From assembly GCF_025370875.1 (NCBI RefSeq), contig NZ_JAMXFD010000002.1:194218-258217 (forward strand): a DNA stretch of 64,000 nt, written 5' to 3'. Position numbers and translations under genes: made by a program. This DNA is from Laspinema palackyanum D2c (GTDB taxonomy: Bacteria; Cyanobacteriota; Cyanobacteriia; Cyanobacteriales; Laspinemataceae). Position 1 is the first letter of the stretch; the number at the start of each line of letters is the position of its first letter. Under the pieces are notes generated by a model that did not search any database, had not been told where the DNA came from, and saw nothing but the letters and a program-made list of their open reading frames with translations. Positions 1 to 64,000 of the stretch are shown here, in pieces.

Positions 1-2
1 GG

Positions 3-1253
3 GTCCTGAAACGGGCGGGCCATACGGAAGCGGCAGTGGACTTGAGTCAACTCGCTGGACTCTATCCTGCCGGGGTGATCTGCGAAATTCAGAATCCCGA
101 TGGCTCAATGGCGCGATTGCCGGAATTGATTGAATATGCGACCAAATATAACCTAAAAATGATCAGCATCGCTGATTTAATCGCCTATCGCCTCCAACAT
201 GAGCGATTTGTGATTCGGGAAACCGTGGCGGCATTACCCACGGAATTCGGCCAGTTCCAAATCTACGGCTATCGCAATACCCTGGACAACAAAGACCATG
301 TGGCGATCGTCAAGGGAGACCCGGCCAATTTTACCGATAAAGCGGTGATGGTGCGGGTCCATTCCGAATGCTTGACCGGGGATGCCCTCGGGTCCCTGCG
401 CTGTGACTGCCGAATGCAACTCCAAGCCGCCCTGAAAATGATTGAAAATGCTGGGGAGGGTGTGGTGGTGTATCTGCGCCAAGAAGGGCGGGGAATTGGC
501 CTAATTAATAAACTCAAAGCCTATTCTCTGCAAGATATGGGACTGGACACCGTAGAAGCCAATGAGCGCTTAGGCTTTCCTGCGGACTTGCGAAACTATG
601 GTGTAGGGGCGCAAATTCTCAATGATTTGGGGGTGAGCAAAATCCGCCTAATTACCAATAATCCGCGTAAAATCGCGGGATTAAAGGGATATGGCTTAGA
701 AATGGTCGATCGCGTTCCCCTGCTGATTGAGTCCAATCCGTTTAACTGCATCTATTTGGCAACCAAGGCGGAAAAATTAGGGCATATGCTCTTACAAACC
801 TATTTGGTCACCGTGGCAATCCACTGGCAAGAACCGGACCTGGAGGAGGGACCTCCGGCCCAGGTCCAAGCCTGGTATGAGCATTTAGAAAAAATCCGCG
901 AACTCGCCGATGAACATCATCTGGTGCTCCAAGAGGAAAAACGCCCCGTCACCGTGGCCTTATTTGGTAAACCCCAGTTAACCTTTCACCTGGGATTTGA
1001 CCAAGCGCATTTAGCGACAACAGATTGGTTTACCCATGCGGAACATCCATACATCCAGGCGACCTTTCGGATTCTCGATCGCCTGATTCTGTGGGCCGAT
1101 ATTGAGCAACTCCAGTTCCTGGTTTCCACCGGCGTCGATCCTCTGACCAATCTCGGGGTGCAACTTCAACGCCAGTCTTTCCCCTTGAGCAAAATGCCTT
1201 CGCAACTGTGCGATAGCTTACATTCCCAAGTGATCTATTGCTTTAAGGGATAA
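3..1253 (+). CDS. ribBA: Bifunctional 3,4-DHBP synthase / GTP cyclohydrolase II, 5'-truncated
   Basis: Riboflavin biosynthesis enzyme cut by the left window edge. Reading in frame from base 3 gives [19 protein letters not shown], the C-terminal signature of the DHBP synthase (RibB) half, so the GTG at 36 is an internal valine and not a start. The GTP cyclohydrolase II half follows, with the zinc-cysteine segment [15 protein letters not shown] and the active-site stretch RQEGRGIGL. It opens the GTP imidazole ring to give the pyrimidine precursor of riboflavin, while RibB makes the four-carbon unit from ribulose 5-phosphate. About 140 residues follow the cyclohydrolase core, an extension I associate with cyanobacterial RibBA. 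Only the far 5' part is missing. Identification is firm; the true start lies outside the window. Confidence 0.95.
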
Positions 1254-1588
1254 GCGCAAAAGGATTCGGAATTACCGCCGAGAAATGGAGTCGGAAATGA
1301 TCAGGGTTTCATCTCTCAAATTGAGCCGGGAAATCAAAGGGAGCGGATCTCGGGTAGCCGTCGCTACAATTAGGGGAATAATTCTTCCCGAATTTTTGGG
1401 GTTGATTAAACTCGGTTCAAAATTCTCATCCTCTCCCATCATCGGGAGAGTCGGAGAATGTCTGGAGATTTCAGCCAGCAGCCGATTAAGGATTGGGAAA
1501 GATTTGGGTAAAAATGCAGGCTTTTCTTGTTACTTTAAAACTATAAGTTTGTGAGCAAGCTTCCTTTATCCAAATGTAAAGAGTCTCA
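1254..1588. other. Intergenic region with one stem-loop
   Basis: No supported gene. A stem-loop at 1422-1459 pairs ATTCTC with GAGAAT and CTCTCCC with GGGAGAG around an ATCATC loop. It lacks a T-run, so it is at best a weak terminator for ribBA. The open frame at 1285-1554 has no recognisable domain or convincing ribosome binding site. Confidence 0.5.
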
Positions 1589-4500
1589 ATGGTGCGACCT
1601 ATACCCCGATCGCCGGTTTTCTCCTATAGCGCGGCTGTCTTAACGGTTGTCATTGCCTTACTCCTGACCCTCGCCTTCAAACCCCTCCTGGCTTCAACCC
1701 TGTTTCTGTTCTTTTTTGTAGCGGTAACGGGGATGACTTGGTATGGGGGAGTTGGTCCAGGACTGGTGACAACGGTCCTGTCTGTTTTAGCCCTCGACTA
1801 TTTTTTACTCGTTCCCACCCAGAGCTTAACGGTGTTCAGTGGCAGCAACCTGTTACGAACGGGGTTGTTTATCTTAGTTACCCTGGCGATCGCCAAGCTG
1901 AACGCTAAACTCCATCAGACAAAACGGCAGTTAGAAATCAGCTTGACTCAGCTACAAGAGAGTGAGGAACGCTATCGGCGGATTGTCGAAACTGCTTCAG
2001 AAGGCATCTGGATTTTGGATGAGGCAGGGCGAACCCGCTATGTGAATCAGCGGATGGCTCAAATGTTGGGCTGTTCTCCTGAGTCAATGCTCGATCGCTC
2101 CTTTTTTGAGTGGTTTGACCAAGGAGACCGCCCGGAGGGATACCAGACCCTGACCCAACCCTATCCTGGATATCCCGAACAATGGGATGGGCGATTTCGC
2201 CGTGGCGATCAGTCCCTGCTTTGGGCGATCGTCTCCATGAATTCCATTTTTGATGACCAAGGTCAGTTTCAGGGGACCCATCTGATGCTCACCGATGCCA
2301 GCGATCGCCAACAAACCCAGGAACGCCTGCAACTCTCTTTAGAAGCAGGACGCATGGGATTTTGGGATTGGAATCTGAGCACCAACGAGGTTATTCGATC
2401 GGACAATCTTGCGGAAATTTACGGGGTGAGTCCGGGTCAATTAGAGGGGACATTTGAGAGTTCTTTAAGCCTGATTCATCCCGAGGACCGAGAACGAATC
2501 AAGGAGGCGATCGCCCAGGCGGTGTCCGAAAATACCCCCTACAGCTTAGAATTTCGCATTCAGCCCTCACCGGAGGAGATTCGCTGGATATTAGGCAAAG
2601 GACGAGTCTTTAAAGATGCTCAAGGCAAAGCAGTCCGGATGATTGGAATTGCGATGGACATCAGCGATCGCAAACAAACTGAAGAGTCCCTAATGCAGAC
2701 TCAGCAGCGATTCGAGACCTTTATGAACTATAGTCCCGTTGCCGCTTATTTTAAAGACGAAGCCGGACGCTATCTATACGTTAATCCCATGATAGAACGG
2801 CTATGGCAACGCTCCCAGGAGGAATGGTTGGGTCGAACCGACGCGGACCTCTTTCCCGAGGCGATCGCCCAGGAACTACAAGCTCATGACCGGGCCGTAT
2901 TAGAAACTGACCAGGCCCTAGAATTTTTAGAAACTGCTGAACACCCTGACGGGAAGCATTATTGGATTTCCTGGAAATTCCCCATGGGCGAACCCTCCGG
3001 AAGACGGTTGATAGCGGGAATCTCCCTAGATATCACCGATCGCAAGCGCAGTCAAGAAGAACGGGATCTGCTGCTGGCGGACCTCGAATCCCAACAACAA
3101 CTCCTGAGTGCCGTGTTGCAACAAATGCCTGCCGGGGCGATCGTCGCTGAGGCCCCCTCCGGACAGCTAGTCTTGATGAATCAGCAAGTCCGAGAAATTT
3201 TAGGCATTGCCGTCACTCCCCTAATCACCATCCCGGATTATCTCCATACCTCCTATCAAATTTTTCACCCCGACGGTCAACCCTACAACCCCGAAGCATT
3301 ACCCTTAACCCGATCCATCTCCCTCGGAGAGGTGATAGTCGAAGAAGAACTGGAAATCCGACGCGCCGATGGAACCCGGGTCACCGTCCTCGCTAATTCT
3401 GGACCCATTCGCAATGCCGAAGGGGAAATTGTCGCCGCAGTGGTGACCTTTTATGACATCACCGCACAAAAACTTGCTCAATCTGAAATCAAACGCTATG
3501 CCGATGTTGTCAAAAATATTCAAGTAGGCTTAACAGTCTGGCAACTCACCGAAGCAGAAGAACCCCCTTCATTTGAGCTGATTAGTGCCAATCCGGCGGC
3601 AAGTCAACTCGCCGCCAGAGATTTAGATCGGGCTGTGGGGATGAGAATTGAGACCTTATTTCCCCATCTGGTGAAAACCTCACGAATTGCCGAGTTGGTC
3701 GAGGTTTTGCAGAGCTCATCGGCGCGGGATTTTTCTGAAATCATCTATAGCGATTCCGGAGAGGAACGCTATTGTTCCCTAAAAGCCTTTCCCCTGCCTA
3801 ATCGCTGTCTCGGGTTAGCCTATGAAGATATCACCGATCGCAAACAGGCTCAATTTGCCTTACTCGAAAGCGAACAACGGTTTCGGACAATGGCCGATGC
3901 GGCCCCGGTTTATATTTGGTTATCGGGAATCGATCAGCAGTGTTATTACTTTAATCAACCTTGGTTGGACTTTACCGGCAGGACTTTAGCCGAAGAAATC
4001 GGCAATGGTTGGGTGGAGGGAGTACATCCCGATGACCGGCAATTTTGCCTTGATACTTATTATCAATCTTTTGACCTGCGCCAACCCTTTGAGATGGAAT
4101 ATCGCCTACGCCGGTATGATGGGGAATACCGTTGGGTGTTAGATCGCGCTGTGCCTCGGTTTTCCCCCGATGGCCGATTTGAGGGGTATGTCGGGTCTTG
4201 TATTGATATTAGCGATCGCAAACTTTACGAGAGTGAAATTAAGCATCTCAATGCCACTCTAGAACGACGGGTGACCGAACGAACCGCCCAACTTGAATCC
4301 GCCAATCAGGAACTCGAATCCTTTGCTTATTCAGTGTCCCACGATTTGCGGGCCCCTCTGCGACATATTAGTGGATTTGTCAATTTGCTCCGCAAACGGA
4401 TTGAACCCTCTCTGGATGAGAATAGTCAGCGCTATCTCGATATTATTGTCGCCAGTACCCAACAAGCGGAAGAGTTAATTGATAATTTGTTAGCCTTTTC

Positions 4501-5029
4501 GCGCATGGCCCGTTCTCAGATGCGATTCATCAAAATTGATATGAATCAACTGGTGAACGAGGTGCGGCAGAGTTTGGAGATTCATAGAAGCGAGCAAAAA
4601 ATCATCTGGGAGATTGCCTCATTACCCACAGTGAAAGGGGAACCCACCATGTTACGATTGGTGTTCCAAAATCTTCTGGATAATGCAATTAAGTACAGCC
4701 AACGACGGGAAAAGGCTGAAATAACCGTGGGGTTTAATGAAAACAACCTCGAATTTATCTTTTTTGTGCGAGATAATGGCATTGGATTTGATATGCGCTA
4801 TGCTCACAAACTCTTTGGGGTTTTTCAACGCTTACATAGCAATCCCGATTTTGTGGGCACCGGCATCGGACTCGCCAATGTTCGCCGAATTATCCATCGT
4901 CATGGAGGCCGCACTTGGGCAGAAGGTGAGGTAGATGTGGGGGCGACTTTCTATTTCTCTCTCCCTAAACAACAGGAAGGGGATCAACGGGAAGCGAATC
5001 CTCATGCTCTCGGGTCAACCTCATTTTAG
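1589..5029 (+). CDS. Membrane-anchored six-PAS sensor histidine kinase
   Basis: Sensor kinase of 1146 residues. Residues about 10-105 hold hydrophobic helices with a GGVGPGL turn, resembling the DUF4118/KdpD-type membrane module. Six PAS/PAC units follow (roughly 122-245, 245-365, 370-490, 495-635, 640-755, 755-880), most ending in a D-I-[ST]-D-R-K PAC motif. A coiled coil (about 885-915) leads into a HisKA domain with H-box SHDLRAPLRHI, phospho-acceptor His918. The ATPase domain has the N box NLLDNAIKYS, G1 DNGIGF and G2 GTGIGLANV. The H-box type is that of cyanobacterial phytochrome-like kinases. No GAF or chromophore cysteine is seen, so the PAS ligand is unknown. It is followed by an Rcp1-like receiver, its probable partner (inference). 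Confidence 0.92.
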   Translation: MVRPIPRSPVFSYSAAVLTVVIALLLTLAFKPLLASTLFLFFFVAVTGMTWYGGVGPGLVTTVLSVLALDYFLLVPTQSLTVFSGSNLLRTGLFILVTLAIAKLNAKLHQTKRQLEISLTQLQESEERYRRIVETASEGIWILDEAGRTRYVNQRMAQMLGCSPESMLDRSFFEWFDQGDRPEGYQTLTQPYPGYPEQWDGRFRRGDQSLLWAIVSMNSIFDDQGQFQGTHLMLTDASDRQQTQERLQLSLEAGRMGFWDWNLSTNEVIRSDNLAEIYGVSPGQLEGTFESSLSLIHPEDRERIKEAIAQAVSENTPYSLEFRIQPSPEEIRWILGKGRVFKDAQGKAVRMIGIAMDISDRKQTEESLMQTQQRFETFMNYSPVAAYFKDEAGRYLYVNPMIERLWQRSQEEWLGRTDADLFPEAIAQELQAHDRAVLETDQALEFLETAEHPDGKHYWISWKFPMGEPSGRRLIAGISLDITDRKRSQEERDLLLADLESQQQLLSAVLQQMPAGAIVAEAPSGQLVLMNQQVREILGIAVTPLITIPDYLHTSYQIFHPDGQPYNPEALPLTRSISLGEVIVEEELEIRRADGTRVTVLANSGPIRNAEGEIVAAVVTFYDITAQKLAQSEIKRYADVVKNIQVGLTVWQLTEAEEPPSFELISANPAASQLAARDLDRAVGMRIETLFPHLVKTSRIAELVEVLQSSSARDFSEIIYSDSGEERYCSLKAFPLPNRCLGLAYEDITDRKQAQFALLESEQRFRTMADAAPVYIWLSGIDQQCYYFNQPWLDFTGRTLAEEIGNGWVEGVHPDDRQFCLDTYYQSFDLRQPFEMEYRLRRYDGEYRWVLDRAVPRFSPDGRFEGYVGSCIDISDRKLYESEIKHLNATLERRVTERTAQLESANQELESFAYSVSHDLRAPLRHISGFVNLLRKRIEPSLDENSQRYLDIIVASTQQAEELIDNLLAFSRMARSQMRFIKIDMNQLVNEVRQSLEIHRSEQKIIWEIASLPTVKGEPTMLRLVFQNLLDNAIKYSQRREKAEITVGFNENNLEFIFFVRDNGIGFDMRYAHKLFGVFQRLHSNPDFVGTGIGLANVRRIIHRHGGRTWAEGEVDVGATFYFSLPKQQEGDQREANPHALGSTSF

Positions 5030-5491
5030 TCCGGTTATATCATGTTCATTGAAACCGTTCCTCTAGCCAGAGAAACCGGGGTTTTTTCATTACACCTCTG
5101 GCATAAATCTCTTAAGCCCCCCAGTAATTCAACATTTATTCTTCTGGATTCCCCCTTAAGAAGGGGGACGGGAGGGGGATCCAAGGGGGGGAAAGGGGGA
5201 TCAATCCGGAATTTTGCAAGAGGTCTAATCATTGGGGTGAGGGGTCAAAAGTTATTGTAGAAACCCGCTTTCTGGTCCCAACAGCCCGAGACCCTGGGTT
5301 TCAAAGGAGAAAAATCTGGAACTCAAAGCCGAGTAAAGTTGAGGGAAGAGTGCTTACCGATCGCATAAAACCCTTGGCAATAGCCCGATCGGACTCAGTG
5401 AAGGGATGGAGGTACAGTCTTCCATTTTATATAATAAAACAGAATCATTGATTATTGTCATCCGGGCAAAATGAGATAAAATTCGAGCGTA
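5030..5491. other. Intergenic region upstream of the receiver gene
   Basis: No gene supported. The left part holds a G-rich/C-rich repeat (5115-5202). The remainder (5203-5491) shows no clear promoter or RNA element, although it must hold the promoter of the following receiver gene unless that is co-transcribed with the kinase. Confidence 0.5.
5115..5202. repeat. Dispersed-type G/C-run repeat
   Basis: The sequence runs from CCCCCCAGTAATTC through a TCCCCCTTAAGAAGGGGGA palindrome to runs of GGGGGATC and GGGGGGG. Repeats of this CCCCCTTAAxAAGGGGG type are common between genes in filamentous cyanobacteria. The open frame across it on either strand is a by-product of the repeat. Confidence 0.6.
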
Positions 5492-5530
5492 ATGTACCGC
5501 TTAACCCCCATGAACCAGGGAGAAAAAAGG

Positions 5531-5989
5531 ATGGATATCAAACGCATTCTACTGGTAGAAGATAATGCCAATGATATAGAGCTAATTTTAACGGGGCTGG
5601 CGGAAAATAATCTAGCCAATGAAGTTATCGTTGTGCGGGACGGGGAAGAAGCGTTAGATTATCTCTTTCGGCGGGGTATCTTTAGATTGAGGCGAGAAGG
5701 ACATCCCATCCTGGTCATGCTTGACCTCAAACTGCCCAAAATCGATGGACTGGAAGTGCTGGCACAAATGAAGTCTAAAACCGATTTGCGGCAGATTCCC
5801 GTCGTGATTTTGACCGCTTCTCGGGAAGAATCGGACCTCATTAGCAGCTACAATCTAGGGGTGAATGGCTATGTCATCAAGCCCTTAGACTTCCACGAGT
5901 TTGTGGATGCCATCAAAAGCCTAGGACTATTCTGGGCCGTAGTCAATCAACCGCCTCCAGGCTCTTTGCCTGCGGTAGTGCGAGAATGA
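5531..5989 (+). CDS. Rcp1-like single-domain response regulator
   Basis: Stand-alone CheY-fold receiver of 152 residues. The first in-frame ATG is at 5492, but the ATG at 5531 (MDIKRILLVEDN) is preceded by AGGGAGAAAAAAGG at good spacing and fits the family length. The acidic pair is in VEDNAND. The phospho-acceptor is Asp65 in VMLDLKLPK, the switch residue is in VILTAS, and the conserved lysine is in YVIKPLD. The longer loop after alpha-1 (VVRDGEEALDYLFRRG) is typical of Rcp1-class regulators that pair with cyanobacterial phytochrome-type kinases. There is no output domain, so it probably passes phosphate from the upstream kinase to the downstream hybrid kinase or another protein (inference from gene order). 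Confidence 0.9.
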   Translation: MDIKRILLVEDNANDIELILTGLAENNLANEVIVVRDGEEALDYLFRRGIFRLRREGHPILVMLDLKLPKIDGLEVLAQMKSKTDLRQIPVVILTASREESDLISSYNLGVNGYVIKPLDFHEFVDAIKSLGLFWAVVNQPPPGSLPAVVRE

Positions 5990-6023
5990 GTCACCCACCT
6001 AAACATAAAGATGGACGGTTAAA

Positions 6024-8711
6024 GTGCTGCATATCCTACTGCTAGAAGACAGTCTGCTGGATGCAGAGCTAATTGAGGCCCACTTGCTAGAGAGTGGTCT
6101 CAACGTGGCCTTGAAGCGGGTAGACACCTGCGAAGCCTTCCAAGATGCCCTGGAAAGCGGGTCATTTGACGTGATTTTGGCGGACTATTCCCTCCCCTCC
6201 TTTGATGGATTTTCCGCCCTGAAAATGGCAAAACTGAGATGTCCGGACCTACCTTTTATCTTTGTGTCGGCGACGTTGGGGGAGGAAGTGGCCCTGGAGA
6301 CCCTGAAAAGTGGGGCGACGGATTATGTCCTCAAGCAGCGGTTAGAACGACTGGTTCCCTCGATGCAGCGAGCGATTCGAGAGGCGAAAGAACATCGCGA
6401 TCGCCTGAAGGCTGAAGCGGCCCTCCAAGAGAGCGATCGCCGGTTTAGAATGGCTCTGAAACATTCATTTATCTGCATTTTTCAACAAGACCGGGACCTG
6501 AAATACCAATGGATTCACAATCCCCAGGGACCCCAAACCGCAGAGGAAATTGTCGGGGAAACGGACTACTTTTTATTTACCGCAGCAGATGCGGACTACC
6601 TCAGCGCCCTCAAGCGAGAGGTGATTGCCACGGGAACTCCGACTCGGGTCGAAATCTCGGTGACTTTGTTGGGAGAGCTCCGGGACTACGACATGATTTT
6701 AGAACCTGTATTCGACGACCCGCAGCATCAGGACAATCCCCCGGTGGTGGCGCTGATGGGTACCGCTTTAAATATTACCGAACGCAAGCGATCGGAACGA
6801 GAACTGTACCGTCGGGAACAACAATTTCGAGCCTTAGCAGAAAATGCACCGGATATTATCGCCCGCTTTGATCGACAACTACGCCACATTTACATCAACC
6901 CGGCGATTGAAAAAGCCACCGGCATCCCTCCGGAGGAGTTTATCGGCAAAACTAATGCAGATTTAGGATTTCCCGAAGAAATTTACTTACAGTGGTCCCG
7001 ACATTTACAAGAGATTTTTGTCAGCGGAGAACCGGGTTTTCTGGAATTTAATTTTCCGTCCTCAACAGGAAATCGGACTTATCAATCCCAGGCGGTTCCC
7101 GAATTTGACTTGGAGGGCAATGTTGAATCTTTACTGTGCATTAGTCGGGATATCACGGAAAGCAAAAAAGCTGAACAGGTGCTGCGAGAGAGTGAGGCCC
7201 GGTTCCGACGCTTGATGGATTCCAATACTATTGGCATGGGATTCTGGCATGGGAATTGCATTACGGTTGCCAATGATGCCTTTTTGGAAATGATGGGATA
7301 TTCCCAGGAGGACTTGCAACGGGAACCGTTGAATTGGCGCAAGATTACCCCGGAGGAATATTTTCATCTGGATGAGAGCGCCAATGAGCAAGCGCGTCAA
7401 ACCGGCTATACCGAGCCCTTTGAAAAGGAACTTTTTCACAAAAATGGCACCCGGATTCCGGTGATTTTGGGAGGGGCGATTTTTGACAATAATGCGGATG
7501 CGGGGGTCTTTTTTACCCTGGATTTGACCGATCGCAAACGGATGGAAGAGGCGCTACAGCAACAGGCGGAGGCGTTAGAACGGGCGAATCAGGTCAAGGA
7601 TCAGTTTTTAGCGGTGCTCTCCCATGAGTTGCGATCGCCCCTGAATGCGATTCTCGGATGGTCCCAGTTACTGCTGACTCGCAAATTTGACGAAGCTACG
7701 ACTCGCCGTGCGTTGGAGACAATCGAGCGCAATGCGCGATTTCAAACCCAACTGATTGAGGATTTGCTGGATGTCTCCCGCATCCTGCGCGGCAAGCTGA
7801 CTCTGAAAGTGACGCGAGTGAATTTAGCCACCCCGATCAGCGCGGCGATCGAAAGTTTGCGTCTGGCGATCGAAGCCAAATCCCTGCAACTGGACTATTC
7901 CCCATCGGTTGGAGTCTCCCCGGTAATGGGAGACTCCAACCGCTTGCAGCAAGTGGTGTGGAATCTCCTGTCTAATGCGGTGAAATTTACTGAACCTGGG
8001 GGTCAAGTCACCTTGAACCTGATACAACAGGATCAATGGGTGATTCTGCAAGTCCAGGATACGGGAGTCGGCATTCTCCCTGAATTTGTCCCCCATTTAT
8101 TTGAATATTTCCGCCAAGCGGATGCCTCTAGTACCCGCAATCATGGGGGACTGGGGATTGGATTAGGACTGGTGCGCCATCTGGTGGAACTGCATGGGGG
8201 AACTGTGAGTGCAGAAAGTCCGGGAGTAGGACAGGGGGCGACTTTCACGGTGAAACTCCCGGCGATCGCCCTCAAAACCGACACCGCAACCCCCTTGCCG
8301 CAGTCCTCTCCCCAGGGGGAACTTGCTGGAGTGCGGGTCCTCGTTGTGGATGACGATGACGACTCCTTGGAGTTTATGCAGTTTGTCCTAGAACAGTCGG
8401 GGTGCCAAGTCCGCGCGATCGCCTCTACTATTGAAGCCCTCGCGGTATTTTCTGACTGGCAACCGGATCTGCTAATTAGCGATATTGCCATGCCAGAGGA
8501 GGATGGGTATAGTTTTATCCGCAAAATTCGCGCAATGGAGAGAAACGCCGGAGGACAAATTCCTGCGGTTGCTCTAACAGCTTATGCCCGAGAAGAAGAC
8601 CGCCATGCAGCATTTTTAGCCGGATTTCAAGAGCATTTAAGTAAACCCATCGACCCCAAAGCACTAATGGCGGCGATCGAATTATTAACCCGACCTGTTA
8701 AGGGATTTTAG
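6024..8711 (+). CDS. REC-PAS-histidine kinase-REC hybrid sensor
   Basis: Hybrid phosphorelay protein of 895 residues with a GTG start, 34 bp after the Rcp1-like gene. The ATG at 6011 ends after three codons, so GTG at 6024 is the best start. Domains in order: N-terminal receiver (about 1-120, phospho-acceptor Asp54 in ILADYSLPSFDG), three PAS units (about 140-255, 258-380, 388-510), HisKA with His534 in SHELRSPLNAILGW, ATPase domain (N box NLLSNAVKFT, G1 DTGVGI), and a C-terminal receiver (about 770-885, Asp820 in LISDIAMPEEDG, Lys in LSKPID). Receivers at both ends suggest it takes phosphate from the preceding regulator and relays it onward. No DNA-binding domain is present, and the output target is not evident locally. 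Confidence 0.92.
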   Translation: MLHILLLEDSLLDAELIEAHLLESGLNVALKRVDTCEAFQDALESGSFDVILADYSLPSFDGFSALKMAKLRCPDLPFIFVSATLGEEVALETLKSGATDYVLKQRLERLVPSMQRAIREAKEHRDRLKAEAALQESDRRFRMALKHSFICIFQQDRDLKYQWIHNPQGPQTAEEIVGETDYFLFTAADADYLSALKREVIATGTPTRVEISVTLLGELRDYDMILEPVFDDPQHQDNPPVVALMGTALNITERKRSERELYRREQQFRALAENAPDIIARFDRQLRHIYINPAIEKATGIPPEEFIGKTNADLGFPEEIYLQWSRHLQEIFVSGEPGFLEFNFPSSTGNRTYQSQAVPEFDLEGNVESLLCISRDITESKKAEQVLRESEARFRRLMDSNTIGMGFWHGNCITVANDAFLEMMGYSQEDLQREPLNWRKITPEEYFHLDESANEQARQTGYTEPFEKELFHKNGTRIPVILGGAIFDNNADAGVFFTLDLTDRKRMEEALQQQAEALERANQVKDQFLAVLSHELRSPLNAILGWSQLLLTRKFDEATTRRALETIERNARFQTQLIEDLLDVSRILRGKLTLKVTRVNLATPISAAIESLRLAIEAKSLQLDYSPSVGVSPVMGDSNRLQQVVWNLLSNAVKFTEPGGQVTLNLIQQDQWVILQVQDTGVGILPEFVPHLFEYFRQADASSTRNHGGLGIGLGLVRHLVELHGGTVSAESPGVGQGATFTVKLPAIALKTDTATPLPQSSPQGELAGVRVLVVDDDDDSLEFMQFVLEQSGCQVRAIASTIEALAVFSDWQPDLLISDIAMPEEDGYSFIRKIRAMERNAGGQIPAVALTAYAREEDRHAAFLAGFQEHLSKPIDPKALMAAIELLTRPVKGF

Positions 8712-8719
8712 AACAGTAT

Positions 8720-8923
8720 CGGCAGATGAGCAAAACGTTTGTAGTAACGACTTGCTGTCGTTACCGCGTTACTGGGCGATCGCCCAGTAACGCCCCAATG
8801 GAGGCGATCGCACCAGTCCCCAAACAGGCGGATGCTTAATCCGCCAATTGTGCCTGTGATGGCGGATGCCATAACAGGAGAGCAACGACAGCAAGTCGTT
8901 ACTACGAACATGAACCTCATCTG
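8720..8923. mobile_element. MITE-like element with about 43-bp terminal inverted repeats
   Basis: The left end (TCGGCAGATGAG, then GTAGTAACGACTTGCTGTCGTT) reappears as its reverse complement at the right end with only a few mismatches and a small gap. The interior holds a 28-bp perfect palindrome (8766-8793) centred on a HIP1 site, and no coding capacity. The outer motif GTAGTAACGACTT belongs to a repeat family found at several other places in this window. It sits between convergent genes. Transposability is an inference from structure; no transposase is present. Confidence 0.65.
8766..8793. repeat. 28-bp perfect palindrome centred on HIP1
   Basis: GCGTTACTGGGCGA and its exact reverse complement abut at a GCGATCGC core. 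It could extrude as a cruciform or act in RNA as a perfect hairpin. It lies inside the MITE-like element. Confidence 0.85.
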
Positions 8924-8934
8924 CCGAGACTCTC

Positions 8935-10665
8935 CTAATGAGAGAGTTTCTCTAGGAAAATCTGGCGATCGTCGCGGTAAATAACTTTGAGTTTTTCCTG
9001 GAAAACACTCATGAAGGCATCAATCCCTCGCCCGGTATTACAATGGGGGCGATCGGGAAATTCAAAGTGGTAGTCATCAAAAATAATCATGCCACCTTCT
9101 TTGATGAGTCCCCAACTTAATACCGCATCTTGGAGGACATCAATGGCAAAATGAGAGCCATCAATATAGACGATATGATAAGAATTTAAGGGGAGCGATC
9201 GCAACACTTCTTGCGACAATCCCACCCGTTTATCAACTTTATGTTTGGATCCACTTTTTTCGATGTTTCCGTCAAATCTCTCTTCTACGGATTTCTGCAC
9301 AGTCGGGTCATTCTTTTTACTCTCCACCACCCCTTCAAAATTATCAATACAGGTAATCCGGGCGGTTTCATGGGTCAGAATATTATCCAGCAACCAACAA
9401 CTCGCCATGCCTTCAAAACAGCCCACTTCGAGCACTCTCAAATTCGGCATATTCGCATAGTTGCGGAAATTCTGTTGCCAGATTGGCATGACTCCAGTAA
9501 AACAGTCTGCGCTGACGTTATAGCCTTTTTTAGCAAATTGGAGGGTATAGGGAATTGTGGAGAGTTTTTTATGGAGAATTTCGTTATTGGGCTTAAATTC
9601 TAGGGCTTTCTTTAAGGCAATTTCGGCTTGATAAACTTTTTCTACGTTACTGGTAAATAAGCCTTGATAGTACAGGGACATCCCGAGGTTATAATGAGCC
9701 TGACTAGACCCGGGATCAAGTTCTACCATTTTCTGGGCGGCATTGGCGGCTTGAGGGTATTTGCAATTCGCCCAACTTTTTTCAATGACGCGCTGGTAAA
9801 TGGTTCGCAATACTTCTTGAGATTGGGGGGTATAAATGGCTGATAAAATATAACGAGCAGAACCATATTCTGGATTGTTGGGGGGAATTTGGCTTAAGAG
9901 TTCGGCGGCTTCACTCAATTTACCTTGGGCCAAAAATGCCATTCCTAGGGGGTAGGTGATGGAAATTTCAGGAACGAGGTCTTGGGCTTTCCAGAAGCAG
10001 AGAACTGCTTCTTGGAATTCTCCATAATCGCAATGTTTTATGGCTTTATTGCGATAATAATTACCATAAGTTTGTTTGAGGCTGATGTTCTGGTTCCAGT
10101 GGGGATGGTTTAACAAGTTTTGGGTTAAAGCGGCCTCTAATAGGTCGAGAGATTTAACATGAAATATTTGGCTTTCGGCGAGTTGGCGTAAGACTTCAAT
10201 CAGCAGGGGTTGGTTGAGGTTAGAAGAGTTAGAGGAGGCGAGTAATTCGGCAGTGGTGATTAACCGTTCGGTGAGGGTTGAGTCCAGGATGCCGAGGTGC
10301 AGGTAAAGTTGCAGACGGGCGAGATGGTTATTGATATCATTGGGGGCGATCGCACTGATGCGATCGCGCAAGACTAAGGCGCTTTGCCAGTCCCTCGCGG
10401 ATTCCCTCTGGGTGGCGATCGCCCCTAAAAGCTCATAAAGCTGCTGTCCCCACTGTTGAACTTGAGGCGGTGTTCCCTGGGACAAAACTGCATTCCAACA
10501 CTGTTGCGCTTCGGTTTGCTTTCCTTGCAGCAACAAGGCGACTCCTAAATACCAGTAATTGACAATTACCTGGGGCTGCGCTTGAATGTTTTGTCGGGAT
10601 AGGGCAACTGCACCCTCATAGTCCTGCTTTGCTAAATATTCCGTAACCATCGGTTGGACTTGCAT
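8935..10665 (-). CDS. TPR protein with C-terminal class I SAM-dependent methyltransferase domain
   Basis: 576 residues. The N-terminal two thirds (about 1-350) are helical TPR-like repeats, for example LVPEISITYPLGMAFLAQGK and SQAHYNLGMSLYYQG. The C-terminal 200 residues carry a Rossmann methyltransferase: motif I LRVLEVGCFEGMAS, an acidic post-I residue in ITCIDNFEGVV, and YHIVYIDGSHFAIDVLQDA followed by GGMIIFDDYHFEFPD. The YIDGSH...FDDY pattern matches the Methyltransf_24 group, often found near surface-polysaccharide or glycan genes. The acceptor is unknown. The TPR scaffold suggests it is recruited to a partner complex. It lies 213 bp downstream of the aminotransferase, separated from it by a terminator, so it probably has its own promoter. 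Confidence 0.85.
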   Translation of the reverse strand: MQVQPMVTEYLAKQDYEGAVALSRQNIQAQPQVIVNYWYLGVALLLQGKQTEAQQCWNAVLSQGTPPQVQQWGQQLYELLGAIATQRESARDWQSALVLRDRISAIAPNDINNHLARLQLYLHLGILDSTLTERLITTAELLASSNSSNLNQPLLIEVLRQLAESQIFHVKSLDLLEAALTQNLLNHPHWNQNISLKQTYGNYYRNKAIKHCDYGEFQEAVLCFWKAQDLVPEISITYPLGMAFLAQGKLSEAAELLSQIPPNNPEYGSARYILSAIYTPQSQEVLRTIYQRVIEKSWANCKYPQAANAAQKMVELDPGSSQAHYNLGMSLYYQGLFTSNVEKVYQAEIALKKALEFKPNNEILHKKLSTIPYTLQFAKKGYNVSADCFTGVMPIWQQNFRNYANMPNLRVLEVGCFEGMASCWLLDNILTHETARITCIDNFEGVVESKKNDPTVQKSVEERFDGNIEKSGSKHKVDKRVGLSQEVLRSLPLNSYHIVYIDGSHFAIDVLQDAVLSWGLIKEGGMIIFDDYHFEFPDRPHCNTGRGIDAFMSVFQEKLKVIYRDDRQIFLEKLSH

Positions 10666-10824
10666 GATTTTTATTCCTATCTGTTCTTAATTAACCCAGG
10701 GATTTTTTTGAGGTCCTTTTAAGTTGAACGGTGTTCTAGCCTATTCAGCAAACACCCTCCTCAGAAAAATGGCCTCGGTGAATTCTGGGCAATTCTCTAG
10801 GATACAAAAAAATCTCAAAGAATA

Positions 10825-10854
10825 CAAAAAAACCGGGTTTGGCAAAAAACCCGG
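10825..10854 (-). terminator. Rho-independent terminator of the aminotransferase gene
   Basis: CCGGGTTT (10833-10840) pairs with AAACCCGG (10847-10854). The A-run at 10825-10832 is a T-run when read on the minus strand directly after the hairpin, just downstream of the aminotransferase stop. Confidence 0.85.
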
Positions 10855-10878
10855 CGGATTGAAACCCTGGATCAGCCC

Positions 10879-12045
10879 TTACAAATATTGCTGCAAAAAT
10901 TTTTCCAATCTATCCAACCCCTTCTCAATGGTGGGTAAATCGGTGGCATAAGATAAGCGGATGCAGTCATCATCCCCAAAGGCAATTCCTGGAATGGCAG
11001 CAACCTGGTGAGATTCCAGTAAGGCATTACAGAATTTCAGAGATTTCATCCCGGTTTTAGTGATATTCAGAAACACATAAAAAGCACCTTCGGGTTCGGG
11101 GCAACTGATGCAGGACATCCCCCGAATTCGTTCCAAAACCGCTACCCGGCGTAGGGCAAAGGCTGCGAGCATTTCTTGGACACAATCTTGGTCGGATTCC
11201 AAGGCGGCGATCGCCCCATATTGGGCAAAGGTACAGACATTGGAGGTACTGTGACTTTGAATGGTACTCGCGGCCTGGATCAGTTCCTCATTCCCCGCCA
11301 GATATCCAATCCGCCACCCGGTCATTGAGTATGCCTTGGCAAACCCATTACTGATAATCGTGCGTTTGAAGACTTCTTCGGAAACCGCGCCGATACTCAA
11401 ATGTTGAGCGTTGTTGTAGAGGATTTTCTCATAAATTTCATCGGAAACCACTAAAATATCCTGCTCAACCACCACAGCAGCTAAGGCGCGAATCTCGTCG
11501 GGGGAATACACCATTCCCGTGGGATTAGAAGGGGAATTAAGAATAAACAGCTTGGTTTTCGGCGTACAAGCGCTTCGCAGTTGGTCGGGGGTAATTTTAT
11601 ACCCACTTTCGGCAGTGGTGGAGATAATCACCGGGATCCCCCCGGCTAAGGTGACCATTTCTGGATAACTCAACCAGAAGGGGGCTGGGATAATTACCTC
11701 GTCACCGGGGTCGAGGAGGGCCAGCATGAGGTTAAAAAGAGAATGCTTACCGCCATTGGTGACGATGACATTTTTCGCGGAATAGTCGAGATGATTATCG
11801 GTTTTGAGCTTCTGGGCGATCGCTTCTCGTAACTGGGGTTCACCGGCGGCGGGTCCATATTTGGTTTTCCCCGCCTTTAAGGCGTTTTCTGCCGCTATTT
11901 TGATATGGTTGGGCGTATCAAAATCCGGTTCCCCTGCACTAAAACTACAAACATCTATCCCATCGGCTTTCATCGCCTTAGCTTTGGCGGCGATGGCCAA
12001 GGTCAGGGATGGTGTTACCTGTCCAACTCTTGCTGCCAGCTTCAT
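10879..12045 (-). CDS. Class I/II aminotransferase (aspartate/prephenate aminotransferase type)
   Basis: Pyridoxal-phosphate enzyme of 388 residues, full length for the AspAT Ib subgroup. It has [10 protein letters not shown] near the N-terminus, the substrate and PLP motifs NSPSNPTG and VSDEIYEKI, and the Schiff-base lysine in [17 protein letters not shown]. The substrate-carboxylate arginine is in DCIRLSYA. The family transfers amino groups between aspartate (or prephenate) and 2-oxoglutarate; the exact substrate cannot be told from sequence alone. The start ATG (MKLAARVG) has an AGTAGG element upstream on the minus strand. The gene lies 83 bp downstream of the aldolase gene on the same strand, so co-transcription is possible. 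Confidence 0.93.
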
Positions 12046-12128
12046 TTGCCTACTTCAACTGAGAATAAATTTAAGGATATGCTTCAAAGCACAGAATATC
12101 CTACTCTACCCTCTCTGAGGCAGGGATG

Positions 12129-13214
12129 TCAGGCGATCGTGACATCGGAGGACCGATAAACCTCTTGGATGGCATGAAACAATTTGACTCCTTCCTCGAA
12201 GGGTCGTTGGAAGGCTTTGCGTCCGGAAATTAACCCACAGCCCCCAGCCCGCTTGTTAATCACTGCGGTTCGCACCGCTTGGGCGAAGTCGTTATCCCCA
12301 GCAGAACTGCCTCCGGAATTAATCAATCCGGCCCGTCCAGCATAGCAGTTCAGCAGTTGGTACCGGGTCATGTCAATGGGATGGTTTGAGCTTAACTCAG
12401 TCTCAACTCGTTTATCGGTGCGTCCGTATTTTTCGCCCAAGGCTTGGGAAACTGCCCCATATCCCCCATTGCATTCCGGTTGTTTCTGTTTGATGATATC
12501 CGCTTGGATGGTGACGCCGAGGTGATTGGCTTGCCCGGTAAGGTCAGCGGCGAGATGATAGTCTTGGTCTTGTTTAAAGGCGCTATTTCGCAGGTAACAC
12601 CAGAGGATGGTTGCCATGCCATATTCATGCGCTTGAGCAAAGGCGGCGCTGACTTCCTGGATCTGCCGGGTGGATTCTGGGGACCCAAAGTAAATGGTTG
12701 CGCCGACGGCAACGGCCCCTAAGTTCCACGCTTGTTCGACGCTGGCAAACATGATTTGGTCATATTGGTTGGGAACGGTGAGCAGTTCGTTGTGGTTGAG
12801 TTTGAGGATAAAGGGGATTTTGTGGGCGTATTTGCGGGAGACGCTGCCGAGGACGCCTAGGGTGGTGGCTACGGCGTTACAACCTCCGGCGATCGCGAGT
12901 TTAATAATGTTTTCGGGATCAAAGTAGATCGGGTTGGGGGCAAAGGAGGCGGCGGCCGAATGTTCGATGCCCTGATCGACCGGCAGAATGGATAAATAGC
13001 CGGTGTTGGCGAGATTTCCGTGGGAATAGAGTTGCTGGAGCGATCGCAATACGGGCACTGAGCGATCGCTATTGGCTGCCACTCGGTCAATCCAATCCGG
13101 TCCCGGCAACTGAAACATTTCTTTGGGAAGTTTGGCCTGATATGTGAGCAAATCTTCGGCTTCATTTCCCAGGATCGAGGCGATCGATGAAGGGGTTGAT
13201 CGGGTTGTTGTCAT
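12129..13214 (-). CDS. Class I fructose-bisphosphate aldolase (FbaB/DhnA type)
   Basis: 361 residues, cleaving fructose 1,6-bisphosphate to two trioses (or the reverse in the Calvin cycle and gluconeogenesis). Family signatures are [48 protein letters not shown] (the region holding the Schiff-base lysine in FbaB-type enzymes), LINSGGSS and [15 protein letters not shown] (phosphate-binding loop). It belongs to the archaeal-type class I group and not to the zinc-dependent class II enzymes that many cyanobacteria use as the main aldolase. GAGG lies upstream of the ATG. Identification is firm; the share of flux it carries is unknown. Confidence 0.93.
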
Positions 13215-13522
13215 GGTGTTTTACCTCACAATTTTCTAAACTCCACGGTTTCATCATATCGTTTTCTTCGGGAGGCTGTTGTCCCCTATCCTGATTTAAT
13301 GCAATTTTTAGTCGATGAAAAGTTCCTATTTTTTTGCTGCAACTGTAGCAACTCATCCCCGGTTTTTCTCAGAAAATTCAAGGGGTCTGATTTATGTCAT
13401 TAGATAGAACACAATCCCTCACTCAATCCGCTAACATTAACCCTATTCCCCAGGGCAAACCAGCACAATTTTAAAAGATTTGGCTCTGGGTGCAAGTCAA
13501 GAAAGGAAGGTTAAGAGGACTT

Positions 13523-14143
13523 ATGCAAGTACCTGTAGAAATCACTTATCGAAATCTTGAAAAAACTGAGGCTATAGATAATTTAGTTCGGGAAAAAGTG
13601 GCTAAACTTGAACAATTTTGTGACCATATCACAAGCTGCCGAGTAGCGGTCGAAAAAAACAACGATCGCCCCAGTAGTGGCTCTCCCTATCGGGTTCGCT
13701 TTGATATTACCATTCCCCCATCCCATGAAATCGCCGCCGTTTGTAATCCCGGTGAGGGGGATCAGTATAACGAACTCCCCACGGTGATTCGCAATGCGTA
13801 TGAGGCGGCCCGTCGTCAAGTGGTGGAACTGACCGAACGACAAAATAATAAGGTTAAAGATCATCCGGCTCAAGCAATGGGAGCAGTCGTCTCTAAGCTA
13901 TTCCCAGAAGATGGTTATGGCTTTATCAAAACCTTGGACAGTGGACGGGAAATCTATTTTCACCGTAACCGTGTTTTAGGCGATCGCTTTGATGAATTGA
14001 AAGAAGGGGCGGGGGTACATTTTTCCGAAACCCAAGGAGAACTGGGACCCCAAGCAACCACCGTTCATGGGATTAATAAATTGGGTCCAAATGAGGCGAC
14101 GGAGCAACAGTCTAACATCGAACCACCCCTGGGTTGGAAATAA
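13523..14143 (+). CDS. hpf: Ribosome hibernation factor fused to a cold-shock domain
   Basis: About 206 residues. The N-terminal half (MQVPVEITYRNLEKTEAID onward) is the HPF/RaiA S30AE domain that binds the 30S decoding region and stalls idle ribosomes. The C-terminal half (AVVSKLFPEDGYGFIKT, then REIYFHRNRVL) is a cold-shock OB fold with RNP1-like GYGFI and RNP2-like IYFHRN motifs. An in-frame start exists at 13490, but the ATG at 13523 has AGAGGA just upstream and begins exactly at the domain, so it is preferred. The C-terminal domain replaces the dimerisation tail of long-form HPF. The role in stress or darkness is inferred from the families. Confidence 0.88.
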   Translation: MQVPVEITYRNLEKTEAIDNLVREKVAKLEQFCDHITSCRVAVEKNNDRPSSGSPYRVRFDITIPPSHEIAAVCNPGEGDQYNELPTVIRNAYEAARRQVVELTERQNNKVKDHPAQAMGAVVSKLFPEDGYGFIKTLDSGREIYFHRNRVLGDRFDELKEGAGVHFSETQGELGPQATTVHGINKLGPNEATEQQSNIEPPLGWK

Positions 14144-14308
14144 TTATAGAGTTCCAGCACTCCTGGGTTACAGATGCTATTAGTGCGAGCATCTTGCTCG
14201 TTAATGTAAAAGCGATTTGCGAATCGTCTCTACATTTAGGGCTTAATGTTACAGATTGCGTAAGTCCCATCCGATAAAAAAAAGTAAGCAATAAATTAGG
14301 AGAAGACA

Positions 14309-14857
14309 ATGGCTTTAGTAGTACAAAAACGGGCGATTGGTGTATTTGAAGATAGCCAAACCACAGAAAATGCTTTGAATGCCCTCCGAGAGGCAGGATT
14401 CTCAATGGACAACATTTTAGTTGCTACCCAAGATAATATCCCCGATGAAATGGAGAGTCCCGATAGTGAATTTTTGGAGAATCGCACCGTTGAAGGCTTG
14501 TCCAAGGGGGTCCTGAATGGAACGGTTTTCGGGGCGATCGCCGGTTTATTTAGTGGCCTGACTACCTTATTTCTCCCGGGACTCGGCCCGATCGCTGTCG
14601 TCGGTCCCGTCGCCACTATCGCCGGTTTGACCGCCGCAGGCAGCTTTTATGGGGCCCTAGGGGGTGCGATCATCGGGACAGTTGCTGGAGACAAATTTAC
14701 TGAAGGTCAGGCCAATATTTATCATCAACATTTGACCCAAGGACATTATTTAGTTCGCCTAGAAGGGACCGAAGAACAAATCGCCCAAGCCGAATCTATT
14801 TTAAGCTCTCACGGCATTCAAGAATGGCAACTGTATCAAAATACAGAGAATTACTAA
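14309..14857 (+). CDS. YflT-like (general stress protein 17M) domain protein with glycine-rich hydrophobic core
   Basis: 182 residues. The N-terminal 65 residues (AIGVFEDSQTTENALNALRE, then FSMDNILVA) resemble the heat-induced YflT/GSP17M alpha-beta domain. The middle (about 70-125) has two hydrophobic, glycine-rich segments around GAIAGLFSGLTTLFLPGLGP and GALGGAIIGTVAG, as in glycine-zipper proteins. The C-terminal 45 residues (GHYLVRLEGTEEQIAQAESI) form a second small alpha-beta unit. An AGGAGAAG ribosome binding site precedes the ATG. It is probably membrane-associated and stress-linked by family resemblance; biochemical function is not established. Confidence 0.75.
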   Translation: MALVVQKRAIGVFEDSQTTENALNALREAGFSMDNILVATQDNIPDEMESPDSEFLENRTVEGLSKGVLNGTVFGAIAGLFSGLTTLFLPGLGPIAVVGPVATIAGLTAAGSFYGALGGAIIGTVAGDKFTEGQANIYHQHLTQGHYLVRLEGTEEQIAQAESILSSHGIQEWQLYQNTENY

Positions 14858-14876
14858 GCCATCCCTACCTTCACCA

Positions 14877-14916
14877 GGCAATGAAATAGGCGCTTTTAAT
14901 CGCCTTTTTCATTGCC
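14877..14916 (+). terminator. Long-stem terminator after the stress-protein gene
   Basis: GGCAATGAAA-T-AGGCG (14877-14892) pairs with CGCCTTTTTCATTGCC (14901-14916). The inner stem AGGCG/CGCCT is followed by TTTTT. It lies 19 bp past the stop codon. Confidence 0.75.
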
Positions 14917-15087
14917 ACGGCAAAAAATAGGCAACTTAAAACTTATTTATAAATCATCCGAAGCCTAACATTCCTGTCAAAAGGAAGAGAACCTATTTTT
15001 ACAATATACCTCACATGATAGAGGCTAAAAACCCAAAAATATCCCACAATAAAGATAATTGAAGATAGCTCAAGAGGAGGATATCCA

Positions 15088-15711
15088 ATGAGCGGAATGA
15101 TAAATAACTTAAAAAAACTTTTGGGAGTAAGCGCCGCAGTATCTTTGGGCGCAATCATGATTCCCGCCACTTCTATGGCCACCCCAAAAGATGCATCTTT
15201 TGAGATGGCACAAGCCCAAATTGCCCAAGCGCCGACCTGCCGCGAAGTCGAGGCAGAACCAGGTTTAAACATTCGCAGCCAGCCCTGGGGAGAGGTGATC
15301 GGAAGTGTGCGAACTAACGAATATGTCTATCTGGAAAACCCTTCCCCTCAAGGTCAGGATTGGGTACAAATTCAATCCCCAATGAATGGCTATGTGGCGG
15401 CTAGTTATCTGAGCTACTGTACAGAAGCAGCTGCTCAACAGCAACCTGTGGCTAGGTATGACCAGCCCCTAATGACGACGGAACCCGGACTGATGAACCA
15501 ACCAGTCGCCGAATCTACAAGCTGTCGGGAAATTAGCTCCCCTACAGGGTTGAGCGTGCGATCGCTACCTCAGACAGATAGTGAGATCATGGTAGTCTTG
15601 CCGGATAATACCCAGGTCGAAATTGAAAGCGTCGGCGAGGATGGATGGGTATCCATTTCTGACCCCGTTCAGGGTTATGTTGATGCAGAAGAACTAGCGA
15701 TGTGCAGTTAA
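15088..15711 (+). CDS. Exported protein with two bacterial SH3 domains
   Basis: 207 residues. A perfect AGGAGG lies upstream of the ATG. The N-terminus has a signal peptide (basic NNLKKLLG, hydrophobic VSAAVSLGAIMIPATSMA), so it is probably periplasmic. Two SH3b-like repeats follow: CREVEAEPGLNIRSQP with YVAASYLSYC (about 50-112), and CREISSPTGLSVRSLP with GYVDAEELAMC (about 145-206). Each carries a pair of cysteines near its ends that could form a disulfide. SH3b domains usually bind cell-wall peptides or other ligands. Its leader resembles that of the next gene, 54 bp downstream, suggesting a functional pair. Confidence 0.82.
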   Translation: MSGMINNLKKLLGVSAAVSLGAIMIPATSMATPKDASFEMAQAQIAQAPTCREVEAEPGLNIRSQPWGEVIGSVRTNEYVYLENPSPQGQDWVQIQSPMNGYVAASYLSYCTEAAAQQQPVARYDQPLMTTEPGLMNQPVAESTSCREISSPTGLSVRSLPQTDSEIMVVLPDNTQVEIESVGEDGWVSISDPVQGYVDAEELAMCS

Positions 15712-15765
15712 TCTGTTAATCTGAAGTGATTGAAGAGAGCTTAAAATTCATCAGGAGAATCTCTA

Positions 15766-16137
15766 ATGAGCAGCACCACACTAAATAAGATGAAGACAAT
15801 CTTCGGATTGGGTGCTGCCGTATCTTTAAGCGCAGCGCTACTTCCGGCGACTTCGATCGCCGCTGCCGCACAGGGTATGTCAGCAGCAGCTCAACAGCAA
15901 GCCCTAACTGGAGTTGACCCACAAGGACCGATTAGTCACCAATCGGGACAAACTCAACCGGGTCAGATGATGCAACCGGGTCAGATGATGCAACCGGGTC
16001 AGATGATGCACCACTGTCCCATGATGCAACCGGGTCAGATGATGCAACCGCGTCAAATGCAGCCGGGTCAGATGATGCAACCGGGTCAAATGCAGCCGGG
16101 TCAGATGAGGCAACCGGGTCAGAGGGAAGGTGAATAA
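15766..16137 (+). CDS. Exported methionine-rich QPGQM tandem-repeat protein
   Basis: 123 residues. The N-terminal 33 residues are a signal peptide very like that of the upstream SH3 protein (MKTIFGLGAAVSLSAALLPA). The mature part is low complexity: repeats of MMQPGQ and MQPGQ, interrupted once by MMHHCPMM. The coding repeat has an 18-bp unit. A ribosome binding site (CAGGAGAAT) precedes the ATG. No domain is recognised. The Met-x-x-Met spacing with His-His-Cys is reminiscent of periplasmic copper-binding Met motifs, but that is inference only. No transmembrane segment is seen beyond the leader. The gene ends at a strong terminator. Confidence 0.72.
   Translation: MSSTTLNKMKTIFGLGAAVSLSAALLPATSIAAAAQGMSAAAQQQALTGVDPQGPISHQSGQTQPGQMMQPGQMMQPGQMMHHCPMMQPGQMMQPRQMQPGQMMQPGQMQPGQMRQPGQREGE
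15957..16125 (+). repeat. 18-bp tandem repeat array inside a coding region
   Basis: Units of CCGGGTCAGATGATGCAA recur about ten times, some shortened to 12-15 bp by loss of one ATG codon. All length changes are multiples of three, so the frame is kept. The pattern is consistent with slippage. Confidence 0.9.
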
Positions 16138-16453
16138 ATATAACTCACCTCGGGGGAAGAACGGGTATAAATCCCAAATGTTATTTCATCCTTTCCCCTC
16201 TATACCTCTATAAGGGTATGGCGATGCCGTACCCTTCTGGTTGATCGGTCCTCTTGCGATCACCTCCAAGCAAAAAGCCCCTTTCTGTTTCCAGAAAGGG
16301 GCTTTTTGCCGTCATTGCAGAGGGCTTTCAAGAAAGGGTCCAAAACCCCGTTTCTTGCCCCTAAACCCTAAAACAATCCTCGCATCCTAGTCCAGAAGGA
16401 GCAAACCGCCTACTATAGTTAAGAACCATTCAGCAAATCTGAACCTAAACCTT
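16138..16453. other. Intergenic region with two hairpins
   Basis: It holds a small hairpin at 16212-16236 (AAGGGTA with TACCCTT, plus GGC with GCC) and the strong terminator at 16270-16309. The stretch from 16320 to 16453 shows an AAAACCCCGTTTCTTG motif of the kind often repeated in cyanobacterial intergenic DNA. No gene is seen. Confidence 0.55.
16270..16309 (+). terminator. Perfect 18-bp-stem terminator
   Basis: GCAAAAAGCCCCTTTCTG pairs exactly with CAGAAAGGGGCTTTTTGC around a TTTC loop. The T-run makes it a terminator for the plus-strand repeat-protein gene; the symmetric A-run means it could also act on the minus strand. Confidence 0.92.
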
Positions 16454-17380
16454 ATGAAAATTGCGATCGCCGGTGCAACAGGATTCGTTGGCAGTCGATT
16501 AGTGGAGAGACTCCAACAAGCGGGTGATCAAGTCTTGATATTAACCCGCAATCCTGCCAAAGCCAAGCGCGTCTTTCCCGATGCCGCCTTCCCCAATGTA
16601 GAAATCGTTGCCTATACCCCCACCGAATCCGGTCCCTGGCAACAAGCACTCAGCGGATGTGATGGGGTGGTGAATCTCGCCGGTGCTCCCATCGCCGACG
16701 AACGCTGGACTCCGGAACGCAAACAGGAGATTCTCAACAGTCGCAAACTGGGAACTCGCAAAATTGTCGAGGCGATCGCCACCGCGAATCCCAAACCCTC
16801 CGTCCTCGTCAATTCTTCCGCCATTGGATACTACGGTAGCAGCGAAACCGCCACCTTTGACGAAACCAGCGCATCCGGTAAGGATTTTCTCGCCCAAGTC
16901 TGTCAGGAGTGGGAAAACGAGGCACAACAGGTGAAGCAATCCGGGACAAGGTTGGTGATTATTCGGACCGGCATCGTCGTCGGCAACGGAGGGGCGATCG
17001 CCAAAATGCTCACACCCTTCCGACTCCTCGCCGGAGGCCCTCTAGGCAGCGGCCATCAATGGTTTTCCTGGATTCATCGCGAAGACCTTGTGAACCTGAT
17101 TGTCTTAACCTTACAACGGTCCGACATTCAAGGCATCCTCAACGGTACCGCCCCCAACCCCGTCCGGATGAACGAATTATGTCACATTCTCGGACAAGTC
17201 CTCCATCGTCCCTCCTGGTTACCCGTCCCCGATTTTGCCCTCCACCTTCTCCTCGGTGAAGCGGCACAAGTCGTCCTAGAAGGACAGCAAGTGCTACCCA
17301 AACGCCCCCTAGAATACGGCTTCGAGTACCGCTATCCCACAGTAAAACCCGCCCTAGAAGAAGTGGTATCTCACGGTTAA
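16454..17380 (+). CDS. TIGR01777-family NAD(P)-binding epimerase/SDR39U1-like protein
   Basis: 308 residues, full length. Rossmann motif GATGFVGSRLV at the N-terminus, VVNLAGAPI, then SSAIGYYG with the family-type Y-Y-G in place of the classic YxxxK. RTGIVVGNGGAI and GSGHQWFSWIHREDLV are hallmarks of the YfcH/SDR39U1 group, whose C-terminal part resembles DUF1731. It is probably an NAD(P)H-dependent oxidoreductase or nucleotide-sugar-like epimerase in the cytoplasm; the substrate is unknown. It is isolated by a terminator upstream and a 490-bp gap downstream, hence likely monocistronic. Confidence 0.88.
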   Translation: MKIAIAGATGFVGSRLVERLQQAGDQVLILTRNPAKAKRVFPDAAFPNVEIVAYTPTESGPWQQALSGCDGVVNLAGAPIADERWTPERKQEILNSRKLGTRKIVEAIATANPKPSVLVNSSAIGYYGSSETATFDETSASGKDFLAQVCQEWENEAQQVKQSGTRLVIIRTGIVVGNGGAIAKMLTPFRLLAGGPLGSGHQWFSWIHREDLVNLIVLTLQRSDIQGILNGTAPNPVRMNELCHILGQVLHRPSWLPVPDFALHLLLGEAAQVVLEGQQVLPKRPLEYGFEYRYPTVKPALEEVVSHG

Positions 17381-17418
17381 CCGCAAGGACAAGAATAAAA
17401 GCTAAAATTCCTCCCCTG

Positions 17419-17442
17419 TTCAACGTCCCGACTTCAGTCGTT
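17419..17442 (-). repeat. Copy of the ACGACTGAAGTCG dispersed repeat
   Basis: Read on the minus strand, it gives AACGACTGAAGTCGGGACGTT, matching the copy near 47070-47095 over more than 20 bases. Confidence 0.75.
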
Positions 17443-17464
17443 ATACCCTGTTCGTTGGATAGAT

Positions 17465-17556
17465 CAGGACTGACGCATCTTCTCTAAACCCACCCTAAAT
17501 GTAGGAACATTCAACCCAATTCACTCTAAAGATATAGAGGGAATGCGTAAGTCCTG
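17465..17556. repeat. 92-bp inverted-repeat element with AGGACTtACGCAT ends
   Basis: CAGGACTGACGCAT at the left end and ATGCGTAAGTCCTG at the right end are inverted copies with one mismatch. A related GCGTAAGTCCC half-site occurs at about 14257. Such ends are common in short intergenic repeats of cyanobacteria. Confidence 0.65.
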
Positions 17557-17885
17557 TTTATTGGCGGCGATCAACTCTAAAACCTTTCATGGCCCGGATT
17601 AACAGCCCGTTCATAAAACTTGACAATTTGGAACTCGTATCACCCCAATTCCCCTGGTAAAGTAGTACAATAACTCCGAGCATTGGGGTAAAAATCATCA
17701 GATTGCCGATGTCAGGACACCACGGAATCGCTCGGATTCAATGGGGTAATCCTCGGGTATTTAAGAACCCGGGACCTCTCAACTAGAGCCTCCGAGTTCT
17801 AGGATAACTGTCAGGTTCAGATGGCATTCGGTCTCGTTGAGTCTATTTCTCAGTTGTCGCGTATTCAATGAGGGTTAATGCAATC

Positions 17886-18833
17886 ATGTCTAAAGAAAAA
17901 CCGATTCTCTCCATTGTTACCCCGACCCGGGGCAATTTTTCGGACTACTGGTTAGAACAGTTACTCAACGTCAAAGGCGATCGCATTCAATTTATCCTGA
18001 GTTATTATCCAGGAGTTCCCATTCGTCCGATTGACGATCCCCGCGTGCAAACTATCGTCAGTCCCTATAAAGGTGAAATGATGCAACGCTTTGTGGGCTT
18101 ATTGAATGCGACAGGAGAATACATTGTAGCCTTAGATGATGATGATTTTATCCATCCCGAAATTTTACAACTTACGGTGCAATATTTTCAGAAATTTCCC
18201 GATAGCTGGGTTATGCGACCTTATATTTCCAAAATTGATTACCAAAATCAAGCCGAACTCAGAAAATCCTGGGGAGAAATTCCCGACATTGAGGCACTCA
18301 CATCACCGCCAATCGACCCCTCGAACCCTCCAGAGCAACTCCTCAAAGAGGTCCCCATTATTCCCCTAAATATTCCCATTAACTGGGGTACGATATTCTT
18401 CCCATATTTATTCTCCCGAACCGATGATAAAGGCCCGCATATTGAAAATTTTAACAATAAAGTGTGGCAAAATAGTCGGGTGCAAGCCATCCTCCCACAA
18501 ATCGCCCAGTCCACCCAATTCGGCATTCTGACTTGGATTCCTAGGTCAGCCTTCGATCGCTTAGTAGGGGTTTTTTTACAAGCCTATTATTATCAACCGG
18601 ATATCCAGATTGGGCACCGCCTTCCTGAAGGGACTGAACAGATTCGCTTTGCAGATAAAGACCCCACCTTAAAACCGCCACGTTTTCATGCCGCCTCGGA
18701 TTTTCTATTGTTCAAAACCTTTCCCCAATACGGATATATCTGGAATTTGTTTTTTGCCAAACTGTATGGGGTTCCTAGGGCCTTTGCAAAATTGGCCAAA
18801 AACAAGATACAACGAACAAAAATCCGGTATTGA
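17886..18833 (+). CDS. Glycosyltransferase family 2-like protein
   Basis: About 315 residues. The ATG at 17886 (MSKEKPILSIVTPTRG) has a GAGGG element 11-12 bp upstream and starts at the fold; an in-frame ATG at 17868 would add six residues. The GT-A nucleotide-binding strand ILSIVTPTRGNF and the acidic metal site VALDDDDFIHPE support a GT2-type fold. The remainder is rich in aromatic residues. The sugar donor and acceptor are unknown. Together with the acyltransferase gene 175 bp downstream it suggests a small glycan-modifying unit. Confidence 0.78.
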   Translation: MSKEKPILSIVTPTRGNFSDYWLEQLLNVKGDRIQFILSYYPGVPIRPIDDPRVQTIVSPYKGEMMQRFVGLLNATGEYIVALDDDDFIHPEILQLTVQYFQKFPDSWVMRPYISKIDYQNQAELRKSWGEIPDIEALTSPPIDPSNPPEQLLKEVPIIPLNIPINWGTIFFPYLFSRTDDKGPHIENFNNKVWQNSRVQAILPQIAQSTQFGILTWIPRSAFDRLVGVFLQAYYYQPDIQIGHRLPEGTEQIRFADKDPTLKPPRFHAASDFLLFKTFPQYGYIWNLFFAKLYGVPRAFAKLAKNKIQRTKIRY

Positions 18834-19008
18834 GTCTGCACCCCCCTCCCGATTTAACCGCCTTTCTCAACCTACCGTAGAATCGAAAACCCATCTCTTG
18901 TCCTATTGATTGAAGAGGTTAACGATGCCCCAGATTGTCCATCCCCTTTTCTAAGATTGTGTCAGGAAACCCAGTTATCTTCGTTGTCATATAAAGATTT
19001 CCCAGAAT

Positions 19009-19620
19009 ATGCAACAAATCATTAAACAAACAATCTGGCAATGTATTTCTGCGGTCCAACGTCTTTTTTTAGGCTCCCTAGGCCAAAACTCTAAGGTGAA
19101 TATTCAGGCCAAAATTCATGGATTTACTCATAATATTTATATAGGCGATTCGGTCAATGTTGGTCAATATGCCACTATCTTTTGCGACCAAGCAAAAAAA
19201 TCTATTCGCATCGGCAATGAGACCAATATTGGGATGTTTACCATTATTAAATGTTATGGCGGGAACATAGAAATAGGAGATTATTGTAGCATTAATCCTT
19301 TTTGTGTGATTTATGGACAAGGGGGATTAAAAATTGGAGATTATGTCCGCATTGCACCCCATGTTGTGATCGTTCCTTCTAACCATCGGTTTGAGGACCC
19401 AAATATTCCAATTGTGAAACAGGGATTAACGACAAAAGGGATTGTGATTGAAGATGATGTTTGGATTGGAGCCGGTGCAACTATTTTAGATGGTTGTACC
19501 ATTGGCCGGGGCTCGGTGATTGGTGCAGGAACCGTTTTGACAAAAAGTGTAGAGCCCTATTCAATTGTGGTCGGTGTACCCGGAAAAGTTATGGGGAAAA
19601 GGGGCGAAAAAACACAGTGA
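19009..19620 (+). CDS. Hexapeptide-repeat acyltransferase (left-handed beta-helix)
   Basis: 203 residues. From about residue 30 on there are continuous [IV]-G-x-x hexads (IGDSVNVGQYATIFC, IGNETNIGMFTII, IEIGDYCSINPFCVIYGQG), the left-handed beta-helix of the WbbJ/maltose O-acetyltransferase group. The catalytic histidine region is VIVPSNHRF, and the C-terminal cap is VVGVPGKVMGKR. It most likely transfers an acetyl (or other acyl) group to a sugar hydroxyl of an envelope glycan. The N-terminal 25 residues form a short helical stretch. Confidence 0.88.
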   Translation: MQQIIKQTIWQCISAVQRLFLGSLGQNSKVNIQAKIHGFTHNIYIGDSVNVGQYATIFCDQAKKSIRIGNETNIGMFTIIKCYGGNIEIGDYCSINPFCVIYGQGGLKIGDYVRIAPHVVIVPSNHRFEDPNIPIVKQGLTTKGIVIEDDVWIGAGATILDGCTIGRGSVIGAGTVLTKSVEPYSIVVGVPGKVMGKRGEKTQ

Positions 19621-19743
19621 ATCGCATCGGCGAGGAGAAGGCTTTTCAATCATGTGGACTGAGACTGCTCAGGCTCTGCACTGGGGAACAGTCTTCAGAA
19701 CAGGGGTCCGCCTGATTGATATGAGGACCGAGTTGTGAACCCC

Positions 19744-19780
19744 AAAAAAATGTGGCTGTACCTGAATTCAGGACAGCCGC
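19744..19780 (-). terminator. Terminator for the small minus-strand gene
   Basis: GGCTGT (19754-19759) and ACAGCC (19773-19778) enclose a CCTGAATTCAGG palindrome. Read on the minus strand the hairpin is followed by ACATTTTTTT. Confidence 0.75.
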
Positions 19781-19824
19781 CCAAGCTTATTCTGGGTAGA
19801 ATGTGAAGTTTTCTTAACTTCAAA

Positions 19825-20016
19825 CTAATCGAGGGCGTCCCCTAATTCGGGGTCCGCTTCCAAATTGTCCGGATCGACATAGTGACAGGAATTTTCGACG
19901 CAAATCAGCGCCCAGCCAGAATCTTCAATCCCCATCAGTTTATAAGAGGCTTCTTGAACGAAAAATCCTTTATGATTACGGGTTTCGGGTTTGACAGTAA
20001 CGTTATCCATAGTCAT
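19825..20016 (-). CDS. Small acidic hypothetical protein
   Basis: 63 residues, strongly acidic at the C-terminus (DPDNLEADPELGDALD). AAGGAG lies ten bases upstream of the ATG on the minus strand and a terminator follows, so it is a real gene unit. There is no signal peptide, membrane segment or recognised domain. The two cysteines (ICVENSCHYV) could bind metal or form a disulfide. I do not recognise a function. Confidence 0.65.
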   Translation of the reverse strand: MTMDNVTVKPETRNHKGFFVQEASYKLMGIEDSGWALICVENSCHYVDPDNLEADPELGDALD

Positions 20017-20557
20017 TTCTACTCAACTCCTTGTTTAAAATGCAGATTTGCGATTAACCTGTTTCTAAAGGTTTATCGCTAAGTTCATCAAATCTTATCA
20101 TTAAAATAACCCGTTTTTTATTAAGTTTTTCAAAAAAATATGAACAAATATAAATACTTAGTCTGTTCTGGGTGGTAAGACTTGAGGTAGTTTACCCCAA
20201 CCCCAGGATATAGAACAAAAATGGGCGATTGAAGTGACATTTCCGTTCCAATCTGGGCCGATCGCCAGGGCTTCTGGGAAATCTTAAAACTTTGTTAAAA
20301 ATTGACTGAGAATTGTCCAGGGGCTGCACCCACCAGGGGTTGTCACCCTTTCTTGGGATCACGGGTTCCCGGGGAGTGCTCCTCAATTTGTCCTGAGAAA
20401 ATGGCGGTGGGAATGAGTCCGGAGGCGGTGGAGTCGGGAACGCTCCAAAGTGGGAACTATTGGAGTGACATCCGTGATCACGGACTTGAGTCACAAGACT
20501 ATCATTTCATGTTAAACCTAAAATTAATATCGTGCAGGAGAGGGGATGCCGTAACTG
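20017..20557. other. 541-bp intergenic region upstream of the COP23 gene
   Basis: No supported gene; frames here have no domain. It includes a 14-bp perfect palindrome (20471-20484), described separately, and GGGTTCCCGGGG-type short inverted motifs. It is the divergent promoter region for the small minus-strand gene and the COP23 gene. Confidence 0.5.
20471..20484. promoter_or_regulatory. Candidate operator palindrome upstream of COP23
   Basis: TCCGTGATCACGGA is perfectly palindromic, about 75 bp before the COP23 start. The position and symmetry fit a dimeric repressor or activator site; the binding factor is unknown. AGTGACATCCG and CTTGAGTCAC flank it. Confidence 0.35.
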
Positions 20558-21208
20558 ATGAAGAGCCCATTATTAACAGCAGTAATCCGAGGGAATAAAG
20601 TCGGGGCGATCGCACCCGGGCAAACCCTGACCACTCAAGTCTTAATACCTGTCATCCGAGGGAGTAAGGTTGGGGCGATCGCCCTCTTGCAGACCCTGAC
20701 TGCGACCCTGACCCTCGCACAACCTCAACCCCCGATAGAAACTACCAGCTTTTTCTGTGGGACCGTTGAGGGAATTCCCGCCACAATGGCGCGTACCCCT
20801 AACGGGGAAATGCCGATGGTGATTTGGGATAAAAATGCCATCAAAGACCCGGAGATTAACGCTCAACAACAGTGTGAGGAAGTCTCCAGGCGCTTTCAAA
20901 CCTACTATGACAACGGGACCCTCAACTATATTACCAGTGGGATTATGAACGGCCAACTGGTCGCCTGTGTTGCCCCAGGAGAAAATGAACCCTGTAGCGG
21001 GATATTGTTTCCCCTCAGTGGTGGCAGCAATCCCCGAGGAATGTTGCAACGGATGTTCCGAATTCGGGTGGCATCCGCAGGACCGATCGCCGAAACGACC
21101 GATCGCCTGTACATTAGCTTTGACAAGTATTTAAACGGGGAATATCCCCAACTCCCAGCCTTGGGAAGTCGGACTCCCCCAGTCCCTCGTCGAGACGTTC
21201 CCCAATAA
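20558..21208 (+). CDS. COP23-family (circadian oscillating protein) exported protein
   Basis: 216 residues. Residues about 64-185 match the COP23 family: FFCGTVEGIPATMARTPNG, VIWDKN, QQQCEEVSRRFQTYYDNGTL, YITSGIMNGQLVACVA and PCSGILFPL. COP23 was first known as a peripheral membrane protein with rhythmic abundance in a unicellular cyanobacterium; its biochemical role is not settled. Odd feature: the N-terminal leader contains a 23-residue tandem duplication (VIRGNKVGAIA / VIRGSKVGAIA) where a simple signal peptide is expected. It precedes the trypsin-WD40 gene by 17 bp, so the two are probably co-transcribed. Confidence 0.85.
   Translation: MKSPLLTAVIRGNKVGAIAPGQTLTTQVLIPVIRGSKVGAIALLQTLTATLTLAQPQPPIETTSFFCGTVEGIPATMARTPNGEMPMVIWDKNAIKDPEINAQQQCEEVSRRFQTYYDNGTLNYITSGIMNGQLVACVAPGENEPCSGILFPLSGGSNPRGMLQRMFRIRVASAGPIAETTDRLYISFDKYLNGEYPQLPALGSRTPPVPRRDVPQ
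20582..20719 (+). repeat. 69-bp tandem duplication in the COP23 leader
   Basis: Two adjacent 69-bp units (20582-20650 and 20651-20719) share the stretch GT[AC]ATCCGAGGGA[AG]TAA followed by a HIP1 site. They encode 23 residues each, keeping the frame. Confidence 0.75.
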
Positions 21209-21225
21209 CCGGGAGGCAAAACAGT

Positions 21226-22887
21226 ATGAAATGGTCTAAGGCGGGTTTATCAGCGGCGATCCTGGGGGTAGGGGCCGTAATTTTAGTAGCACAGGCCCCC
21301 ATTTCCCTACCCCAAACTCAGGGAATTGAAGAACAGGCGATCGCGGCAATGGGTCGCGATGTTTCCGTCGTGATTAATGGCCAAAATCCCGGTTCTGGGG
21401 TGATTATTGCCCGCAATGGCAATACTTACACCGTACTGACGGCCAAACACGCGATCGCCACCCCAGATGAGTATGCCATTCTCACCAGCGATGCTCAAAC
21501 CCATCCGGTCGATTATCGCACAGTCACAAAACTGCCCGGAGTCGATTTAGCCGTGGTGGAATTTACCAGTTCCAACCCCTACCGAGTCGCTCATTTCGGC
21601 AATTCTGATGACGCAATGGAAGGGGCGACAATTTATGTATCCGGTTGGCCCCATCCAGGACGAGTGATTACGGAACGGATTTATCAAGTTGCCAAAGGAA
21701 CCATTTCCGGTCGTCCTCTCACAGCCTTAGAGGATGGGTATGGGTTGATTTATACTAATATCACCCGTTCGGGAATGAGTGGGGGTCCGGTATTTGATAA
21801 TCAGGGCCGGTTAATTGGCATTCACGGACGTGCCGAAGGGGAACCGATTTACAATCCGGATACCGGAGATACGGTGGATGTCAAATCCGGGTTTAATGTA
21901 GGGATGCCGATTAATACCTTTGTGAGTCTGGCCGGGGAAGCGGGGATAAATTCACCTCGCTTAGGGGATAATTTTGCTGCTGCCAGTCTGACTCTCCCGG
22001 CACATTCGGCCTTGGTGTTAGCGGTGGCAGTCGCCCCGGACAATCAGACGATCGCCAGTGGGAGTCGAGATGGCATTATCAAACTGGCCAATGGGAATAC
22101 CGGCCAAGAAATCCGCACCCTCACCGGCCATACCAATGCAGTAACAGCTCTCACGTTTAGTCCCGATGGGCAAATTTTAGTCAGTGGGAGTGAGGATGGG
22201 ACGGTCAAACTATGGAACCGGCAGTCTGGGGAACTGGTGAGAAGTTTCCAAGGCGATCGCTCCTTTGTGAGGGCAGTGGCCTTTAGTCCCGATGGCACTC
22301 TCTTGGCCTCCGGCAGTGCGGAAGATACAGATATTAAACTCTGGAATCCCCAAACCGGAGACTTAACTCGCACCCTCACCGGACATTGGGACTATGTGAA
22401 TACCGTGGCCTTTACTAGGGATGGCCAACTCCTGGTGAGTGGCAGTACGGATAAAACCATCAAACTCTGGAATCCCGATTCTGGAGAAACTATCCAGACC
22501 CTCACCGGAAATGCTAACCGGATTACATCCGTTGCCACTGCGCCTTATGGCAACCTCGTCGCTGCCGCCAGTGCAGAAGATGGACTGGTGAAAGTCTGGA
22601 ATCTTCGCACCGGGGAATTGCTGCATACCTTAACGGGTCATAGGGGAACCGTTTATAGTATTGCCATTGACCCCTACGGCCATATTCTCGCCAGTAGTGG
22701 AATGGATGGGACGATCCAAATTTGGAACCTTTATACCGGGAATCGGGTGCGAACTCTGGAGGTGAAAAATTTAGGGAATAGCTATCAAAGTCCAGTGTTT
22801 TCCCTCGCCTTTTCCAGGGATGGTCAAACCCTGGTCAGCGGAGCCGATAATGGCCTGGTTCAATTGTGGCAAATTCCCCAACGTTAA
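21226..22887 (+). CDS. Exported trypsin-like serine protease fused to WD40 repeats
   Basis: 553 residues. A GGGAGG site precedes the ATG. The signal peptide (LSAAILGVGAVILVAQA) implies export. Residues about 38-240 form a trypsin-2 fold with complete triad His75 (TAKHAI), Asp107 (GVDLAVVEF) and Ser185 (RSGMSGGP). From about residue 262 on there are about seven WD40 repeats (SPDGQILVSGSEDGTVKLWN type), enough for one propeller. The protease may be positioned or controlled by the propeller; the target is unknown. It overlaps in architecture with the next protease gene, from which it is separated by a terminator and a repeat element. A GPVFDNQGRLIGIHG stretch follows the active serine as in HtrA-like enzymes, but there is no PDZ domain. 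Confidence 0.88.
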   Translation: MKWSKAGLSAAILGVGAVILVAQAPISLPQTQGIEEQAIAAMGRDVSVVINGQNPGSGVIIARNGNTYTVLTAKHAIATPDEYAILTSDAQTHPVDYRTVTKLPGVDLAVVEFTSSNPYRVAHFGNSDDAMEGATIYVSGWPHPGRVITERIYQVAKGTISGRPLTALEDGYGLIYTNITRSGMSGGPVFDNQGRLIGIHGRAEGEPIYNPDTGDTVDVKSGFNVGMPINTFVSLAGEAGINSPRLGDNFAAASLTLPAHSALVLAVAVAPDNQTIASGSRDGIIKLANGNTGQEIRTLTGHTNAVTALTFSPDGQILVSGSEDGTVKLWNRQSGELVRSFQGDRSFVRAVAFSPDGTLLASGSAEDTDIKLWNPQTGDLTRTLTGHWDYVNTVAFTRDGQLLVSGSTDKTIKLWNPDSGETIQTLTGNANRITSVATAPYGNLVAAASAEDGLVKVWNLRTGELLHTLTGHRGTVYSIAIDPYGHILASSGMDGTIQIWNLYTGNRVRTLEVKNLGNSYQSPVFSLAFSRDGQTLVSGADNGLVQLWQIPQR

Positions 22888-22957
22888 CTGTATTTTAGAG
22901 TTAATTTAATCTCATGTTTCAGAAGTTGTATTTTGGCCTTTCTACGGTTTTATTAAG

Positions 22958-22978
22958 CGCTCCAATTGGAGCGTTTTA
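22958..22978 (+). terminator. Terminator after the trypsin-WD40 gene
   Basis: CGCTCC-AATT-GGAGCG followed by TTTTAT, about 70 bp after the stop codon. Confidence 0.75.
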
Positions 22979-23095
22979 TACGGAATTCGGTTGTGATAGA
23001 TCTTTAAAAACGAGTTAAAAAGGAGTAGGCCCTTCGACAAGCTCAGGAGGCATTGCCCACCTGCACAGAAAGGTGGGCAGTGCCCACCCTACTAC
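22977..23095. repeat. Dispersed repeat, copy A (ACGGAATTCGGTTGTGATAG end)
   Basis: It starts with TACGGAATTCGGTTGTGATA and ends in GTGGGCAGTGCCCACCCTAC. The same sequence lies in opposite orientation at 30045-30143, and its first 35 bases recur at 37551-37585. This copy carries an extra CCCTTCGACAAGCTCAGG segment. Confidence 0.8.
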
Positions 23096-23199
23096 TTTTG
23101 TGACCGGGAGTTATGAGAAAGGGGGTTCAGGTGCGGGGAGTCAATTTTTGAAGGGTTGGCGATCGCATCCTTAAATTTAACTAACTTACAAAGGAAAAC

Positions 23200-25680
23200 A
23201 TGAGTCGCACTTTTAGTTTCAATTTTTATCAAACCACAGCAGCAATTGTCATTCCTGCTATCATGAGCGGTGTCATGCCGATCGCCCAGATTCAAATTAC
23301 TCAAGCTGATATTGCCACCCTGACGCAGCAAGTTACGGTGGTAATCAACGGCCAAAATCCCGGTTCAGGAGTGATTATCGGCAAGCAAGGTAACACTTAT
23401 ACGGTGTTAAGCGCCCATCATGTGGTTGCCAGTCCTGATGAGTATCAAATTGTCACAGCAGATGGCGTACAACATCCGCTCAATTATACCACAGTTCGGA
23501 GATTGCCGAATTTAGATTTAGCTTTGGTTCAGTTTACCAGTAACCAAACTTATGCGATCGCCCAGATAGGAGATTCCGATATCGCCCAACCGGGAACCTT
23601 GGTATATATCGCGGGATGGCCCCATCCGGGACTTGCGATTACGGAACGGATCTTTCAAATGACACAGGGTCAAATTTCCGGGCGAGCGCAGTCAGGAACC
23701 GAGTCCGGATATGAGCTAGTTTATACTAATATCACGCGATCGGGAATGAGTGGCGGTCCCGTTTTAGATAGCTTGGGTCGTCTAATCGGCATTCATGGAC
23801 GCGCTGAGGGACAAGCAATTTATAATCCCGATACCGGAGATACGGTGGATATCAAATCCGGGTTTAATTTAGGCATTCCCCTGGATAGGTTTATAGAATC
23901 CATTGAAGCGCTGGACCCAACGATTTTATCCAGCAATCCTTCTTTTGCTTATTCCCTTTCCAAACAAGGCGATCGCCAGTTAATTGATAACCAAATTCAA
24001 CCCGCCATCGCCCAATATCAACGAGCTTTAGCCCTGGACCCGAATTATCTCCCGGCAGTATTTGGGCTGGGACAAGCGCAGTATGAAGCGGGAGAAACCA
24101 CAGGAGCAATTGCCCAATTTCGCAAGGCGCTTGATTTATCTACCCAAGGAATCATCCAAATTCAAACTGTTTCCTCCACCCCCCAACAGCAACTCATCTT
24201 AGCCGAACTCAACGAACTCCACGGAAATGTCCAAGTTGCCCTCGCCAGTGCTTTATATGCCAAGGGTGAAACCAAAACAGCCCTTTCCCTCATCTTTGAA
24301 CTCTTTAATAAACCCGAAAATTGGCAGGGGAAATTAATCTTGTTAGAACCCAAATTTTCTTCTCCTCGGCTCCAATCTGCTGCCCAAACTATTGTGTCTG
24401 TAGGGCAAGAGATTGTCACCCAAGGGGTAGAGTATTTGCCCCTGGAATTAAACCTGGCTCAAGCGCTTTATGAGCGGGGTTTAGTGCAAGAGGCAATTCC
24501 TTATTTAGAAACTTTATTTGATAAAAATCCGCAGGATGCGCCTCTAAAAATTGCTTTAGCAGCAGCCTTGAATGCCACCGGAAATCGGGAAGGGGCAAGC
24601 CGTTTAGTTTCCGAGTTGCAGTCGGAATATGTGGGTCAATTTCGAGATGAAGACTTCGAGTTTTTGTTGAGGGGACTGTGGAGTAGTCGCTTACGGGAAG
24701 ATGTCACGGAAATTTTAGCTTACTATCGCCCCAGTGGCATCCGCACAACGTCGCCGGAATTTTCTAACAGTACCCTATTACATTCTGCCGAAGATAGCGA
24801 TCGCGCTGATATCGAGTTCTTATCCCTCTCTGGCGATGGTAAAATCCTCGTCAGTACCAATGGCGAAGGGACAATTAAAGTCTGGGACATTGAAAAAGGA
24901 ACCGTTCGTCATACCTTCTCTTGGACAGGTAACTTCCGGGATGCGATCGCCCTCAGTCCCGATGGACAGTTGCTCGCTGTAGGCATCTGGGACGATACCG
25001 ATAATACCGCCAAAGTCCAACTGTGGGATACTCACACCGGCGAAGCCGTGCGAACTCTCACTCACATCAGTGATGGAATTACCGCAGTTGCCTTCAGTCC
25101 CAACAGTCAAACCCTTGCTAGTAGTGCCAAAAATATTATACTCTGGAATGTGAATACCGGCCAAGTGCTAAACACCTTGCCGGGAAACTCACCTTACTCT
25201 AGTTATTCCCTCGCCTTCAGTCCCGATGGCAACCGTCTCGCCAGCAGCAGTGTGGAACTGATCCAACTCTGGAATTCCAGCAGTGGCGAACAGCTGAACC
25301 GCATCGAACTCTCCGGGGAACATATCGTCAATGGACTGATATTTAGTCCCCAGGGTAATCTCCTCCTTAGTCGAACCGATCAGGGTATTCAGTTTTGGAA
25401 TCCCAGCAACGGGACTGCCGTCAGTCGCCTTCTTGAGGGTCAAAAATACGCCTTGAGTCCCGATGGACAAACATTGGCCCTTTGTGCGGGAAGCCAAATT
25501 TCCCTCATCAATGTTGCCTCAACCCAAGTGGTTCGGACTCTGCCGGTTCCCTCAAGTTGTTACCAACTGGTGTTTTTACCCGACGGCAAAACCCTCGTCA
25601 GTGGGGGAGATGGCGGTAAAATTGAACTATGGGATATCAATACCCCTACAAGCTGGAACCCCTCCTTGGGCCTTTCCTAA
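23200..25680 (+). CDS. Exported trypsin-like protease with TPR and WD40 repeats
   Basis: 826 residues. A signal-like N-terminus (TTAAIVIPAIMSGVMPIAQ) precedes a trypsin-2 domain (about 40-235) with triad His74 (SAHHVV), Asp106 (NLDLALVQF) and Ser184 (RSGMSGGP). Sequence is close to the preceding protease, including the shared stretch IYNPDTGDTVD, so the two are paralogues from duplication. A TPR-like helical part follows (about 250-515; PAIAQYQRALALDPNYLPA, GETTGAIAQFRKALDL), then six to seven divergent WD40 blades (about 535-820). It is a triple fusion of protease, helical scaffold and propeller. Substrate unknown; it probably acts in the periplasm or at the surface. Confidence 0.87.
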   Translation: MSRTFSFNFYQTTAAIVIPAIMSGVMPIAQIQITQADIATLTQQVTVVINGQNPGSGVIIGKQGNTYTVLSAHHVVASPDEYQIVTADGVQHPLNYTTVRRLPNLDLALVQFTSNQTYAIAQIGDSDIAQPGTLVYIAGWPHPGLAITERIFQMTQGQISGRAQSGTESGYELVYTNITRSGMSGGPVLDSLGRLIGIHGRAEGQAIYNPDTGDTVDIKSGFNLGIPLDRFIESIEALDPTILSSNPSFAYSLSKQGDRQLIDNQIQPAIAQYQRALALDPNYLPAVFGLGQAQYEAGETTGAIAQFRKALDLSTQGIIQIQTVSSTPQQQLILAELNELHGNVQVALASALYAKGETKTALSLIFELFNKPENWQGKLILLEPKFSSPRLQSAAQTIVSVGQEIVTQGVEYLPLELNLAQALYERGLVQEAIPYLETLFDKNPQDAPLKIALAAALNATGNREGASRLVSELQSEYVGQFRDEDFEFLLRGLWSSRLREDVTEILAYYRPSGIRTTSPEFSNSTLLHSAEDSDRADIEFLSLSGDGKILVSTNGEGTIKVWDIEKGTVRHTFSWTGNFRDAIALSPDGQLLAVGIWDDTDNTAKVQLWDTHTGEAVRTLTHISDGITAVAFSPNSQTLASSAKNIILWNVNTGQVLNTLPGNSPYSSYSLAFSPDGNRLASSSVELIQLWNSSSGEQLNRIELSGEHIVNGLIFSPQGNLLLSRTDQGIQFWNPSNGTAVSRLLEGQKYALSPDGQTLALCAGSQISLINVASTQVVRTLPVPSSCYQLVFLPDGKTLVSGGDGGKIELWDINTPTSWNPSLGLS

Positions 25681-25813
25681 GAGGAGAGGGAGGTATAAGG
25701 AACACATATTTTTGCTCAGAGGGAGAATGAGGAACTTTTTTAAGGGCGGGAGTGGACCGAAAACATATATGTTCATTAACATCTTAAATGGATCTGAGGT
25801 ATAGGAATTAGTG

Positions 25814-26596
25814 ATGAGAGGAGAAGTGAAACCACAATTATTTGCGTTGACAATTCTGTTTTTATCACTGGGGTGGATGGAACTGACTCGCGCCGAAAAT
25901 GCGACTCACCTCCAGCAATTGCGGCAAACCAATCAATGTCCGAATTGTGATTTGCGCGGAGTCAATTTGTCTCGGGTTCAACTGAGGGGGGTGAATCTCA
26001 CGGGAAGCAATCTCACCGGGGCGGATTTTAGCTATGCTGACTTGGAAAATAGTGACTTGCGCGGGGCGAATCTCACCGGGGTGAATTTTAAGGGGACTAT
26101 TCTCTCCGGTGCTCGCCTCGATAGCACAACCCAAATTGATCGCAAATGGCGAATGGTTTGGGAACTGGTGTCCCAAGGGGCGCGGGGACGAGATATTTCC
26201 GGGGCTGACTTATCTCATGCCTATCTACATAATGTGAATTTCAGTGGCGCAAATCTGGCGGGGTCCAACTTAACTCAGGCTGAATTAAATGGTTGTAACT
26301 TAAATAGTGCGGATTTAACCGAGGTTAACCTCACAAATTCTAATTTAAGCCGTGCTAATCTCACGAATGCCAACTTAAAAGGGGCAAATTTACGGGAGGC
26401 TAATTTGCAGGGGGCGGATCTAAGTGCGACAGACTTGAGCGATGCCGACTTGCGGGGGGCGGATTTAACTCGCGCCGACTTGCGAATGGATTCGGTTTGG
26501 GGATATACTCGGTTACGCGGGGCCAATCTGGATGGGGTGAATGTCTGTGATGCGGTGATGGATGAGGGGTTAAAAGTGGAGTTGAATTGTCGGTGA
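25814..26596 (+). CDS. Exported pentapeptide-repeat protein
   Basis: About 260 residues. A GTG lies at 25811 directly before the ATG at 25814; the ATG with TATAGGA upstream is preferred. The signal peptide (LFALTILFLSLGWMELTRA) is followed by LRQTNQCPNCDLRGVNLS, a CxxC-bearing entry into A-[DN]-L-x-x repeats. Two repeat blocks (about 50-100 and 130-235) are separated by a linker containing WRMVWELVSQGARGRDISG, a pattern seen in many cyanobacterial lumen or periplasmic pentapeptide proteins. These form right-handed quadrilateral beta-helices. The molecular function is not known. Confidence 0.88.
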   Translation: MRGEVKPQLFALTILFLSLGWMELTRAENATHLQQLRQTNQCPNCDLRGVNLSRVQLRGVNLTGSNLTGADFSYADLENSDLRGANLTGVNFKGTILSGARLDSTTQIDRKWRMVWELVSQGARGRDISGADLSHAYLHNVNFSGANLAGSNLTQAELNGCNLNSADLTEVNLTNSNLSRANLTNANLKGANLREANLQGADLSATDLSDADLRGADLTRADLRMDSVWGYTRLRGANLDGVNVCDAVMDEGLKVELNCR

Positions 26597-26741
26597 GGTC
26601 ATTGAGGGGCGATCGACGCTATAACAGAATAACAGAAATAGAATCCCCAAGCACCCGAGAAAGGGCCAAAAAGCCGCTTTCTTGTCCCTGGGCCCTCATA
26701 CTATCCCGATGCTCTAGTCATGTTAACCCCAAGGTAGTCTC

Positions 26742-29700
26742 ATGCAGTTCCCTTTCAGTCGTCTTACGTTCATTCCGGCGATCGCCTTGCTGTCGGTCCC
26801 TGCATTTGGATTCTCTGCGCCTCTGTTGCCGCAAATCCCCCCGGTGAATAAGTCCGAACCCTCCAGTGAACTCTTCCATGATACCCCTCCCCTCCTGGAA
26901 CAGGGAATCGAGCAATTTCGCCAAGGAGACTTTCAAACCGCCTTGCAAACCTATCAGCAAGTCTTACAGCGACATTCCCTCGAAGGCGATCGCCTCCAGA
27001 TGGCGGCTGCCATGACTCAGATTGGGGAAGTTTATACTGCCCTGAGTGATTATACCAAAGCTCTCGAACAATTAGAATCGGCCCTAGCCATTCGTGAGGA
27101 ATTGAACGATCGCCCAGGAGTGGGAGAAACCCTCAATCATATCGGGTTTGTCTACAGTCGCTTAGGAGACTATCCCCAAGCGCTACAAATCCATGAACAA
27201 GCGTTAGAAATTGCCCGAACCTTGAACCATCGCCCCATTGAAGGGGAAGCCTTACATCACATTGCCGCCGTCTATGCGGCGACGGGAGAGTATCAAAAAG
27301 CGGTGCAATTGTATCAAGAAGCCCTCGTTATTCGTCGGTTCGTTGGAGATAAACGCGATGAAGGACGGACCTTGAATAATCTTGGGGGCCTGTATTACAA
27401 TCTGGGAGAAGCCCAACGCGCTTTAGATTTGTATGAACAAGCGCTGAAATTGCGAGAAGAAATTGGCGATCGCGCCGGAGTGGCGCGGTTATTAAGTAAT
27501 ATCGGGTTGTTATATCGCCAATTCGGCCAAGGCGATCGGGCATTGTCATACTATGAACAAGCCTTACCTATTTTAACAGAAATTGGAGACAAATCCAGCT
27601 TAGGCAATACTTTAAATGGATTAGGGGTACTCTATGAAGAACGAGGCGAGTATCAACAAGCCTTGTCCGTTTACAATCAATCCTTAGCCATTGCCGAAGA
27701 AATCGGCGATCGCCCCGGCATGAGTAAAACCCTGGACAATGTAGGGGGAATTTATTATAGCCTGGGTCAATATCCCCAAGCCCTGACCTTTTATGAACGG
27801 TCTTTAAGCCTCCGCCAAAGCCTTGGCGATCGTCCCGGCATGGGAACCATTTTGAATAATTTAGGCGGGCTTTATTACCGTTTGGGCGAGTATCCCGAAG
27901 CCCTAGAATTGTTACAACAAGCCTTAACCATTCGCCAAGAAATTGGGGATAAATCCGGAGAAAGTCGTAACCTAGATGCCATTGCGATCGTCTATGAAAA
28001 GCTCGGTCAATATACCGAAGCCTTAGACCATTATCAACAAGCCTTAGAAATTGCCAACGCCATTGGCGACCCCACCGCCCAAGGCAATGCTCTCGAACAT
28101 ATTGGCGGCGTTTATCTCAGTTTAGGACAAACCGCCCAATCCTTAGAATTTTTGCAACAAGCCCTACAAACCTTTCAACGCATTGGCGATCGCGTTGGCA
28201 TCGGACGGACCCTCAATAGTATTGCTTCCGTCTATTATCGCCTGAAACAATATCCCCAATCCTTGGAATTTCTCCAACAAAGTCTCCAAATTTTAAGAGA
28301 AACCGGAGACAAAGCCGGAGAAGCGATCGCCCTGGCTAATTTAGGCAGAATTTTCCAAGAACAAGAAGATATTGTCTTAGCCACTGCCTTTTATAAAAAA
28401 GCGGTCAACCTTCATGAATCCATCCGTAAAGACATCAGAGTGCTGTCAATGGAACGGCAACAATCCTTTACCGACACCGTAGCCGATACCTATCGTCATT
28501 TATCCGATTTATTGCTCCGGCAAGACCGCATTTTAGAAGCCCAACAAGTCCTAGACTTATTAAAAATCCAAGAACTGGATGAATACCTGCAAAATGTTCG
28601 CGGCAACGAACAAACCGCATCCGGAGTGCAATTTTTACCGGAAGAAGAAAAACTCGCCGAGGAATATTTGACCCTTCAAGGACAGGCGATCGAACTGGGG
28701 CAAGAATTAAGCCAATTACAAAGCATTTCAGAACCCGAACGAACCCCAGAACAGCAAGCACGGATTGCCGAACTGGACCGCACGTTGCAAACCCTGCGCC
28801 AAAAATTTGACCGTTTTCTCGAAAGTCCCGAAATCATCGAAATTGCCGCTGAAATTTCCCGCAAAACCAGTGGAGAAAACCTGGATTTAACCAATCTAGC
28901 GCAATTGCAAGCCTCATTGCAACAGTTAAATCAAAATGCCGTTTTGCTCTATCCCCTCATTTTAGAAGACCGCATCGAATTGATTTTAATTACGCCTGAT
29001 AGTCCTCCCCTTCATCGGTCAGTTGCGGTAAATAAAGCCAATTTAAGCCGAGGCATTACAGAGTTTAGAACTGCCCTCACCGTCCCCTCCAAACGAGCCA
29101 ATACTGATATTCCTAAAGTGGCAGCCAAGCAGTTATATAATTGGCTAATTGAACCTTTTCAAAGTGAACTGGACCGTTTAGAGGTAGAAACCATTATTTA
29201 TGCTCCTGATGGGCTGTTACGTTATATTCCCTTAGCCGCCTTGTATGATGGAGAAAAATGGTTGGCCCAGCGATATCAAATTAATAATATTACGGCTGCT
29301 TCATTAACTAACTTTAAGGTTACTCCCCCAAAAGACCTGAAAATATTAGCGGGTGCATTTACTCAAGGAACTTATAGTGTTGAAGTGGGAACGCGACAAT
29401 TAGCGTTTTCTGGGTTACCTTTTGCCGGAAAAGAAGTAGAAAATTTGGCGGCAACTATCCCTGGAACCATGAAACTCATTGATTTGGACTTTAATCGAAG
29501 TGCCACCACTTCGGGAATGAGCGATCGCAATGTGATTCATTTAGCCACTCACGCCGCTTTTGTCAACGGTCAACCGGAAGATTCATTTATCATGTTAGGC
29601 GATGGCGATCGCATCACCTTACGCGACTTAGAAGACTGGTCCTTACCCAACGTCGATTTAATCGTCCTCAGCGCCTGTCAAACCGCAATGGGGGGACAAA

Positions 29701-29951
29701 TGGGGGACGGAACAGAAATCCTGGGATTTGGCTATCAAATGCAAAAAGTCGGTGCAAAAGCCGCAGTCGCCTCTTTATGGTCCGTAGATGATGGCGGAAC
29801 CCAAGCCCTGATGACCGCTTTTTATAATAGTTTAAAAACTGGCCAAAACAAAAGTGCCGCACTTCAAACCGCTCAACTGGCCTTACTAGAAAGCGATTAT
29901 AATCATCCCTATTATTGGGCTTCTTTTATCCTAATTGGCAATGGCTTTTAA
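26742..29951 (+). CDS. Exported TPR array with C-terminal CHAT (caspase-like) peptidase
   Basis: 1069 residues. A signal peptide (FIPAIALLSVPAFGFSA) leads to about 13 TPRs (about 48-580), mostly of the 40-residue kinesin-light-chain/FAIM type with repeated EIGDRxG linkers. A coiled, acidic helical region (about 580-720) joins to a CHAT domain (about 720-1069). The caspase-type dyad is present: His937 in HLATHAAF and Cys979 in LSACQTAMGG, followed by GFGYQMQKVGAKAAVASLWSV (20 residues shown in part). CHAT peptidases are related to separase, caspase and gingipain. TPR-CHAT proteins are common in cyanobacteria, but their targets are mostly unknown. With a leader it would act outside the cytoplasm, which argues against the cytoplasmic Craspase-type role. 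Confidence 0.9.
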   Translation: MQFPFSRLTFIPAIALLSVPAFGFSAPLLPQIPPVNKSEPSSELFHDTPPLLEQGIEQFRQGDFQTALQTYQQVLQRHSLEGDRLQMAAAMTQIGEVYTALSDYTKALEQLESALAIREELNDRPGVGETLNHIGFVYSRLGDYPQALQIHEQALEIARTLNHRPIEGEALHHIAAVYAATGEYQKAVQLYQEALVIRRFVGDKRDEGRTLNNLGGLYYNLGEAQRALDLYEQALKLREEIGDRAGVARLLSNIGLLYRQFGQGDRALSYYEQALPILTEIGDKSSLGNTLNGLGVLYEERGEYQQALSVYNQSLAIAEEIGDRPGMSKTLDNVGGIYYSLGQYPQALTFYERSLSLRQSLGDRPGMGTILNNLGGLYYRLGEYPEALELLQQALTIRQEIGDKSGESRNLDAIAIVYEKLGQYTEALDHYQQALEIANAIGDPTAQGNALEHIGGVYLSLGQTAQSLEFLQQALQTFQRIGDRVGIGRTLNSIASVYYRLKQYPQSLEFLQQSLQILRETGDKAGEAIALANLGRIFQEQEDIVLATAFYKKAVNLHESIRKDIRVLSMERQQSFTDTVADTYRHLSDLLLRQDRILEAQQVLDLLKIQELDEYLQNVRGNEQTASGVQFLPEEEKLAEEYLTLQGQAIELGQELSQLQSISEPERTPEQQARIAELDRTLQTLRQKFDRFLESPEIIEIAAEISRKTSGENLDLTNLAQLQASLQQLNQNAVLLYPLILEDRIELILITPDSPPLHRSVAVNKANLSRGITEFRTALTVPSKRANTDIPKVAAKQLYNWLIEPFQSELDRLEVETIIYAPDGLLRYIPLAALYDGEKWLAQRYQINNITAASLTNFKVTPPKDLKILAGAFTQGTYSVEVGTRQLAFSGLPFAGKEVENLAATIPGTMKLIDLDFNRSATTSGMSDRNVIHLATHAAFVNGQPEDSFIMLGDGDRITLRDLEDWSLPNVDLIVLSACQTAMGGQMGDGTEILGFGYQMQKVGAKAAVASLWSVDDGGTQALMTAFYNSLKTGQNKSAALQTAQLALLESDYNHPYYWASFILIGNGF

Positions 29952-30415
29952 TGACAGTCCCTCATCACCCTCATGGGTCTCAATGATTCAACCGATAAAA
30001 TGCTAAAATAAACGAGTGGGAGCATCTTGATTCCGGTTGGTAAAAGTAGTTAAAAGTAGGGTGGGCAATGCCCACCTTTCTGTGCAGGTGGGCATTGCCC
30101 ACCCTACTCGTTTTTAAAGACCTATCACAACCGAATTCCGTATGATACCTAATACTTTTAGGGAGCCAAATGCTCCCACTCTTTTAAAAAATTATCCAAT
30201 CTTCTCTCCATCCTGGCGCGGGAACTTTCTCCCTGTAGCCGTACCCTTAAAGGTGTCGGCTTTTACAGAAAGTATGAATAGAGTATTGGGTATAATGAGC
30301 TGGAAATCAGCATTAAAACCCGGTTTTTTTGTGCTAAAAATTGATAACGGGTCCAATGCTTTGGACCCAATGTAGATTATAGGGACTGAATCAGACTTTA
30401 AACCGAGATAAATAT
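29952..30415. other. Intergenic region with dispersed repeat
   Basis: It holds copy B of the dispersed repeat, GGGAGCATCTTG and ATGCTCCCAC short motifs (also at about 42122 and 56508), and an AAACCCGGTTTTTTTG motif at about 30317-30333. The frame at 30142-30375 has no domain and begins inside repeat sequence. Confidence 0.5.
30045..30143. repeat. Dispersed repeat, copy B (inverted relative to copy A)
   Basis: It runs from GTAGTTAAAAGTAGGGTGGG through two inverted GTGGGCAATGCCCAC/GTGGGCATTGCCCAC palindromes to TATCACAACCGAATTCCGTA. The latter is the reverse complement of the start of copy A. The internal palindromes can form a long hairpin. Confidence 0.82.
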
Positions 30416-31294
30416 ATGACAACTGCCCTAGAAACTTGGACTCACAACACGATCGCCGTGAATGGAATCACCCTGCATTATGTCACCCAAGGGGAAGGAC
30501 CCTTGATGCTAATGCTCCACGGCTTTCCCGAATTTTGGTATTCCTGGCGACATCAAATACCCGAATTTGCTCAAGATTATAAAGTCGTTGCCGTGGATAT
30601 GCGCGGGTACAACGACAGCGATAAACCTCAAGATTTATCAGCCTATCATATCCAAGAATTAATCAAAGATATTGAGGGAATCATTACCGGATTGGGGTAT
30701 GAAAGCTGTGTCTTAGTCGGTCATGATTGGGGAGGGGCGATCGCCTGGTATTTTACCTACAGTTATCCCCAGTTAGTCGAAAAACTCATCGTCCTCAATA
30801 TTCCCCATCCCGCCAAATTTGCCGAAGGACTCCGCAGCAACCCCCAGCAAATCCTTAAAAGTTCTTATGCCTTTTTCTTTCAGATTCCCCTTGTCCCCGA
30901 GTTCCTCTTTCAATTCAATGATTATCAGGCCATTGAAACGGCATTTCAAACCCAGGCTGTGGATAAAGACGCCTTTTCCCCGGCTGATATTAACGCCTAT
31001 AAAAATGCGGCCGCCAAACGGGGTGCCCTGACTGCCATGCTCAACTATTACCGGAAAACCTTATGGGAATTAGTTTTTGACAAAGAGTGGAACCTCTTAG
31101 AAGTCCCCACCCTGATGATTTGGGGAGAAAATGATACCGCCCTGGGGAAAGAATTAACCTACGGAACTGAATCCTACGTTCGGAATTTACAGATTCGTTA
31201 TATTCCCAATTGTAGCCATTGGGTACAACAAGAACAACCGGAACGGGTGAATCAGTATATGCGGGAATTTTTATCAGAAAGCGGGGAAAAATAA
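30416..31294 (+). CDS. Alpha/beta hydrolase, epoxide-hydrolase/haloalkane-dehalogenase group
   Basis: 292 residues, complete. Oxyanion-hole motif HGFPEFWYSWR and the nucleophile elbow GHDWGGAIAW place it in the group with an aspartate nucleophile. The acid is in WGENDTALG and the histidine base in NCSHWVQQ. A cap domain (about 140-210) carries the region expected to bear catalytic tyrosines in epoxide hydrolases (NYYRKTLWEL nearby). The likely reaction is hydrolysis of an epoxide; dehalogenation is less likely because no clear halide-binding pair can be assigned by eye. Soluble, no signal peptide. Single gene between repeat DNA and a convergent gene. Confidence 0.88.
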   Translation: MTTALETWTHNTIAVNGITLHYVTQGEGPLMLMLHGFPEFWYSWRHQIPEFAQDYKVVAVDMRGYNDSDKPQDLSAYHIQELIKDIEGIITGLGYESCVLVGHDWGGAIAWYFTYSYPQLVEKLIVLNIPHPAKFAEGLRSNPQQILKSSYAFFFQIPLVPEFLFQFNDYQAIETAFQTQAVDKDAFSPADINAYKNAAAKRGALTAMLNYYRKTLWELVFDKEWNLLEVPTLMIWGENDTALGKELTYGTESYVRNLQIRYIPNCSHWVQQEQPERVNQYMREFLSESGEK

Positions 31295-31354
31295 TAGGTT
31301 TCACAACTCAATTATTTTGGGGGCTAAAGCCGACCAACAACAGATATCACCCAG

Positions 31355-31388
31355 GGGGGAGGGGAAGTACAGGGACTGCCCCTCCCCC
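31355..31388. terminator. GC-rich hairpin between convergent genes
   Basis: GGGGGAGGGG (31355-31364) pairs with CCCCTCCCCC (31379-31388), with AGT/ACT extending the stem inside the loop. It has no long T-run, so it is a possible but weak bidirectional terminator. Confidence 0.45.
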
Positions 31389-31402
31389 GTTGTAAGACGG
31401 AC

Positions 31403-33043
31403 TTAAAAAGGCATTGGCATCAATTGGAGGGTGCCGAGATTGATATCTTTGGGGGAGAGCGATCGCACCTCAAACAAAGCCAACATATCCTTCTTTTGAG
31501 GATTCCCACGGCTTGCTCCCGTCAACCCCATTGCAATCACCAAACCACAATATCCCTTGGTTTTCTTACAGCGGCCATCCCACTTTTTACGCGCCGCAAC
31601 GTGAACCGGGTCATCTTCCATAAACTCCCCAAACAGAAAGAGTTCACCATTTTCTGCTTTTAAAATGCCCAAATCAAAGCGATTACCGCCCAGGGGGTCT
31701 TCACCGGGATTAAAACCAATTCCGGTTACTCCCCCAACTTCTTTTAAGGTTTCAATCATCGCTTTCGCCTTGGGTCGAGAGGTTTGAATTAAGATAATGG
31801 GCAACCCATCGCCGCTGGCATGAACTTGAGCGGATTGAAAATGAGAAGCTGAACCCTCTAGTTCTTTCAAAATTTCCCAAGGAACGACCCCGAGACTGAG
31901 GAACGAGTTCGGTGGCACCAAATCATCGCGTAACAAGGGTTCATCATCATCCTCGTCCTCATCATCCTCATCTTCCGTGGCACTCATACTCATTTCAAAC
32001 AGTTTGGCAGCCAGTTCCGGCATCGTGCTTACCGTCACCGCCACATTCTCGGGACCCTGGCGATCGCCCCCTGGGGGAACCGGAATTTGATAGCGTTGGC
32101 TCAACTTCGGGAACTTGCCGCCAGTCAGCTTGCGGCGCACAGTGCGGAAAAAGCGCGCAAACCCATCCAGGGCCAAAATTGTCAGCAGGGCCTCCTCATC
32201 ATAGAGAATAGCCCGCATTCCTTCTAAGGGGTGGAGATTGCCAAAAGTGGGATGGATCTCGCTAGGAGGAAGATCCGAGAGGTCGATATCGTCATCTTCC
32301 TCAGCCCCTTCAAACGTAATAAACAGGCAATCTTGGGATAAAAAGGCTTCTTCTAACCGTTCCGGCGATTCATTGGCAATCACCCGCTTTCTAAACTGAG
32401 TTAGGGATTCCAGGGACCGATATAACAGAATCCCATAATCCAATCCCAGCATCCCCATGACACAGGCATACAGGGTTCCCATATCCAACCCTTCCAGCTC
32501 AATCGAGATAATTTGATGATCCGCCAGACATTGCCAGGGACCTGCCTGCCAGACTTCATAAGCTTTGGCTTCTAAACTCTCCACATACTGCGGGGGTAAC
32601 AGAGGCGTTTTGCGATCGACCACATCCTGAAACCCGCGAAACAGTTCATCAATCAGGGGGAGGTCCGGCACATACTCGATGGAAATGCCCAGGTCCTGAA
32701 GGACGCCTCGGAGAAAAAACTGGATTTCCCGGTCCTTGACCACGATTTTCTGGGGTCGCCCAGGAAGAGCTGGACTGTGAGGGTGTTCCATAGCCCTGAG
32801 CAAGGTGCGAACCACCGCTTCGGGACCCGTATCTGGGGAGACCACATCCATCGACCGGACGATTCCTTGGGACCCATCCACCCACATAATGCAGTCCCCG
32901 CCGTTTTCTGAATCATAATCCGCTAAAGCCGAGGAGCCTATAGGCAGCGGTTCGGACATCGGACGGCGATCGCCTTCCCAAACCGAGGGAATTTGTTGCA
33001 GTTGTTGTAAGCGACGAAACGTAGAGCGGTTTAAACCTGCCAT
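31403..33043 (-). CDS. Conserved cyanobacterial-type hypothetical protein with acidic linker
   Basis: About 546 residues from the ATG at 33043 (MAGLNRSTFRRLQQL); an upstream in-frame GTG at 33070 would add nine residues, and neither start has a clear Shine-Dalgarno. The N-terminal part includes IPSVWEGDRRP and ECIMWVDGSQGIVRS-like strands. The middle carries ESLEAKAYEVWQAGPWQ and PLEGMRAILYDE. A run of Asp/Glu (ATEDEDDEDEDDDEP, about 370-385) separates it from a C-terminal domain (FLSLGVVPWEILKELE, WDGRCKKTKGYCGLVIAMG). I think it resembles the DUF6930 group, but this is from memory and unverified. No signal peptide or membrane segment. Function unknown. Confidence 0.75.
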   Translation of the reverse strand: MAGLNRSTFRRLQQLQQIPSVWEGDRRPMSEPLPIGSSALADYDSENGGDCIMWVDGSQGIVRSMDVVSPDTGPEAVVRTLLRAMEHPHSPALPGRPQKIVVKDREIQFFLRGVLQDLGISIEYVPDLPLIDELFRGFQDVVDRKTPLLPPQYVESLEAKAYEVWQAGPWQCLADHQIISIELEGLDMGTLYACVMGMLGLDYGILLYRSLESLTQFRKRVIANESPERLEEAFLSQDCLFITFEGAEEDDDIDLSDLPPSEIHPTFGNLHPLEGMRAILYDEEALLTILALDGFARFFRTVRRKLTGGKFPKLSQRYQIPVPPGGDRQGPENVAVTVSTMPELAAKLFEMSMSATEDEDDEDEDDDEPLLRDDLVPPNSFLSLGVVPWEILKELEGSASHFQSAQVHASGDGLPIILIQTSRPKAKAMIETLKEVGGVTGIGFNPGEDPLGGNRFDLGILKAENGELFLFGEFMEDDPVHVAARKKWDGRCKKTKGYCGLVIAMGLTGASRGNPQKKDMLALFEVRSLSPKDINLGTLQLMPMPF

Positions 33044-33791
33044 AAACAATTCATTATAAGGTGTACGCACAGATGATTAAAATAGCCAGTTAACAGGTCA
33101 ATCAGTGAACCTAAATCAATTTAAAACTAGCTCGAATTCCCCCATTTTCTCCCCCAGGGCTGCGGTGGAATCTTCAATAAATCGGACAAGAAACCCTCTG
33201 ACTCTATCTAATTTTTTGCTCAATGGTACAGAGGAGAAACCCCAAACCCGGTTTGTCTTCCCTCTCCTGTATCGATATCATCAAGTAGGGTAAGCCTGAA
33301 CCCTTCCTCCCTCCTAGTCAAGATATTTATTCCTTATTTCCATCCTTTGTAAGGGATAGGTAGGGGAGAGGAGGGGCATGGGGTTAGGGGTCCGAGGTCC
33401 ATTTATGGTTAATTTTATTCACCGACTGACTCTGATTCAAAACCATTGAAAACAACAATAAAATCTCCCAGAATGTCTCAATACTCTACAGAAATTGGGT
33501 CGGAGTTGTGGAGGAAGTCAGGACTAGGCATCCATTATGAATTCACACCACCTTGATAACAGTTCCACCCTTGTGAGGAACCGGCTGATTTGGTCTTCTT
33601 TATCCTTGCTGATTTCTCAGGTGTGTCATCGGATGGTTACCCTCTCCCTAGGTTTCCCTACTGCCGTGCTGCATTCCTCGCTACAATGAACGTAGAAGAG
33701 ACTAAAGCCCTCTCAGTATAGAACAGCAACACAGACAACAGCATAGCTAGAACAGCTCAGTTAGAACCGGAATAAGGAGACCAGTAAACGA
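33044..33791. other. Long intergenic region upstream of sufA
   Basis: About 750 bp between divergent genes. An ACCCGGTTTGTCTTCCCTCT motif at about 33246-33266 recurs almost exactly at about 50719-50738 upstream of kaiA. Otherwise I see only A/T-rich and G-rich stretches. Frames in it (for example 33105-33293) carry no domain. It must include the sufA promoter. Confidence 0.5.
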
Positions 33792-34154
33792 ATGACACAA
33801 GCAACAGAGCCTCAACAACGCGGAATTATCGTCACCGATTCTGCCATGAACCATATTAAGTCCCTGCGGAGCCAACAAGGGGGGGAAGACCTTTGTCTAA
33901 GAGTTGGTGTGCGCGGGGGTGGCTGCTCCGGGATGTCCTACACGATGGATTTTGAACAGATCCAGAATATTCAACCCAACGATGAAGTCTTCGAGTATGA
34001 AGAAGGCTTCAAAGTGGTTTGCGATCCTAAGAGCTTGCTTTATATCTATGGCATGGCCCTTGACTACAGCAATGCCCTGATCGGCGGTGGTTTCCAATTC
34101 ACCAACCCCAACGCCACTCAAACCTGTGGCTGTGGCAAGTCATTTTCTGCCTAA
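33792..34154 (+). CDS. sufA: A-type iron-sulfur cluster carrier (SufA/IscA/ErpA family)
   Basis: 120 residues. The three cluster-binding cysteines are in GGGCSGMSY and the C-terminal [22 protein letters not shown] and [24 protein letters not shown] are the family signatures. It binds or relays Fe-S clusters to apoproteins, which matters in cyanobacteria for photosystem I and ferredoxins. The sequence is of the cyanobacterial SufA type, though the SufA versus ErpA naming is loose. A terminator follows and a small TPR gene lies downstream. Confidence 0.93.
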
Positions 34155-34223
34155 CTGGCACCTCCCATTTTAACCTCTTTTGCAATCGCCACCGTCCCTC
34201 CTGATTCTCATAGACTCTAAGCA

Positions 34224-34250
34224 CCCAGGTCAGCTTTCTGACCTGGGTTT
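34224..34250 (+). terminator. Terminator after sufA
   Basis: CCCAGGTCAG-CTTT-CTGACCTGGG, then TTTA. It lies 70 bp past the stop codon. Confidence 0.8.
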
Positions 34251-34308
34251 ACTATTTTGGGGCTTCTGTCGTCTCCTTGTCAAAGGCAGAATCAACCCAG
34301 AACCCAGA

Positions 34309-34333
34309 AACGACTAAAGTCGTGACTACAAAC
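34309..34333. repeat. Copy of the ACGACT-AAGTCGT dispersed repeat
   Basis: AACGACTAAAGTCGTGACTACAAAC-type unit (positions given; a 5-bp palindromic arm around AAA). It is followed by CCCATCTCCCAATTC-like short repeats to 34390. Confidence 0.7.
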
Positions 34334-34468
34334 ATCTCCCCATTTCCCAATTCTTCCCCATCCCCCCCATCTCCCAATTCTCGATGGCGGTCCCCCCAAT
34401 CTCCCCGGAAGTGAAAAACCGGGCGGCCTTTTGGATACAATCGAACAACTGCATGAAAAGAACCGCTT

Positions 34469-34888
34469 ATGACTGAAACCGTTGAATCTCAATTTACCAG
34501 TGGCGTGGAACGCTATAAAGCTGGTGAAGGCCCAGACACCCTGATTCCGGTGTTCCGGGATATCTGCGATCGCGCCCCAAAAAATAGTCCCGCTTGGACT
34601 TGTTTGGCGTGGCTGTATTTATTGGCCGATAAACCCACTCCCGCCTATAAAGCAGCTCAAAAAGCGGTCAAACTCAATCCCCAAGATGCTCAAGCTCAGG
34701 TTAACCTGGCGGTAGCAATGCTTGATAGCGGTCAAAAAGGCGTCCGCACTCACATCGAAATCGTCCAACAACTGATGATGGTTGCGGCAGAATTGCGGGA
34801 TGAGGTGAAGGACAATATCGAGGAGGGATTGAACCGAAAACCGGATTGGAAGAGTTTACAACGGGTCAAAAACTGGCTGTTTGAATAA
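34469..34888 (+). CDS. Small TPR protein
   Basis: 139 residues. Two to three TPR helices pairs (PAWTCLAWLYLLADKPTPAY, AYKAAQKAVKLNPQDAQA, NLAVAMLDSGQKG) are followed by a helical C-terminus (EVKDNIEEGLNRKPDWKSL). No signal peptide. It has the look of a conserved cyanobacterial protein encoded next to sufA; it may act as an adaptor. A terminator lies 75 bp past the stop. No enzyme function is expected. Confidence 0.8.
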   Translation: MTETVESQFTSGVERYKAGEGPDTLIPVFRDICDRAPKNSPAWTCLAWLYLLADKPTPAYKAAQKAVKLNPQDAQAQVNLAVAMLDSGQKGVRTHIEIVQQLMMVAAELRDEVKDNIEEGLNRKPDWKSLQRVKNWLFE

Positions 34889-34962
34889 GCTTCCCCTTTG
34901 GACTGAAGTGCCAGAGGCGATCGCACTTTCCTAGACCTTTCATTTAATTTTTAACCTTCAAT

Positions 34963-35010
34963 GCCTGCATGAGAGCCCTCTCCAATCTTCATGCAGGCTT
35001 ATTTATTTTT
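34963..35010 (+). terminator. Terminator after the TPR gene
   Basis: GCCTGCATGA (34963-34972) pairs with TCATGCAGGC (34989-34998); the T-rich tail TTATTTATTTTT follows. Confidence 0.8.
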
Positions 35011-35027
35011 ACCTCTCTCATCCCCTA

Positions 35028-35152
35028 GGAGACGACGGAGTGCGTCACTACGAACGAAAGAAGTCGTTTCTTCCCCTCTTATGTTTGTAGTAACGAAAGA
35101 AGTCGTTTCTTCCCCTCTTACGTTTGTAGTCACGACTTTAGTCGTTTGTTAA
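35028..35152. repeat. Cluster of ACGACT/GTTTGTAGT repeats, 39-bp tandem units
   Basis: Two 39-bp units beginning CGAAAGAAGTCGTTTCTTCC (35055 and 35094) differ by two bases. They are bordered by GTGCGTCACTACGAAC on the left and CACGACTTTAGTCGTTTG on the right, which are members of the same dispersed family seen elsewhere in the window. Confidence 0.8.
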
Positions 35153-35352
35153 CCGTTGTTTGTAGAACTCACGCCAGGGTGATGATGCCTCACTCCGGTG
35201 CAAAATCTACCCTCCCCAACATCCTCCTCAAGGGACCTAGGCTATTTTCCCTTTTTAGCACCTAAAAAACTGTCCACTATCAAGGATCTTACCCGGATAA
35301 TTTTTTTTTCCAGAGTAGATCATTATTAACCCTCAACAAACTCTGACTTTTT

Positions 35353-35464
35353 GGGTAAATCATCCCATGAACTGATTTGTTAAATCAGTTTTTACCCTCA
35401 TGGATTAACCTCATGGAGTTTGTAAACTTTTCTTGAATTTTAAACCCGTTCAAGAAAAGTTTAC
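35353..35464 (+). promoter_or_regulatory. Two stem-loops in the leader of the hydrolase gene
   Basis: Stem-loop 1: GGGTAAA (35353) with TTTACCC (35397), enclosing AACTGATTT-GTT-AAATCAGTT. Stem-loop 2: GTAAACTTTTCTTGAA (35422-35437) pairs exactly with TTCAAGAAAAGTTTAC (35449-35464). They end 48 bp before the start codon. They may act in RNA as attenuator or stability elements, or in DNA as binding sites. The function is inferred. Confidence 0.5.
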
Positions 35465-35512
35465 CCGGCCTCATTTCTTTACCACTTCATCAGCATTTAC
35501 CCCTTTTATTTT

Positions 35513-37549
35513 ATGAGTATTTCTCGCCCCTATAAAGATTTGCCTTGGAGTTGGGATACCAAATCCCCAGAAACCTTACAAAATGACTGCCAATGGCTTG
35601 AATCCCTAGTTAAAAATTCGGCTCCCTTTTCCGATGGATGGGTGAAAGCCCGAATCGTGCAGCTTGCCTATAAGTGCCCCAACTCTCCGGATTTTCCCCA
35701 ATCGAAAAACCGGGGAAAATCTGCCAACCGAAAGCCCATGAGCACAGCCCAGCTTTTGGCCTACGGCGGCAAGCTTTCGGAAAAAGAAATTGTTGAGGCG
35801 TTACAGTGGGAATGTGGGCAATACTGCCAAACTCACCCCGTCGCCGACTTTTCTTATTTTCACAAAATGGTGGATGAAAAGTATGTGATGGCGACGCTGA
35901 ATAGTTGGTGCGATCGCCATTTTTCGGAAAAGTCTGCGCGTAATTTTGAGATCTACCAAGACCTAGTTTATCCTAATGTATTTTTAGTCATTAGCACCGC
36001 CCCCATTTCCCTCTATGTAGACCGTCAATTGCCTCCCCAGGACCGATTCCGGGCTTTATTTAATGTGGATGAATTCGCCGAAATTGTCGGGGAGGGATTT
36101 TGCGATCGCATGACCCTCCGCACCCACGGCTATGCAACCTCTGCCGCCACGTTTTATGATTTATTCAGGAACGAGGCTAAAGCCTTAAATCGCCAAGAGT
36201 CTTCCCCGGATAGCGGGTTAAAAGACAATCATTTTTATATTGGATATCATTGGCCGAGTGAACAACCCTTTACCAGTCCGGGATTATGGAAGGATTTCTC
36301 CAATAATTGGGGCGTTATTTTCAAATTCTCCTTTGTGCTTTCCGGATTTGCGGGCATTATTGGCACCGGATTGTATGGGATGGTCAAATTGCTCGGACTT
36401 CCCCTGTTCAAAGGGTTAGAATTCCTGCCTCTCATCGGTCCCATTTGGAAGGGGATCCAGTTGAGTGCGGTGGGTCTGCAATGGTATTGGGTGGTCCCAC
36501 CCTTGTTTATCCTGTGGGTCCTGTTGATGCAGTGTTTGCGGGTGTTGGTTTATCAGCGCGATCGCTACCGGGCGATTCACTATGGTGCACCGGATTTAGC
36601 CGAATTCTTTTGGCGCTTAGACCGCGCTCTGAATCCCCAGGCAGTTAAAACAAACCAAGATAAAAAAACAGCACCTTTAACGCCGGTCTTAGGCTCGATT
36701 GAAGCGGAAAATCAGGGTTCTGTGTCCCTGGCAAATCATGCCGTTTCTGGGTCTAAGGCTGAGATTGGGGTGAACTTGGTCGGTCATAGTATGGGAGGAC
36801 TGCTGCTGGTCAATACTCTGCGAATTTTGTCCGATCGCTTTGGCAAGGATGAGGAGGACATTGAGGATCCAGATGGGGGAGAGTTCAGCAAGATTGGCGA
36901 TCGCCTGCGACTGGATAAATTAATTTTGGCCTCCCCGGATATCCCCCTGGAGTTCCTCCGGGAGGGTCGCAACAATTACGTTCGGTCCGCCATGCGTCGT
37001 TGCCGTCAAATTTACCTGATGTCAAGCGATCGCGATATTATCCTGCGCTATATGCCAACCCTCGGCAACTGGTTTAGTGAACCCAGCATCGAAATGTCCG
37101 CCTATCGTCTAGGAAATGTCTACCTCCAACCCTTAGACGATCGCTACCCCGATACCAATTACCGCCCTTACATTCGCAATGTCTTGGTCTCCCAAGCAGC
37201 GGCCAATCCCACGTCCGCTTATGACCTGTTTGAGCGCTTTAACTATATCGACTGTTCCGAGACGATTGGCGTGAATGGCATCTTTTGGCCCCTGAAGTCT
37301 CATCGAGGATTGGCGATCGACTTGATCAATACCCTGATGTTTCTCCTGAGTCTGACCTATAGTCGAGTCTTCGGCCAACTGGATTTACATGGGGGCTACT
37401 TTTTAACCCACACTGCCACCTTCAAGATTTTGAAACTGCTGATCAGTCTCAATCAGTCCGAATCTGAAATCAACGAAGGGATTCAAAAGTTGATTCCAGG
37501 CACAAAGATCCGGTTTTTACCCCGTCAACCCTTTTTGACGAAGGATTAA
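35513..37549 (+). CDS. Membrane-anchored alpha/beta-hydrolase-like protein
   Basis: 678 residues. The N-terminal 240 residues are soluble and unrecognised, apart from an RTHGYATSAATFYDLFRNEA stretch that looks like the first part of an alpha/beta-hydrolase (oxyanion HGY). Two hydrophobic segments (about 263-290 and 320-345) then interrupt the fold. The nucleophile elbow VNLVGHSMGGLLLVN comes after them (about residue 420), with ILASPDIP and YLMSSDRDIILRYMP (possible acid region) downstream. Thus the hydrolase core appears split by a membrane hairpin and a charged loop. A lipase/esterase-like activity at a membrane is inferred; the substrate is unknown. The leader contains two hairpins. The gene is convergent with ispD. 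Confidence 0.72.
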   Translation: MSISRPYKDLPWSWDTKSPETLQNDCQWLESLVKNSAPFSDGWVKARIVQLAYKCPNSPDFPQSKNRGKSANRKPMSTAQLLAYGGKLSEKEIVEALQWECGQYCQTHPVADFSYFHKMVDEKYVMATLNSWCDRHFSEKSARNFEIYQDLVYPNVFLVISTAPISLYVDRQLPPQDRFRALFNVDEFAEIVGEGFCDRMTLRTHGYATSAATFYDLFRNEAKALNRQESSPDSGLKDNHFYIGYHWPSEQPFTSPGLWKDFSNNWGVIFKFSFVLSGFAGIIGTGLYGMVKLLGLPLFKGLEFLPLIGPIWKGIQLSAVGLQWYWVVPPLFILWVLLMQCLRVLVYQRDRYRAIHYGAPDLAEFFWRLDRALNPQAVKTNQDKKTAPLTPVLGSIEAENQGSVSLANHAVSGSKAEIGVNLVGHSMGGLLLVNTLRILSDRFGKDEEDIEDPDGGEFSKIGDRLRLDKLILASPDIPLEFLREGRNNYVRSAMRRCRQIYLMSSDRDIILRYMPTLGNWFSEPSIEMSAYRLGNVYLQPLDDRYPDTNYRPYIRNVLVSQAAANPTSAYDLFERFNYIDCSETIGVNGIFWPLKSHRGLAIDLINTLMFLLSLTYSRVFGQLDLHGGYFLTHTATFKILKLLISLNQSESEINEGIQKLIPGTKIRFLPRQPFLTKD

Positions 37550-37550
37550 T

Positions 37551-37585
37551 ACGGAATCAATCCGGTTGTGATCGGTCTATAAAAA
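37551..37585. repeat. Dispersed repeat, partial copy C
   Basis: ACGGAAT, then CCGGTTGTGAT, then GGTCTATAAAAACC: the conserved end of copies A and B with small changes. Here it abuts a terminator hairpin in place of the GTGGGCA palindromes. Confidence 0.65.
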
Positions 37586-37610
37586 CCCGCACCCTTGAGG
37601 GTGCGGGTTT
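37583..37610. terminator. Bidirectional terminator between convergent genes
   Basis: AAACCCGCACCCT and AGGGTGCGGGTTT form a perfect 13-bp stem with a two-base centre (effectively a TTGA loop), A-rich before and T-rich after. It lies between the hydrolase and ispD stops. Confidence 0.85.
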
Positions 37611-37615
37611 CTGTG

Positions 37616-38311
37616 TTATTTGAGTTCAGGGCGTTGTTGACAGAGGATAAACTCAGCGATCGCCAAATCCATTGGGGTGGTCACTTTCAAATTAGTCTCT
37701 TCCCCGGGGACAATTTGCACCGGCAAGTCACATTTTTCAAATAATGCCGCATCATCAGTAACCTCCCATCCCTGGGATTTTCCGCGATCGTGGCACTGTT
37801 TCAATAAGGCAACTTCAAATCCCTGGGGGGTTTGGGCGGCCCAGAGTTGCTGGCGATCAGGGGTTTGTTCAATGGTTTGGGAGTCCCGGGCGACAATTTT
37901 AATGGTGTCTTTGACCGGAATCGCGGCAATTAATCCGGGACAATGGCGGAGGGCCTCGGCACAGCGATCGAACAGGTCCGGGGTTGCCAGACACCGGGCC
38001 CCATCATGAATGAGCACATGGGTCGCTTCTGGCGGAAGTCCCTGTAATCCGTTGTAAACCGATTCTTGGCGGGTGCTGCCGCCTTGGATGAATTGGACAG
38101 GTTTGTTGGGAGGATTGGCGGCTAAAATCGCTTCAAAGTCGGGCCAGTCTTCCGGTTGACCGATTAACCCAATCCAACGAATTTCGCGGGAGGCATCCGC
38201 CGCCTCTAGGGTCCAGGCAATCAAGGGGCGATCGAGCAATGACAGGAGGAGTTTATTGCGGTTGCTGCCCATTCGTCGCCCCATGCCAGCGGCGGGTATC
38301 AATAAATGCAC
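37616..38311 (-). CDS. ispD: 2-C-methyl-D-erythritol 4-phosphate cytidylyltransferase
   Basis: About 231 residues; joins MEP with CTP in the non-mevalonate isoprenoid pathway that supplies carotenoids, phytol and quinones. The GTG at 38311 is preferred as start: it gives [15 protein letters not shown] at the N-terminus and has GAGGA six bases upstream. A longer frame reaches ATG at 38392 but adds 27 residues absent from the family. The CTP-binding loop [28 protein letters not shown] and the C-terminal [12 protein letters not shown] are all present. Cytoplasmic, length typical. Confidence 0.95.
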
Positions 38312-38503
38312 GGTAGTTCCTCTAAAGCGTTTGGTTACAACAATGACGAGTGAATAATAATAACTAGAGTAGAGGCCCAGGGGCGATCGCAACGGTTTTT
38401 AGCGAATTTCTGGCCGGTGGTGGGGTTGAGTCAGAAGATTGCGGATCCGATTAGGTCTCTCATCGCTTAGAATGAGTCTGTTTAGTAAGCTCCATCAATT
38501 GAG

Positions 38504-39475
38504 ATGCGAATACTGGCCCTTGTCCCAGGCGGAATCGGCGACCAAATTTTATTTTTCCCGACGTTGGATAGCCTAAAACGGTTATATCCCAACGCTTACA
38601 TAGATGTTGTTGTGGAGCCTCGGTCGAAAGGTGCTTACCGGGTATCCAAGTTTTTTCATGACAAGTCCCTCCAGGTGCTGCCGTTTGATTTTAAGGATCG
38701 CAACGGGTTGGCGGATTGGGGGAATTTGCTGGGGATCATGCGCGATCGCGAATATGATGCGGTGATTTCCCTTGGACAGCGTTGGGTGGTGGGATTATTG
38801 CTCTGGTTAACAGGCATCCCCATCCGAATTAGCTACTCGGATTTGGGCAACTCCTGGTTGCTCACCAACCCAGTCCCGCTGAAAACTGAGCAGTATGCCG
38901 CCGGTATGTACCACGACTTGTTGCAGGGTTTTGGGGTCTCCATGCCTTGTCCGGAGCTCTGTGTGACCCTGCTCAAGGAGGATTTACGCTGGTCCGATGA
39001 CGAACAGCAAAGATTGGGCGTCAAAGACAGCGGTTATATTCTGATTCATGGGGGGGCCAGCCAACTCTCCCAAATCAAAGGATTGGATAAAATTTATCCC
39101 GTTGAAAAATGGCAGCAGATTATCCAGGACCTGCAAACCCGTCAGCCCCTGCCGGTGGTCTTGATCCAAGGGCCAGAGGATAAACCCTTATGCGACAAGT
39201 TGGTTAGGTCCTGTCCCGGTATTAAGGTGACTTCACCCCCGGATGTGGGTAAGTTGGCGGCAACGATCGCCGCTGCGAATTTGATGCTCTGTACGGACAG
39301 TGCGCCGATGCATCTGGCGGTGGCGGTCCAAACCTATACCATTGCCTTGTTTGGCCCGACAGACCCCGCTAAATTGCTCCCTGCGGGCGATCGTTATATC
39401 GGCATTCAATCTTCTACGGGCAGAATTGCCGATATTTCACCAGAGAAGGTCCTAGAAAAAGTTTGGGGAGGCTAA
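38504..39475 (+). CDS. Glycosyltransferase family 9 (heptosyltransferase-like)
   Basis: 323 residues. N-terminal MRILALVPGGIGDQILFFPTL-type strand with the GIGD motif (residues 1-20) and C-terminal CTDSAPMHLAVAV, FGPTDPAK are hallmarks of GT9 (WaaF/WaaC-like). A nucleotide-binding stretch ILIHGGAS lies mid-protein. It most likely transfers a heptose-like or other sugar to an outer-membrane glycan. A gmhB-like gene follows 190 bp downstream, which supports a link to ADP-heptose metabolism, although cyanobacterial LPS often lacks heptose and the real substrate is uncertain. Confidence 0.88.
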   Translation: MRILALVPGGIGDQILFFPTLDSLKRLYPNAYIDVVVEPRSKGAYRVSKFFHDKSLQVLPFDFKDRNGLADWGNLLGIMRDREYDAVISLGQRWVVGLLLWLTGIPIRISYSDLGNSWLLTNPVPLKTEQYAAGMYHDLLQGFGVSMPCPELCVTLLKEDLRWSDDEQQRLGVKDSGYILIHGGASQLSQIKGLDKIYPVEKWQQIIQDLQTRQPLPVVLIQGPEDKPLCDKLVRSCPGIKVTSPPDVGKLAATIAAANLMLCTDSAPMHLAVAVQTYTIALFGPTDPAKLLPAGDRYIGIQSSTGRIADISPEKVLEKVWGG

Positions 39476-39530
39476 ACCGAAGATATTGGGAATTAAGAAT
39501 TAATCATCTTTCATAACCAGGTCTGACCCA

Positions 39531-39582
39531 TAACCGCAGAGGGTAGGGGCAGTTCATGTACTGCCTCTACCCTCTGCGGTTA
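39531..39582. repeat. 23-bp-stem inverted repeat between GT9 and gmhB
   Basis: TAACCGCAGAGGGTAGGGGC-AGT (39531-39553) pairs with its complement at 39560-39582 around a six-base loop; the only flaw is one G-T pair. There is no T-run. It may stabilise or separate the two transcripts, or be a repeat-element remnant. Confidence 0.8.
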
Positions 39583-39665
39583 CATCCTCCTGTTCAAGCC
39601 TCAGTCCTGATAAAATTCGGACTGATTAATTTTTAATGATTGTTGACTCTCCTTAAAAATCCCTG

Positions 39666-40262
39666 ATGAAACCCGCAGTATTCCTGGATCGAGATGGCGT
39701 TTTAAATCAAGAAGTTGGATATATTCACCGCCTTGAAGACCTGAATTTGATTCCCGGTGTGGCCGCAGCGGTCCGCCACTTAAATGACCGAAATCTCTTC
39801 TGTTGTCTGGTTTCCAACCAATCGGGTCCGGCGCGAGGATATTACCCCGCTTCTCATGTTGAAGCGCTGCACGATCGCCTGTGTTACTTATTGGACCAGG
39901 AAGCGGGGGCCCGCTTGGATGCGCTTTATTATTGTCCCTATCTAAGTCCTCCAGAAGGGGGGACGGAACCCGAGTTTACCCGGTGGACCACTTGGCGTAA
40001 ACCCAATACGGGAATGTTAGTCGCGGCAGCGTGGGAACATGATTTAGACCTGAGTCAGAGTTTTATGGTGGGAGATAAGGCAACCGACGTGGATATGGCC
40101 CATAATGCGGGTTGTACGGGGATTTTGGTGAAAACGGGCTATGGCGATCGCGTGTTGGGGGGTCAATACCAACACCACACCCATCCGGATTTCATCGCCT
40201 CAGATTTAGCAGAGGCGGTGCATTGGATTACTCAGCAGGGGTCCAAATCGGGGAGGATTTAG
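39666..40262 (+). CDS. gmhB: HAD-IIIA phosphatase, D-glycero-D-manno-heptose 1,7-bisphosphatase-like
   Basis: 198 residues. HAD motifs: I FLDRDGVLN, II VSNQSGPARG, III WRKPNTGM lysine region, and IV MVGDKATDVDMAHNAG. The RDGVLNxExGYI start is that of GmhB. The usual zinc-binding cysteine/histidine loop before motif III is reduced: only one cysteine is seen in YYCPYLSPPEGGTEPEF, with no CxC. It probably removes the C7 phosphate of a heptose bisphosphate or of a related sugar or histidinol phosphate. The GT9 neighbour supports an envelope-sugar role. Confidence 0.85.
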   Translation: MKPAVFLDRDGVLNQEVGYIHRLEDLNLIPGVAAAVRHLNDRNLFCCLVSNQSGPARGYYPASHVEALHDRLCYLLDQEAGARLDALYYCPYLSPPEGGTEPEFTRWTTWRKPNTGMLVAAAWEHDLDLSQSFMVGDKATDVDMAHNAGCTGILVKTGYGDRVLGGQYQHHTHPDFIASDLAEAVHWITQQGSKSGRI

Positions 40263-40290
40263 GGGCGATCGGCCCTGATTTATCCCGTTC

Positions 40291-41718
40291 CTAATAGGCC
40301 CCCTCTTTGGCAAACACCACCTTCACCGTCTGGAATAAAATCTGGAAATCCAGAGACACAGACCAATTTTGAATGTAGGTCATATCCAGGCGGAAGACTT
40401 CCTCAAAATCCACAATATCCGATCGCCCAGAAACCTGCCATAATCCCGTAATTCCTGGCAGGACTTCATGGCGCATAAAGTGATGTTCTGAAAAGCGTTC
40501 CACATCTCGCAAGGGGAACGGACGAGGACCAACTAAACTCATCTCCCCATTTAAAACATTGATAATTTGTGGCAGTTCGTCCAAACTATACCGTCGGATA
40601 AACTTGCCAACTCGTGTGATCCGGGGATCATCCTTCATTTTGAACATAATTCCCCCGGCCATTTCATTCTTCGCTTCCAAATCTTTTTGTAACTGTTCGG
40701 CATTCGTCACCATTGTCCGAAACTTCCAAACTTGGAAATGACGGCCTTTTAATCCCATTCGCACTTGTTTGTAAAAAATGGGACCGGGGGAATCCACCTT
40801 AATCAGTATTGCTAACAACAGCAACCCCGGACTAATTAAAAAGATAATGATGCCCGCAGCGACTAAATCAAATCCCCGTTTGATCCAGTAATCCCCCCCA
40901 ATAATCGGCGGCGATCTAAATCTCATACTCGGGATGCCATTGACCATCTTAATCTCTGACCACTGAATCGGCAGTTCCAGTCCCAAGGGGAGAATTCTCA
41001 GGTGAATCCCGGCGCGTTTCAACTCCCAATACAGGTAAATTTGGTCTCGGACTGAGAGTTCCGAACAGACAAACACTTCGCTGACGGCTTTTTCCCTCAG
41101 TCGTTGAATCATCTCCGACCAATCGTGGCTTTTTTCTCGGATCGAGAGGTCTTCTACATCACAAATTTTGTATTGTTTACTTTTAACAATAAATCGTTTA
41201 GCAGTTTCAATATCTTTGGGTTTACAAACTAAGCCAATGCGCTGACGGATTGCACCTCTGTGCCGCAAATAAACAATGGTTAAATGCAGGATTAACCGCT
41301 CACTCAGCACAAAAGCGATCGCAAAGATCCAAGATAGCAAGAAGGTTGAACGAGAAATGACCGCTTCGGGTTCGTAGAGGTAGCCAATAAATAATAAAAC
41401 ACACTGGGCAAAGCTCAAGGATTTGATGAGATTAAAAAAATCTCGTCGCCGATCATCGGTGCCATAAAGTCCCGCTGACGCGACAATCCCCAAGGTAATC
41501 ACCAGAATCGGAATTAAAAATCCGGGATTGTCATTCTGAGTGGCTATCAAGCTAAAGGCTCCAACGGGAGTGCCGAACTTGTCCGCGAGTAGCCACGCAT
41601 AGCTCAACATCACACTATCGAGGACAATTAACAGGATAATCCGGAGTGAGCCAATGCCCGTCCCGCGACTGAGCTTGGCAATGAGTGGAGCGCGTATATC
41701 AAGTTTTCTTTTATCCAT
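40291..41718 (-). CDS. Exopolysaccharide polyprenyl glycosylphosphotransferase (initiating sugar transferase)
   Basis: 475 residues. The N-terminal third has about four membrane helices (about 25-150; IILLIVLDSVMLSYAWLLAD, FLIPILVITLGIVASAGLYG). A CoA-binding-like cytoplasmic part follows (about 150-255), then a further membrane segment (LVAAGIIIFLISPGLLLLAI). The C-terminal catalytic sugar-transferase domain (about 270-475) has KVDSPGPIFYKQVRMG, WKFRTM, DELPQIINVLNGEMSLVGPR and PGITGLWQVSGR. It transfers a sugar-1-phosphate to undecaprenyl phosphate, the first step of polymer or sheath synthesis. No other polymer-export genes are in the window. Confidence 0.93.
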   Translation of the reverse strand: MDKRKLDIRAPLIAKLSRGTGIGSLRIILLIVLDSVMLSYAWLLADKFGTPVGAFSLIATQNDNPGFLIPILVITLGIVASAGLYGTDDRRRDFFNLIKSLSFAQCVLLFIGYLYEPEAVISRSTFLLSWIFAIAFVLSERLILHLTIVYLRHRGAIRQRIGLVCKPKDIETAKRFIVKSKQYKICDVEDLSIREKSHDWSEMIQRLREKAVSEVFVCSELSVRDQIYLYWELKRAGIHLRILPLGLELPIQWSEIKMVNGIPSMRFRSPPIIGGDYWIKRGFDLVAAGIIIFLISPGLLLLAILIKVDSPGPIFYKQVRMGLKGRHFQVWKFRTMVTNAEQLQKDLEAKNEMAGGIMFKMKDDPRITRVGKFIRRYSLDELPQIINVLNGEMSLVGPRPFPLRDVERFSEHHFMRHEVLPGITGLWQVSGRSDIVDFEEVFRLDMTYIQNWSVSLDFQILFQTVKVVFAKEGAY

Positions 41719-42550
41719 TGTCTTGTCGGATGCACCGAACCGAGGTTAATACTCTTGGTTGTAGGATGTCTATTCTTGACCCGATGTTCTTTAGAGTAGA
41801 TGCCCCCCTCGACGACGCAAGTTTTGGATTTGCCATCGCTAAGACTAAAATAAATAGAGCGGTTAGTCTGTAGTATGCACCGACTTCATTCCTGGCTTAA
41901 TTAACATAAATTGACACCCTTTATTTTTGAACGCGATGAGCAAAAGCCGGGGGAATATTCCAGGGAATTCATGGACTCTATTATAATGATCTCGGGAGTG
42001 GTCCATACTAAACTTGACAAAAGAGTTCAGATTGTCATTCTGTTGCTGGTTTGAACGATACCCTAAGTGGCAATTTAGGGAGAGGTTGAGAACTGAACCT
42101 TGGAGGGTGGAAGAGGGGGTTAGATGCTCCCATCCTTGTCTGATGAACGGTGTCCGGTGATTGGGGTATTGTTTGCTATTGAAACGTGATTTAGGCCGAT
42201 CGCCACAGCGGCCTGCCGATGACTTGAGTGAAATATGAACCTATCCCCTTGATTATCTCAGAGGTTATTCACGCCGAACATGGGCAACTAGACTCAATTT
42301 ATAAAAAGTATTTATAGTTCAGCTCGTCAATGTTAAAAAAAAGGTGCAAAAGCAGAGCCTACATATCCTAACTCGCTCCTGTTGTCAACCCTCAAATGGC
42401 AGAGGTGAATGATCCCTGGATTCCGGTCTGGGCGGTTTTGCGCCGGTTCAAACCTGGAGGGGCCAACCTAGGTGGCCCCAGGGTTACGGGGAGCAAAACC
42501 AGCAGATGGGGTGGTCACTCCCCGGGTCCCTATTGTTCACGGTTGCGGGA
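41719..42550. other. 830-bp gap with no supported gene
   Basis: It lies between a minus-strand gene start at 41718 and a minus-strand gene end at 42551. A hairpin at 42453-42482 is described separately. GTTAGATGCTCCCAT at about 42119 matches the AGATGCTCCCAC motif at about 56508. Frames such as 42396-42638 show no domain and unusual composition. It should hold the promoter of the sugar-transferase gene. Confidence 0.5.
42453..42482 (-). terminator. Candidate terminator hairpin downstream of the lumenal protein gene
   Basis: CCTGGAGGGGCCA pairs with TGGCCCCAGG (one bulged base pair region) around ACCTAGG. Only a short T-run follows on the minus strand, so this is tentative. Confidence 0.4.
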
Positions 42551-43096
42551 TTACCGAGAGAGTTCGACACTCACCTCATTGGGAGCACGCCGTTTAAGAT
42601 CAATCGATTCCGATCGCGGCAGCAAGTCATACACTTGACGCAACACATCATCAATGGACTCGTAAGAAACTTGTCCCTTGCCGTCATAAACGACTTTACC
42701 CTCTAAATCCAGGACAACGGTTTGAGGAACAACCCCAGAATAATAGTACCCAGGTTCCGTGGGTGCATATTCATCCTTGACGGGAATGGCATCCACATTC
42801 AGGGGTAAAATATCAGCGGCCCTTCCGTAGAATGCCTGAATCTGCGAAACAACGGCGGTGTATTCCTTGCAATCACTGCTGTCATCGAGGAAAAACACTA
42901 ACACCGTGGCGCGATCGTCCCGGGAGAGAGACTGTTCTAGGGAGACTCTCGGTGGGACTAAGGAACCATTGCCACCATAGAGGGCGTAAATATTGCCATC
43001 AAAGTTATCATCGTTGAGACCGGCGATCGCCCCTGGGGTGAGCATCAACCACAGACAACTCACCATTGCGATCGCCACCACCAGTCGTTTCGCCAT
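42551..43096 (-). CDS. Exported thioredoxin-fold protein, possible photosystem I accumulation factor
   Basis: About 181 residues from ATG 43096 (MAKRLVVAIAMVSCLWLML), which starts directly at a signal peptide ending in GAIAG. A longer frame starts at 43210 but would put 38 residues ahead of the leader. The mature part begins LNDDNFDGNIYALYGGNGSL and has a thioredoxin-like order of strands: TVLVFFLDDSSDCKEYTAVV, ILPLNVDAIPV, then VVPQTVVLDLEGKVVYDGKG with the cis-proline position. The CxxC redox motif is absent (DSSDCK, one Cys). I associate this protein with the cyanobacterial thylakoid thioredoxin-like factor linked to photosystem I accumulation; that naming is from memory and moderate in certainty. 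Probably lumenal. Confidence 0.72.
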   Translation of the reverse strand: MAKRLVVAIAMVSCLWLMLTPGAIAGLNDDNFDGNIYALYGGNGSLVPPRVSLEQSLSRDDRATVLVFFLDDSSDCKEYTAVVSQIQAFYGRAADILPLNVDAIPVKDEYAPTEPGYYYSGVVPQTVVLDLEGKVVYDGKGQVSYESIDDVLRQVYDLLPRSESIDLKRRAPNEVSVELSR

Positions 43097-43338
43097 CACT
43101 CGACATAAGTCAACGGCTAAATTTAGAGATTTCTTGCCACGGATGCTACCAGTACGCAACCCAGAATAAAACATAGAATACAACATCAACTCTCGGGGAG
43201 ACTCCTGCAATTGACTCTATCAAGTTTTGCCAGTTCTTGACGCACTTGCTTCAATCTCATCTTAGCCATTGGCAATACTCAACTCGGCAATCCTCTGGCG
43301 ACTCATCCGGCGACAACGGGATGGGGGATGAAACAAAA

Positions 43339-44418
43339 TCAAGGCATTCCTGAGTTTCCCCCAATCTGCCGGGGACTGTAAACCTTGATAATCCGGCGAT
43401 CGCTTCCCATCTCGATCGCCAAGTCCACCTCGGAACCCGGACTCAATAGGGGCCTGACAAACAACTCCGGATGCAACGCCTTCCAAAAATATTCTACAAA
43501 TTCCCCGATTTCCCCATCACTCATTCCCCCCTTACCCTGGGCCTTCATTTCCCATTCCGCCTGCATCCGCCATTGCAAACTGAGGCGATAATCCTGGGGA
43601 TACAACACCATCAACCCATCTAATCGGTCCCACAACGGCAAATAATCCCGCAATCGCTGATTCATATCTCGGGCAAAACTGCGGTCTGCTTGCGTCATAA
43701 TCGGCCAAGGGGGATTGTCAAACACTGCCGGATCCACGGGACGCACTCCCACAAACCACCCTTCCAATAACAGGATATCTACACCCTCAACCAGGGAGGG
43801 TTCTGTGCTGCGATCGCCTTGTCCCTCCCACAATGATTTATCAAATCGGGGAACGGCAATGGTTTGTCTATCGGGATTCCGCAAGCGATCCAAGAGGTTA
43901 ATTCCTAATTCCACATCGTGAGTCCCCGGAGGTCCTCGCCAAATCAGACGCGGGTCCTCCTGCCGCAACTGCTGCCGTTCTGAATAGGTTTTATAAAGGT
44001 CATCGATAGAAAGGGCCAAGGTAGAATAGCCCAGATGACTCAAAATCCAGGTTAAAATTTTCCCCAGGGTGGTTTTCCCCGTTCCCTGTCCTCCTAAAAT
44101 CCCTTGCATCCAGGGTCGTCCTAATTTCTGGTGAGAGGCGATCAGTTTCATCGCCAAGGGTAACCACAATTGCCATAAGGGTTCGAGTATTTTGTCTCCC
44201 GGGAAGGGAAATTGCTCCAGGTGGGGTAGAATCACCGCTAATGCCTGCGATCGGGCCTTGAGTTGGGACTCCACCGTTTCCGGGGAAATCCCATACCCCT
44301 GAGCAAGAAGGGGGTCGGCGAGTTCTTGTTGGATTAATGCTTCCCAAGTGGATCCGGTGGGTCGAACTCCCTGCTGCCACTCCTCCAGAATCGAGGCGAT
44401 CGCCCACTTTTTTTCCAT
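43339..44418 (-). CDS. glyK: D-glycerate 3-kinase
   Basis: 359 residues. The P-loop GILGGQGTGKTT (about 107-118) and LALSIDDLYKTYSERQQL are typical of the plant/cyanobacterial GLYK (PRK/uridine-kinase-like fold). GPPGTHDVELG, VPRFDKSLWEGQGDR and LLEGWFVGVRP complete the family pattern. The enzyme phosphorylates glycerate to 3-phosphoglycerate, the last step of photorespiration, returning carbon to the Calvin cycle. AAGGGAGA precedes the ATG. The ycf20 gene lies 55 bp upstream on the same strand, so co-transcription is possible. About 20 residues trail the core. Confidence 0.93.
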   Translation of the reverse strand: MEKKWAIASILEEWQQGVRPTGSTWEALIQQELADPLLAQGYGISPETVESQLKARSQALAVILPHLEQFPFPGDKILEPLWQLWLPLAMKLIASHQKLGRPWMQGILGGQGTGKTTLGKILTWILSHLGYSTLALSIDDLYKTYSERQQLRQEDPRLIWRGPPGTHDVELGINLLDRLRNPDRQTIAVPRFDKSLWEGQGDRSTEPSLVEGVDILLLEGWFVGVRPVDPAVFDNPPWPIMTQADRSFARDMNQRLRDYLPLWDRLDGLMVLYPQDYRLSLQWRMQAEWEMKAQGKGGMSDGEIGEFVEYFWKALHPELFVRPLLSPGSEVDLAIEMGSDRRIIKVYSPRQIGGNSGMP

Positions 44419-44473
44419 GAATCAATCTCCCTTGAATTCGGTGAAAATGGCGTTTAATCCGATTAACCATCCA

Positions 44474-44806
44474 TTAAGAACCGAGGGTAAAGGCAAGGAC
44501 GAATAGACTGTAAATCATGCCAATTTTAAAAGAATTGATTCCCTGGGCCAATAGCGATCGCTTCATTTGCTCGTGAATCCGATAGAAAAAATAACTATAG
44601 ACTTCGGTTAATACAATTAAAACAGCCGCTACCATCACATCTAAGTTGGCATTTTGTCCGGCGATCGTACTAATTGCCGTTCCCAGAAAATTACCCATTA
44701 AAAAGCTAATCAGCAGTACGGAGATCCGTCGCCACGGATTGCGTAAGGATTGCCTCAGTTCAGAAACGGCACCATCAAACAGACTGTTCAGACGGGTATT
44801 CTGCAT
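44474..44806 (-). CDS. ycf20: Ycf20 / DUF565 membrane protein
   Basis: 110 residues. LRNPWRRISVLLISFLMGNFLGTAISTIAGQ is the Ycf20 core (here residues about 21-50), followed by a second hydrophobic stretch VMVAAVLIVLTEVYSYFFY and a third KIGMIYSLFVLAFTLG. This is a conserved protein of cyanobacteria and plastids; in algae and plants its relatives affect non-photochemical quenching. Mechanism is not defined. It is likely in the thylakoid membrane and possibly co-transcribed with the glycerate kinase. Confidence 0.88.
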   Translation of the reverse strand: MQNTRLNSLFDGAVSELRQSLRNPWRRISVLLISFLMGNFLGTAISTIAGQNANLDVMVAAVLIVLTEVYSYFFYRIHEQMKRSLLAQGINSFKIGMIYSLFVLAFTLGS

Positions 44807-45128
44807 AGCTTATATCATTTTCAATCAAACATTGATCTCGAACCCTGACCCGTTCAGTCACAGACCCGATATCTGACCTAGGCGATCGCGCGGCACGATG
44901 GCGACCCTAAAGATGTCATCTCCCTCCCGCATTTCCATCCAGGAAGCAGTATCCCCCGGTTTGTTAGATACAATAGCATATTCCAGCCCTCTGGCTCATC
45001 TACCCCATATCCCCCACCTCCCCCATCCCGATAGCGGTCAACCAAGGACCAAGGACTAATGACCAAGGACCAAGGACCAATGACCAATGACTGTAAACCA
45101 TAACGGACCCTAGAAACACAAACAACTG
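44807..45128. other. Divergent promoter region with short tandem repeats
   Basis: It lies between ycf20 (minus) and the GT39 gene (plus). The distal 45042-45092 holds heptamer repeats. The stretch at 45000-45030 is C-rich (ACCCCATATCCCCCACCTCC-like). No gene seen. Confidence 0.5.
45042..45092. repeat. Short tandem heptamer repeats (GACCAAG / GACCAAT)
   Basis: About seven copies of the 7-bp unit with A/G variation, for example AAGGACCAAGGACTAATGAC then CAAGGACCAATGACCAATGA. This is the kind of STRR sequence frequent in filamentous cyanobacteria. Confidence 0.88.
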
Positions 45129-47039
45129 ATGAAACTTCACATAAATCGCTTTTGGGATAATGAGAGTCAAATAAGCGTACCGACTAAGTTCGCTTTACTA
45201 TTATCGATTTTGGGGCTATTAGGGATTGGATGGATTGCCTTTTTATGGAAATTAGGCAGTGTTGGGTTAGTGGATGAAACGGAACCTTTGTTTGCAGAAG
45301 CAGCCCGACAAATGGTAGTCACGGGGGATTGGATTACGCCTTATTTTAATCAAGAAACGCGATTTGATAAACCTCCGTTGATTTATTGGTTGATGGCGAT
45401 CGCCTACCAAATTTTTGGGGTCAATGAATGGGCGGTCCGTCTACCTTCCGCATTAGCGGCCATTTTTTTGATGGGTTTCGTCTTCTTTACCCTGCTTTAT
45501 TTTACCGTTCCCCACTCCTCCATTGCCTTAGAAGCTAAAGGACCGGAACAGACCCAGAATATCCCTCGAAAAGCCTGGTTTTGTGCCGGACTCGGGGGGG
45601 CGATCGCCGCTTTGAATTTTCAAACCATTGCTTGGGGAAGAATCGGCGTTTCTGATATGTTATTGAGTGCTTGCATGGGAAGCGCCCTCCTTGCATTTTT
45701 TTGGGGATATGCCAATTCCAATGTTTTCCAACATCCTGAAAATCAACTGGAACCCCCTCTGCACTCAACGGTCTTAACTCCCCATGCCTGGTATGTAATT
45801 TTTTACATTTTTATCGCCTTAGCCATTCTCGCTAAAGGACCTGTGGGAATTGTTTTACCCGGATTAATTATTGGATCTTTTGCAATTTATCTGGGAAAAG
45901 TCAAAGAATTATGGCGGGAAATTAAACCCACACGCGGTATTTTAATCATCACAATTATCGCTTTACCTTGGTATATTTTAGTCACCTTAGCCAATGGTGA
46001 AACCTATATCCAGACATTTTTTGGATATCATAATTTTGAACGCTTTACTCAGGTGGTTAACAATCATAGTGAAGCCTGGTATTTTTACTTTTTAGTCCTG
46101 TTAGCGGGATTTTCTCCTTGGTCGATTTATTTACCCATTGCCATCACCCGCTTACGCTTTTGGAAACGCAGTCGCTGGCAGAATCAACCCCGGGCTAATC
46201 ATCTGGGTTTATTGGCTGTATTTTGGTTAGGTGGTATCTTTATCTTCTTTACCATTGCCGTTACTAAACTCCCTAGTTATATTCTTCCCGCCCTCCCTGC
46301 TGCTGCCATATTAGTGGCGTTGTTTTGGAGTGAAGAGAGTTTTAAAACAGAGGGCGATCGTCAACCCAATCGCTTCAGTCTATTTGCGGGAGTTTCCGTC
46401 ATCGGTAACTTAATCTTATTCTTACTCATGGCAACTGCTATGCTCTATGTTCCCCGACTCTTAGACCCAGATCCAGCCATGCCAGAATTCCCCCGAATAT
46501 TGACCAATTCTGGTTTAATTGAACGAAGCGCTTTAATTTTAATGGCAACTGCCTTAGTGGGGGTAATTTTGGTCTTAAAACGCCAGTGGCGATGGATGAT
46601 GGCTGTTAATATGGCTGGATTTGTGGCGTTTTTCATGTTGGCAGTTATGCCGGTTTATTTTATCTTTGATAGCGAACGGCAATTGCCGGTCCGCCAATTA
46701 GCTGAAATTATTGAACAGATGAAACAACCGGAACAGCAGGTGGTGATGGTTGCCTTTGAAAAACCTAGTTTAGTCTTTTACAGTCATCAACCGATTAAAT
46801 TTTTTAGAAGGTCCACTCAGGCGCGAGCATATTTGCAAGAATTAGCGGTAAAAAATTCCAATCTACTGCCGTTTTTAGTGGTGGGATATCCGGATAAGAT
46901 TCAGGGGTTGGAAGTTGCTAATCCTGAAGAGTATCAACTGATTGCTGAACGGGGGAATTATTTGCTACTGGAAATGCCGCAACAGTTGTTTTTACCCGAG
47001 GGAATAGGAAACAAGGAGGAGGGGGAAGGGAACGACTGA
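45129..47039 (+). CDS. ArnT-like family 39 glycosyltransferase, multipass membrane protein
   Basis: 636 residues. The first extracytoplasmic loop carries LVDETEPLFAEAARQMVVTG, the catalytic Asp-Glu of GT39/ArnT-like enzymes, then RFDKPPLIYWLMAIAYQIFG. About ten to eleven membrane helices occupy residues 20-510; the C-terminal 110 residues are soluble. It transfers a sugar from a polyprenyl-phosphate carrier to a lipid or protein on the outer face of the membrane. The last codons and stop (GGAACGACTGA) fall inside a dispersed repeat, so the repeat supplies the C-terminus. Confidence 0.9.
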   Translation: MKLHINRFWDNESQISVPTKFALLLSILGLLGIGWIAFLWKLGSVGLVDETEPLFAEAARQMVVTGDWITPYFNQETRFDKPPLIYWLMAIAYQIFGVNEWAVRLPSALAAIFLMGFVFFTLLYFTVPHSSIALEAKGPEQTQNIPRKAWFCAGLGGAIAALNFQTIAWGRIGVSDMLLSACMGSALLAFFWGYANSNVFQHPENQLEPPLHSTVLTPHAWYVIFYIFIALAILAKGPVGIVLPGLIIGSFAIYLGKVKELWREIKPTRGILIITIIALPWYILVTLANGETYIQTFFGYHNFERFTQVVNNHSEAWYFYFLVLLAGFSPWSIYLPIAITRLRFWKRSRWQNQPRANHLGLLAVFWLGGIFIFFTIAVTKLPSYILPALPAAAILVALFWSEESFKTEGDRQPNRFSLFAGVSVIGNLILFLLMATAMLYVPRLLDPDPAMPEFPRILTNSGLIERSALILMATALVGVILVLKRQWRWMMAVNMAGFVAFFMLAVMPVYFIFDSERQLPVRQLAEIIEQMKQPEQQVVMVAFEKPSLVFYSHQPIKFFRRSTQARAYLQELAVKNSNLLPFLVVGYPDKIQGLEVANPEEYQLIAERGNYLLLEMPQQLFLPEGIGNKEEGEGND

Positions 47040-47159
47040 AGTCGGGAGGTTGAACGGGGGGAAGAGAACGACTGAAGTCGGGACGTTGAACTTGGATAAG
47101 AGAACGACTGAAGTCGTTACTACGAACATCGGATAACGCCTGAATGCGTTACTACGAAC
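47031..47159. repeat. Four-copy cluster of the ACGACTGAAGTCG repeat
   Basis: AACGACTGAAGTCGGGAGGTTG, AACGACTGAAGTCGGGACGTTG and AACGACTGAAGTCGTTACTACG type units at 47031, 47068 and 47104, then a degenerate unit AACGCCTGAATGCGTTACTA at about 47135. It overlaps the last codons of the GT39 gene. Confidence 0.85.
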
Positions 47160-47183
47160 TTCCCCATCTTCCCCATCTCTGAT

Positions 47184-50100
47184 TCAAATTTTCAACGATT
47201 GGTTAATGGAATCGAGTAACTCCTCCATTGATAGAGAAGGGGGTAAGAGTTGGGTGGCGATCGCCTTTAAACTGGACCGGAATTCTCCGTTGGTGGCTGC
47301 TTCGGGGGTTTCTAAGGAGCGATCGACGATTAAAATGGCGGGGCGATCGGGAAGTTGTTCCAACACTTTCAGCGCCTCCATTGGGAACTGAGGGGGGAGA
47401 GAATCCGGAACATAAATTAACAGCAAATCCACACTTTGATGTTGCAATTGCTGCCAAACTTCTGACCAAGAACGACCCATCCAACATCTAAAACCAGCGG
47501 TTTGAATATATTGAATCGAAGCTTGTAACCACTCGTGTTTGGTCGAGGTAGAATCGACGGGGAAACGGCCCGATTCCGCAGTTCCCGACCGTTTCGATAC
47601 TCCCGGGGTGACGGCTTCGTATCGGTCCGAAAACTGGCACAAAATCGAGAGATCAATGGCTAAAATTGCCGGTTTAGAACTCATTCCCACGGCGACTTCC
47701 ACCGCCTGGAATAACGCTGTGACATTGGGCCATTGAGCCTCATCCGTCTTATCGCTGCCATGAACGGGGTTGAGATAGGGAAACACCGTCAACCCGGGTA
47801 CTTGAGAGGCGGATAGAGCAATTTGGCGATCGAGGGTCACCAGGGGGACCGCAGCGAGGGCGGGATATTGGCTGAATTGTTGGATAAACAGACTGGGGTT
47901 GGGGAGGTGATGGGCGGGATCCAGCAAGATGGCGTCCAGATGCCAGACTCGGGCCAATAATTCAGCTTGTTCAAGATCATCGGCCTCTAAAACCCGATAA
48001 TGATAGGACGCTGAGGGATTTAACCCCGAGGCGAGTAGTCCGTTGAGTTGATCGCTCAACCCATTGCTGTACTCCTCGGGCGATCGCTCGTCGAGGTCCC
48101 GATATTCCGGGTCAAATGGACTCAATCGCAACACCGTCAGGGTGGTTTGTGGGGTTGCCAAACTCTCCTCGAACGGGTCCTGCTGCATTAACCCCTCTAA
48201 AGTTTTTTCCAGGGAATTTCCCTTCACAGGCAGGGTTAAAAACCCATTACACTGCGCCCGAATCGCCCGTTCCTTGTCCACCTCCGTTGCCATGACGATC
48301 GCCGGGATATGTCGGGTTTGGGGGTCAGATTTGAGCAGGGTCAGCACGTCCCAACCGGAGAGCATCGGCAAGAATAAATTCAAAAAAATAGCCCGAGGTT
48401 GTAAGCGTCGAGCCTTTTCCACCGCCTCAGTCCCTGCACGGGCGATCGCGACGTGATAACCCAACTCATTGAACCGTTCGGTCAAATCATCAATATATCG
48501 AGGGACCGCTTCCACAATTAAAATTAAGCGGTTCTTTGTGGGGGCTGTGCGTTCCGTGAGGGTCGTGGTCTGTTGCGGGGGACAAGGGGGTAACAGCAGG
48601 GTAAATTCACTCCCCACCCCTTCTTTGGAAATAAAAGTCACATCCCCCCCATGAGCACGCGCAAGGCGCTGAGTTAACGCCAATCCCAAACCCGTTCCCT
48701 CAAACTGCCTGGTCATCGGGTTTTCCAATTGTTGGAATTTTTGAAAAATCAAGTGCTGTTTTTGGGCAGGAATGCCAATCCCCGTATCCCAGACGGTGAA
48801 TGCCAGCCAGCCTTCCCAGCGATTCACTCTCAGGCCAATTTCTCCGCCATTGGCGGTGAATTTAATGGCGTTAGAGATGAGATTGTACAGCATTTGGCGC
48901 AGGCGCAATTCATCCGCCACCGGGCTCGGTAAACCGGGTTCCAGTTCCAGGGTAAAGGGGATTTCGAGTTCGGTAATGGCGGCATTGCTGCTGCTGCCAT
49001 GAACTGGGGCATCGGAGGGATGATGGGCCTGTTTGGCTTGGTCAAAGGCGCGATCGCAGACATCCGGGATGCTCACGGGTTCGAGAATCAGTTCCATCTG
49101 TCCACTCTCGATCCGGGTGAGATCCAGGATATCGTTGACCACATTCATCAAATGTCGCCCACTGGTGTAGATCATTTGAGCATAGCGAGCTTGGCGATCG
49201 GTCAGGGGGCCGAGGGTCCGTTCTTTGAGCAAACTGGATAATCCCAGAACAGCGGTGAGGGGGGTTTTGAGTTCGTGACTGATACAGGCCAGAAATTCAT
49301 CTTTGAGCCGGTTCATTTGCATCAAATCGGCATTTTTGGCCGCCAGCTCTTTGGCGACTTGCTGCTGAACCGTGACATCTTGAGCGAGAACCAACCAGAG
49401 GGATTCTGTCTGGGACCCATCCGAGGGGATGGAGGCCGAAACTGGGGGGTGATTCCCGGTGGAGTGGGGGTCCGCAAATTCTGGCCCTTGTGAAGGGTCC
49501 AAGGGGGAATCCTGCCCGGACATATTGGGCGATCGCTCTGAGAAAGCAAGACCGATCGGGATTTTCACAAACTGCCACACGCGGTCCGACCCTTTCGGTA
49601 AGGGACATAAACCCCTGCTCAGAGGGTCTGAGTCTGGGTGTTCTAAGTGGTCTGGTTCCCGATTCGAGGTCGGTTGGAATGGGGTGCGGACTTCACCGGA
49701 GGGGTCAGTCTCCGGTTCTGAGAAGGAGTCAAAGTAGGTCCGCCATGCTTGGTTGTAAATGGCCACTTTCCCCCCTGAAGTTTGCAATTTCATGGGCAAG
49801 GGAATTTCTTCTAGGAGTTCCCCCAGGGGACGAACCGCCCCAAACGGCCAAGCTTTGATCCCACTGAGGGCCTCGGGACCTCCGGACGGTTGCTCAGGGG
49901 TTCCTGGGTTCTGAGGAACGAATCTGGTATTTTGGGCGATCGCCGCGATCGCCCGGGGAAAATCCAACAACCCTAAGCATTTGCCCTCGGCATCCACCAC
50001 CACCCACGCCGGTTGCCTAGGTCGGTCCGGGTCTTGGGTTTGGAGTCTCTCCCAGAACTGAGTTAAGCTCATCCTAGCCTCCACCCTCTCCACCGAGGCG

Positions 50101-50531
50101 ACTGCTCGGGGACTCAATCCGGCCACTGCTTGCTGCCAAATGTCTAAATCATGGGCAGTCGGTGCATCGGGAACCCCTTCCCCATTCTGGCTGCCATTCC
50201 CCACGACCGAACAGAAGCGGGCTATCAAGGTGCCTAAATCCGTGTGAGGCAGGCTATTTCTCTCCTCGCTTAACCCCCAATCCGGATTCGTAGTTTCCCC
50301 TTGTAATAAATCCAGGAGCAAACAGCCCACATCGAGGACCCCTACCGGAGCTTCCGCTTCATCGAGGAGGATGAGGTGCCCAAATGCAGACATCCGCCCC
50401 GCGCTGATGCTCAAGCGATGCCACAACTCTGCTATACTTACCGTTTGCGGGCATACAGGGGTAGGGAGTGTAAATTCTTCTAAGAGTAGGGGGGTCTTTA
50501 ACATAGGGAACTGGGGATGAAGATCTTGCAA
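47184..50531 (-). CDS. Hybrid histidine kinase with degenerate receiver domains, adjacent to kaiA
   Basis: 1115 residues. N-terminal region (about 10-185) has two CBS-like alpha-beta units (tentative: LILLDEAEAPVGVLDVG, WVVVDAEGKCLGLLDF). A PAS-like part (about 225-395) holds a long low-complexity insert. HisKA has His419 in SHELKTPLTAVLGLSS; the ATPase has NLISNAIKFT, DTGIGI and GTGLGLAL. The first receiver-like domain (about 670-790) is degenerate: EA replaces the acidic pair (LIVEAVPRY) and Asn718 replaces the phospho-acceptor (FLNLFLPMLSGWD), while Lys (LPVKG) is kept. Two further receiver-like folds follow (LDAILLDPAHHLP; VDLLLIYVPDSLPP). Output domain absent. It is divergent from kaiA across about 470 bp, so a clock link is suggested but unproven. 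Confidence 0.85.
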   Translation of the reverse strand: MQDLHPQFPMLKTPLLLEEFTLPTPVCPQTVSIAELWHRLSISAGRMSAFGHLILLDEAEAPVGVLDVGCLLLDLLQGETTNPDWGLSEERNSLPHTDLGTLIARFCSVVGNGSQNGEGVPDAPTAHDLDIWQQAVAGLSPRAVASVERVEARMSLTQFWERLQTQDPDRPRQPAWVVVDAEGKCLGLLDFPRAIAAIAQNTRFVPQNPGTPEQPSGGPEALSGIKAWPFGAVRPLGELLEEIPLPMKLQTSGGKVAIYNQAWRTYFDSFSEPETDPSGEVRTPFQPTSNREPDHLEHPDSDPLSRGLCPLPKGSDRVWQFVKIPIGLAFSERSPNMSGQDSPLDPSQGPEFADPHSTGNHPPVSASIPSDGSQTESLWLVLAQDVTVQQQVAKELAAKNADLMQMNRLKDEFLACISHELKTPLTAVLGLSSLLKERTLGPLTDRQARYAQMIYTSGRHLMNVVNDILDLTRIESGQMELILEPVSIPDVCDRAFDQAKQAHHPSDAPVHGSSSNAAITELEIPFTLELEPGLPSPVADELRLRQMLYNLISNAIKFTANGGEIGLRVNRWEGWLAFTVWDTGIGIPAQKQHLIFQKFQQLENPMTRQFEGTGLGLALTQRLARAHGGDVTFISKEGVGSEFTLLLPPCPPQQTTTLTERTAPTKNRLILIVEAVPRYIDDLTERFNELGYHVAIARAGTEAVEKARRLQPRAIFLNLFLPMLSGWDVLTLLKSDPQTRHIPAIVMATEVDKERAIRAQCNGFLTLPVKGNSLEKTLEGLMQQDPFEESLATPQTTLTVLRLSPFDPEYRDLDERSPEEYSNGLSDQLNGLLASGLNPSASYHYRVLEADDLEQAELLARVWHLDAILLDPAHHLPNPSLFIQQFSQYPALAAVPLVTLDRQIALSASQVPGLTVFPYLNPVHGSDKTDEAQWPNVTALFQAVEVAVGMSSKPAILAIDLSILCQFSDRYEAVTPGVSKRSGTAESGRFPVDSTSTKHEWLQASIQYIQTAGFRCWMGRSWSEVWQQLQHQSVDLLLIYVPDSLPPQFPMEALKVLEQLPDRPAILIVDRSLETPEAATNGEFRSSLKAIATQLLPPSLSMEELLDSINQSLKI

Positions 50532-50999
50532 AATTCAGAATGGAGTGTTCAGCTAACGGTAACACCCAGCAGTGGGGGGTTGGCCTCACAGGATGCCTTT
50601 CCATCGGGCTTTTACTCTAACGCCTACAGCATCCGGGTAGCGCTCAGATCAATCGGACAAGAAAGCGGGTTTCCTAACCACCTTGGTCCTAGTTACTAGA
50701 GATTTTGTGAAAAAATCCGGTTTGTCTTCCCTCTACTGCACCAACTTCCTAGTATGTCCTGCTTTGTTGTCTAAGTCATTTGGGATAACCGATACAGAAT
50801 CACCCGGGAATCAGATGGTTGGCGTTTGGAGACAACCGCTCATGACTCCAGGTACAGATCAATTATGGATCTCAATGGGGTGTGACCCCGGGCAACCCAT
50901 TACAATTTAGGTAGAGTGTTTGTTGAATGTTTAACACAACCTTGAGCCACCAGTCATGGAGGCGGGGCAATTGAACGTTGCGGCTGCACGATTCGTCAA
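50532..50999. promoter_or_regulatory. Divergent promoter region of the hybrid kinase and kaiA
   Basis: 468 bp containing the control regions of both genes. A TCCGGTTTGTCTTCCCTCTA motif (about 50719-50738) recurs near 33248. I cannot assign -10/-35 boxes or an RpaA-type site with confidence. No gene supported. Confidence 0.5.
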
Positions 51000-51965
51000 T
51001 TGGAACATCGATTTTCTAATAACGTTTTGCAAAACAAACTGTCTATTTGTACTTTCGGGCCGTCGGATATCCTGGCGCAATCGCTCACCCAGTTTTTGGA
51101 GAGCGATCGCTATGCGCTCACTTATTTTCAGGGGGCTGATGAGTTTCTCGCCTTTGTCGAACGAGAAAAGCAACAGCTTGACTGTTTAATTTTACAAGCT
51201 CATCCCAACTTAAAGGGCCTCACCCGTCAACTCCATCGACAATCCACGCTCTTGCCTGCAGTGATTGTACATCTGGGTTCCCATCAAGCCAGTGAATCAG
51301 CCGAAGCTCCAGCTTCTGACCTTAACGACATCCTACTCACTGCCGTCAAATCCCCGGAAAATGGGGAGTTTGTCTCCTCCAAAGTGGTCTATCATACCGC
51401 TGAAAGCCACATTTCGGTACCTCAACTCCCCGAGATCGGTCGTGCTGTCGAAAAAGCGATCACCCAGTTTATTAACTTCTCCCCAGTCTCCTGGGAAAGC
51501 GATCGCACTCAACCCACCCCCAATTCATCTCCAGACACCTCCACTCAAAACTTTCTCGGCCCTCAGCAACGAATGCTCGCCGAAAAATTGAGGGAGCGAT
51601 TAGGATACCTTGGTGTGTACTACAAACGCAATCCCAAACGCTTTCTGCGGAACCTCCCTCCCGCAGAACGACAACATTTTTTAGATGAACTCCAAGCCGA
51701 ATATCGTGATATTGTTTTGAATTATTTCTCAAGCGATGGCTCCCTCAATCAAAAAATTGATGAGATGGTCAGCACCGCTTTTTTGGCTGATATTTCCGTC
51801 ACCCAGATTGTGGAAATACACATGGATTTAATGGATGATTTTTCCAAACAACTTAAACTAGAAGGGCGCAGTGAAGAAATTCTCTTAGACTACCGATTAA
51901 CTCTCATTGATATTATCGCCCATTTATGTGAAATGTATCGCCGCTCAATTCCTAGAGATGCTTAA
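51000..51965 (+). CDS. kaiA: Circadian clock protein KaiA, full-length two-domain form
   Basis: 321 residues. The frame opens with TTG at 51000; a second TTG at 51027 starts at [11 protein letters not shown]. Neither has a good ribosome binding site, so the exact start is open. The N-terminal pseudo-receiver (about 14-135; [25 protein letters not shown]) is present, unlike the short KaiA of Nostoc types. A longer linker (about 135-185) leads to the C-terminal KaiC-binding domain ([53 protein letters not shown]). KaiA promotes KaiC autophosphorylation by holding its A-loops exposed. It is longer than the S. elongatus protein by roughly 35 residues. Confidence 0.95.
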
Positions 51966-52024
51966 TCGAATCTCAGTCCAAACCCCTGTTTCTCTTCTCT
52001 GCCCAATTTTTCCGAAGTGAATCC

Positions 52025-52339
52025 ATGATTAACCCCAAGAAAACCTACGTTCTCAAGCTTTACGTCGCGGGGAACACCCCCAACTCGGTGCGAGCTTTAA
52101 AAACACTCAAAGATATTTTAGAGCAAGAATTTGAAGGAGTTTATGCCCTCAAAGTGATTGATGTCTTGAAAAATCCTCAACTCGCCGAAGAGGATAAAAT
52201 CTTGGCAACCCCCACCCTCTCCAAAATCCTGCCCCCTCCCGTCCGCAAAATCATTGGAGACCTCTCGGACCGCGAAAAAGTCTTGATCGGTTTAGACCTC
52301 CTCTATGAAGAATTACGAGAAGAACGAGAATTTGAGTGA
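52025..52339 (+). CDS. kaiB: Circadian clock protein KaiB
   Basis: 104 residues, complete. [60 protein letters not shown] and [13 protein letters not shown] are classic. KaiB switches between a tetramer-forming fold and a thioredoxin-like fold that binds the KaiC CI ring and sequesters KaiA, giving the dephosphorylation phase. The acidic tail (REEREFE) is retained. It lies 59 bp after kaiA and 101 bp before kaiC. Confidence 0.98.
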
Positions 52340-52440
52340 AATCACTCGGTTCCCAACTATCCAAACTTCTCTCGATTAAATTATAATCCAAGGTCCATCA
52401 TCCCTCACCCCTAGCCTTCTTGTCATTTTAAACTCGCCCT

Positions 52441-54003
52441 ATGAATCTTACTAAGCCATCTGGAGAAAGCGAAGAACGTATGCCCCTTGGTGTCCATAAA
52501 ATCCGCACCATGATTGAGGGATTTGATGACATCAGTCATGGTGGAATGCCAGTGGGTAGAACGACCTTAGTCAGCGGCACCTCCGGGACCGGAAAAACAT
52601 TGTTCGCGGTCCAGTTCCTCTATAACGGTATTACCTTTTTCGAGGAACCCGGGGTCTTCGTAACCTTTGAAGAATCTCCCAGCGATATTATCAAAAACGC
52701 CTATAGTTTTGGCTGGGACCTGCAAAGCTTAATTGACCAAGGTAAACTGTTTATTCTCGATGCTTCGCCGGACCCAGAAGGACAAGATGTGGTCGGAAAT
52801 TTTGACCTTTCTGCCTTGATTGAGCGGATTCAGTATGCCATTCGCAAATACAAAGCTAAACGAGTCTCTATTGACTCTGTAACTGCCGTCTTTCAACAAT
52901 ATGATGCCGCATCGGTGGTTCGTCGGGAAATCTTCCGCTTAGTGGCCCGTCTCAAACAAGTGGGCGCAACGACCATTATGACCACGGAACGAGTCGAAGA
53001 ATATGGACCCGTGGCCCGGTTTGGAGTGGAAGAATTTGTCTCTGATAATGTGGTCATTGTTCGCAATGTCTTAGAAGGCGAACGGCGTCGCCGGACCCTG
53101 GAAATTTTGAAATTGCGCGGCACTACCCACATGAAAGGGGAATATCCTTTCACTATCACCAATGAAGGGATTAATATCTTCCCCCTCGGGGCTATGCGCC
53201 TCACCCAACGATCTTCAAATGTCCGGGTTTCTTCCGGGGTCAAAACCCTCGATACCATGTGTGGCGGTGGATTTTTCAAGGATTCGATTATTCTGGCAAC
53301 TGGCGCAACGGGCACCGGAAAAACCCTCCTGGTCAGCAAATTCTTGGAGGATGCCTGTAAGAGTGGGCAACGGGCGATGATGTTTGCCTACGAAGAATCC
53401 CGCGCTCAACTGCTCCGAAATGCTTATTCCTGGGGCATTGATTTTGAAGAACTGGAAGAGAAGGGATTGCTGAGAATTCTCTGTGCTTATCCTGAGTCGG
53501 CTGGGTTGGAAGACCACTTACAAATCATTAAAACTGATATCTCGGAATTTAAACCGGCTCGGATTGCTATTGATTCTCTATCGGCCTTAGCTCGCGGGGT
53601 CAGTAACAATGCGTTTCGTCAATTTGTGATTGGGGTAACCGGCTATGCTAAACAAGAGGAAATAACGGGATTTTTCACGAATACCACCGACCAATTCATG
53701 GGGGCGCATTCGATTACGGAATCCCATATTTCTACCATTACCGATACCATTTTGATGTTGCAGTATGTGGAAATTCGCGGGGAAATGTCCCGGGCGATTA
53801 ACGTCTTCAAAATGCGCGGTTCTTGGCATGATAAAGGGATTCGGGAATACTCGATTAGTCAGAAGGGACCGGATATTAAAGATTCGTTCCGCAATTATGA
53901 ACGGATTATCAGTGGTTCTCCGTCCCGGATTTCGGTAGATGAAAAAACGGAACTCTCCCGCATTGTCAAAGGGGTGCAGGGAAAAACTGGGGACGAACTT
54001 TAA
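52441..54003 (+). CDS. kaiC: Circadian clock core ATPase/kinase KaiC
   Basis: 520 residues with duplicated RecA-like domains. CI: Walker A GTSGTGKT with Lys52/Thr53, catalytic Glu77/Glu78. CII: GATGTGKT with Lys294/Thr295, Glu318/Glu319. Phosphorylation sites Thr426, Ser431 and Thr432 in HSITESHISTITDT have the same numbers as in S. elongatus. The C-terminal A-loop and tail (ERIISGSPSRISVDEKTEL) are intact. It forms a hexamer, hydrolyses ATP slowly in CI, and autophosphorylates in CII under KaiA and KaiB control; output is normally through SasA/CikA to RpaA, none of which is in this window. A strong terminator follows. Confidence 0.98.
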   Translation: MNLTKPSGESEERMPLGVHKIRTMIEGFDDISHGGMPVGRTTLVSGTSGTGKTLFAVQFLYNGITFFEEPGVFVTFEESPSDIIKNAYSFGWDLQSLIDQGKLFILDASPDPEGQDVVGNFDLSALIERIQYAIRKYKAKRVSIDSVTAVFQQYDAASVVRREIFRLVARLKQVGATTIMTTERVEEYGPVARFGVEEFVSDNVVIVRNVLEGERRRRTLEILKLRGTTHMKGEYPFTITNEGINIFPLGAMRLTQRSSNVRVSSGVKTLDTMCGGGFFKDSIILATGATGTGKTLLVSKFLEDACKSGQRAMMFAYEESRAQLLRNAYSWGIDFEELEEKGLLRILCAYPESAGLEDHLQIIKTDISEFKPARIAIDSLSALARGVSNNAFRQFVIGVTGYAKQEEITGFFTNTTDQFMGAHSITESHISTITDTILMLQYVEIRGEMSRAINVFKMRGSWHDKGIREYSISQKGPDIKDSFRNYERIISGSPSRISVDEKTELSRIVKGVQGKTGDEL

Positions 54004-54013
54004 GGACAGGCAT

Positions 54014-54050
54014 AAAAAAAGGGGCCAGGTTTAAACTGGCCCCCTTTTTT
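54014..54050 (+). terminator. Terminator of the kai cluster
   Basis: GGGGCCAG and CTGGCCCC pair around GTTTAAA, with an A-run before and CTTTTTT after. It lies 17 bp past the kaiC stop and, being symmetric, could also stop read-through from the tRNA gene on the other strand. Confidence 0.92.
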
Positions 54051-54070
54051 ATGAAGTGTTAATCACCCAA

Positions 54071-54143
54071 CGAGCACGGAGGGATTTGAACCCCCGACAC
54101 CCAGAACCGGAATCTGGTGCTCTATCCCCTGAGCTACGTGCCC
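54071..54143 (-). tRNA. tRNA-Arg (anticodon CCG)
   Basis: Read on the minus strand: acceptor GGGCACG pairs with CGTGCTC (one G-T pair); the D-arm is GCTCAGGGGATAGAGC. The anticodon stem-loop is CCAGA-TTCCGGT-TCTGG with CCG at positions 34-36, and the T-arm is GGGGG-TTCAAAT-CCCTC. The discriminator is G. CCA is not encoded. It decodes CGG. Convergent with kaiC. Confidence 0.95.
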
Positions 54144-54564
54144 TAACGATCTCTAACTATATCACCTGTTTGTTAGAATAGCTATAAGTAAAAATACTTT
54201 TTTTCCGGGGACTCGGTTGATCCACAAATGGGCATGGGTCAATAAGGATCGACAAATTCAGACAAATTCTAGGGTGGGACTATAGGCTGGGAGATTCTCC
54301 TGCGCGGTCTATAGACAAAACAGACGGGGCAAAACCGGATTGGATATGAAGCTCATTCCGGTCCCTTTCCTTTGATACCTTCTCGTCGAGAGGCCTAAAT
54401 ATCTGGCCCTTTCCAGGGAGGGTAGAGAGAAAACTTAAAAAAAGTTAAAATTTAGAGGGAATGTTTAAGATTTGACCTCCCCTATCTCCGAGATCACCGG
54501 GCGATAGACCGATAACTTTTAACTTTAGCCTGACCCCCACTCCATTCCCAAGACAGTCAAACTG
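54144..54564. other. Intergenic region without recognised features
   Basis: About 420 bp between the tRNA gene (minus) and a plus-strand gene. I see an A-rich AAAACTTAAAAAAAGTTAAAA tract at about 54430-54450 and GACAAATTCAGACAAATTC direct repeats near 54250. No gene or clear promoter. Confidence 0.5.
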
Positions 54565-55686
54565 ATGAATAAACCGATCGCTGGACGTTATGCTCGCTAT
54601 ATTCGATGGCCTTCTGAGACCGAAGTTGCTCCGGTAACGTCGTTCGCACAAGAATGGGCGAAGCGGTATGTGCAGAAGCTACATTTGGAGTCCCAAGTAG
54701 AAGAGAACGGGGCCGATCGCACTGGCGTGGATGAGTCTGAATTAATGACGCGGGAACGGGTAGGGGATTCCCTGCGGCAGTCATTACGCTTATGTATCGC
54801 TCAAGGGTGGTCAAAAACTGAAATGCTTTTAGCACCCACTTTAAAACAGCATTCCATTGACTCCCAACATCTCAATTCCTGGGAGATTGCGGCGAAAACT
54901 CATCAAATTTATGACCAAGCGCTGGAACTATATATCCAAGGGAAATCTGCTCAACAACTGGCCGGGGCGATGTCTCCAATTTTGGGTAGATTGCGACAAG
55001 TGCAAGCGACTTCGGAACCTTTAACTCTGGCTTTTGTCAATCTCCAATTTTACTATACCGGGCAGTTGCTGTTGCAGCAGGTTTCCCAAACTGAGCGATC
55101 GCAACTGGAAAGTTATTTTAGGGTGATTCAGGAATACTTAAATTTACCCCTGCAACGGGTCTATGAAGCGGCAGCAAAGTTAGAGTGGGATGATTCTCCC
55201 TTACAGGCGGTGAGAAAATTGCTGCCGGTGAGTTCAGAGATTGCTACAGAAATTTGCGATCGCATTCGGCAACTATATCCCCGATACCGCAGTAACAGCG
55301 GTTCCCTGACTGATGAACGCATCCGCAAATCCAGCCTGCGCGATGTGGAGATGTTCCAAGTCTATCTCTGGGCTTGTGTCCTAGAACAAAGTATTGCATC
55401 GGTACAACAGGAGTTGTTTCCCCTCTGTGTGATGCTGTATCCCTCCTTGGGGGTGCAGTGGGAATTAGTGCGGCAAATGCTCAATCTGTTAGGACGACAA
55501 TTGCGCGATCGGCTCACATCAGAAGAGTATGAGTTATTTGTCCCTTACTTACGAACCTTATGGGAGATGTTTTCTCCGGCAGTCTTCTCCCCCACCCCCA
55601 AATCGGACAAATCCGAGGCGATCGCTGTTGAATCTGAGGACTTTTTTGATTCTAGTGAATCTCTGGGAAATTGGGTTGTGGGGTAG
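54565..55686 (+). CDS. Helical hypothetical protein
   Basis: 373 residues, soluble, largely alpha-helical. Recognisable only by composition: RYARYIRWPSETEVAPV near the N-terminus, ELYIQGKSAQQLAGAM, FYYTGQLLLQQVSQ, EYLNLPLQRVYEAAAKL and VMLYPSLGVQWELVRQML. No catalytic motif, signal peptide or membrane helix. The last 35 residues are acidic and serine-rich. It appears to be a conserved cyanobacterial protein of unknown function. It stands alone between the tRNA gene and a repeat. Confidence 0.7.
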   Translation: MNKPIAGRYARYIRWPSETEVAPVTSFAQEWAKRYVQKLHLESQVEENGADRTGVDESELMTRERVGDSLRQSLRLCIAQGWSKTEMLLAPTLKQHSIDSQHLNSWEIAAKTHQIYDQALELYIQGKSAQQLAGAMSPILGRLRQVQATSEPLTLAFVNLQFYYTGQLLLQQVSQTERSQLESYFRVIQEYLNLPLQRVYEAAAKLEWDDSPLQAVRKLLPVSSEIATEICDRIRQLYPRYRSNSGSLTDERIRKSSLRDVEMFQVYLWACVLEQSIASVQQELFPLCVMLYPSLGVQWELVRQMLNLLGRQLRDRLTSEEYELFVPYLRTLWEMFSPAVFSPTPKSDKSEAIAVESEDFFDSSESLGNWVVG

Positions 55687-55710
55687 GGGATTGGTCGTCT
55701 GGAATTGCGG

Positions 55711-55737
55711 GAACGACTGAAGTCGTTACTACGAACA
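55711..55737. repeat. Copy of the ACGACTGAAGTCGTTACTACGAAC repeat
   Basis: It begins GAACGACTGAAGTCG and continues TTACTACGAAC, matching the copies at 47104 and the arms of the element at 8720-8923. Confidence 0.8.
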
Positions 55738-55870
55738 TTGGAGAAATTTCCCTTTCCTGCCTCGTCTTATCCTGACTCCGAATTGGGAGAGAATCGCTAA
55801 AATGGGAAAAGATGGGGATATTTTTGGAAATTCCCAGTCATTTTGAATCAACACTAGAGGTTATAAACAA

Positions 55871-56383
55871 ATGGCATTACAACAAGGTGATACAGGGTCG
55901 CAAGTCGAACAATTACAGATGCAATTAGAAAAGTTAGGATATAACGTTGGGCGGTTTAACCCGAACTTTGGCCCTCTTCTTGAGGAGATTGTGAAAGCCT
56001 TTCAAGCGGAATCCGGACTCACCGTCGATGGAGTGGTGGGAGAGAAAACCGAAAGTGCGATCACTCGCGCCGTCGCCGGAATTACCCTACCCACGCGAGT
56101 TTCCCCGCCTCCAGTCAGTCCCTCCGGGGATTTTAGTACCGGCAATTGGCCGGAATGGAGGATTGTCACCCAAGGCGGATTAAATACCCGTAGCGGCCCG
56201 GGATTTGAATTTCCCGTGGAAAGTACCCTCACGGGCGGCAGTATCGTCACCCGTCATCCCGATTATACGAATCCGGTACAAGGCGATCGCACCGGCAAAC
56301 CCTGGTTAGTGATTACCAATCAAGGCACAGCCCAATTTATCCGCGCCAATAATAAATTTATTGAGCCGGATATTCAGTCTTAA
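55871..56383 (+). CDS. Peptidoglycan-binding-domain and SH3-like protein
   Basis: 170 residues. The N-terminal 70 residues form a PG_binding_1 helical bundle: LQQGDTGSQVEQLQMQLEKL, GYNVGRFNPNFGP, IVKAFQAESGLTVDGVVGEKT. A proline-rich linker (TRVSPPPVSPSG) leads to an SH3b-like domain (RIVTQGGLNTRSGPGFEFPV, WLVITNQGTAQFIRA). It would bind cell-wall peptide and glycan, but no signal peptide is visible, so either it is exported by another route or acts elsewhere. Short AGAGGTTATAAAC leader before ATG. Confidence 0.82.
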   Translation: MALQQGDTGSQVEQLQMQLEKLGYNVGRFNPNFGPLLEEIVKAFQAESGLTVDGVVGEKTESAITRAVAGITLPTRVSPPPVSPSGDFSTGNWPEWRIVTQGGLNTRSGPGFEFPVESTLTGGSIVTRHPDYTNPVQGDRTGKPWLVITNQGTAQFIRANNKFIEPDIQS

Positions 56384-56400
56384 TGGATTAGGATTAAATA

Positions 56401-56618
56401 AAAACCCCGCAGGCTGAAGCCTGGGGCTATACGGACGAAGCCCGCCTTCGCGGGCTAAGAAGGAAAATAGACTTGAGATAACCGGATTTGGTAATAAAAA
56501 GGGCGTAAGATGCTCCCACTCCTAACCCCAATTTAGTTATCAAAATTCGTTTTTTCTATTAGCCCGCGCAGGCGGGCTTTGTTCGTATAGCCCCAGGCTT
56601 TAGCCTGCGGGTTTCAGG
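56401..56618. mobile_element. MITE-like element with about 50-bp terminal inverted repeats
   Basis: The left arm (CCCGCAGGCTGAAGCCTGGG, then GCTATACG, AAGCCCGCC, GCGGGCT) is matched in reverse complement by the right arm (56557-56613) with about five differences. The arms are themselves partly palindromic (GCAGGCTxAAGCCTG). The interior of about 100 bp is non-coding and holds AGATGCTCCCACTCC. It lies between convergent genes, and may act as a terminator in place. Confidence 0.72.
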
Positions 56619-56624
56619 TCTATT

Positions 56625-57272
56625 TTACCTATCAATTTTCTGAAAAACCACGGATAAATTATTAGCAGGCATTTCCACAATTTCCAGTAAGTTCAAGCCA
56701 TTTTCAAGAGCAACTGCCTCCACCTCTTCTAAATTTCTAACCCCCCATTCTGAGTTTTGCTGTTGCAGCATCTCATCAAAACTTGCATTTGATGGGGCAG
56801 TATGTTTTCCTCCCCGTTTAAAAGGACCATACAGGTACAAAATCCCCCCCACAGGTAGAATTCGACTCGCCCCTGCCATCAATCCTAAAGTGGCCGTAAA
56901 CGGAGAAATATGAATTAAATTAATGGCAACGATTGCCGTAATCTCCGATACATTTACCTGGGAATTTTCAGGAGATTCAATTGACCAAACCGACTCCGCA
57001 ACATTGAGATGAATCGGAGGGAAAAGATTGTCTGATGGAACCTCCTTCATCCAGGCGAGAATACTGTCCCGTAATATCGGTTCCGCTTCACTCGGTTGCC
57101 ATAGGCGCGGTTTGAGACGAGGTGCAAAAAAGATGGCGTGTTCACCGCTTCCGCTTGCCACTTCTAACACCGTTCCCGTTGGCGGGAGAACCCGACGCAA
57201 TACCTTTAAAATCGGTTCACGGTTGCGTTGAGTCGCTGGGGCGAATCGTCTAGCATCATTGGGATGGTTCAT
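56625..57272 (-). CDS. DUF938 SAM-dependent methyltransferase-like protein
   Basis: 215 residues. RRFAPATQRNREPILKVLRR and VLEVASGSGEHAIFFAPRL are diagnostic of DUF938; the latter is the SAM-binding motif I. HLNVAESVW and AIVAINLIHISPF with VGGILYLYGPFKRGG follow as motifs II and III. The C-terminus EWGVRNLEEVEAVALENGL is also typical. The methyl acceptor is unknown. Cytoplasmic. Divergent from the Rieske oxygenase gene, 95 bp away. Confidence 0.9.
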   Translation of the reverse strand: MNHPNDARRFAPATQRNREPILKVLRRVLPPTGTVLEVASGSGEHAIFFAPRLKPRLWQPSEAEPILRDSILAWMKEVPSDNLFPPIHLNVAESVWSIESPENSQVNVSEITAIVAINLIHISPFTATLGLMAGASRILPVGGILYLYGPFKRGGKHTAPSNASFDEMLQQQNSEWGVRNLEEVEAVALENGLNLLEIVEMPANNLSVVFQKIDR

Positions 57273-57367
57273 TTCTTTTCTAAAATTTGCCCATTCAGGG
57301 GATTAACATTCTAAAATTAGAATAGCAAACTGTCGGACAATCATCGAGCAAACTTAACTGAAATAGT

Positions 57368-58780
57368 ATGATAGCAAACGAGGCGATCGCCTTAGAAACC
57401 GCACCCTCTTTCAACACTGAACCCGGAGGCAACGACCCCCATCGCTTTGATGTTCGCGAAGCTTGGTATCCCGTCTATTATCTCCAAGATTTGGACCCGT
57501 CCAAAATCATGAGATTTACTCTATTGGGAGTAGACTTAGCCATTTGGTGGGATAAAACCGGGCAGTCTTGGCGGGCATTTGAAGATAAATGTCCCCACCG
57601 TCTCGCACCTCTATCCGAGGGCAGAATTAATGAAAAAGGTTGGATAGAATGTCCCTATCATGGATGGGCTTTTTCCGCAACCGGCAAGTGCGAAACGATT
57701 CCCCAACAGAATGAAGGCGGCAAAGCAGAACAGTCAGAACGAGCCTGCGTGAGAAACTTTCCCACCGCAGAACATCAGGGATTGTTATTCGTATATGCGG
57801 GGAATCCGGAGAATGCAACACAGACAAAAGTTCCCTTGATTGACCCCTTGGAAGAATCCCCGGAAAAGTGGGTTTGTTTAAACACCTTTCGCGACTTACC
57901 CTATGATGCACTCACTCTATTAGAAAATGTTCTCGATGCCAGTCATATCCCCTATACCCATCATCGTACCGTTGGCAACCGTTCCACTGCTAGCAAGGTT
58001 GACTTGGAAGTGATTGCTTCTGGAAAACAAGGATTTGAAGGATTCTGGGAAGAAGGACCGCGCAAAGGCACTTTAGGCAGTCAGCAGACCCATTTCATCG
58101 CCCCGGGACTGATGTGGCATGACCTCACCTCCAAGCAATTTGGCAGAACGATGACAGTTGTTTATGCAACGCCAATTCGCAAAGGAGAATGTCGATTATT
58201 TGCCCGATTTCCCTTCCAGTTTGCCTCAAAAGTTCCAGCAACTTTTATTAAATTAACCCCGGAGTGGTATTCTCATATTGGACAGAATGCTATCTTGGAA
58301 GATGACCAGATTTTTCTATACCATCAAGAGCGATATTTAGAGGCAGCCGGAGGGAGTGAGAGAATTGCTAAAGCCTTTTATCTGCCCACAAAAGCGGATT
58401 TGTTTGTGCTGGCATTTCGGAAGTGGGTGAATGAGTATGACGCCGATCCCTTTCCTGGGGAATCCTTTCCACCGTTGCGATCGCGCCAAGAATTACTCGA
58501 TCGCTATCATTCCCACACCATCCATTGCCGCAGTTGTTCCACCGCCTTGCGCCGCATCCAGAAACTGCGAGAACTGGCGGGGATTTTGGCGGCGATCGCC
58601 TGGATAACCGCCCCCTTATTAACCGTAATCGCCACCGAAAACACCGTTCCCACCGTTGCCATTTCCACCAGCATTACCCTGGCCCTAAGTGCGCTCTGGT
58701 GGGGATTAGGTAAGTTAGAACGCCGGTTCTACGAAGGGCGAGATATCCCGCCTAGGAATCTGCCGGAGAAGAAGAAGTAG
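57368..58780 (+). CDS. Rieske non-heme oxygenase, pheophorbide a oxygenase/Tic55-like
   Basis: 470 residues. The Rieske cluster ligands are Cys75/His77 (CPHRLAPLSEG) and Cys95/His98 (CPYHGWAF). The mononuclear iron ligands are His193/His198 in NVLDASHIPYTHH, with bridging Asp190. The PaO/Tic55/CAO group also shows a late CxxC: Cys387/Cys390 in HTIHCRSCSTAL, followed by two C-terminal hydrophobic segments (about 400-450) as in membrane-bound PaO relatives. In plants PaO opens the chlorophyll macrocycle; cyanobacterial homologues have unproven substrates, so a tetrapyrrole or other hydrophobic ligand is only a guess. No reductase gene is adjacent. Confidence 0.9.
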   Translation: MIANEAIALETAPSFNTEPGGNDPHRFDVREAWYPVYYLQDLDPSKIMRFTLLGVDLAIWWDKTGQSWRAFEDKCPHRLAPLSEGRINEKGWIECPYHGWAFSATGKCETIPQQNEGGKAEQSERACVRNFPTAEHQGLLFVYAGNPENATQTKVPLIDPLEESPEKWVCLNTFRDLPYDALTLLENVLDASHIPYTHHRTVGNRSTASKVDLEVIASGKQGFEGFWEEGPRKGTLGSQQTHFIAPGLMWHDLTSKQFGRTMTVVYATPIRKGECRLFARFPFQFASKVPATFIKLTPEWYSHIGQNAILEDDQIFLYHQERYLEAAGGSERIAKAFYLPTKADLFVLAFRKWVNEYDADPFPGESFPPLRSRQELLDRYHSHTIHCRSCSTALRRIQKLRELAGILAAIAWITAPLLTVIATENTVPTVAISTSITLALSALWWGLGKLERRFYEGRDIPPRNLPEKKK

Positions 58781-58782
58781 TT

Positions 58783-59193
58783 GCAACAACCGGCGGGGTG
58801 GCCACAACCGGCGGGGGATTTATCCCCCGCCTAACAGCTAAAGTCGTCTAAAGACGACTGCAAGTCTTGTCCCGTGGTATTTTCAGTTGGTTTCAACCGA
58901 CATCTTGCACCCGTTGCCACAACCGGCGGGGTGGCCACAACCGGCGGGGGATAAATCCCCCGCCTAACAGCTAAAGTCGTCTAAAGACGACTGCAAGTCT
59001 TGTCCCGTGGTATTTTCAGTTGGTTTCAACCGACATCTTGCACCCGTTGCCACAACCGGCGGGGGATAAATCGATTGGCGGCCTCATAGAATCAAGTCTA
59101 AAGACGACTGCAAGTCTTATACCGTGGGGCTTTCAGTCGGTTTCGACCGACTTTAGCTATTAGGCGGGGGATTTATCCCCCGCCGGTTGTTGC
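58783..59193. repeat. Repeat array: two 133-bp units within inverted ends
   Basis: Unit 1 (58787-58919) and unit 2 (58920-59052) are nearly identical: both hold ACAACCGGCGGGG, AAAGTCGTCTAAAGACGACT and GGTTTCAACCGACATC. A diverged third unit ends in the inverted CCCCGCCGGTTGTTGC. The outer ends (58783-58798, 59178-59193) are exact inverted copies. It contains several nested palindromes and no gene. It fills the gap between the oxygenase and the WD40 gene. Confidence 0.85.
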
Positions 59194-59260
59194 TACCCAT
59201 CAGGGTCATTTTATGCTATACCCAAACTAGGTGAAAATCCCCTCTGCCGACCCTATTGCT

Positions 59261-62200
59261 ATGACAAACCCCCGCGATTTCCTGAAGACCCACAAACTGC
59301 TCATCGGTGGCACCGCTATATTATCATTAGCCGCCTTGGGTTGCGGTCATGTTCCTGGAATTTTAGCCGCAAAATATGCCGTGGATGCCGTTGCCGTTTC
59401 CAACTTCCTCGGCAATGTGCTATCGGGCATGACTGCCAATAACTTTGGCGCATTAATCGATAGATTACGCAGCAATCCCGATATCTTAAAGAATCAAGAC
59501 TTAGGGAGGGCAACAGGAGAGGCGATCGCCCTGGGGATTCGCGCCGTTGCCGATGAGAAAGAGTTTACCAAATCGCAGCAGAAGATATTACGCGCTTTGG
59601 CAGATAAAACCGTTGACTATTGGCTGAAAACTGACTCCAGCAAACTTCCCGACGAAAAGTTATCCCCCCTGGACGAGAGTCAGATTCGCTATGCCTTTTC
59701 TGCCAATGCCGGAGACTATGACAATCTACGGGTATTAGACGAACCGCAGTGGGAAATTGTTGTCCGAGGGTTGATGCAGCAGCATTTGGGGGCAGATGTA
59801 GATCTGGAAAAGTATGAACCGGCAATTGAGGCGCTCGCCCATCACCTGAACCAGAGATTTGCCACAAACCTGCGGGAAGTGTTGGCAGATGATGCCGTGG
59901 GGAAACAGGCATTTAAGAAGATGCTGTTAGACTTACAGCGAGAAACCGTGGGGATATTGCGGCACATCTGCGATCGCATCGACGAACTCCCCAATAAAAC
60001 CGAACTCACCGCCCTATTTGGCGAACTTGAAACCGCATTACGCCAAGATAACCAGCAACAAATCCGCCTCTCAAAACAAATCTTAGCCCACCTACAACAA
60101 TCCTCCCCATCCTACCCATCCTACCCATCTCCCCCATCTCCCCTCTACAACGTCCCCAATCTCCCCCCAAAATTCCTCCCTCGCCCGGAAGAACTGGCCC
60201 AAATCAAGCAGAAACTCCTCGGAAACGAGAGTCAGAAACTGGTAATGACCGGGGTTTCCCAGCGCGTGGGGGTGCAGGGGATGGGTGGCATCGGCAAAAC
60301 CCTGTTAGCTGCCGCAGTCGCGCAAGAGGAGGAAGTGCAGCGACAGTTTCCCGATGGAGTGATGTGGGTGACCCTGGGTCAAACCCCGGATATAGTGACG
60401 CGACAAACCGACATTGCCGGTTACCTCCTGGGAAATCGTCCCTATTTTGAAGATATCCCCCAAGGGAAAGCGGAACTCCGAAAATTGCTGGCGGATAAAG
60501 CCTGTTTGTTGATTTTAGATGATGTCTGGCAGATGCCCCATGCCGCCGCATTTGACGTTTTAGGGACCCATTGTCAGCTATTGCTGACCACTCGGGATGC
60601 CGCATTGATTACCGGATTCGGGGCACAGGGGCATGAAGTCGGGTTACTCACCGAAGCTCAAGCATTAGGGTTGCTGGCGCAGTGGGCGGGGGAACATTGG
60701 GAAACTTTGCCCCCGGAAGCGGCAGAAGTAGCGCGGGAGTGCGGGTATTTGCCCTTAGCGGTGGCGATTTGTGGGGCGATGGTAGCTGGGGAACCCGCCA
60801 ATCGCTGGCAAAACGTCTTACATAAATTGCAAACAGCGGATTTAGAGAAACTGCACCAGGATTTCCCAGATTATCCTTATCCCAACTTATTCAAAGCACT
60901 CCAAGTCAGCGTCGATGCACTTCCTCCAGCGATGGCACAGCGATATCTGGATTTTGGCATTTTTCCCGAAGATACCCCCATCCCGGAAGCAGTGTTAGTC
61001 GGATTTTGGGCCAGGGAGGGGTTAACGGAATATGATGTCCAGGATGTAGTGGATACCCTAGTGAAACGGTCCCTCGCCTTCCGCGATTCCCAGGGGCGGA
61101 TCACCCTCCATGACTTGCAGTTGGACTATGTGCGAAAACAGGTGGGGGACATTTCCCGGGTACAGGAACGGTTTTTAAATAGCTATCGCCAGCGCTATCC
61201 CCAGGGATATCACACCGTGGAGGATGATGGCTATTTTTTCCACCATTTAATCACCCATCACCTGCAACACCGCCCCGAGGAAATCCGCCACCTGCTGTTA
61301 CACTTTCCCTGGTTACAAGCGAAACTGGATGCAACGGATGTCAAGGCATTGCTGATGGATTTTGAGTCAGTTCACAGGGGAGAGGCCGGAACCAGAGACC
61401 CCCTGAGATTGCTGGAAAGTGCCATTCGCAACTCGGCACATATATTAGGGGAAGATAAGACGCAACTAGCAGGACAACTGCTAGGGCGGTTGCTGTCATT
61501 TGTCTCGCCTTCTCCTGTGCCTGTGTCAGAGTCTCGCTTTTTCTGGGAAAAAATGCCGCTTCTGCGGCCGTATTTACCGAAACATTCCCAGACCCCAGCA
61601 GAAAAACGGAGCCAACTCCTCTTTTCCCCCTTTTTTAAGGGGAACCAGGCGGAATCTGAGCTTTCTAGGGAAGGTACAGGAGAATCAGCAGCCACAACAG
61701 CCCCGGAAATTGAGCAACTCCTCACTCAGGCAAAAAATTACCAGGGAAAACCCTGGTTTCGCCCTCTCAGCCCCAGTCTTAACCCAGCAGGCGGGGCGCT
61801 GCTGCGTACCCTCATTGGACATCATAGCTTGGTATATGCAGTGACCATCACCCCGGATGGGAAACAAGCGGTTTCGGCATCAGAGGATAAGACCCTGAAA
61901 CTGTGGGATTTGGCAACGGGGTCGGAACTGGCCACCCTCACTGGGCATAGTAACTCAGTATATGCAGTGGCCATCACCCCGGACGGCAAACAAGCGCTTT
62001 CCGCATCATCGGATAACACCCTAAAACTATGGGATTTGGCAAGGGGAGAGGAACTGGCCACCCTTTCGGGCCATAGTAACTCGGTATATGCAGTGGCCAT
62101 CACCCCGGACGGGAAACAAGCGGTTTCCGCATCATCGGATAACACCCTAAAACTGTGGGATTTGGCAACGGGAGAAGAACTCGCCACTCTCTGGCATACT

Positions 62201-63562
62201 ACTAGCCCAGTAAATGCAGTAGCCATCAGCCCGGACGGGAAACAAGCGGTTTCCGCATCATCGGATAACACCCTAAAACTGTGGGATTTGGCAACGGGAG
62301 AAGAACTCGCCACCCTCACCGGGCATGATGACTGGGTAAATGCAGTGGCCATCAGCCCGGACGGGAAACAAGCGGTTTCGGCATCTTTGGATAACACCCT
62401 AAAACTGTGGGATTTGGTAACGGGGTCGGAACTCGCCACTCTCTGGCATACTAGCCCAGTAAATGCAGTAGCCATCAGCCCGGACGGGAAACAAGCGGTT
62501 TCGGCATCTTTGGATAACACCCTAAAACTGTGGGATTTGGTAACGGGAGAAGAACTTGCCACCCTCGCCGGACATAGTTACTCGGTAAATGCAGTGGCGA
62601 TCGCCCCGGACGGGAAACACGCGGTTTCCGCATCCTGGGATAACACTCTGAAACTGTGGGATTTGGACAGGGGAGAGGAACTCGCCACCCTCACCGGGCA
62701 TAGTGCCGACGTAATCGCAGTGGCAATCACCCCGGACGGGAAACAAGCGGTTTCCGCATCATCCACATCATCGGATAAGATGAAACTGTGGGATTTAGCG
62801 ACAGGATCGGAACTGACCACTCTGACCGGGCATAGTAGCCCAGTAAAAGCAGTGGCCATCACCCCGGACGGGAAACAAGCGGTTTCGGCATCCTGGGGTA
62901 AGACCCTGAAATTGTGGGATTGGGGAACGGGAGAGGAACTGGCTACCCTCACTGGGCATAGTAGCTGGGTAAATGCAGTGGCCATCACCCCAGACGGCAA
63001 ACAAGCGCTTTCCGCATCCGAGGATAACACACTAAAACTGTGGGATTTGGCGACGGGGTCGGAACTGGCCACCCTCACCGGGCATAGTAGCCCAGTAAAA
63101 GCAGTGGCAATCACCCCGGACGGGAAACAAGCGGTTTCGGCATCGGGGGATAAGACCCTGAAACTGTGGGATTTGGCAACGGGGTCGGAACTGGCCACCC
63201 TCATCGGGCATAGTGCCGACGTAATCGCAGTGGCAATCACCCCGGACGGGAAACAAGCGGTTTCGGCATCAGAGGATACCACCCTGAAACTGTGGGATTT
63301 GGGAAGGGGAGAGGAACTGGCCACCCTCACCGGGCATAGAAGCTTTGTACAAGCAGTGGCCATCACCCCAGACGGAAAACAAGCGGTTTCGGCATCTATG
63401 GATAACACCCTGAAACTCTGGAATTTGGCGACGGGAGATGTCGTTGCCAGTTTTGGGGGTGACGGTGTGTTATTCTGTTGTGCGATTGCACCGAATGGGG
63501 TGACGGTGGTGGCGGGTGAGGCGTCGGGGCGGGTGCATTTTTTGCGGTTGGAGGGGGTGTGA
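59261..63562 (+). CDS. Apaf-1-like STAND ATPase: hydrophobic N-terminus, NB-ARC, fourteen WD40 repeats
   Basis: 1433 residues from ATG 59261; a GTG at 59231 would add ten. The N-terminal 250 residues start with a hydrophobic stretch (LLIGGTAILSLAALGCG) and are otherwise helical and unrecognised. A proline/serine linker (about 285-300) leads to NB-ARC: Walker A GMGGIGKT (340-347), Walker B LLILDDVW, sensor TTRD, GYLPLAV and an MHD-like LHD. A helical part (about 560-840) precedes fourteen 42-residue WD40 blades (about 847-1433), nearly identical in sequence (SPDGKQAVSAS...LKLWDL), enough for two seven-bladed propellers. STAND proteins assemble on ligand sensing; here the propellers would be the sensor and the N-terminus the effector (inference). 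Confidence 0.9.
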   Translation: MTNPRDFLKTHKLLIGGTAILSLAALGCGHVPGILAAKYAVDAVAVSNFLGNVLSGMTANNFGALIDRLRSNPDILKNQDLGRATGEAIALGIRAVADEKEFTKSQQKILRALADKTVDYWLKTDSSKLPDEKLSPLDESQIRYAFSANAGDYDNLRVLDEPQWEIVVRGLMQQHLGADVDLEKYEPAIEALAHHLNQRFATNLREVLADDAVGKQAFKKMLLDLQRETVGILRHICDRIDELPNKTELTALFGELETALRQDNQQQIRLSKQILAHLQQSSPSYPSYPSPPSPLYNVPNLPPKFLPRPEELAQIKQKLLGNESQKLVMTGVSQRVGVQGMGGIGKTLLAAAVAQEEEVQRQFPDGVMWVTLGQTPDIVTRQTDIAGYLLGNRPYFEDIPQGKAELRKLLADKACLLILDDVWQMPHAAAFDVLGTHCQLLLTTRDAALITGFGAQGHEVGLLTEAQALGLLAQWAGEHWETLPPEAAEVARECGYLPLAVAICGAMVAGEPANRWQNVLHKLQTADLEKLHQDFPDYPYPNLFKALQVSVDALPPAMAQRYLDFGIFPEDTPIPEAVLVGFWAREGLTEYDVQDVVDTLVKRSLAFRDSQGRITLHDLQLDYVRKQVGDISRVQERFLNSYRQRYPQGYHTVEDDGYFFHHLITHHLQHRPEEIRHLLLHFPWLQAKLDATDVKALLMDFESVHRGEAGTRDPLRLLESAIRNSAHILGEDKTQLAGQLLGRLLSFVSPSPVPVSESRFFWEKMPLLRPYLPKHSQTPAEKRSQLLFSPFFKGNQAESELSREGTGESAATTAPEIEQLLTQAKNYQGKPWFRPLSPSLNPAGGALLRTLIGHHSLVYAVTITPDGKQAVSASEDKTLKLWDLATGSELATLTGHSNSVYAVAITPDGKQALSASSDNTLKLWDLARGEELATLSGHSNSVYAVAITPDGKQAVSASSDNTLKLWDLATGEELATLWHTTSPVNAVAISPDGKQAVSASSDNTLKLWDLATGEELATLTGHDDWVNAVAISPDGKQAVSASLDNTLKLWDLVTGSELATLWHTSPVNAVAISPDGKQAVSASLDNTLKLWDLVTGEELATLAGHSYSVNAVAIAPDGKHAVSASWDNTLKLWDLDRGEELATLTGHSADVIAVAITPDGKQAVSASSTSSDKMKLWDLATGSELTTLTGHSSPVKAVAITPDGKQAVSASWGKTLKLWDWGTGEELATLTGHSSWVNAVAITPDGKQALSASEDNTLKLWDLATGSELATLTGHSSPVKAVAITPDGKQAVSASGDKTLKLWDLATGSELATLIGHSADVIAVAITPDGKQAVSASEDTTLKLWDLGRGEELATLTGHRSFVQAVAITPDGKQAVSASMDNTLKLWNLATGDVVASFGGDGVLFCCAIAPNGVTVVAGEASGRVHFLRLEGV
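61810..63440 (+). repeat. 126-bp tandem repeat array encoding WD40 blades
   Basis: About thirteen copies of a 126-bp (42-codon) unit with very few silent or coding differences, for example GACGGGAAACAAGCGGTTTC in most units. Two copies are shortened by one to two codons at the start (LWHTSP in place of TGHSSP). Blades 8/12 and 9/11 share loop sequences, suggesting block duplication. Confidence 0.92.
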
Positions 63563-63840
63563 GAACCTGGGTTTCTGCATTCCATCGGGGTGAGGATGCC
63601 CGCTTGATGGGAGGAGAGCAAAGACAATTCTCACCGTCATCTGTCGTACCCTTTCTGCTAGGGAAGGGTTAAATTTTTCATCCCTCACCCACTCCATCAT
63701 CCCACTTTCTGCTGAACTCTGATAGTACAGAAAACCCTTTTCTCTCAACCTGAAGGATAACCCAATCAGCAGCAGAGAAAACCTCATACTACCCCCCTAT
63801 TTAGATGCCTATTCGCCTCGGTTTTCACCGGCGATAGAGG
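63563..63840. other. Intergenic region, nothing recognised
   Basis: Convergent gap between the WD40 gene and the minus-strand fragment. No clear terminator hairpin was found. Confidence 0.4.
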
Positions 63841-64000
63841 CTATCCACCCTGGACCTTTCCCACCAACTCAGCAATCAGTGGTTTTTCCGTTGAGAGATG
63901 ACTCACCTGCATCACAGAAAATCCTAAAATATTCCCCTCTTCATCTATCCGTTCCATAATGCCATCATGGTCAGTTTCTCGCATATAACCGGCTTTATCG
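63841..64000 (-). CDS. Hypothetical protein, 3' end only
   Basis: 53 codons ending in TAG at 63841, open to the window edge; the 5' part is outside. The peptide includes ETDHDGIMERIDEEGNILGF followed by SVMQVSHLSTEKPL. The alternation E-G-N-I-L-G-F-S-V-M resembles the C-terminal strand of DUF2283-type small proteins that occur as toxin-antitoxin-like or stand-alone genes; this is tentative. No function assigned. Confidence 0.5.
   Translation of the reverse strand, partial: DKAGYMRETDHDGIMERIDEEGNILGFSVMQVSHLSTEKPLIAELVGKVQGG

What the first reader, a model, noticed from the sequence alone, without database searches (positions are those of the whole stretch)
59261..63562. Apaf-1-like NB-ARC protein with fourteen near-identical WD40 blades
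The domain order (NB-ARC ATPase, helical part, two seven-bladed propellers) parallels animal Apaf-1. The 126-bp units are so alike at DNA level that the array must be recently amplified or homogenised by gene conversion, while loop residues at blade starts (NSV, SPV, DWV, ADV, SWV, SFV) vary. That pattern fits a rapidly diversifying sensor surface as known for STAND conflict or immunity proteins. Role in phage defence or programmed death is an inference.
Basis: partly seen in the sequence, partly recalled or inferred. Interest (0 to 1): 0.7.

Follow-up and report, generated by a model that had tools for sequence, protein, structure and literature searches.

The report
Bacterial Apaf-1-like receptor with shuffling blades
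A filamentous cyanobacterium carries a protein built like the animal cell-death switch Apaf-1, and its sensing end appears to be reshuffled and rapidly changed at the same few surface positions that fungi vary in their self/non-self receptors, which suggests an immune or conflict sensor whose target is still unknown.

Summary
The gene is real: window 59261-63562 (+), in a filamentous cyanobacterium close to Laspinema. It encodes a helical N-terminal domain, NB-ARC, winged helix, APAF-1-type helical domain and 14 WD40 blades. Apaf-1 is the closest solved switch, WRAP (2YMU) the closest solved array. "Fourteen near-identical" is overstated: 13 similar blades (mean 84% DNA identity) plus a divergent closing one. 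It is no fresh amplification: blade dS (0.37) exceeds flank dS between species (0.27). Blade order shows no position signal between two syntenic orthologs (78.6 vs 77.7%); one ordinary WD40 gene gives 91-96 vs 55%. Blade numbers are 14, 14, 12. Replacement changes concentrate at four codons known as selected in fungal HNWD receptors: rank 46 of 111,930 sets; dN/dS 1.9 by gene-wide dS, 1.5 by local dS, about 0.3 elsewhere. The locus slot is empty in one relative and holds partial matches to candidate defence families in another. The N-terminal domain sits on varied STAND ATPases; membrane action is plausible, unshown. Best reading: a diversifying STAND conflict receptor with unknown ligand. The class is known; this regime, followed at one bacterial locus, is a new variant.

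The parts
59261..63562 (+). whole gene (from the ATG; a GTG 30 bases upstream at 59231 is in frame)
   Evidence: syntenic orthologs in G004 and G005 downstream of the Rieske/Pao gene, pieces up to a contig end in G001 and G006
59261..60160 (+). N-terminal all-helical domain with a hydrophobic, charge-free stretch near its start; putative effector or adaptor module
   Evidence: alignment A1 of 33 sequences; model mean pLDDT 68.9, helical; 19-residue hydrophobic peak >=1.6 in 30 of 33; no PDB fold match with E <= 0.001; NNH2 match at E 0.086, below cut-off
60230..60916 (+). NB-ARC ATPase; Walker A GMGGIGKT at 60278, Walker B region at 60503, TTRD motif at 60578 (motif names recalled)
   Evidence: PF00931 111.8 bits; motif places; Apaf-1 best solved relative
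61034..61459 (+). winged helix (LHDLQ at 61106) and APAF-1-type helical domain
   Evidence: APAF-1-like_WHD 20.9 bits (below cut-off 27), APAF1_C 28.9 bits (cut-off 22.8); motif place
61814..63454 (+). 13 similar WD40 repeats of about 126 bp; most variable blade positions 24, 6, 1, 8, 4, 5 by entropy
63455..63559 (+). divergent closing (14th) blade, recognisable at the end of related arrays
   Evidence: matches in 7 of 8 genomes of the genus, 19 places

Best explanation
It is a bacterial STAND (NB-ARC) receptor that works like Apaf-1 or a fungal HNWD receptor. The double WD40 propeller is the sensor: it binds a foreign or altered protein through residues on the top face. Binding releases the NB-ARC switch, ATP drives oligomerisation, and the oligomer brings N-terminal helical domains together; their hydrophobic starts most likely then act on the membrane and damage or kill the cell, stopping an infection in the filament. 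Specificity is renewed by two linked processes: recombination between similar blades changes their number and order and keeps the framework alike, and selection favours replacement changes at top-face codons. Shown here by sequence: domain architecture, Apaf-1 kinship of the switch, absence of blade register between orthologs, excess replacement at top-face codons, variable occupation of the locus. Inferred: ligand binding, oligomerisation, membrane action, death, defence against phage.
For: Architecture and kinship. Four codons fixed beforehand from fungal HNWD genes (Paoletti 2007, PMC1805685, passages; their codons 7, 9, 25, 27 flank conserved codons 8 and 26, which I equate with our V7 and D25, giving our 6, 8, 24, 26): in this gene they rank 46 of 111,930 sets by replacement differences. 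dN(four codons)/dS(whole blade) is 1.94, bootstrap 1.16-3.05, about 0.3 elsewhere; in the 10 arrays bootstrapped 10 ratios exceed 1 and 9 lower bounds do. Positions 6, 8, 24 are by rule the WD40 top-face hot spots R1-2, R1, D-1 (PMC3419727, passages). No blade register between orthologs: 0.786 same index vs 0.777 all pairs (G000A/G004A), 0.774 vs 0.786 (G000A/G005A), 0.803 vs 0.796 (G004A/G005A); at paralog locus B 0.803 vs 0.805 although flanks differ by dS only 0.118. One ordinary WD40 gene gives 0.959/0.941/0.913 vs 0.55 (5 same-position pairs each). Blade numbers 14, 14, 12; an exact in-frame two-blade difference between two species of one family in a split homolog. Locus A: gene in 5 of 8 genomes (2 of them cut by a contig end), none in G007, other genes in G003, Pao anchor not found in G002. 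The N-terminal domain is joined to a STAND-type ATPase in 16 of 17 further proteins scanned, one of these (L072) only below cut-off. A related core on Acaryochloris plasmids has a CHAT domain in or before the same slot.
Against: No function was tested. dN/dS in recombining repeats is approximate and blades are not independent. Synonymous change at the four codons themselves is also raised in several arrays: with local dS the ratio is 1.47 for this gene and above 1 in 9 of 11 arrays, but 0.91 in G046 and 0.95 in G004S, from only about 2 synonymous sites per pair. Array G009S ranks 7479 of 111,930. Blades do not always group by gene: nearest neighbour in the same gene for 9 of 12 here, but 5 of 10 in G005A and 3 of 8 in G000B. 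G004A/G005A keep a slight same-index likeness at variable residues, 3.2 of 7 against 2.75. The register control is a single gene. No PADLOC model matches the N-terminal/ATPase part; the whole-protein hit HEAT-ARM_XIII lies in the repeats. The matches of the G003 genes to PDC-M02A/B are partial. The N-terminal fold is unmatched and modelled with modest confidence; membrane action is a guess from hydrophobicity, which a buried helix could also explain.
Confidence: 0.66

Rival explanations
1. Allorecognition rather than phage defence: the receptor senses a variable protein of other strains (as HET-E senses HET-C) and kills or arrests cells on contact or transfer between filaments.
For: The variable codons are those of fungal allorecognition receptors; the host's relatives are filamentous (recalled for Laspinema, Phormidium, Oscillatoria; names); fungal reactive alleles are also modelled as double propellers (PMC12222747 section 17).
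Against: No polymorphic partner gene was found, and none was sought; cell fusion is not known in cyanobacteria (recalled). The slot holds partial matches to candidate defence families in G003.
Confidence: 0.15
2. No diversifying selection: the four codons are merely unconstrained surface positions, and unequal recombination keeps the rest alike. The receptor may sense one fixed endogenous signal.
For: Surface positions of WD40 repeats tolerate change; repeats recombine, which weakens dN/dS inference; local dS brings the ratio down to 1.47 here and below 1 in 2 of 11 arrays.
Against: With whole-blade dS all 10 arrays bootstrapped exceed 1, 9 with lower bound above 1; 9 of 11 exceed 1 even with local dS; 10.2 in the Acaryochloris plasmid array. 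94 distinct four-residue combinations among 108 blades.
Confidence: 0.13
3. Regulator of endogenous cell death or stress (an Apaf-1-like switch for, say, damaged photosystems; the upstream neighbour has Rieske and pheophorbide a oxygenase domains).
For: Closest solved switch is Apaf-1; neighbour's domains.
Against: The neighbour is present, 93% identical, in G007, where the slot lacks the gene, and 96% identical in G003, which has other genes there. A fixed endogenous signal would not explain variable top faces.
Confidence: 0.05
4. Assembly artefact: blade number and order are wrong because repeats were misassembled.
For: The genome is a draft of 81 contigs; the paralog array in it holds a run of N; fungal arrays could not be rebuilt from Illumina assemblies (PMC12222747 abstract passage). 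The sequencing method of these genomes is unknown to me.
Against: Blades differ by 16% on average and the frame is intact; G005, listed as 3 contigs, has a like array with 12 blades.
Confidence: 0.03

Closest known systems
Apaf-1 (animal apoptosome protein)
   Same: NB-ARC, winged helix, helical domain and tandem WD40 propellers in the same order; best solved relative of the switch, E 2.6e-39
   Different: No CARD found; the blades here are alike and unregistered between species, whereas Apaf-1 blades are old and distinct (recalled)
WRAP / Npun_R6612 of Nostoc punctiforme (2YMU)
   Same: Cyanobacterial STAND protein with 14 WD40 blades; best solved relative of the array, E 7.9e-161; immune role proposed (PMC9218822, passages)
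   Different: WRAP is a very recent amplification without synonymous change (PMC6805158, passages); here blade dS is 0.37. WRAP's gene is coupled to a TIR-STAND gene; the nearest neighbours here are a Rieske/PaO gene and a PAS kinase
HNWD receptors HET-D/HET-E/HET-R of Podospora
   Same: STAND ATPase plus alike WD40 repeats, concerted evolution, blade-number change, diversification at the equivalent four codons (PMC1805685 passages; PMC12222747 passages and section 17)
   Different: NACHT instead of NB-ARC, HET effector domain, fungal; allorecognition shown by genetics there, nothing shown here
Highly-repetitive WD40 proteins (Hu 2017, PMC5587647)
   Same: High internal identity; diversity at hot-spot sites already noted for the pooled class (section 11)
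   Different: The passages and sections I read show no comparison of one locus across species
CHAT-NB-ARC-APAF1_C-WD40 protein of Acaryochloris sp. 'Moss Beach' plasmids pMB04/pMB06
   Same: About 40% identical core; same top-face pattern in pMB06
   Different: CHAT domain at the N terminus (fused in pMB04, separate upstream gene in pMB06); plasmid-borne

Membership tests
STAND NTPase, AP-ATPase (NB-ARC) class | NB-ARC domain with Walker A and B, winged helix, C-terminal repeat sensor | tested here: met
   PF00931 over cut-off, motifs, WD40 array; winged-helix Pfam match below cut-off but inside the stretch aligned with Apaf-1, which runs to Apaf-1 residue 527
STAND NTPase, AP-ATPase (NB-ARC) class | Ligand-triggered, ATP-dependent oligomerisation | not testable with these tools
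   needs purified protein
Apaf-1 proper | N-terminal CARD that recruits a caspase | tested here: not met
   no Pfam family above cut-off in the N-terminal 323 aa; profile search of solved chains, best E 0.048 to unrelated proteins
Apaf-1 proper | APAF-1 helical domain between NB-ARC/WHD and propellers | tested here: met
   PF17908 28.9 bits, cut-off 22.8
WRAP-type recently amplified propeller | Near-identical blades without synonymous change | tested here: not met
   blade dS 0.366, mean DNA identity 84%
HNWD-type diversifying receptor (as a regime) | Replacement excess at four top-face codons | tested here: met
   weaker with local dS, 1.47 here
HNWD-type diversifying receptor (as a regime) | Concerted evolution: blades group by gene/species, not by position | tested here: met
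   no register signal against one control gene; nearest neighbour in the same gene for 9 of 12 blades here, but 5 of 10 and 3 of 8 in two other arrays
HNWD-type diversifying receptor (as a regime) | Blade-number polymorphism within a species | not testable with these tools
   one genome per species held; between species 14, 14, 12
HNWD family proper | NACHT domain and HET effector | tested here: not met
   NB-ARC instead; no HET match for the N-terminal part at E <= 0.1 nor among the 25 of 51 families shown for the whole protein
Known anti-phage STAND systems (Avs and others in PADLOC) | Match to a PADLOC model over the N-terminal/ATPase part | tested here: not met
   0 families at E <= 0.01 for the first 833 residues

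The most novel reading that the evidence does not exclude
Filamentous cyanobacteria run an anticipatory receptor repertoire made of exchangeable WD40 blades: recombined within and between STAND loci whose ATPases differ (NB-ARC and NACHT), sorted by selection at the very top-face codons used by fungal allorecognition receptors, and feeding a shared membrane-acting N-terminal domain. Bacteria would then have reached, or passed on, the fungal HNWD solution.
Probability: 0.34. Interest if true: 0.82.

Novelty: new variant of a known kind. Interest (0 to 1): 0.6.

Why it matters
Bacterial STAND proteins with alike WD40 blades have been catalogued, and an immune role proposed. Here one locus is followed across species: flanks conserved, blades unregistered, numbers different, change focused on the codons that vary in fungal receptors. 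If the sensor reading holds, it gives a bacterial, genetically simpler model for how a receptor renews its specificity, and ties an Apaf-1-like switch to a conflict role in bacteria. It is directly testable by long-read population sequencing and by swapping arrays between alleles in a laboratory host.

Tried and rejected
Fresh single-blade amplification (as in WRAP): rejected, blade dS is too high. Retroelement-driven hypermutation: PMC10907252 was seen in passages only; I ran no search for a reverse transcriptase, so this is not excluded. Antisense frames of 246 and 349 aa across the array: judged by-products of the repeats, not tested. Identity of the N-terminal domain: Pfam, PDB sequences and Foldseek gave nothing reliable. 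Spread by phage: no match to the first 833 residues in the phage collection at E <= 1e-5. Pfam's many named propeller families I take as generic WD40 hits. Kaur 2020 (PMC7159879) was seen in passages; they did not describe this array type. Literature: ten searches; in what they listed and in what I read I saw no site-by-site selection test on a bacterial NB-ARC/WD40 locus. Dunin-Horkawicz 2014 and Chaudhuri 2008 were not read and are known only through citing papers; PMC2873952 was seen in a listing only. PMC4986451 was seen in passages.

Rows left out of counts: one search used 12 of 13 blades for this gene (blade 8 has an insertion; blade 6 is read with a one-residue overlap at positions 1-3), 10 of 11 for G005A (one missed by the pattern), 8 of 9 detected for G000B (which also has a gap of N), 11 of 13 for G004B, 13 of 14 for G021S. 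G007B, G000S, G017S and G008S were not scored there. G046 (4 blades) was scored but not. Nearest-neighbour counts used arrays of G000, G004 and G005 only. Pfam was run on 17 of the other N-terminal-domain proteins, not on all; L056 of these had no match. In one search one of 6 blades had no full length and was dropped.
Full report
What is there. The frame at 59231-63562 (+) is intact, 1443 aa from a GTG; orthologs in G001, G004 and G005 carry a Met where our ATG at 59261 lies. In order it encodes a helical N-terminal domain (about 300 aa), NB-ARC with Walker A and B motifs, a winged helix, an APAF-1-type helical domain, and a WD40 array. The array holds 13 similar units of about 126 bp and one divergent closing unit. 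Mean pairwise identity of the 13 is 84% in DNA and 78% in protein; 4 of 78 pairs reach 90%.

Host. The window lies in a 7.03 Mb draft genome of 81 contigs. Named close relatives of the gene are in Laspinema palackyanum D2a, Phormidium pseudopriestleyi FRX01, an Oscillatoria MAG and a Phormidium sp. OSCR MAG; Laspinema belongs to Oscillatoriales. That these are filamentous is recalled.

Kinship. Against all solved chains, the ATPase-to-helical segment finds Apaf-1 first (1z6t, E 2.6e-39); the best plant NLR is at 1.8e-22. The array finds WRAP, 2YMU, first (7.9e-161) and Apaf-1 at ranks 8 and 9. The array model (mean pLDDT 83.7, pTM 0.54) matches tandem propellers, 2YMU first, with TM near 0.5 and rmsd 13.5, so two propellers are likely but their arrangement is not fixed. 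The N-terminal domain has no confident sequence or fold match.

Age and shuffling. I compared syntenic orthologs. Gene A lies after the Rieske/Pao gene in G000, G004 and G005, and up to a contig end in G001 and G006. Synonymous divergence of the flanking domains between G000 and G004 is 0.271, but among the blades of G000 it is 0.366 and between the two arrays 0.492, variable codons left out. So the blades are not a fresh amplification; they look like an old set kept alike by exchange. Blades at the same index are hardly more alike than others: 0.786 against 0.777 over all pairs for G000/G004, 0.774 against 0.786 for G000/G005, 0.803 against 0.796 for G004/G005; none of the registers from -3 to +3 stands out. 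At the variable residues G004/G005 keep 3.2 matches of 7 at the same index against 2.75 overall, a slight signal. At the paralog locus B, G004/G005 give 0.803 against 0.805 although flanks differ by dS of only 0.118. The control, one ordinary WD40 gene compared with three relatives, gives 0.959, 0.941, 0.913 against 0.55. Of the 12 blades of this gene scored, 9 have their nearest neighbour in the same gene; the figures for the other arrays are 12 of 13, 5 of 10, 3 of 8, 8 of 11, 11 of 12, 4 of 6 and 12 of 13, so two arrays do not show it. Blade number is 13+1, 13+1 and 11+1 in G000, G004, G005; G005 is listed as 3 contigs. In a split homolog, species of two genera of one family differ by exactly two blades, 84 residues, in frame. 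On two plasmids of one Acaryochloris strain, cores 95% identical over 457 aligned residues carry at least 12 blades and a single blade respectively, each with a closing unit.

Where change falls. Fungal HNWD genes show positive selection at codons 7, 9, 25, 27, flanking codons 8 and 26 that are under purifying selection (PMC1805685, passages). Equating these two with our V7 and D25 gives blade positions 6, 8, 24, 26; by the published rule 6, 8 and 24 are the WD40 top-face hot spots R1-2, R1, D-1 (PMC3419727, passages). I had seen the variable positions by eye before fixing the set, but took its members from the paper. The set ranks 46 of 111,930 four-position sets in this gene by replacement differences. 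dN there over dS of the whole blade is 1.94 (bootstrap 1.16-3.05), about 0.3 elsewhere. Over the 11 arrays the ranks are 46, 52, 96, 23, 56, 63, 248, 16, 2, 7479 and 108; the weak one is G009S. In the 10 arrays bootstrapped, all ratios exceed 1 and 9 lower bounds do. Against this: synonymous change at the four codons is itself raised in several arrays. With local dS, from about 2 sites per pair, the ratio is 1.47 here and above 1 in 9 of 11 arrays, but 0.91 in G046 and 0.95 in G004S. Positions chosen from nine other arrays also mark variable sites of this gene: 0 of 200,000 random six-position sets do as well. The Acaryochloris array, from another order, gives rank 3 and dN/dS 10.2 against 0.44. 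In WRAP the commonest alternation seen in the alignment (W, R, N) falls on the residue after the conserved V, position 8; its few other differences fall elsewhere. All these ratios are approximate, because repeats recombine and pairs are not independent.

Decoupled parts. In each of three genomes the blades of gene A are closer to those of a split NACHT-type system S (dS 0.43-0.60) than to those of its own NB-ARC paralog B (dS 0.98-1.25). Yet the ATPase segment of A is 63-65% identical to that of four B copies over 364 residues, and S, in the copy scanned (L046), carries another ATPase family. Arrays and switches have different histories. I cannot tell exchange from shared array origin.

The N-terminal domain. 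It occurs on NB-ARC/TPR, NACHT/HEAT, iSTAND and split NACHT/WD40 proteins: 16 of 17 further proteins scanned had a STAND-type ATPase match, one of them (L072) only below cut-off; L056 had none. It is found in 50 of 148 genomes of the order. Near its start 30 of 33 family members have a stretch of 19 residues with mean hydropathy 1.6 or more, without charge in 27 of 33. In the Acaryochloris relatives a CHAT domain stands at the N terminus of, or directly before, the related core. A shared, exchangeable signalling end is therefore well supported; that it acts on membranes is inference.

The locus. Between the Pao gene and a DNA methylase or the PAS kinase: G000 has gene A and no methylase match of note (best E 0.42); G004 and G005 have gene A and the methylase; G007 has no frame of 100 aa or more between Pao and the methylase match; G003 has two genes with partial matches to PADLOC families PDC-M02B (3.6e-17, first 131 residues) and PDC-M02A (5.7e-12, last 80 residues). 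That PDC stands for candidate defence families is recalled. Pao evolves slowly, dN 0.023, dS 0.232 between G000 and G004; gene A's flank has dN 0.117, dS 0.271. Presence-absence and replacement fit a conflict role.

How it most likely works. Top-face residues of the double propeller bind a foreign protein; the Apaf-1-like switch opens and oligomerises; the N-terminal domains act, probably on the membrane; the cell stops or dies. Binding, assembly and outcome are untested. The main rival is allorecognition with the same machinery.

Against what is known. Class members were known: WRAP and its relatives with a proposed immune role (PMC9218822, passages; PMC6805158, passages), highly repetitive WD40s with hot-spot diversity (PMC5587647 sections 10 and 11), and the fungal regime (PMC1805685; PMC4986451; PMC12222747). 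New here, as far as my ten literature searches show, is following one bacterial locus across species with a control, the same codons, the decoupled array, the shared N-terminal domain and the slot. I file it as a new variant of a known kind.

Noticed in passing
58780-59064: Two copies of a 133-bp unit (98% alike) with palindromic parts just upstream of the gene; 133 matching places in the genome, so a dispersed repeat. A related repeat stands beside Pao in G003, which lacks the gene there.
   Followed up: partly
L044-L050, L059, L072: A two-gene form: gene 1 has the N-terminal domain and, where scanned, a NACHT/AAA-type ATPase; gene 2 has the helical domain and a WD40 array. The genes overlap by 4 bases in L046.
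   Followed up: partly
L102:1281-2934: In G003 the slot of this gene holds two genes with partial matches to PADLOC families PDC-M02A and PDC-M02B; the latter gene also has a sub-threshold interleukin-1 match.
   Followed up: no
L034:8448-9338 and L033:6816-7706: A type II-like DNA methylase stands next to the gene in G004 and G005 and beside the slot in G003 and G007 (there in a shortened or broken frame), but not in the window's genome.
   Followed up: partly
L042:5280-5759, L043:6197-6646, L117: Genomes of another family carry remnants (G021, G049) or a copy with a frame break in the array (G089) of a gene 72-80% identical to parts of this one, which suggests transfer followed by decay.
   Followed up: no
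L120 and L121: Between these two relatives the array (outside variable codons) differs less at synonymous sites (0.03) than the segment before it (0.16), as if the array alone had been exchanged.
   Followed up: no
L133, L134: Acaryochloris plasmids pMB06 and pMB04: CHAT, NB-ARC, APAF1_C and WD40, with a gene of CHAT and TIR matches next door in pMB06; one array of at least 12 blades, the other a single blade.
   Followed up: partly
15940-16123: Short tandem repeat of 18 bp inside a 123-aa frame (15766-16137).
   Followed up: no
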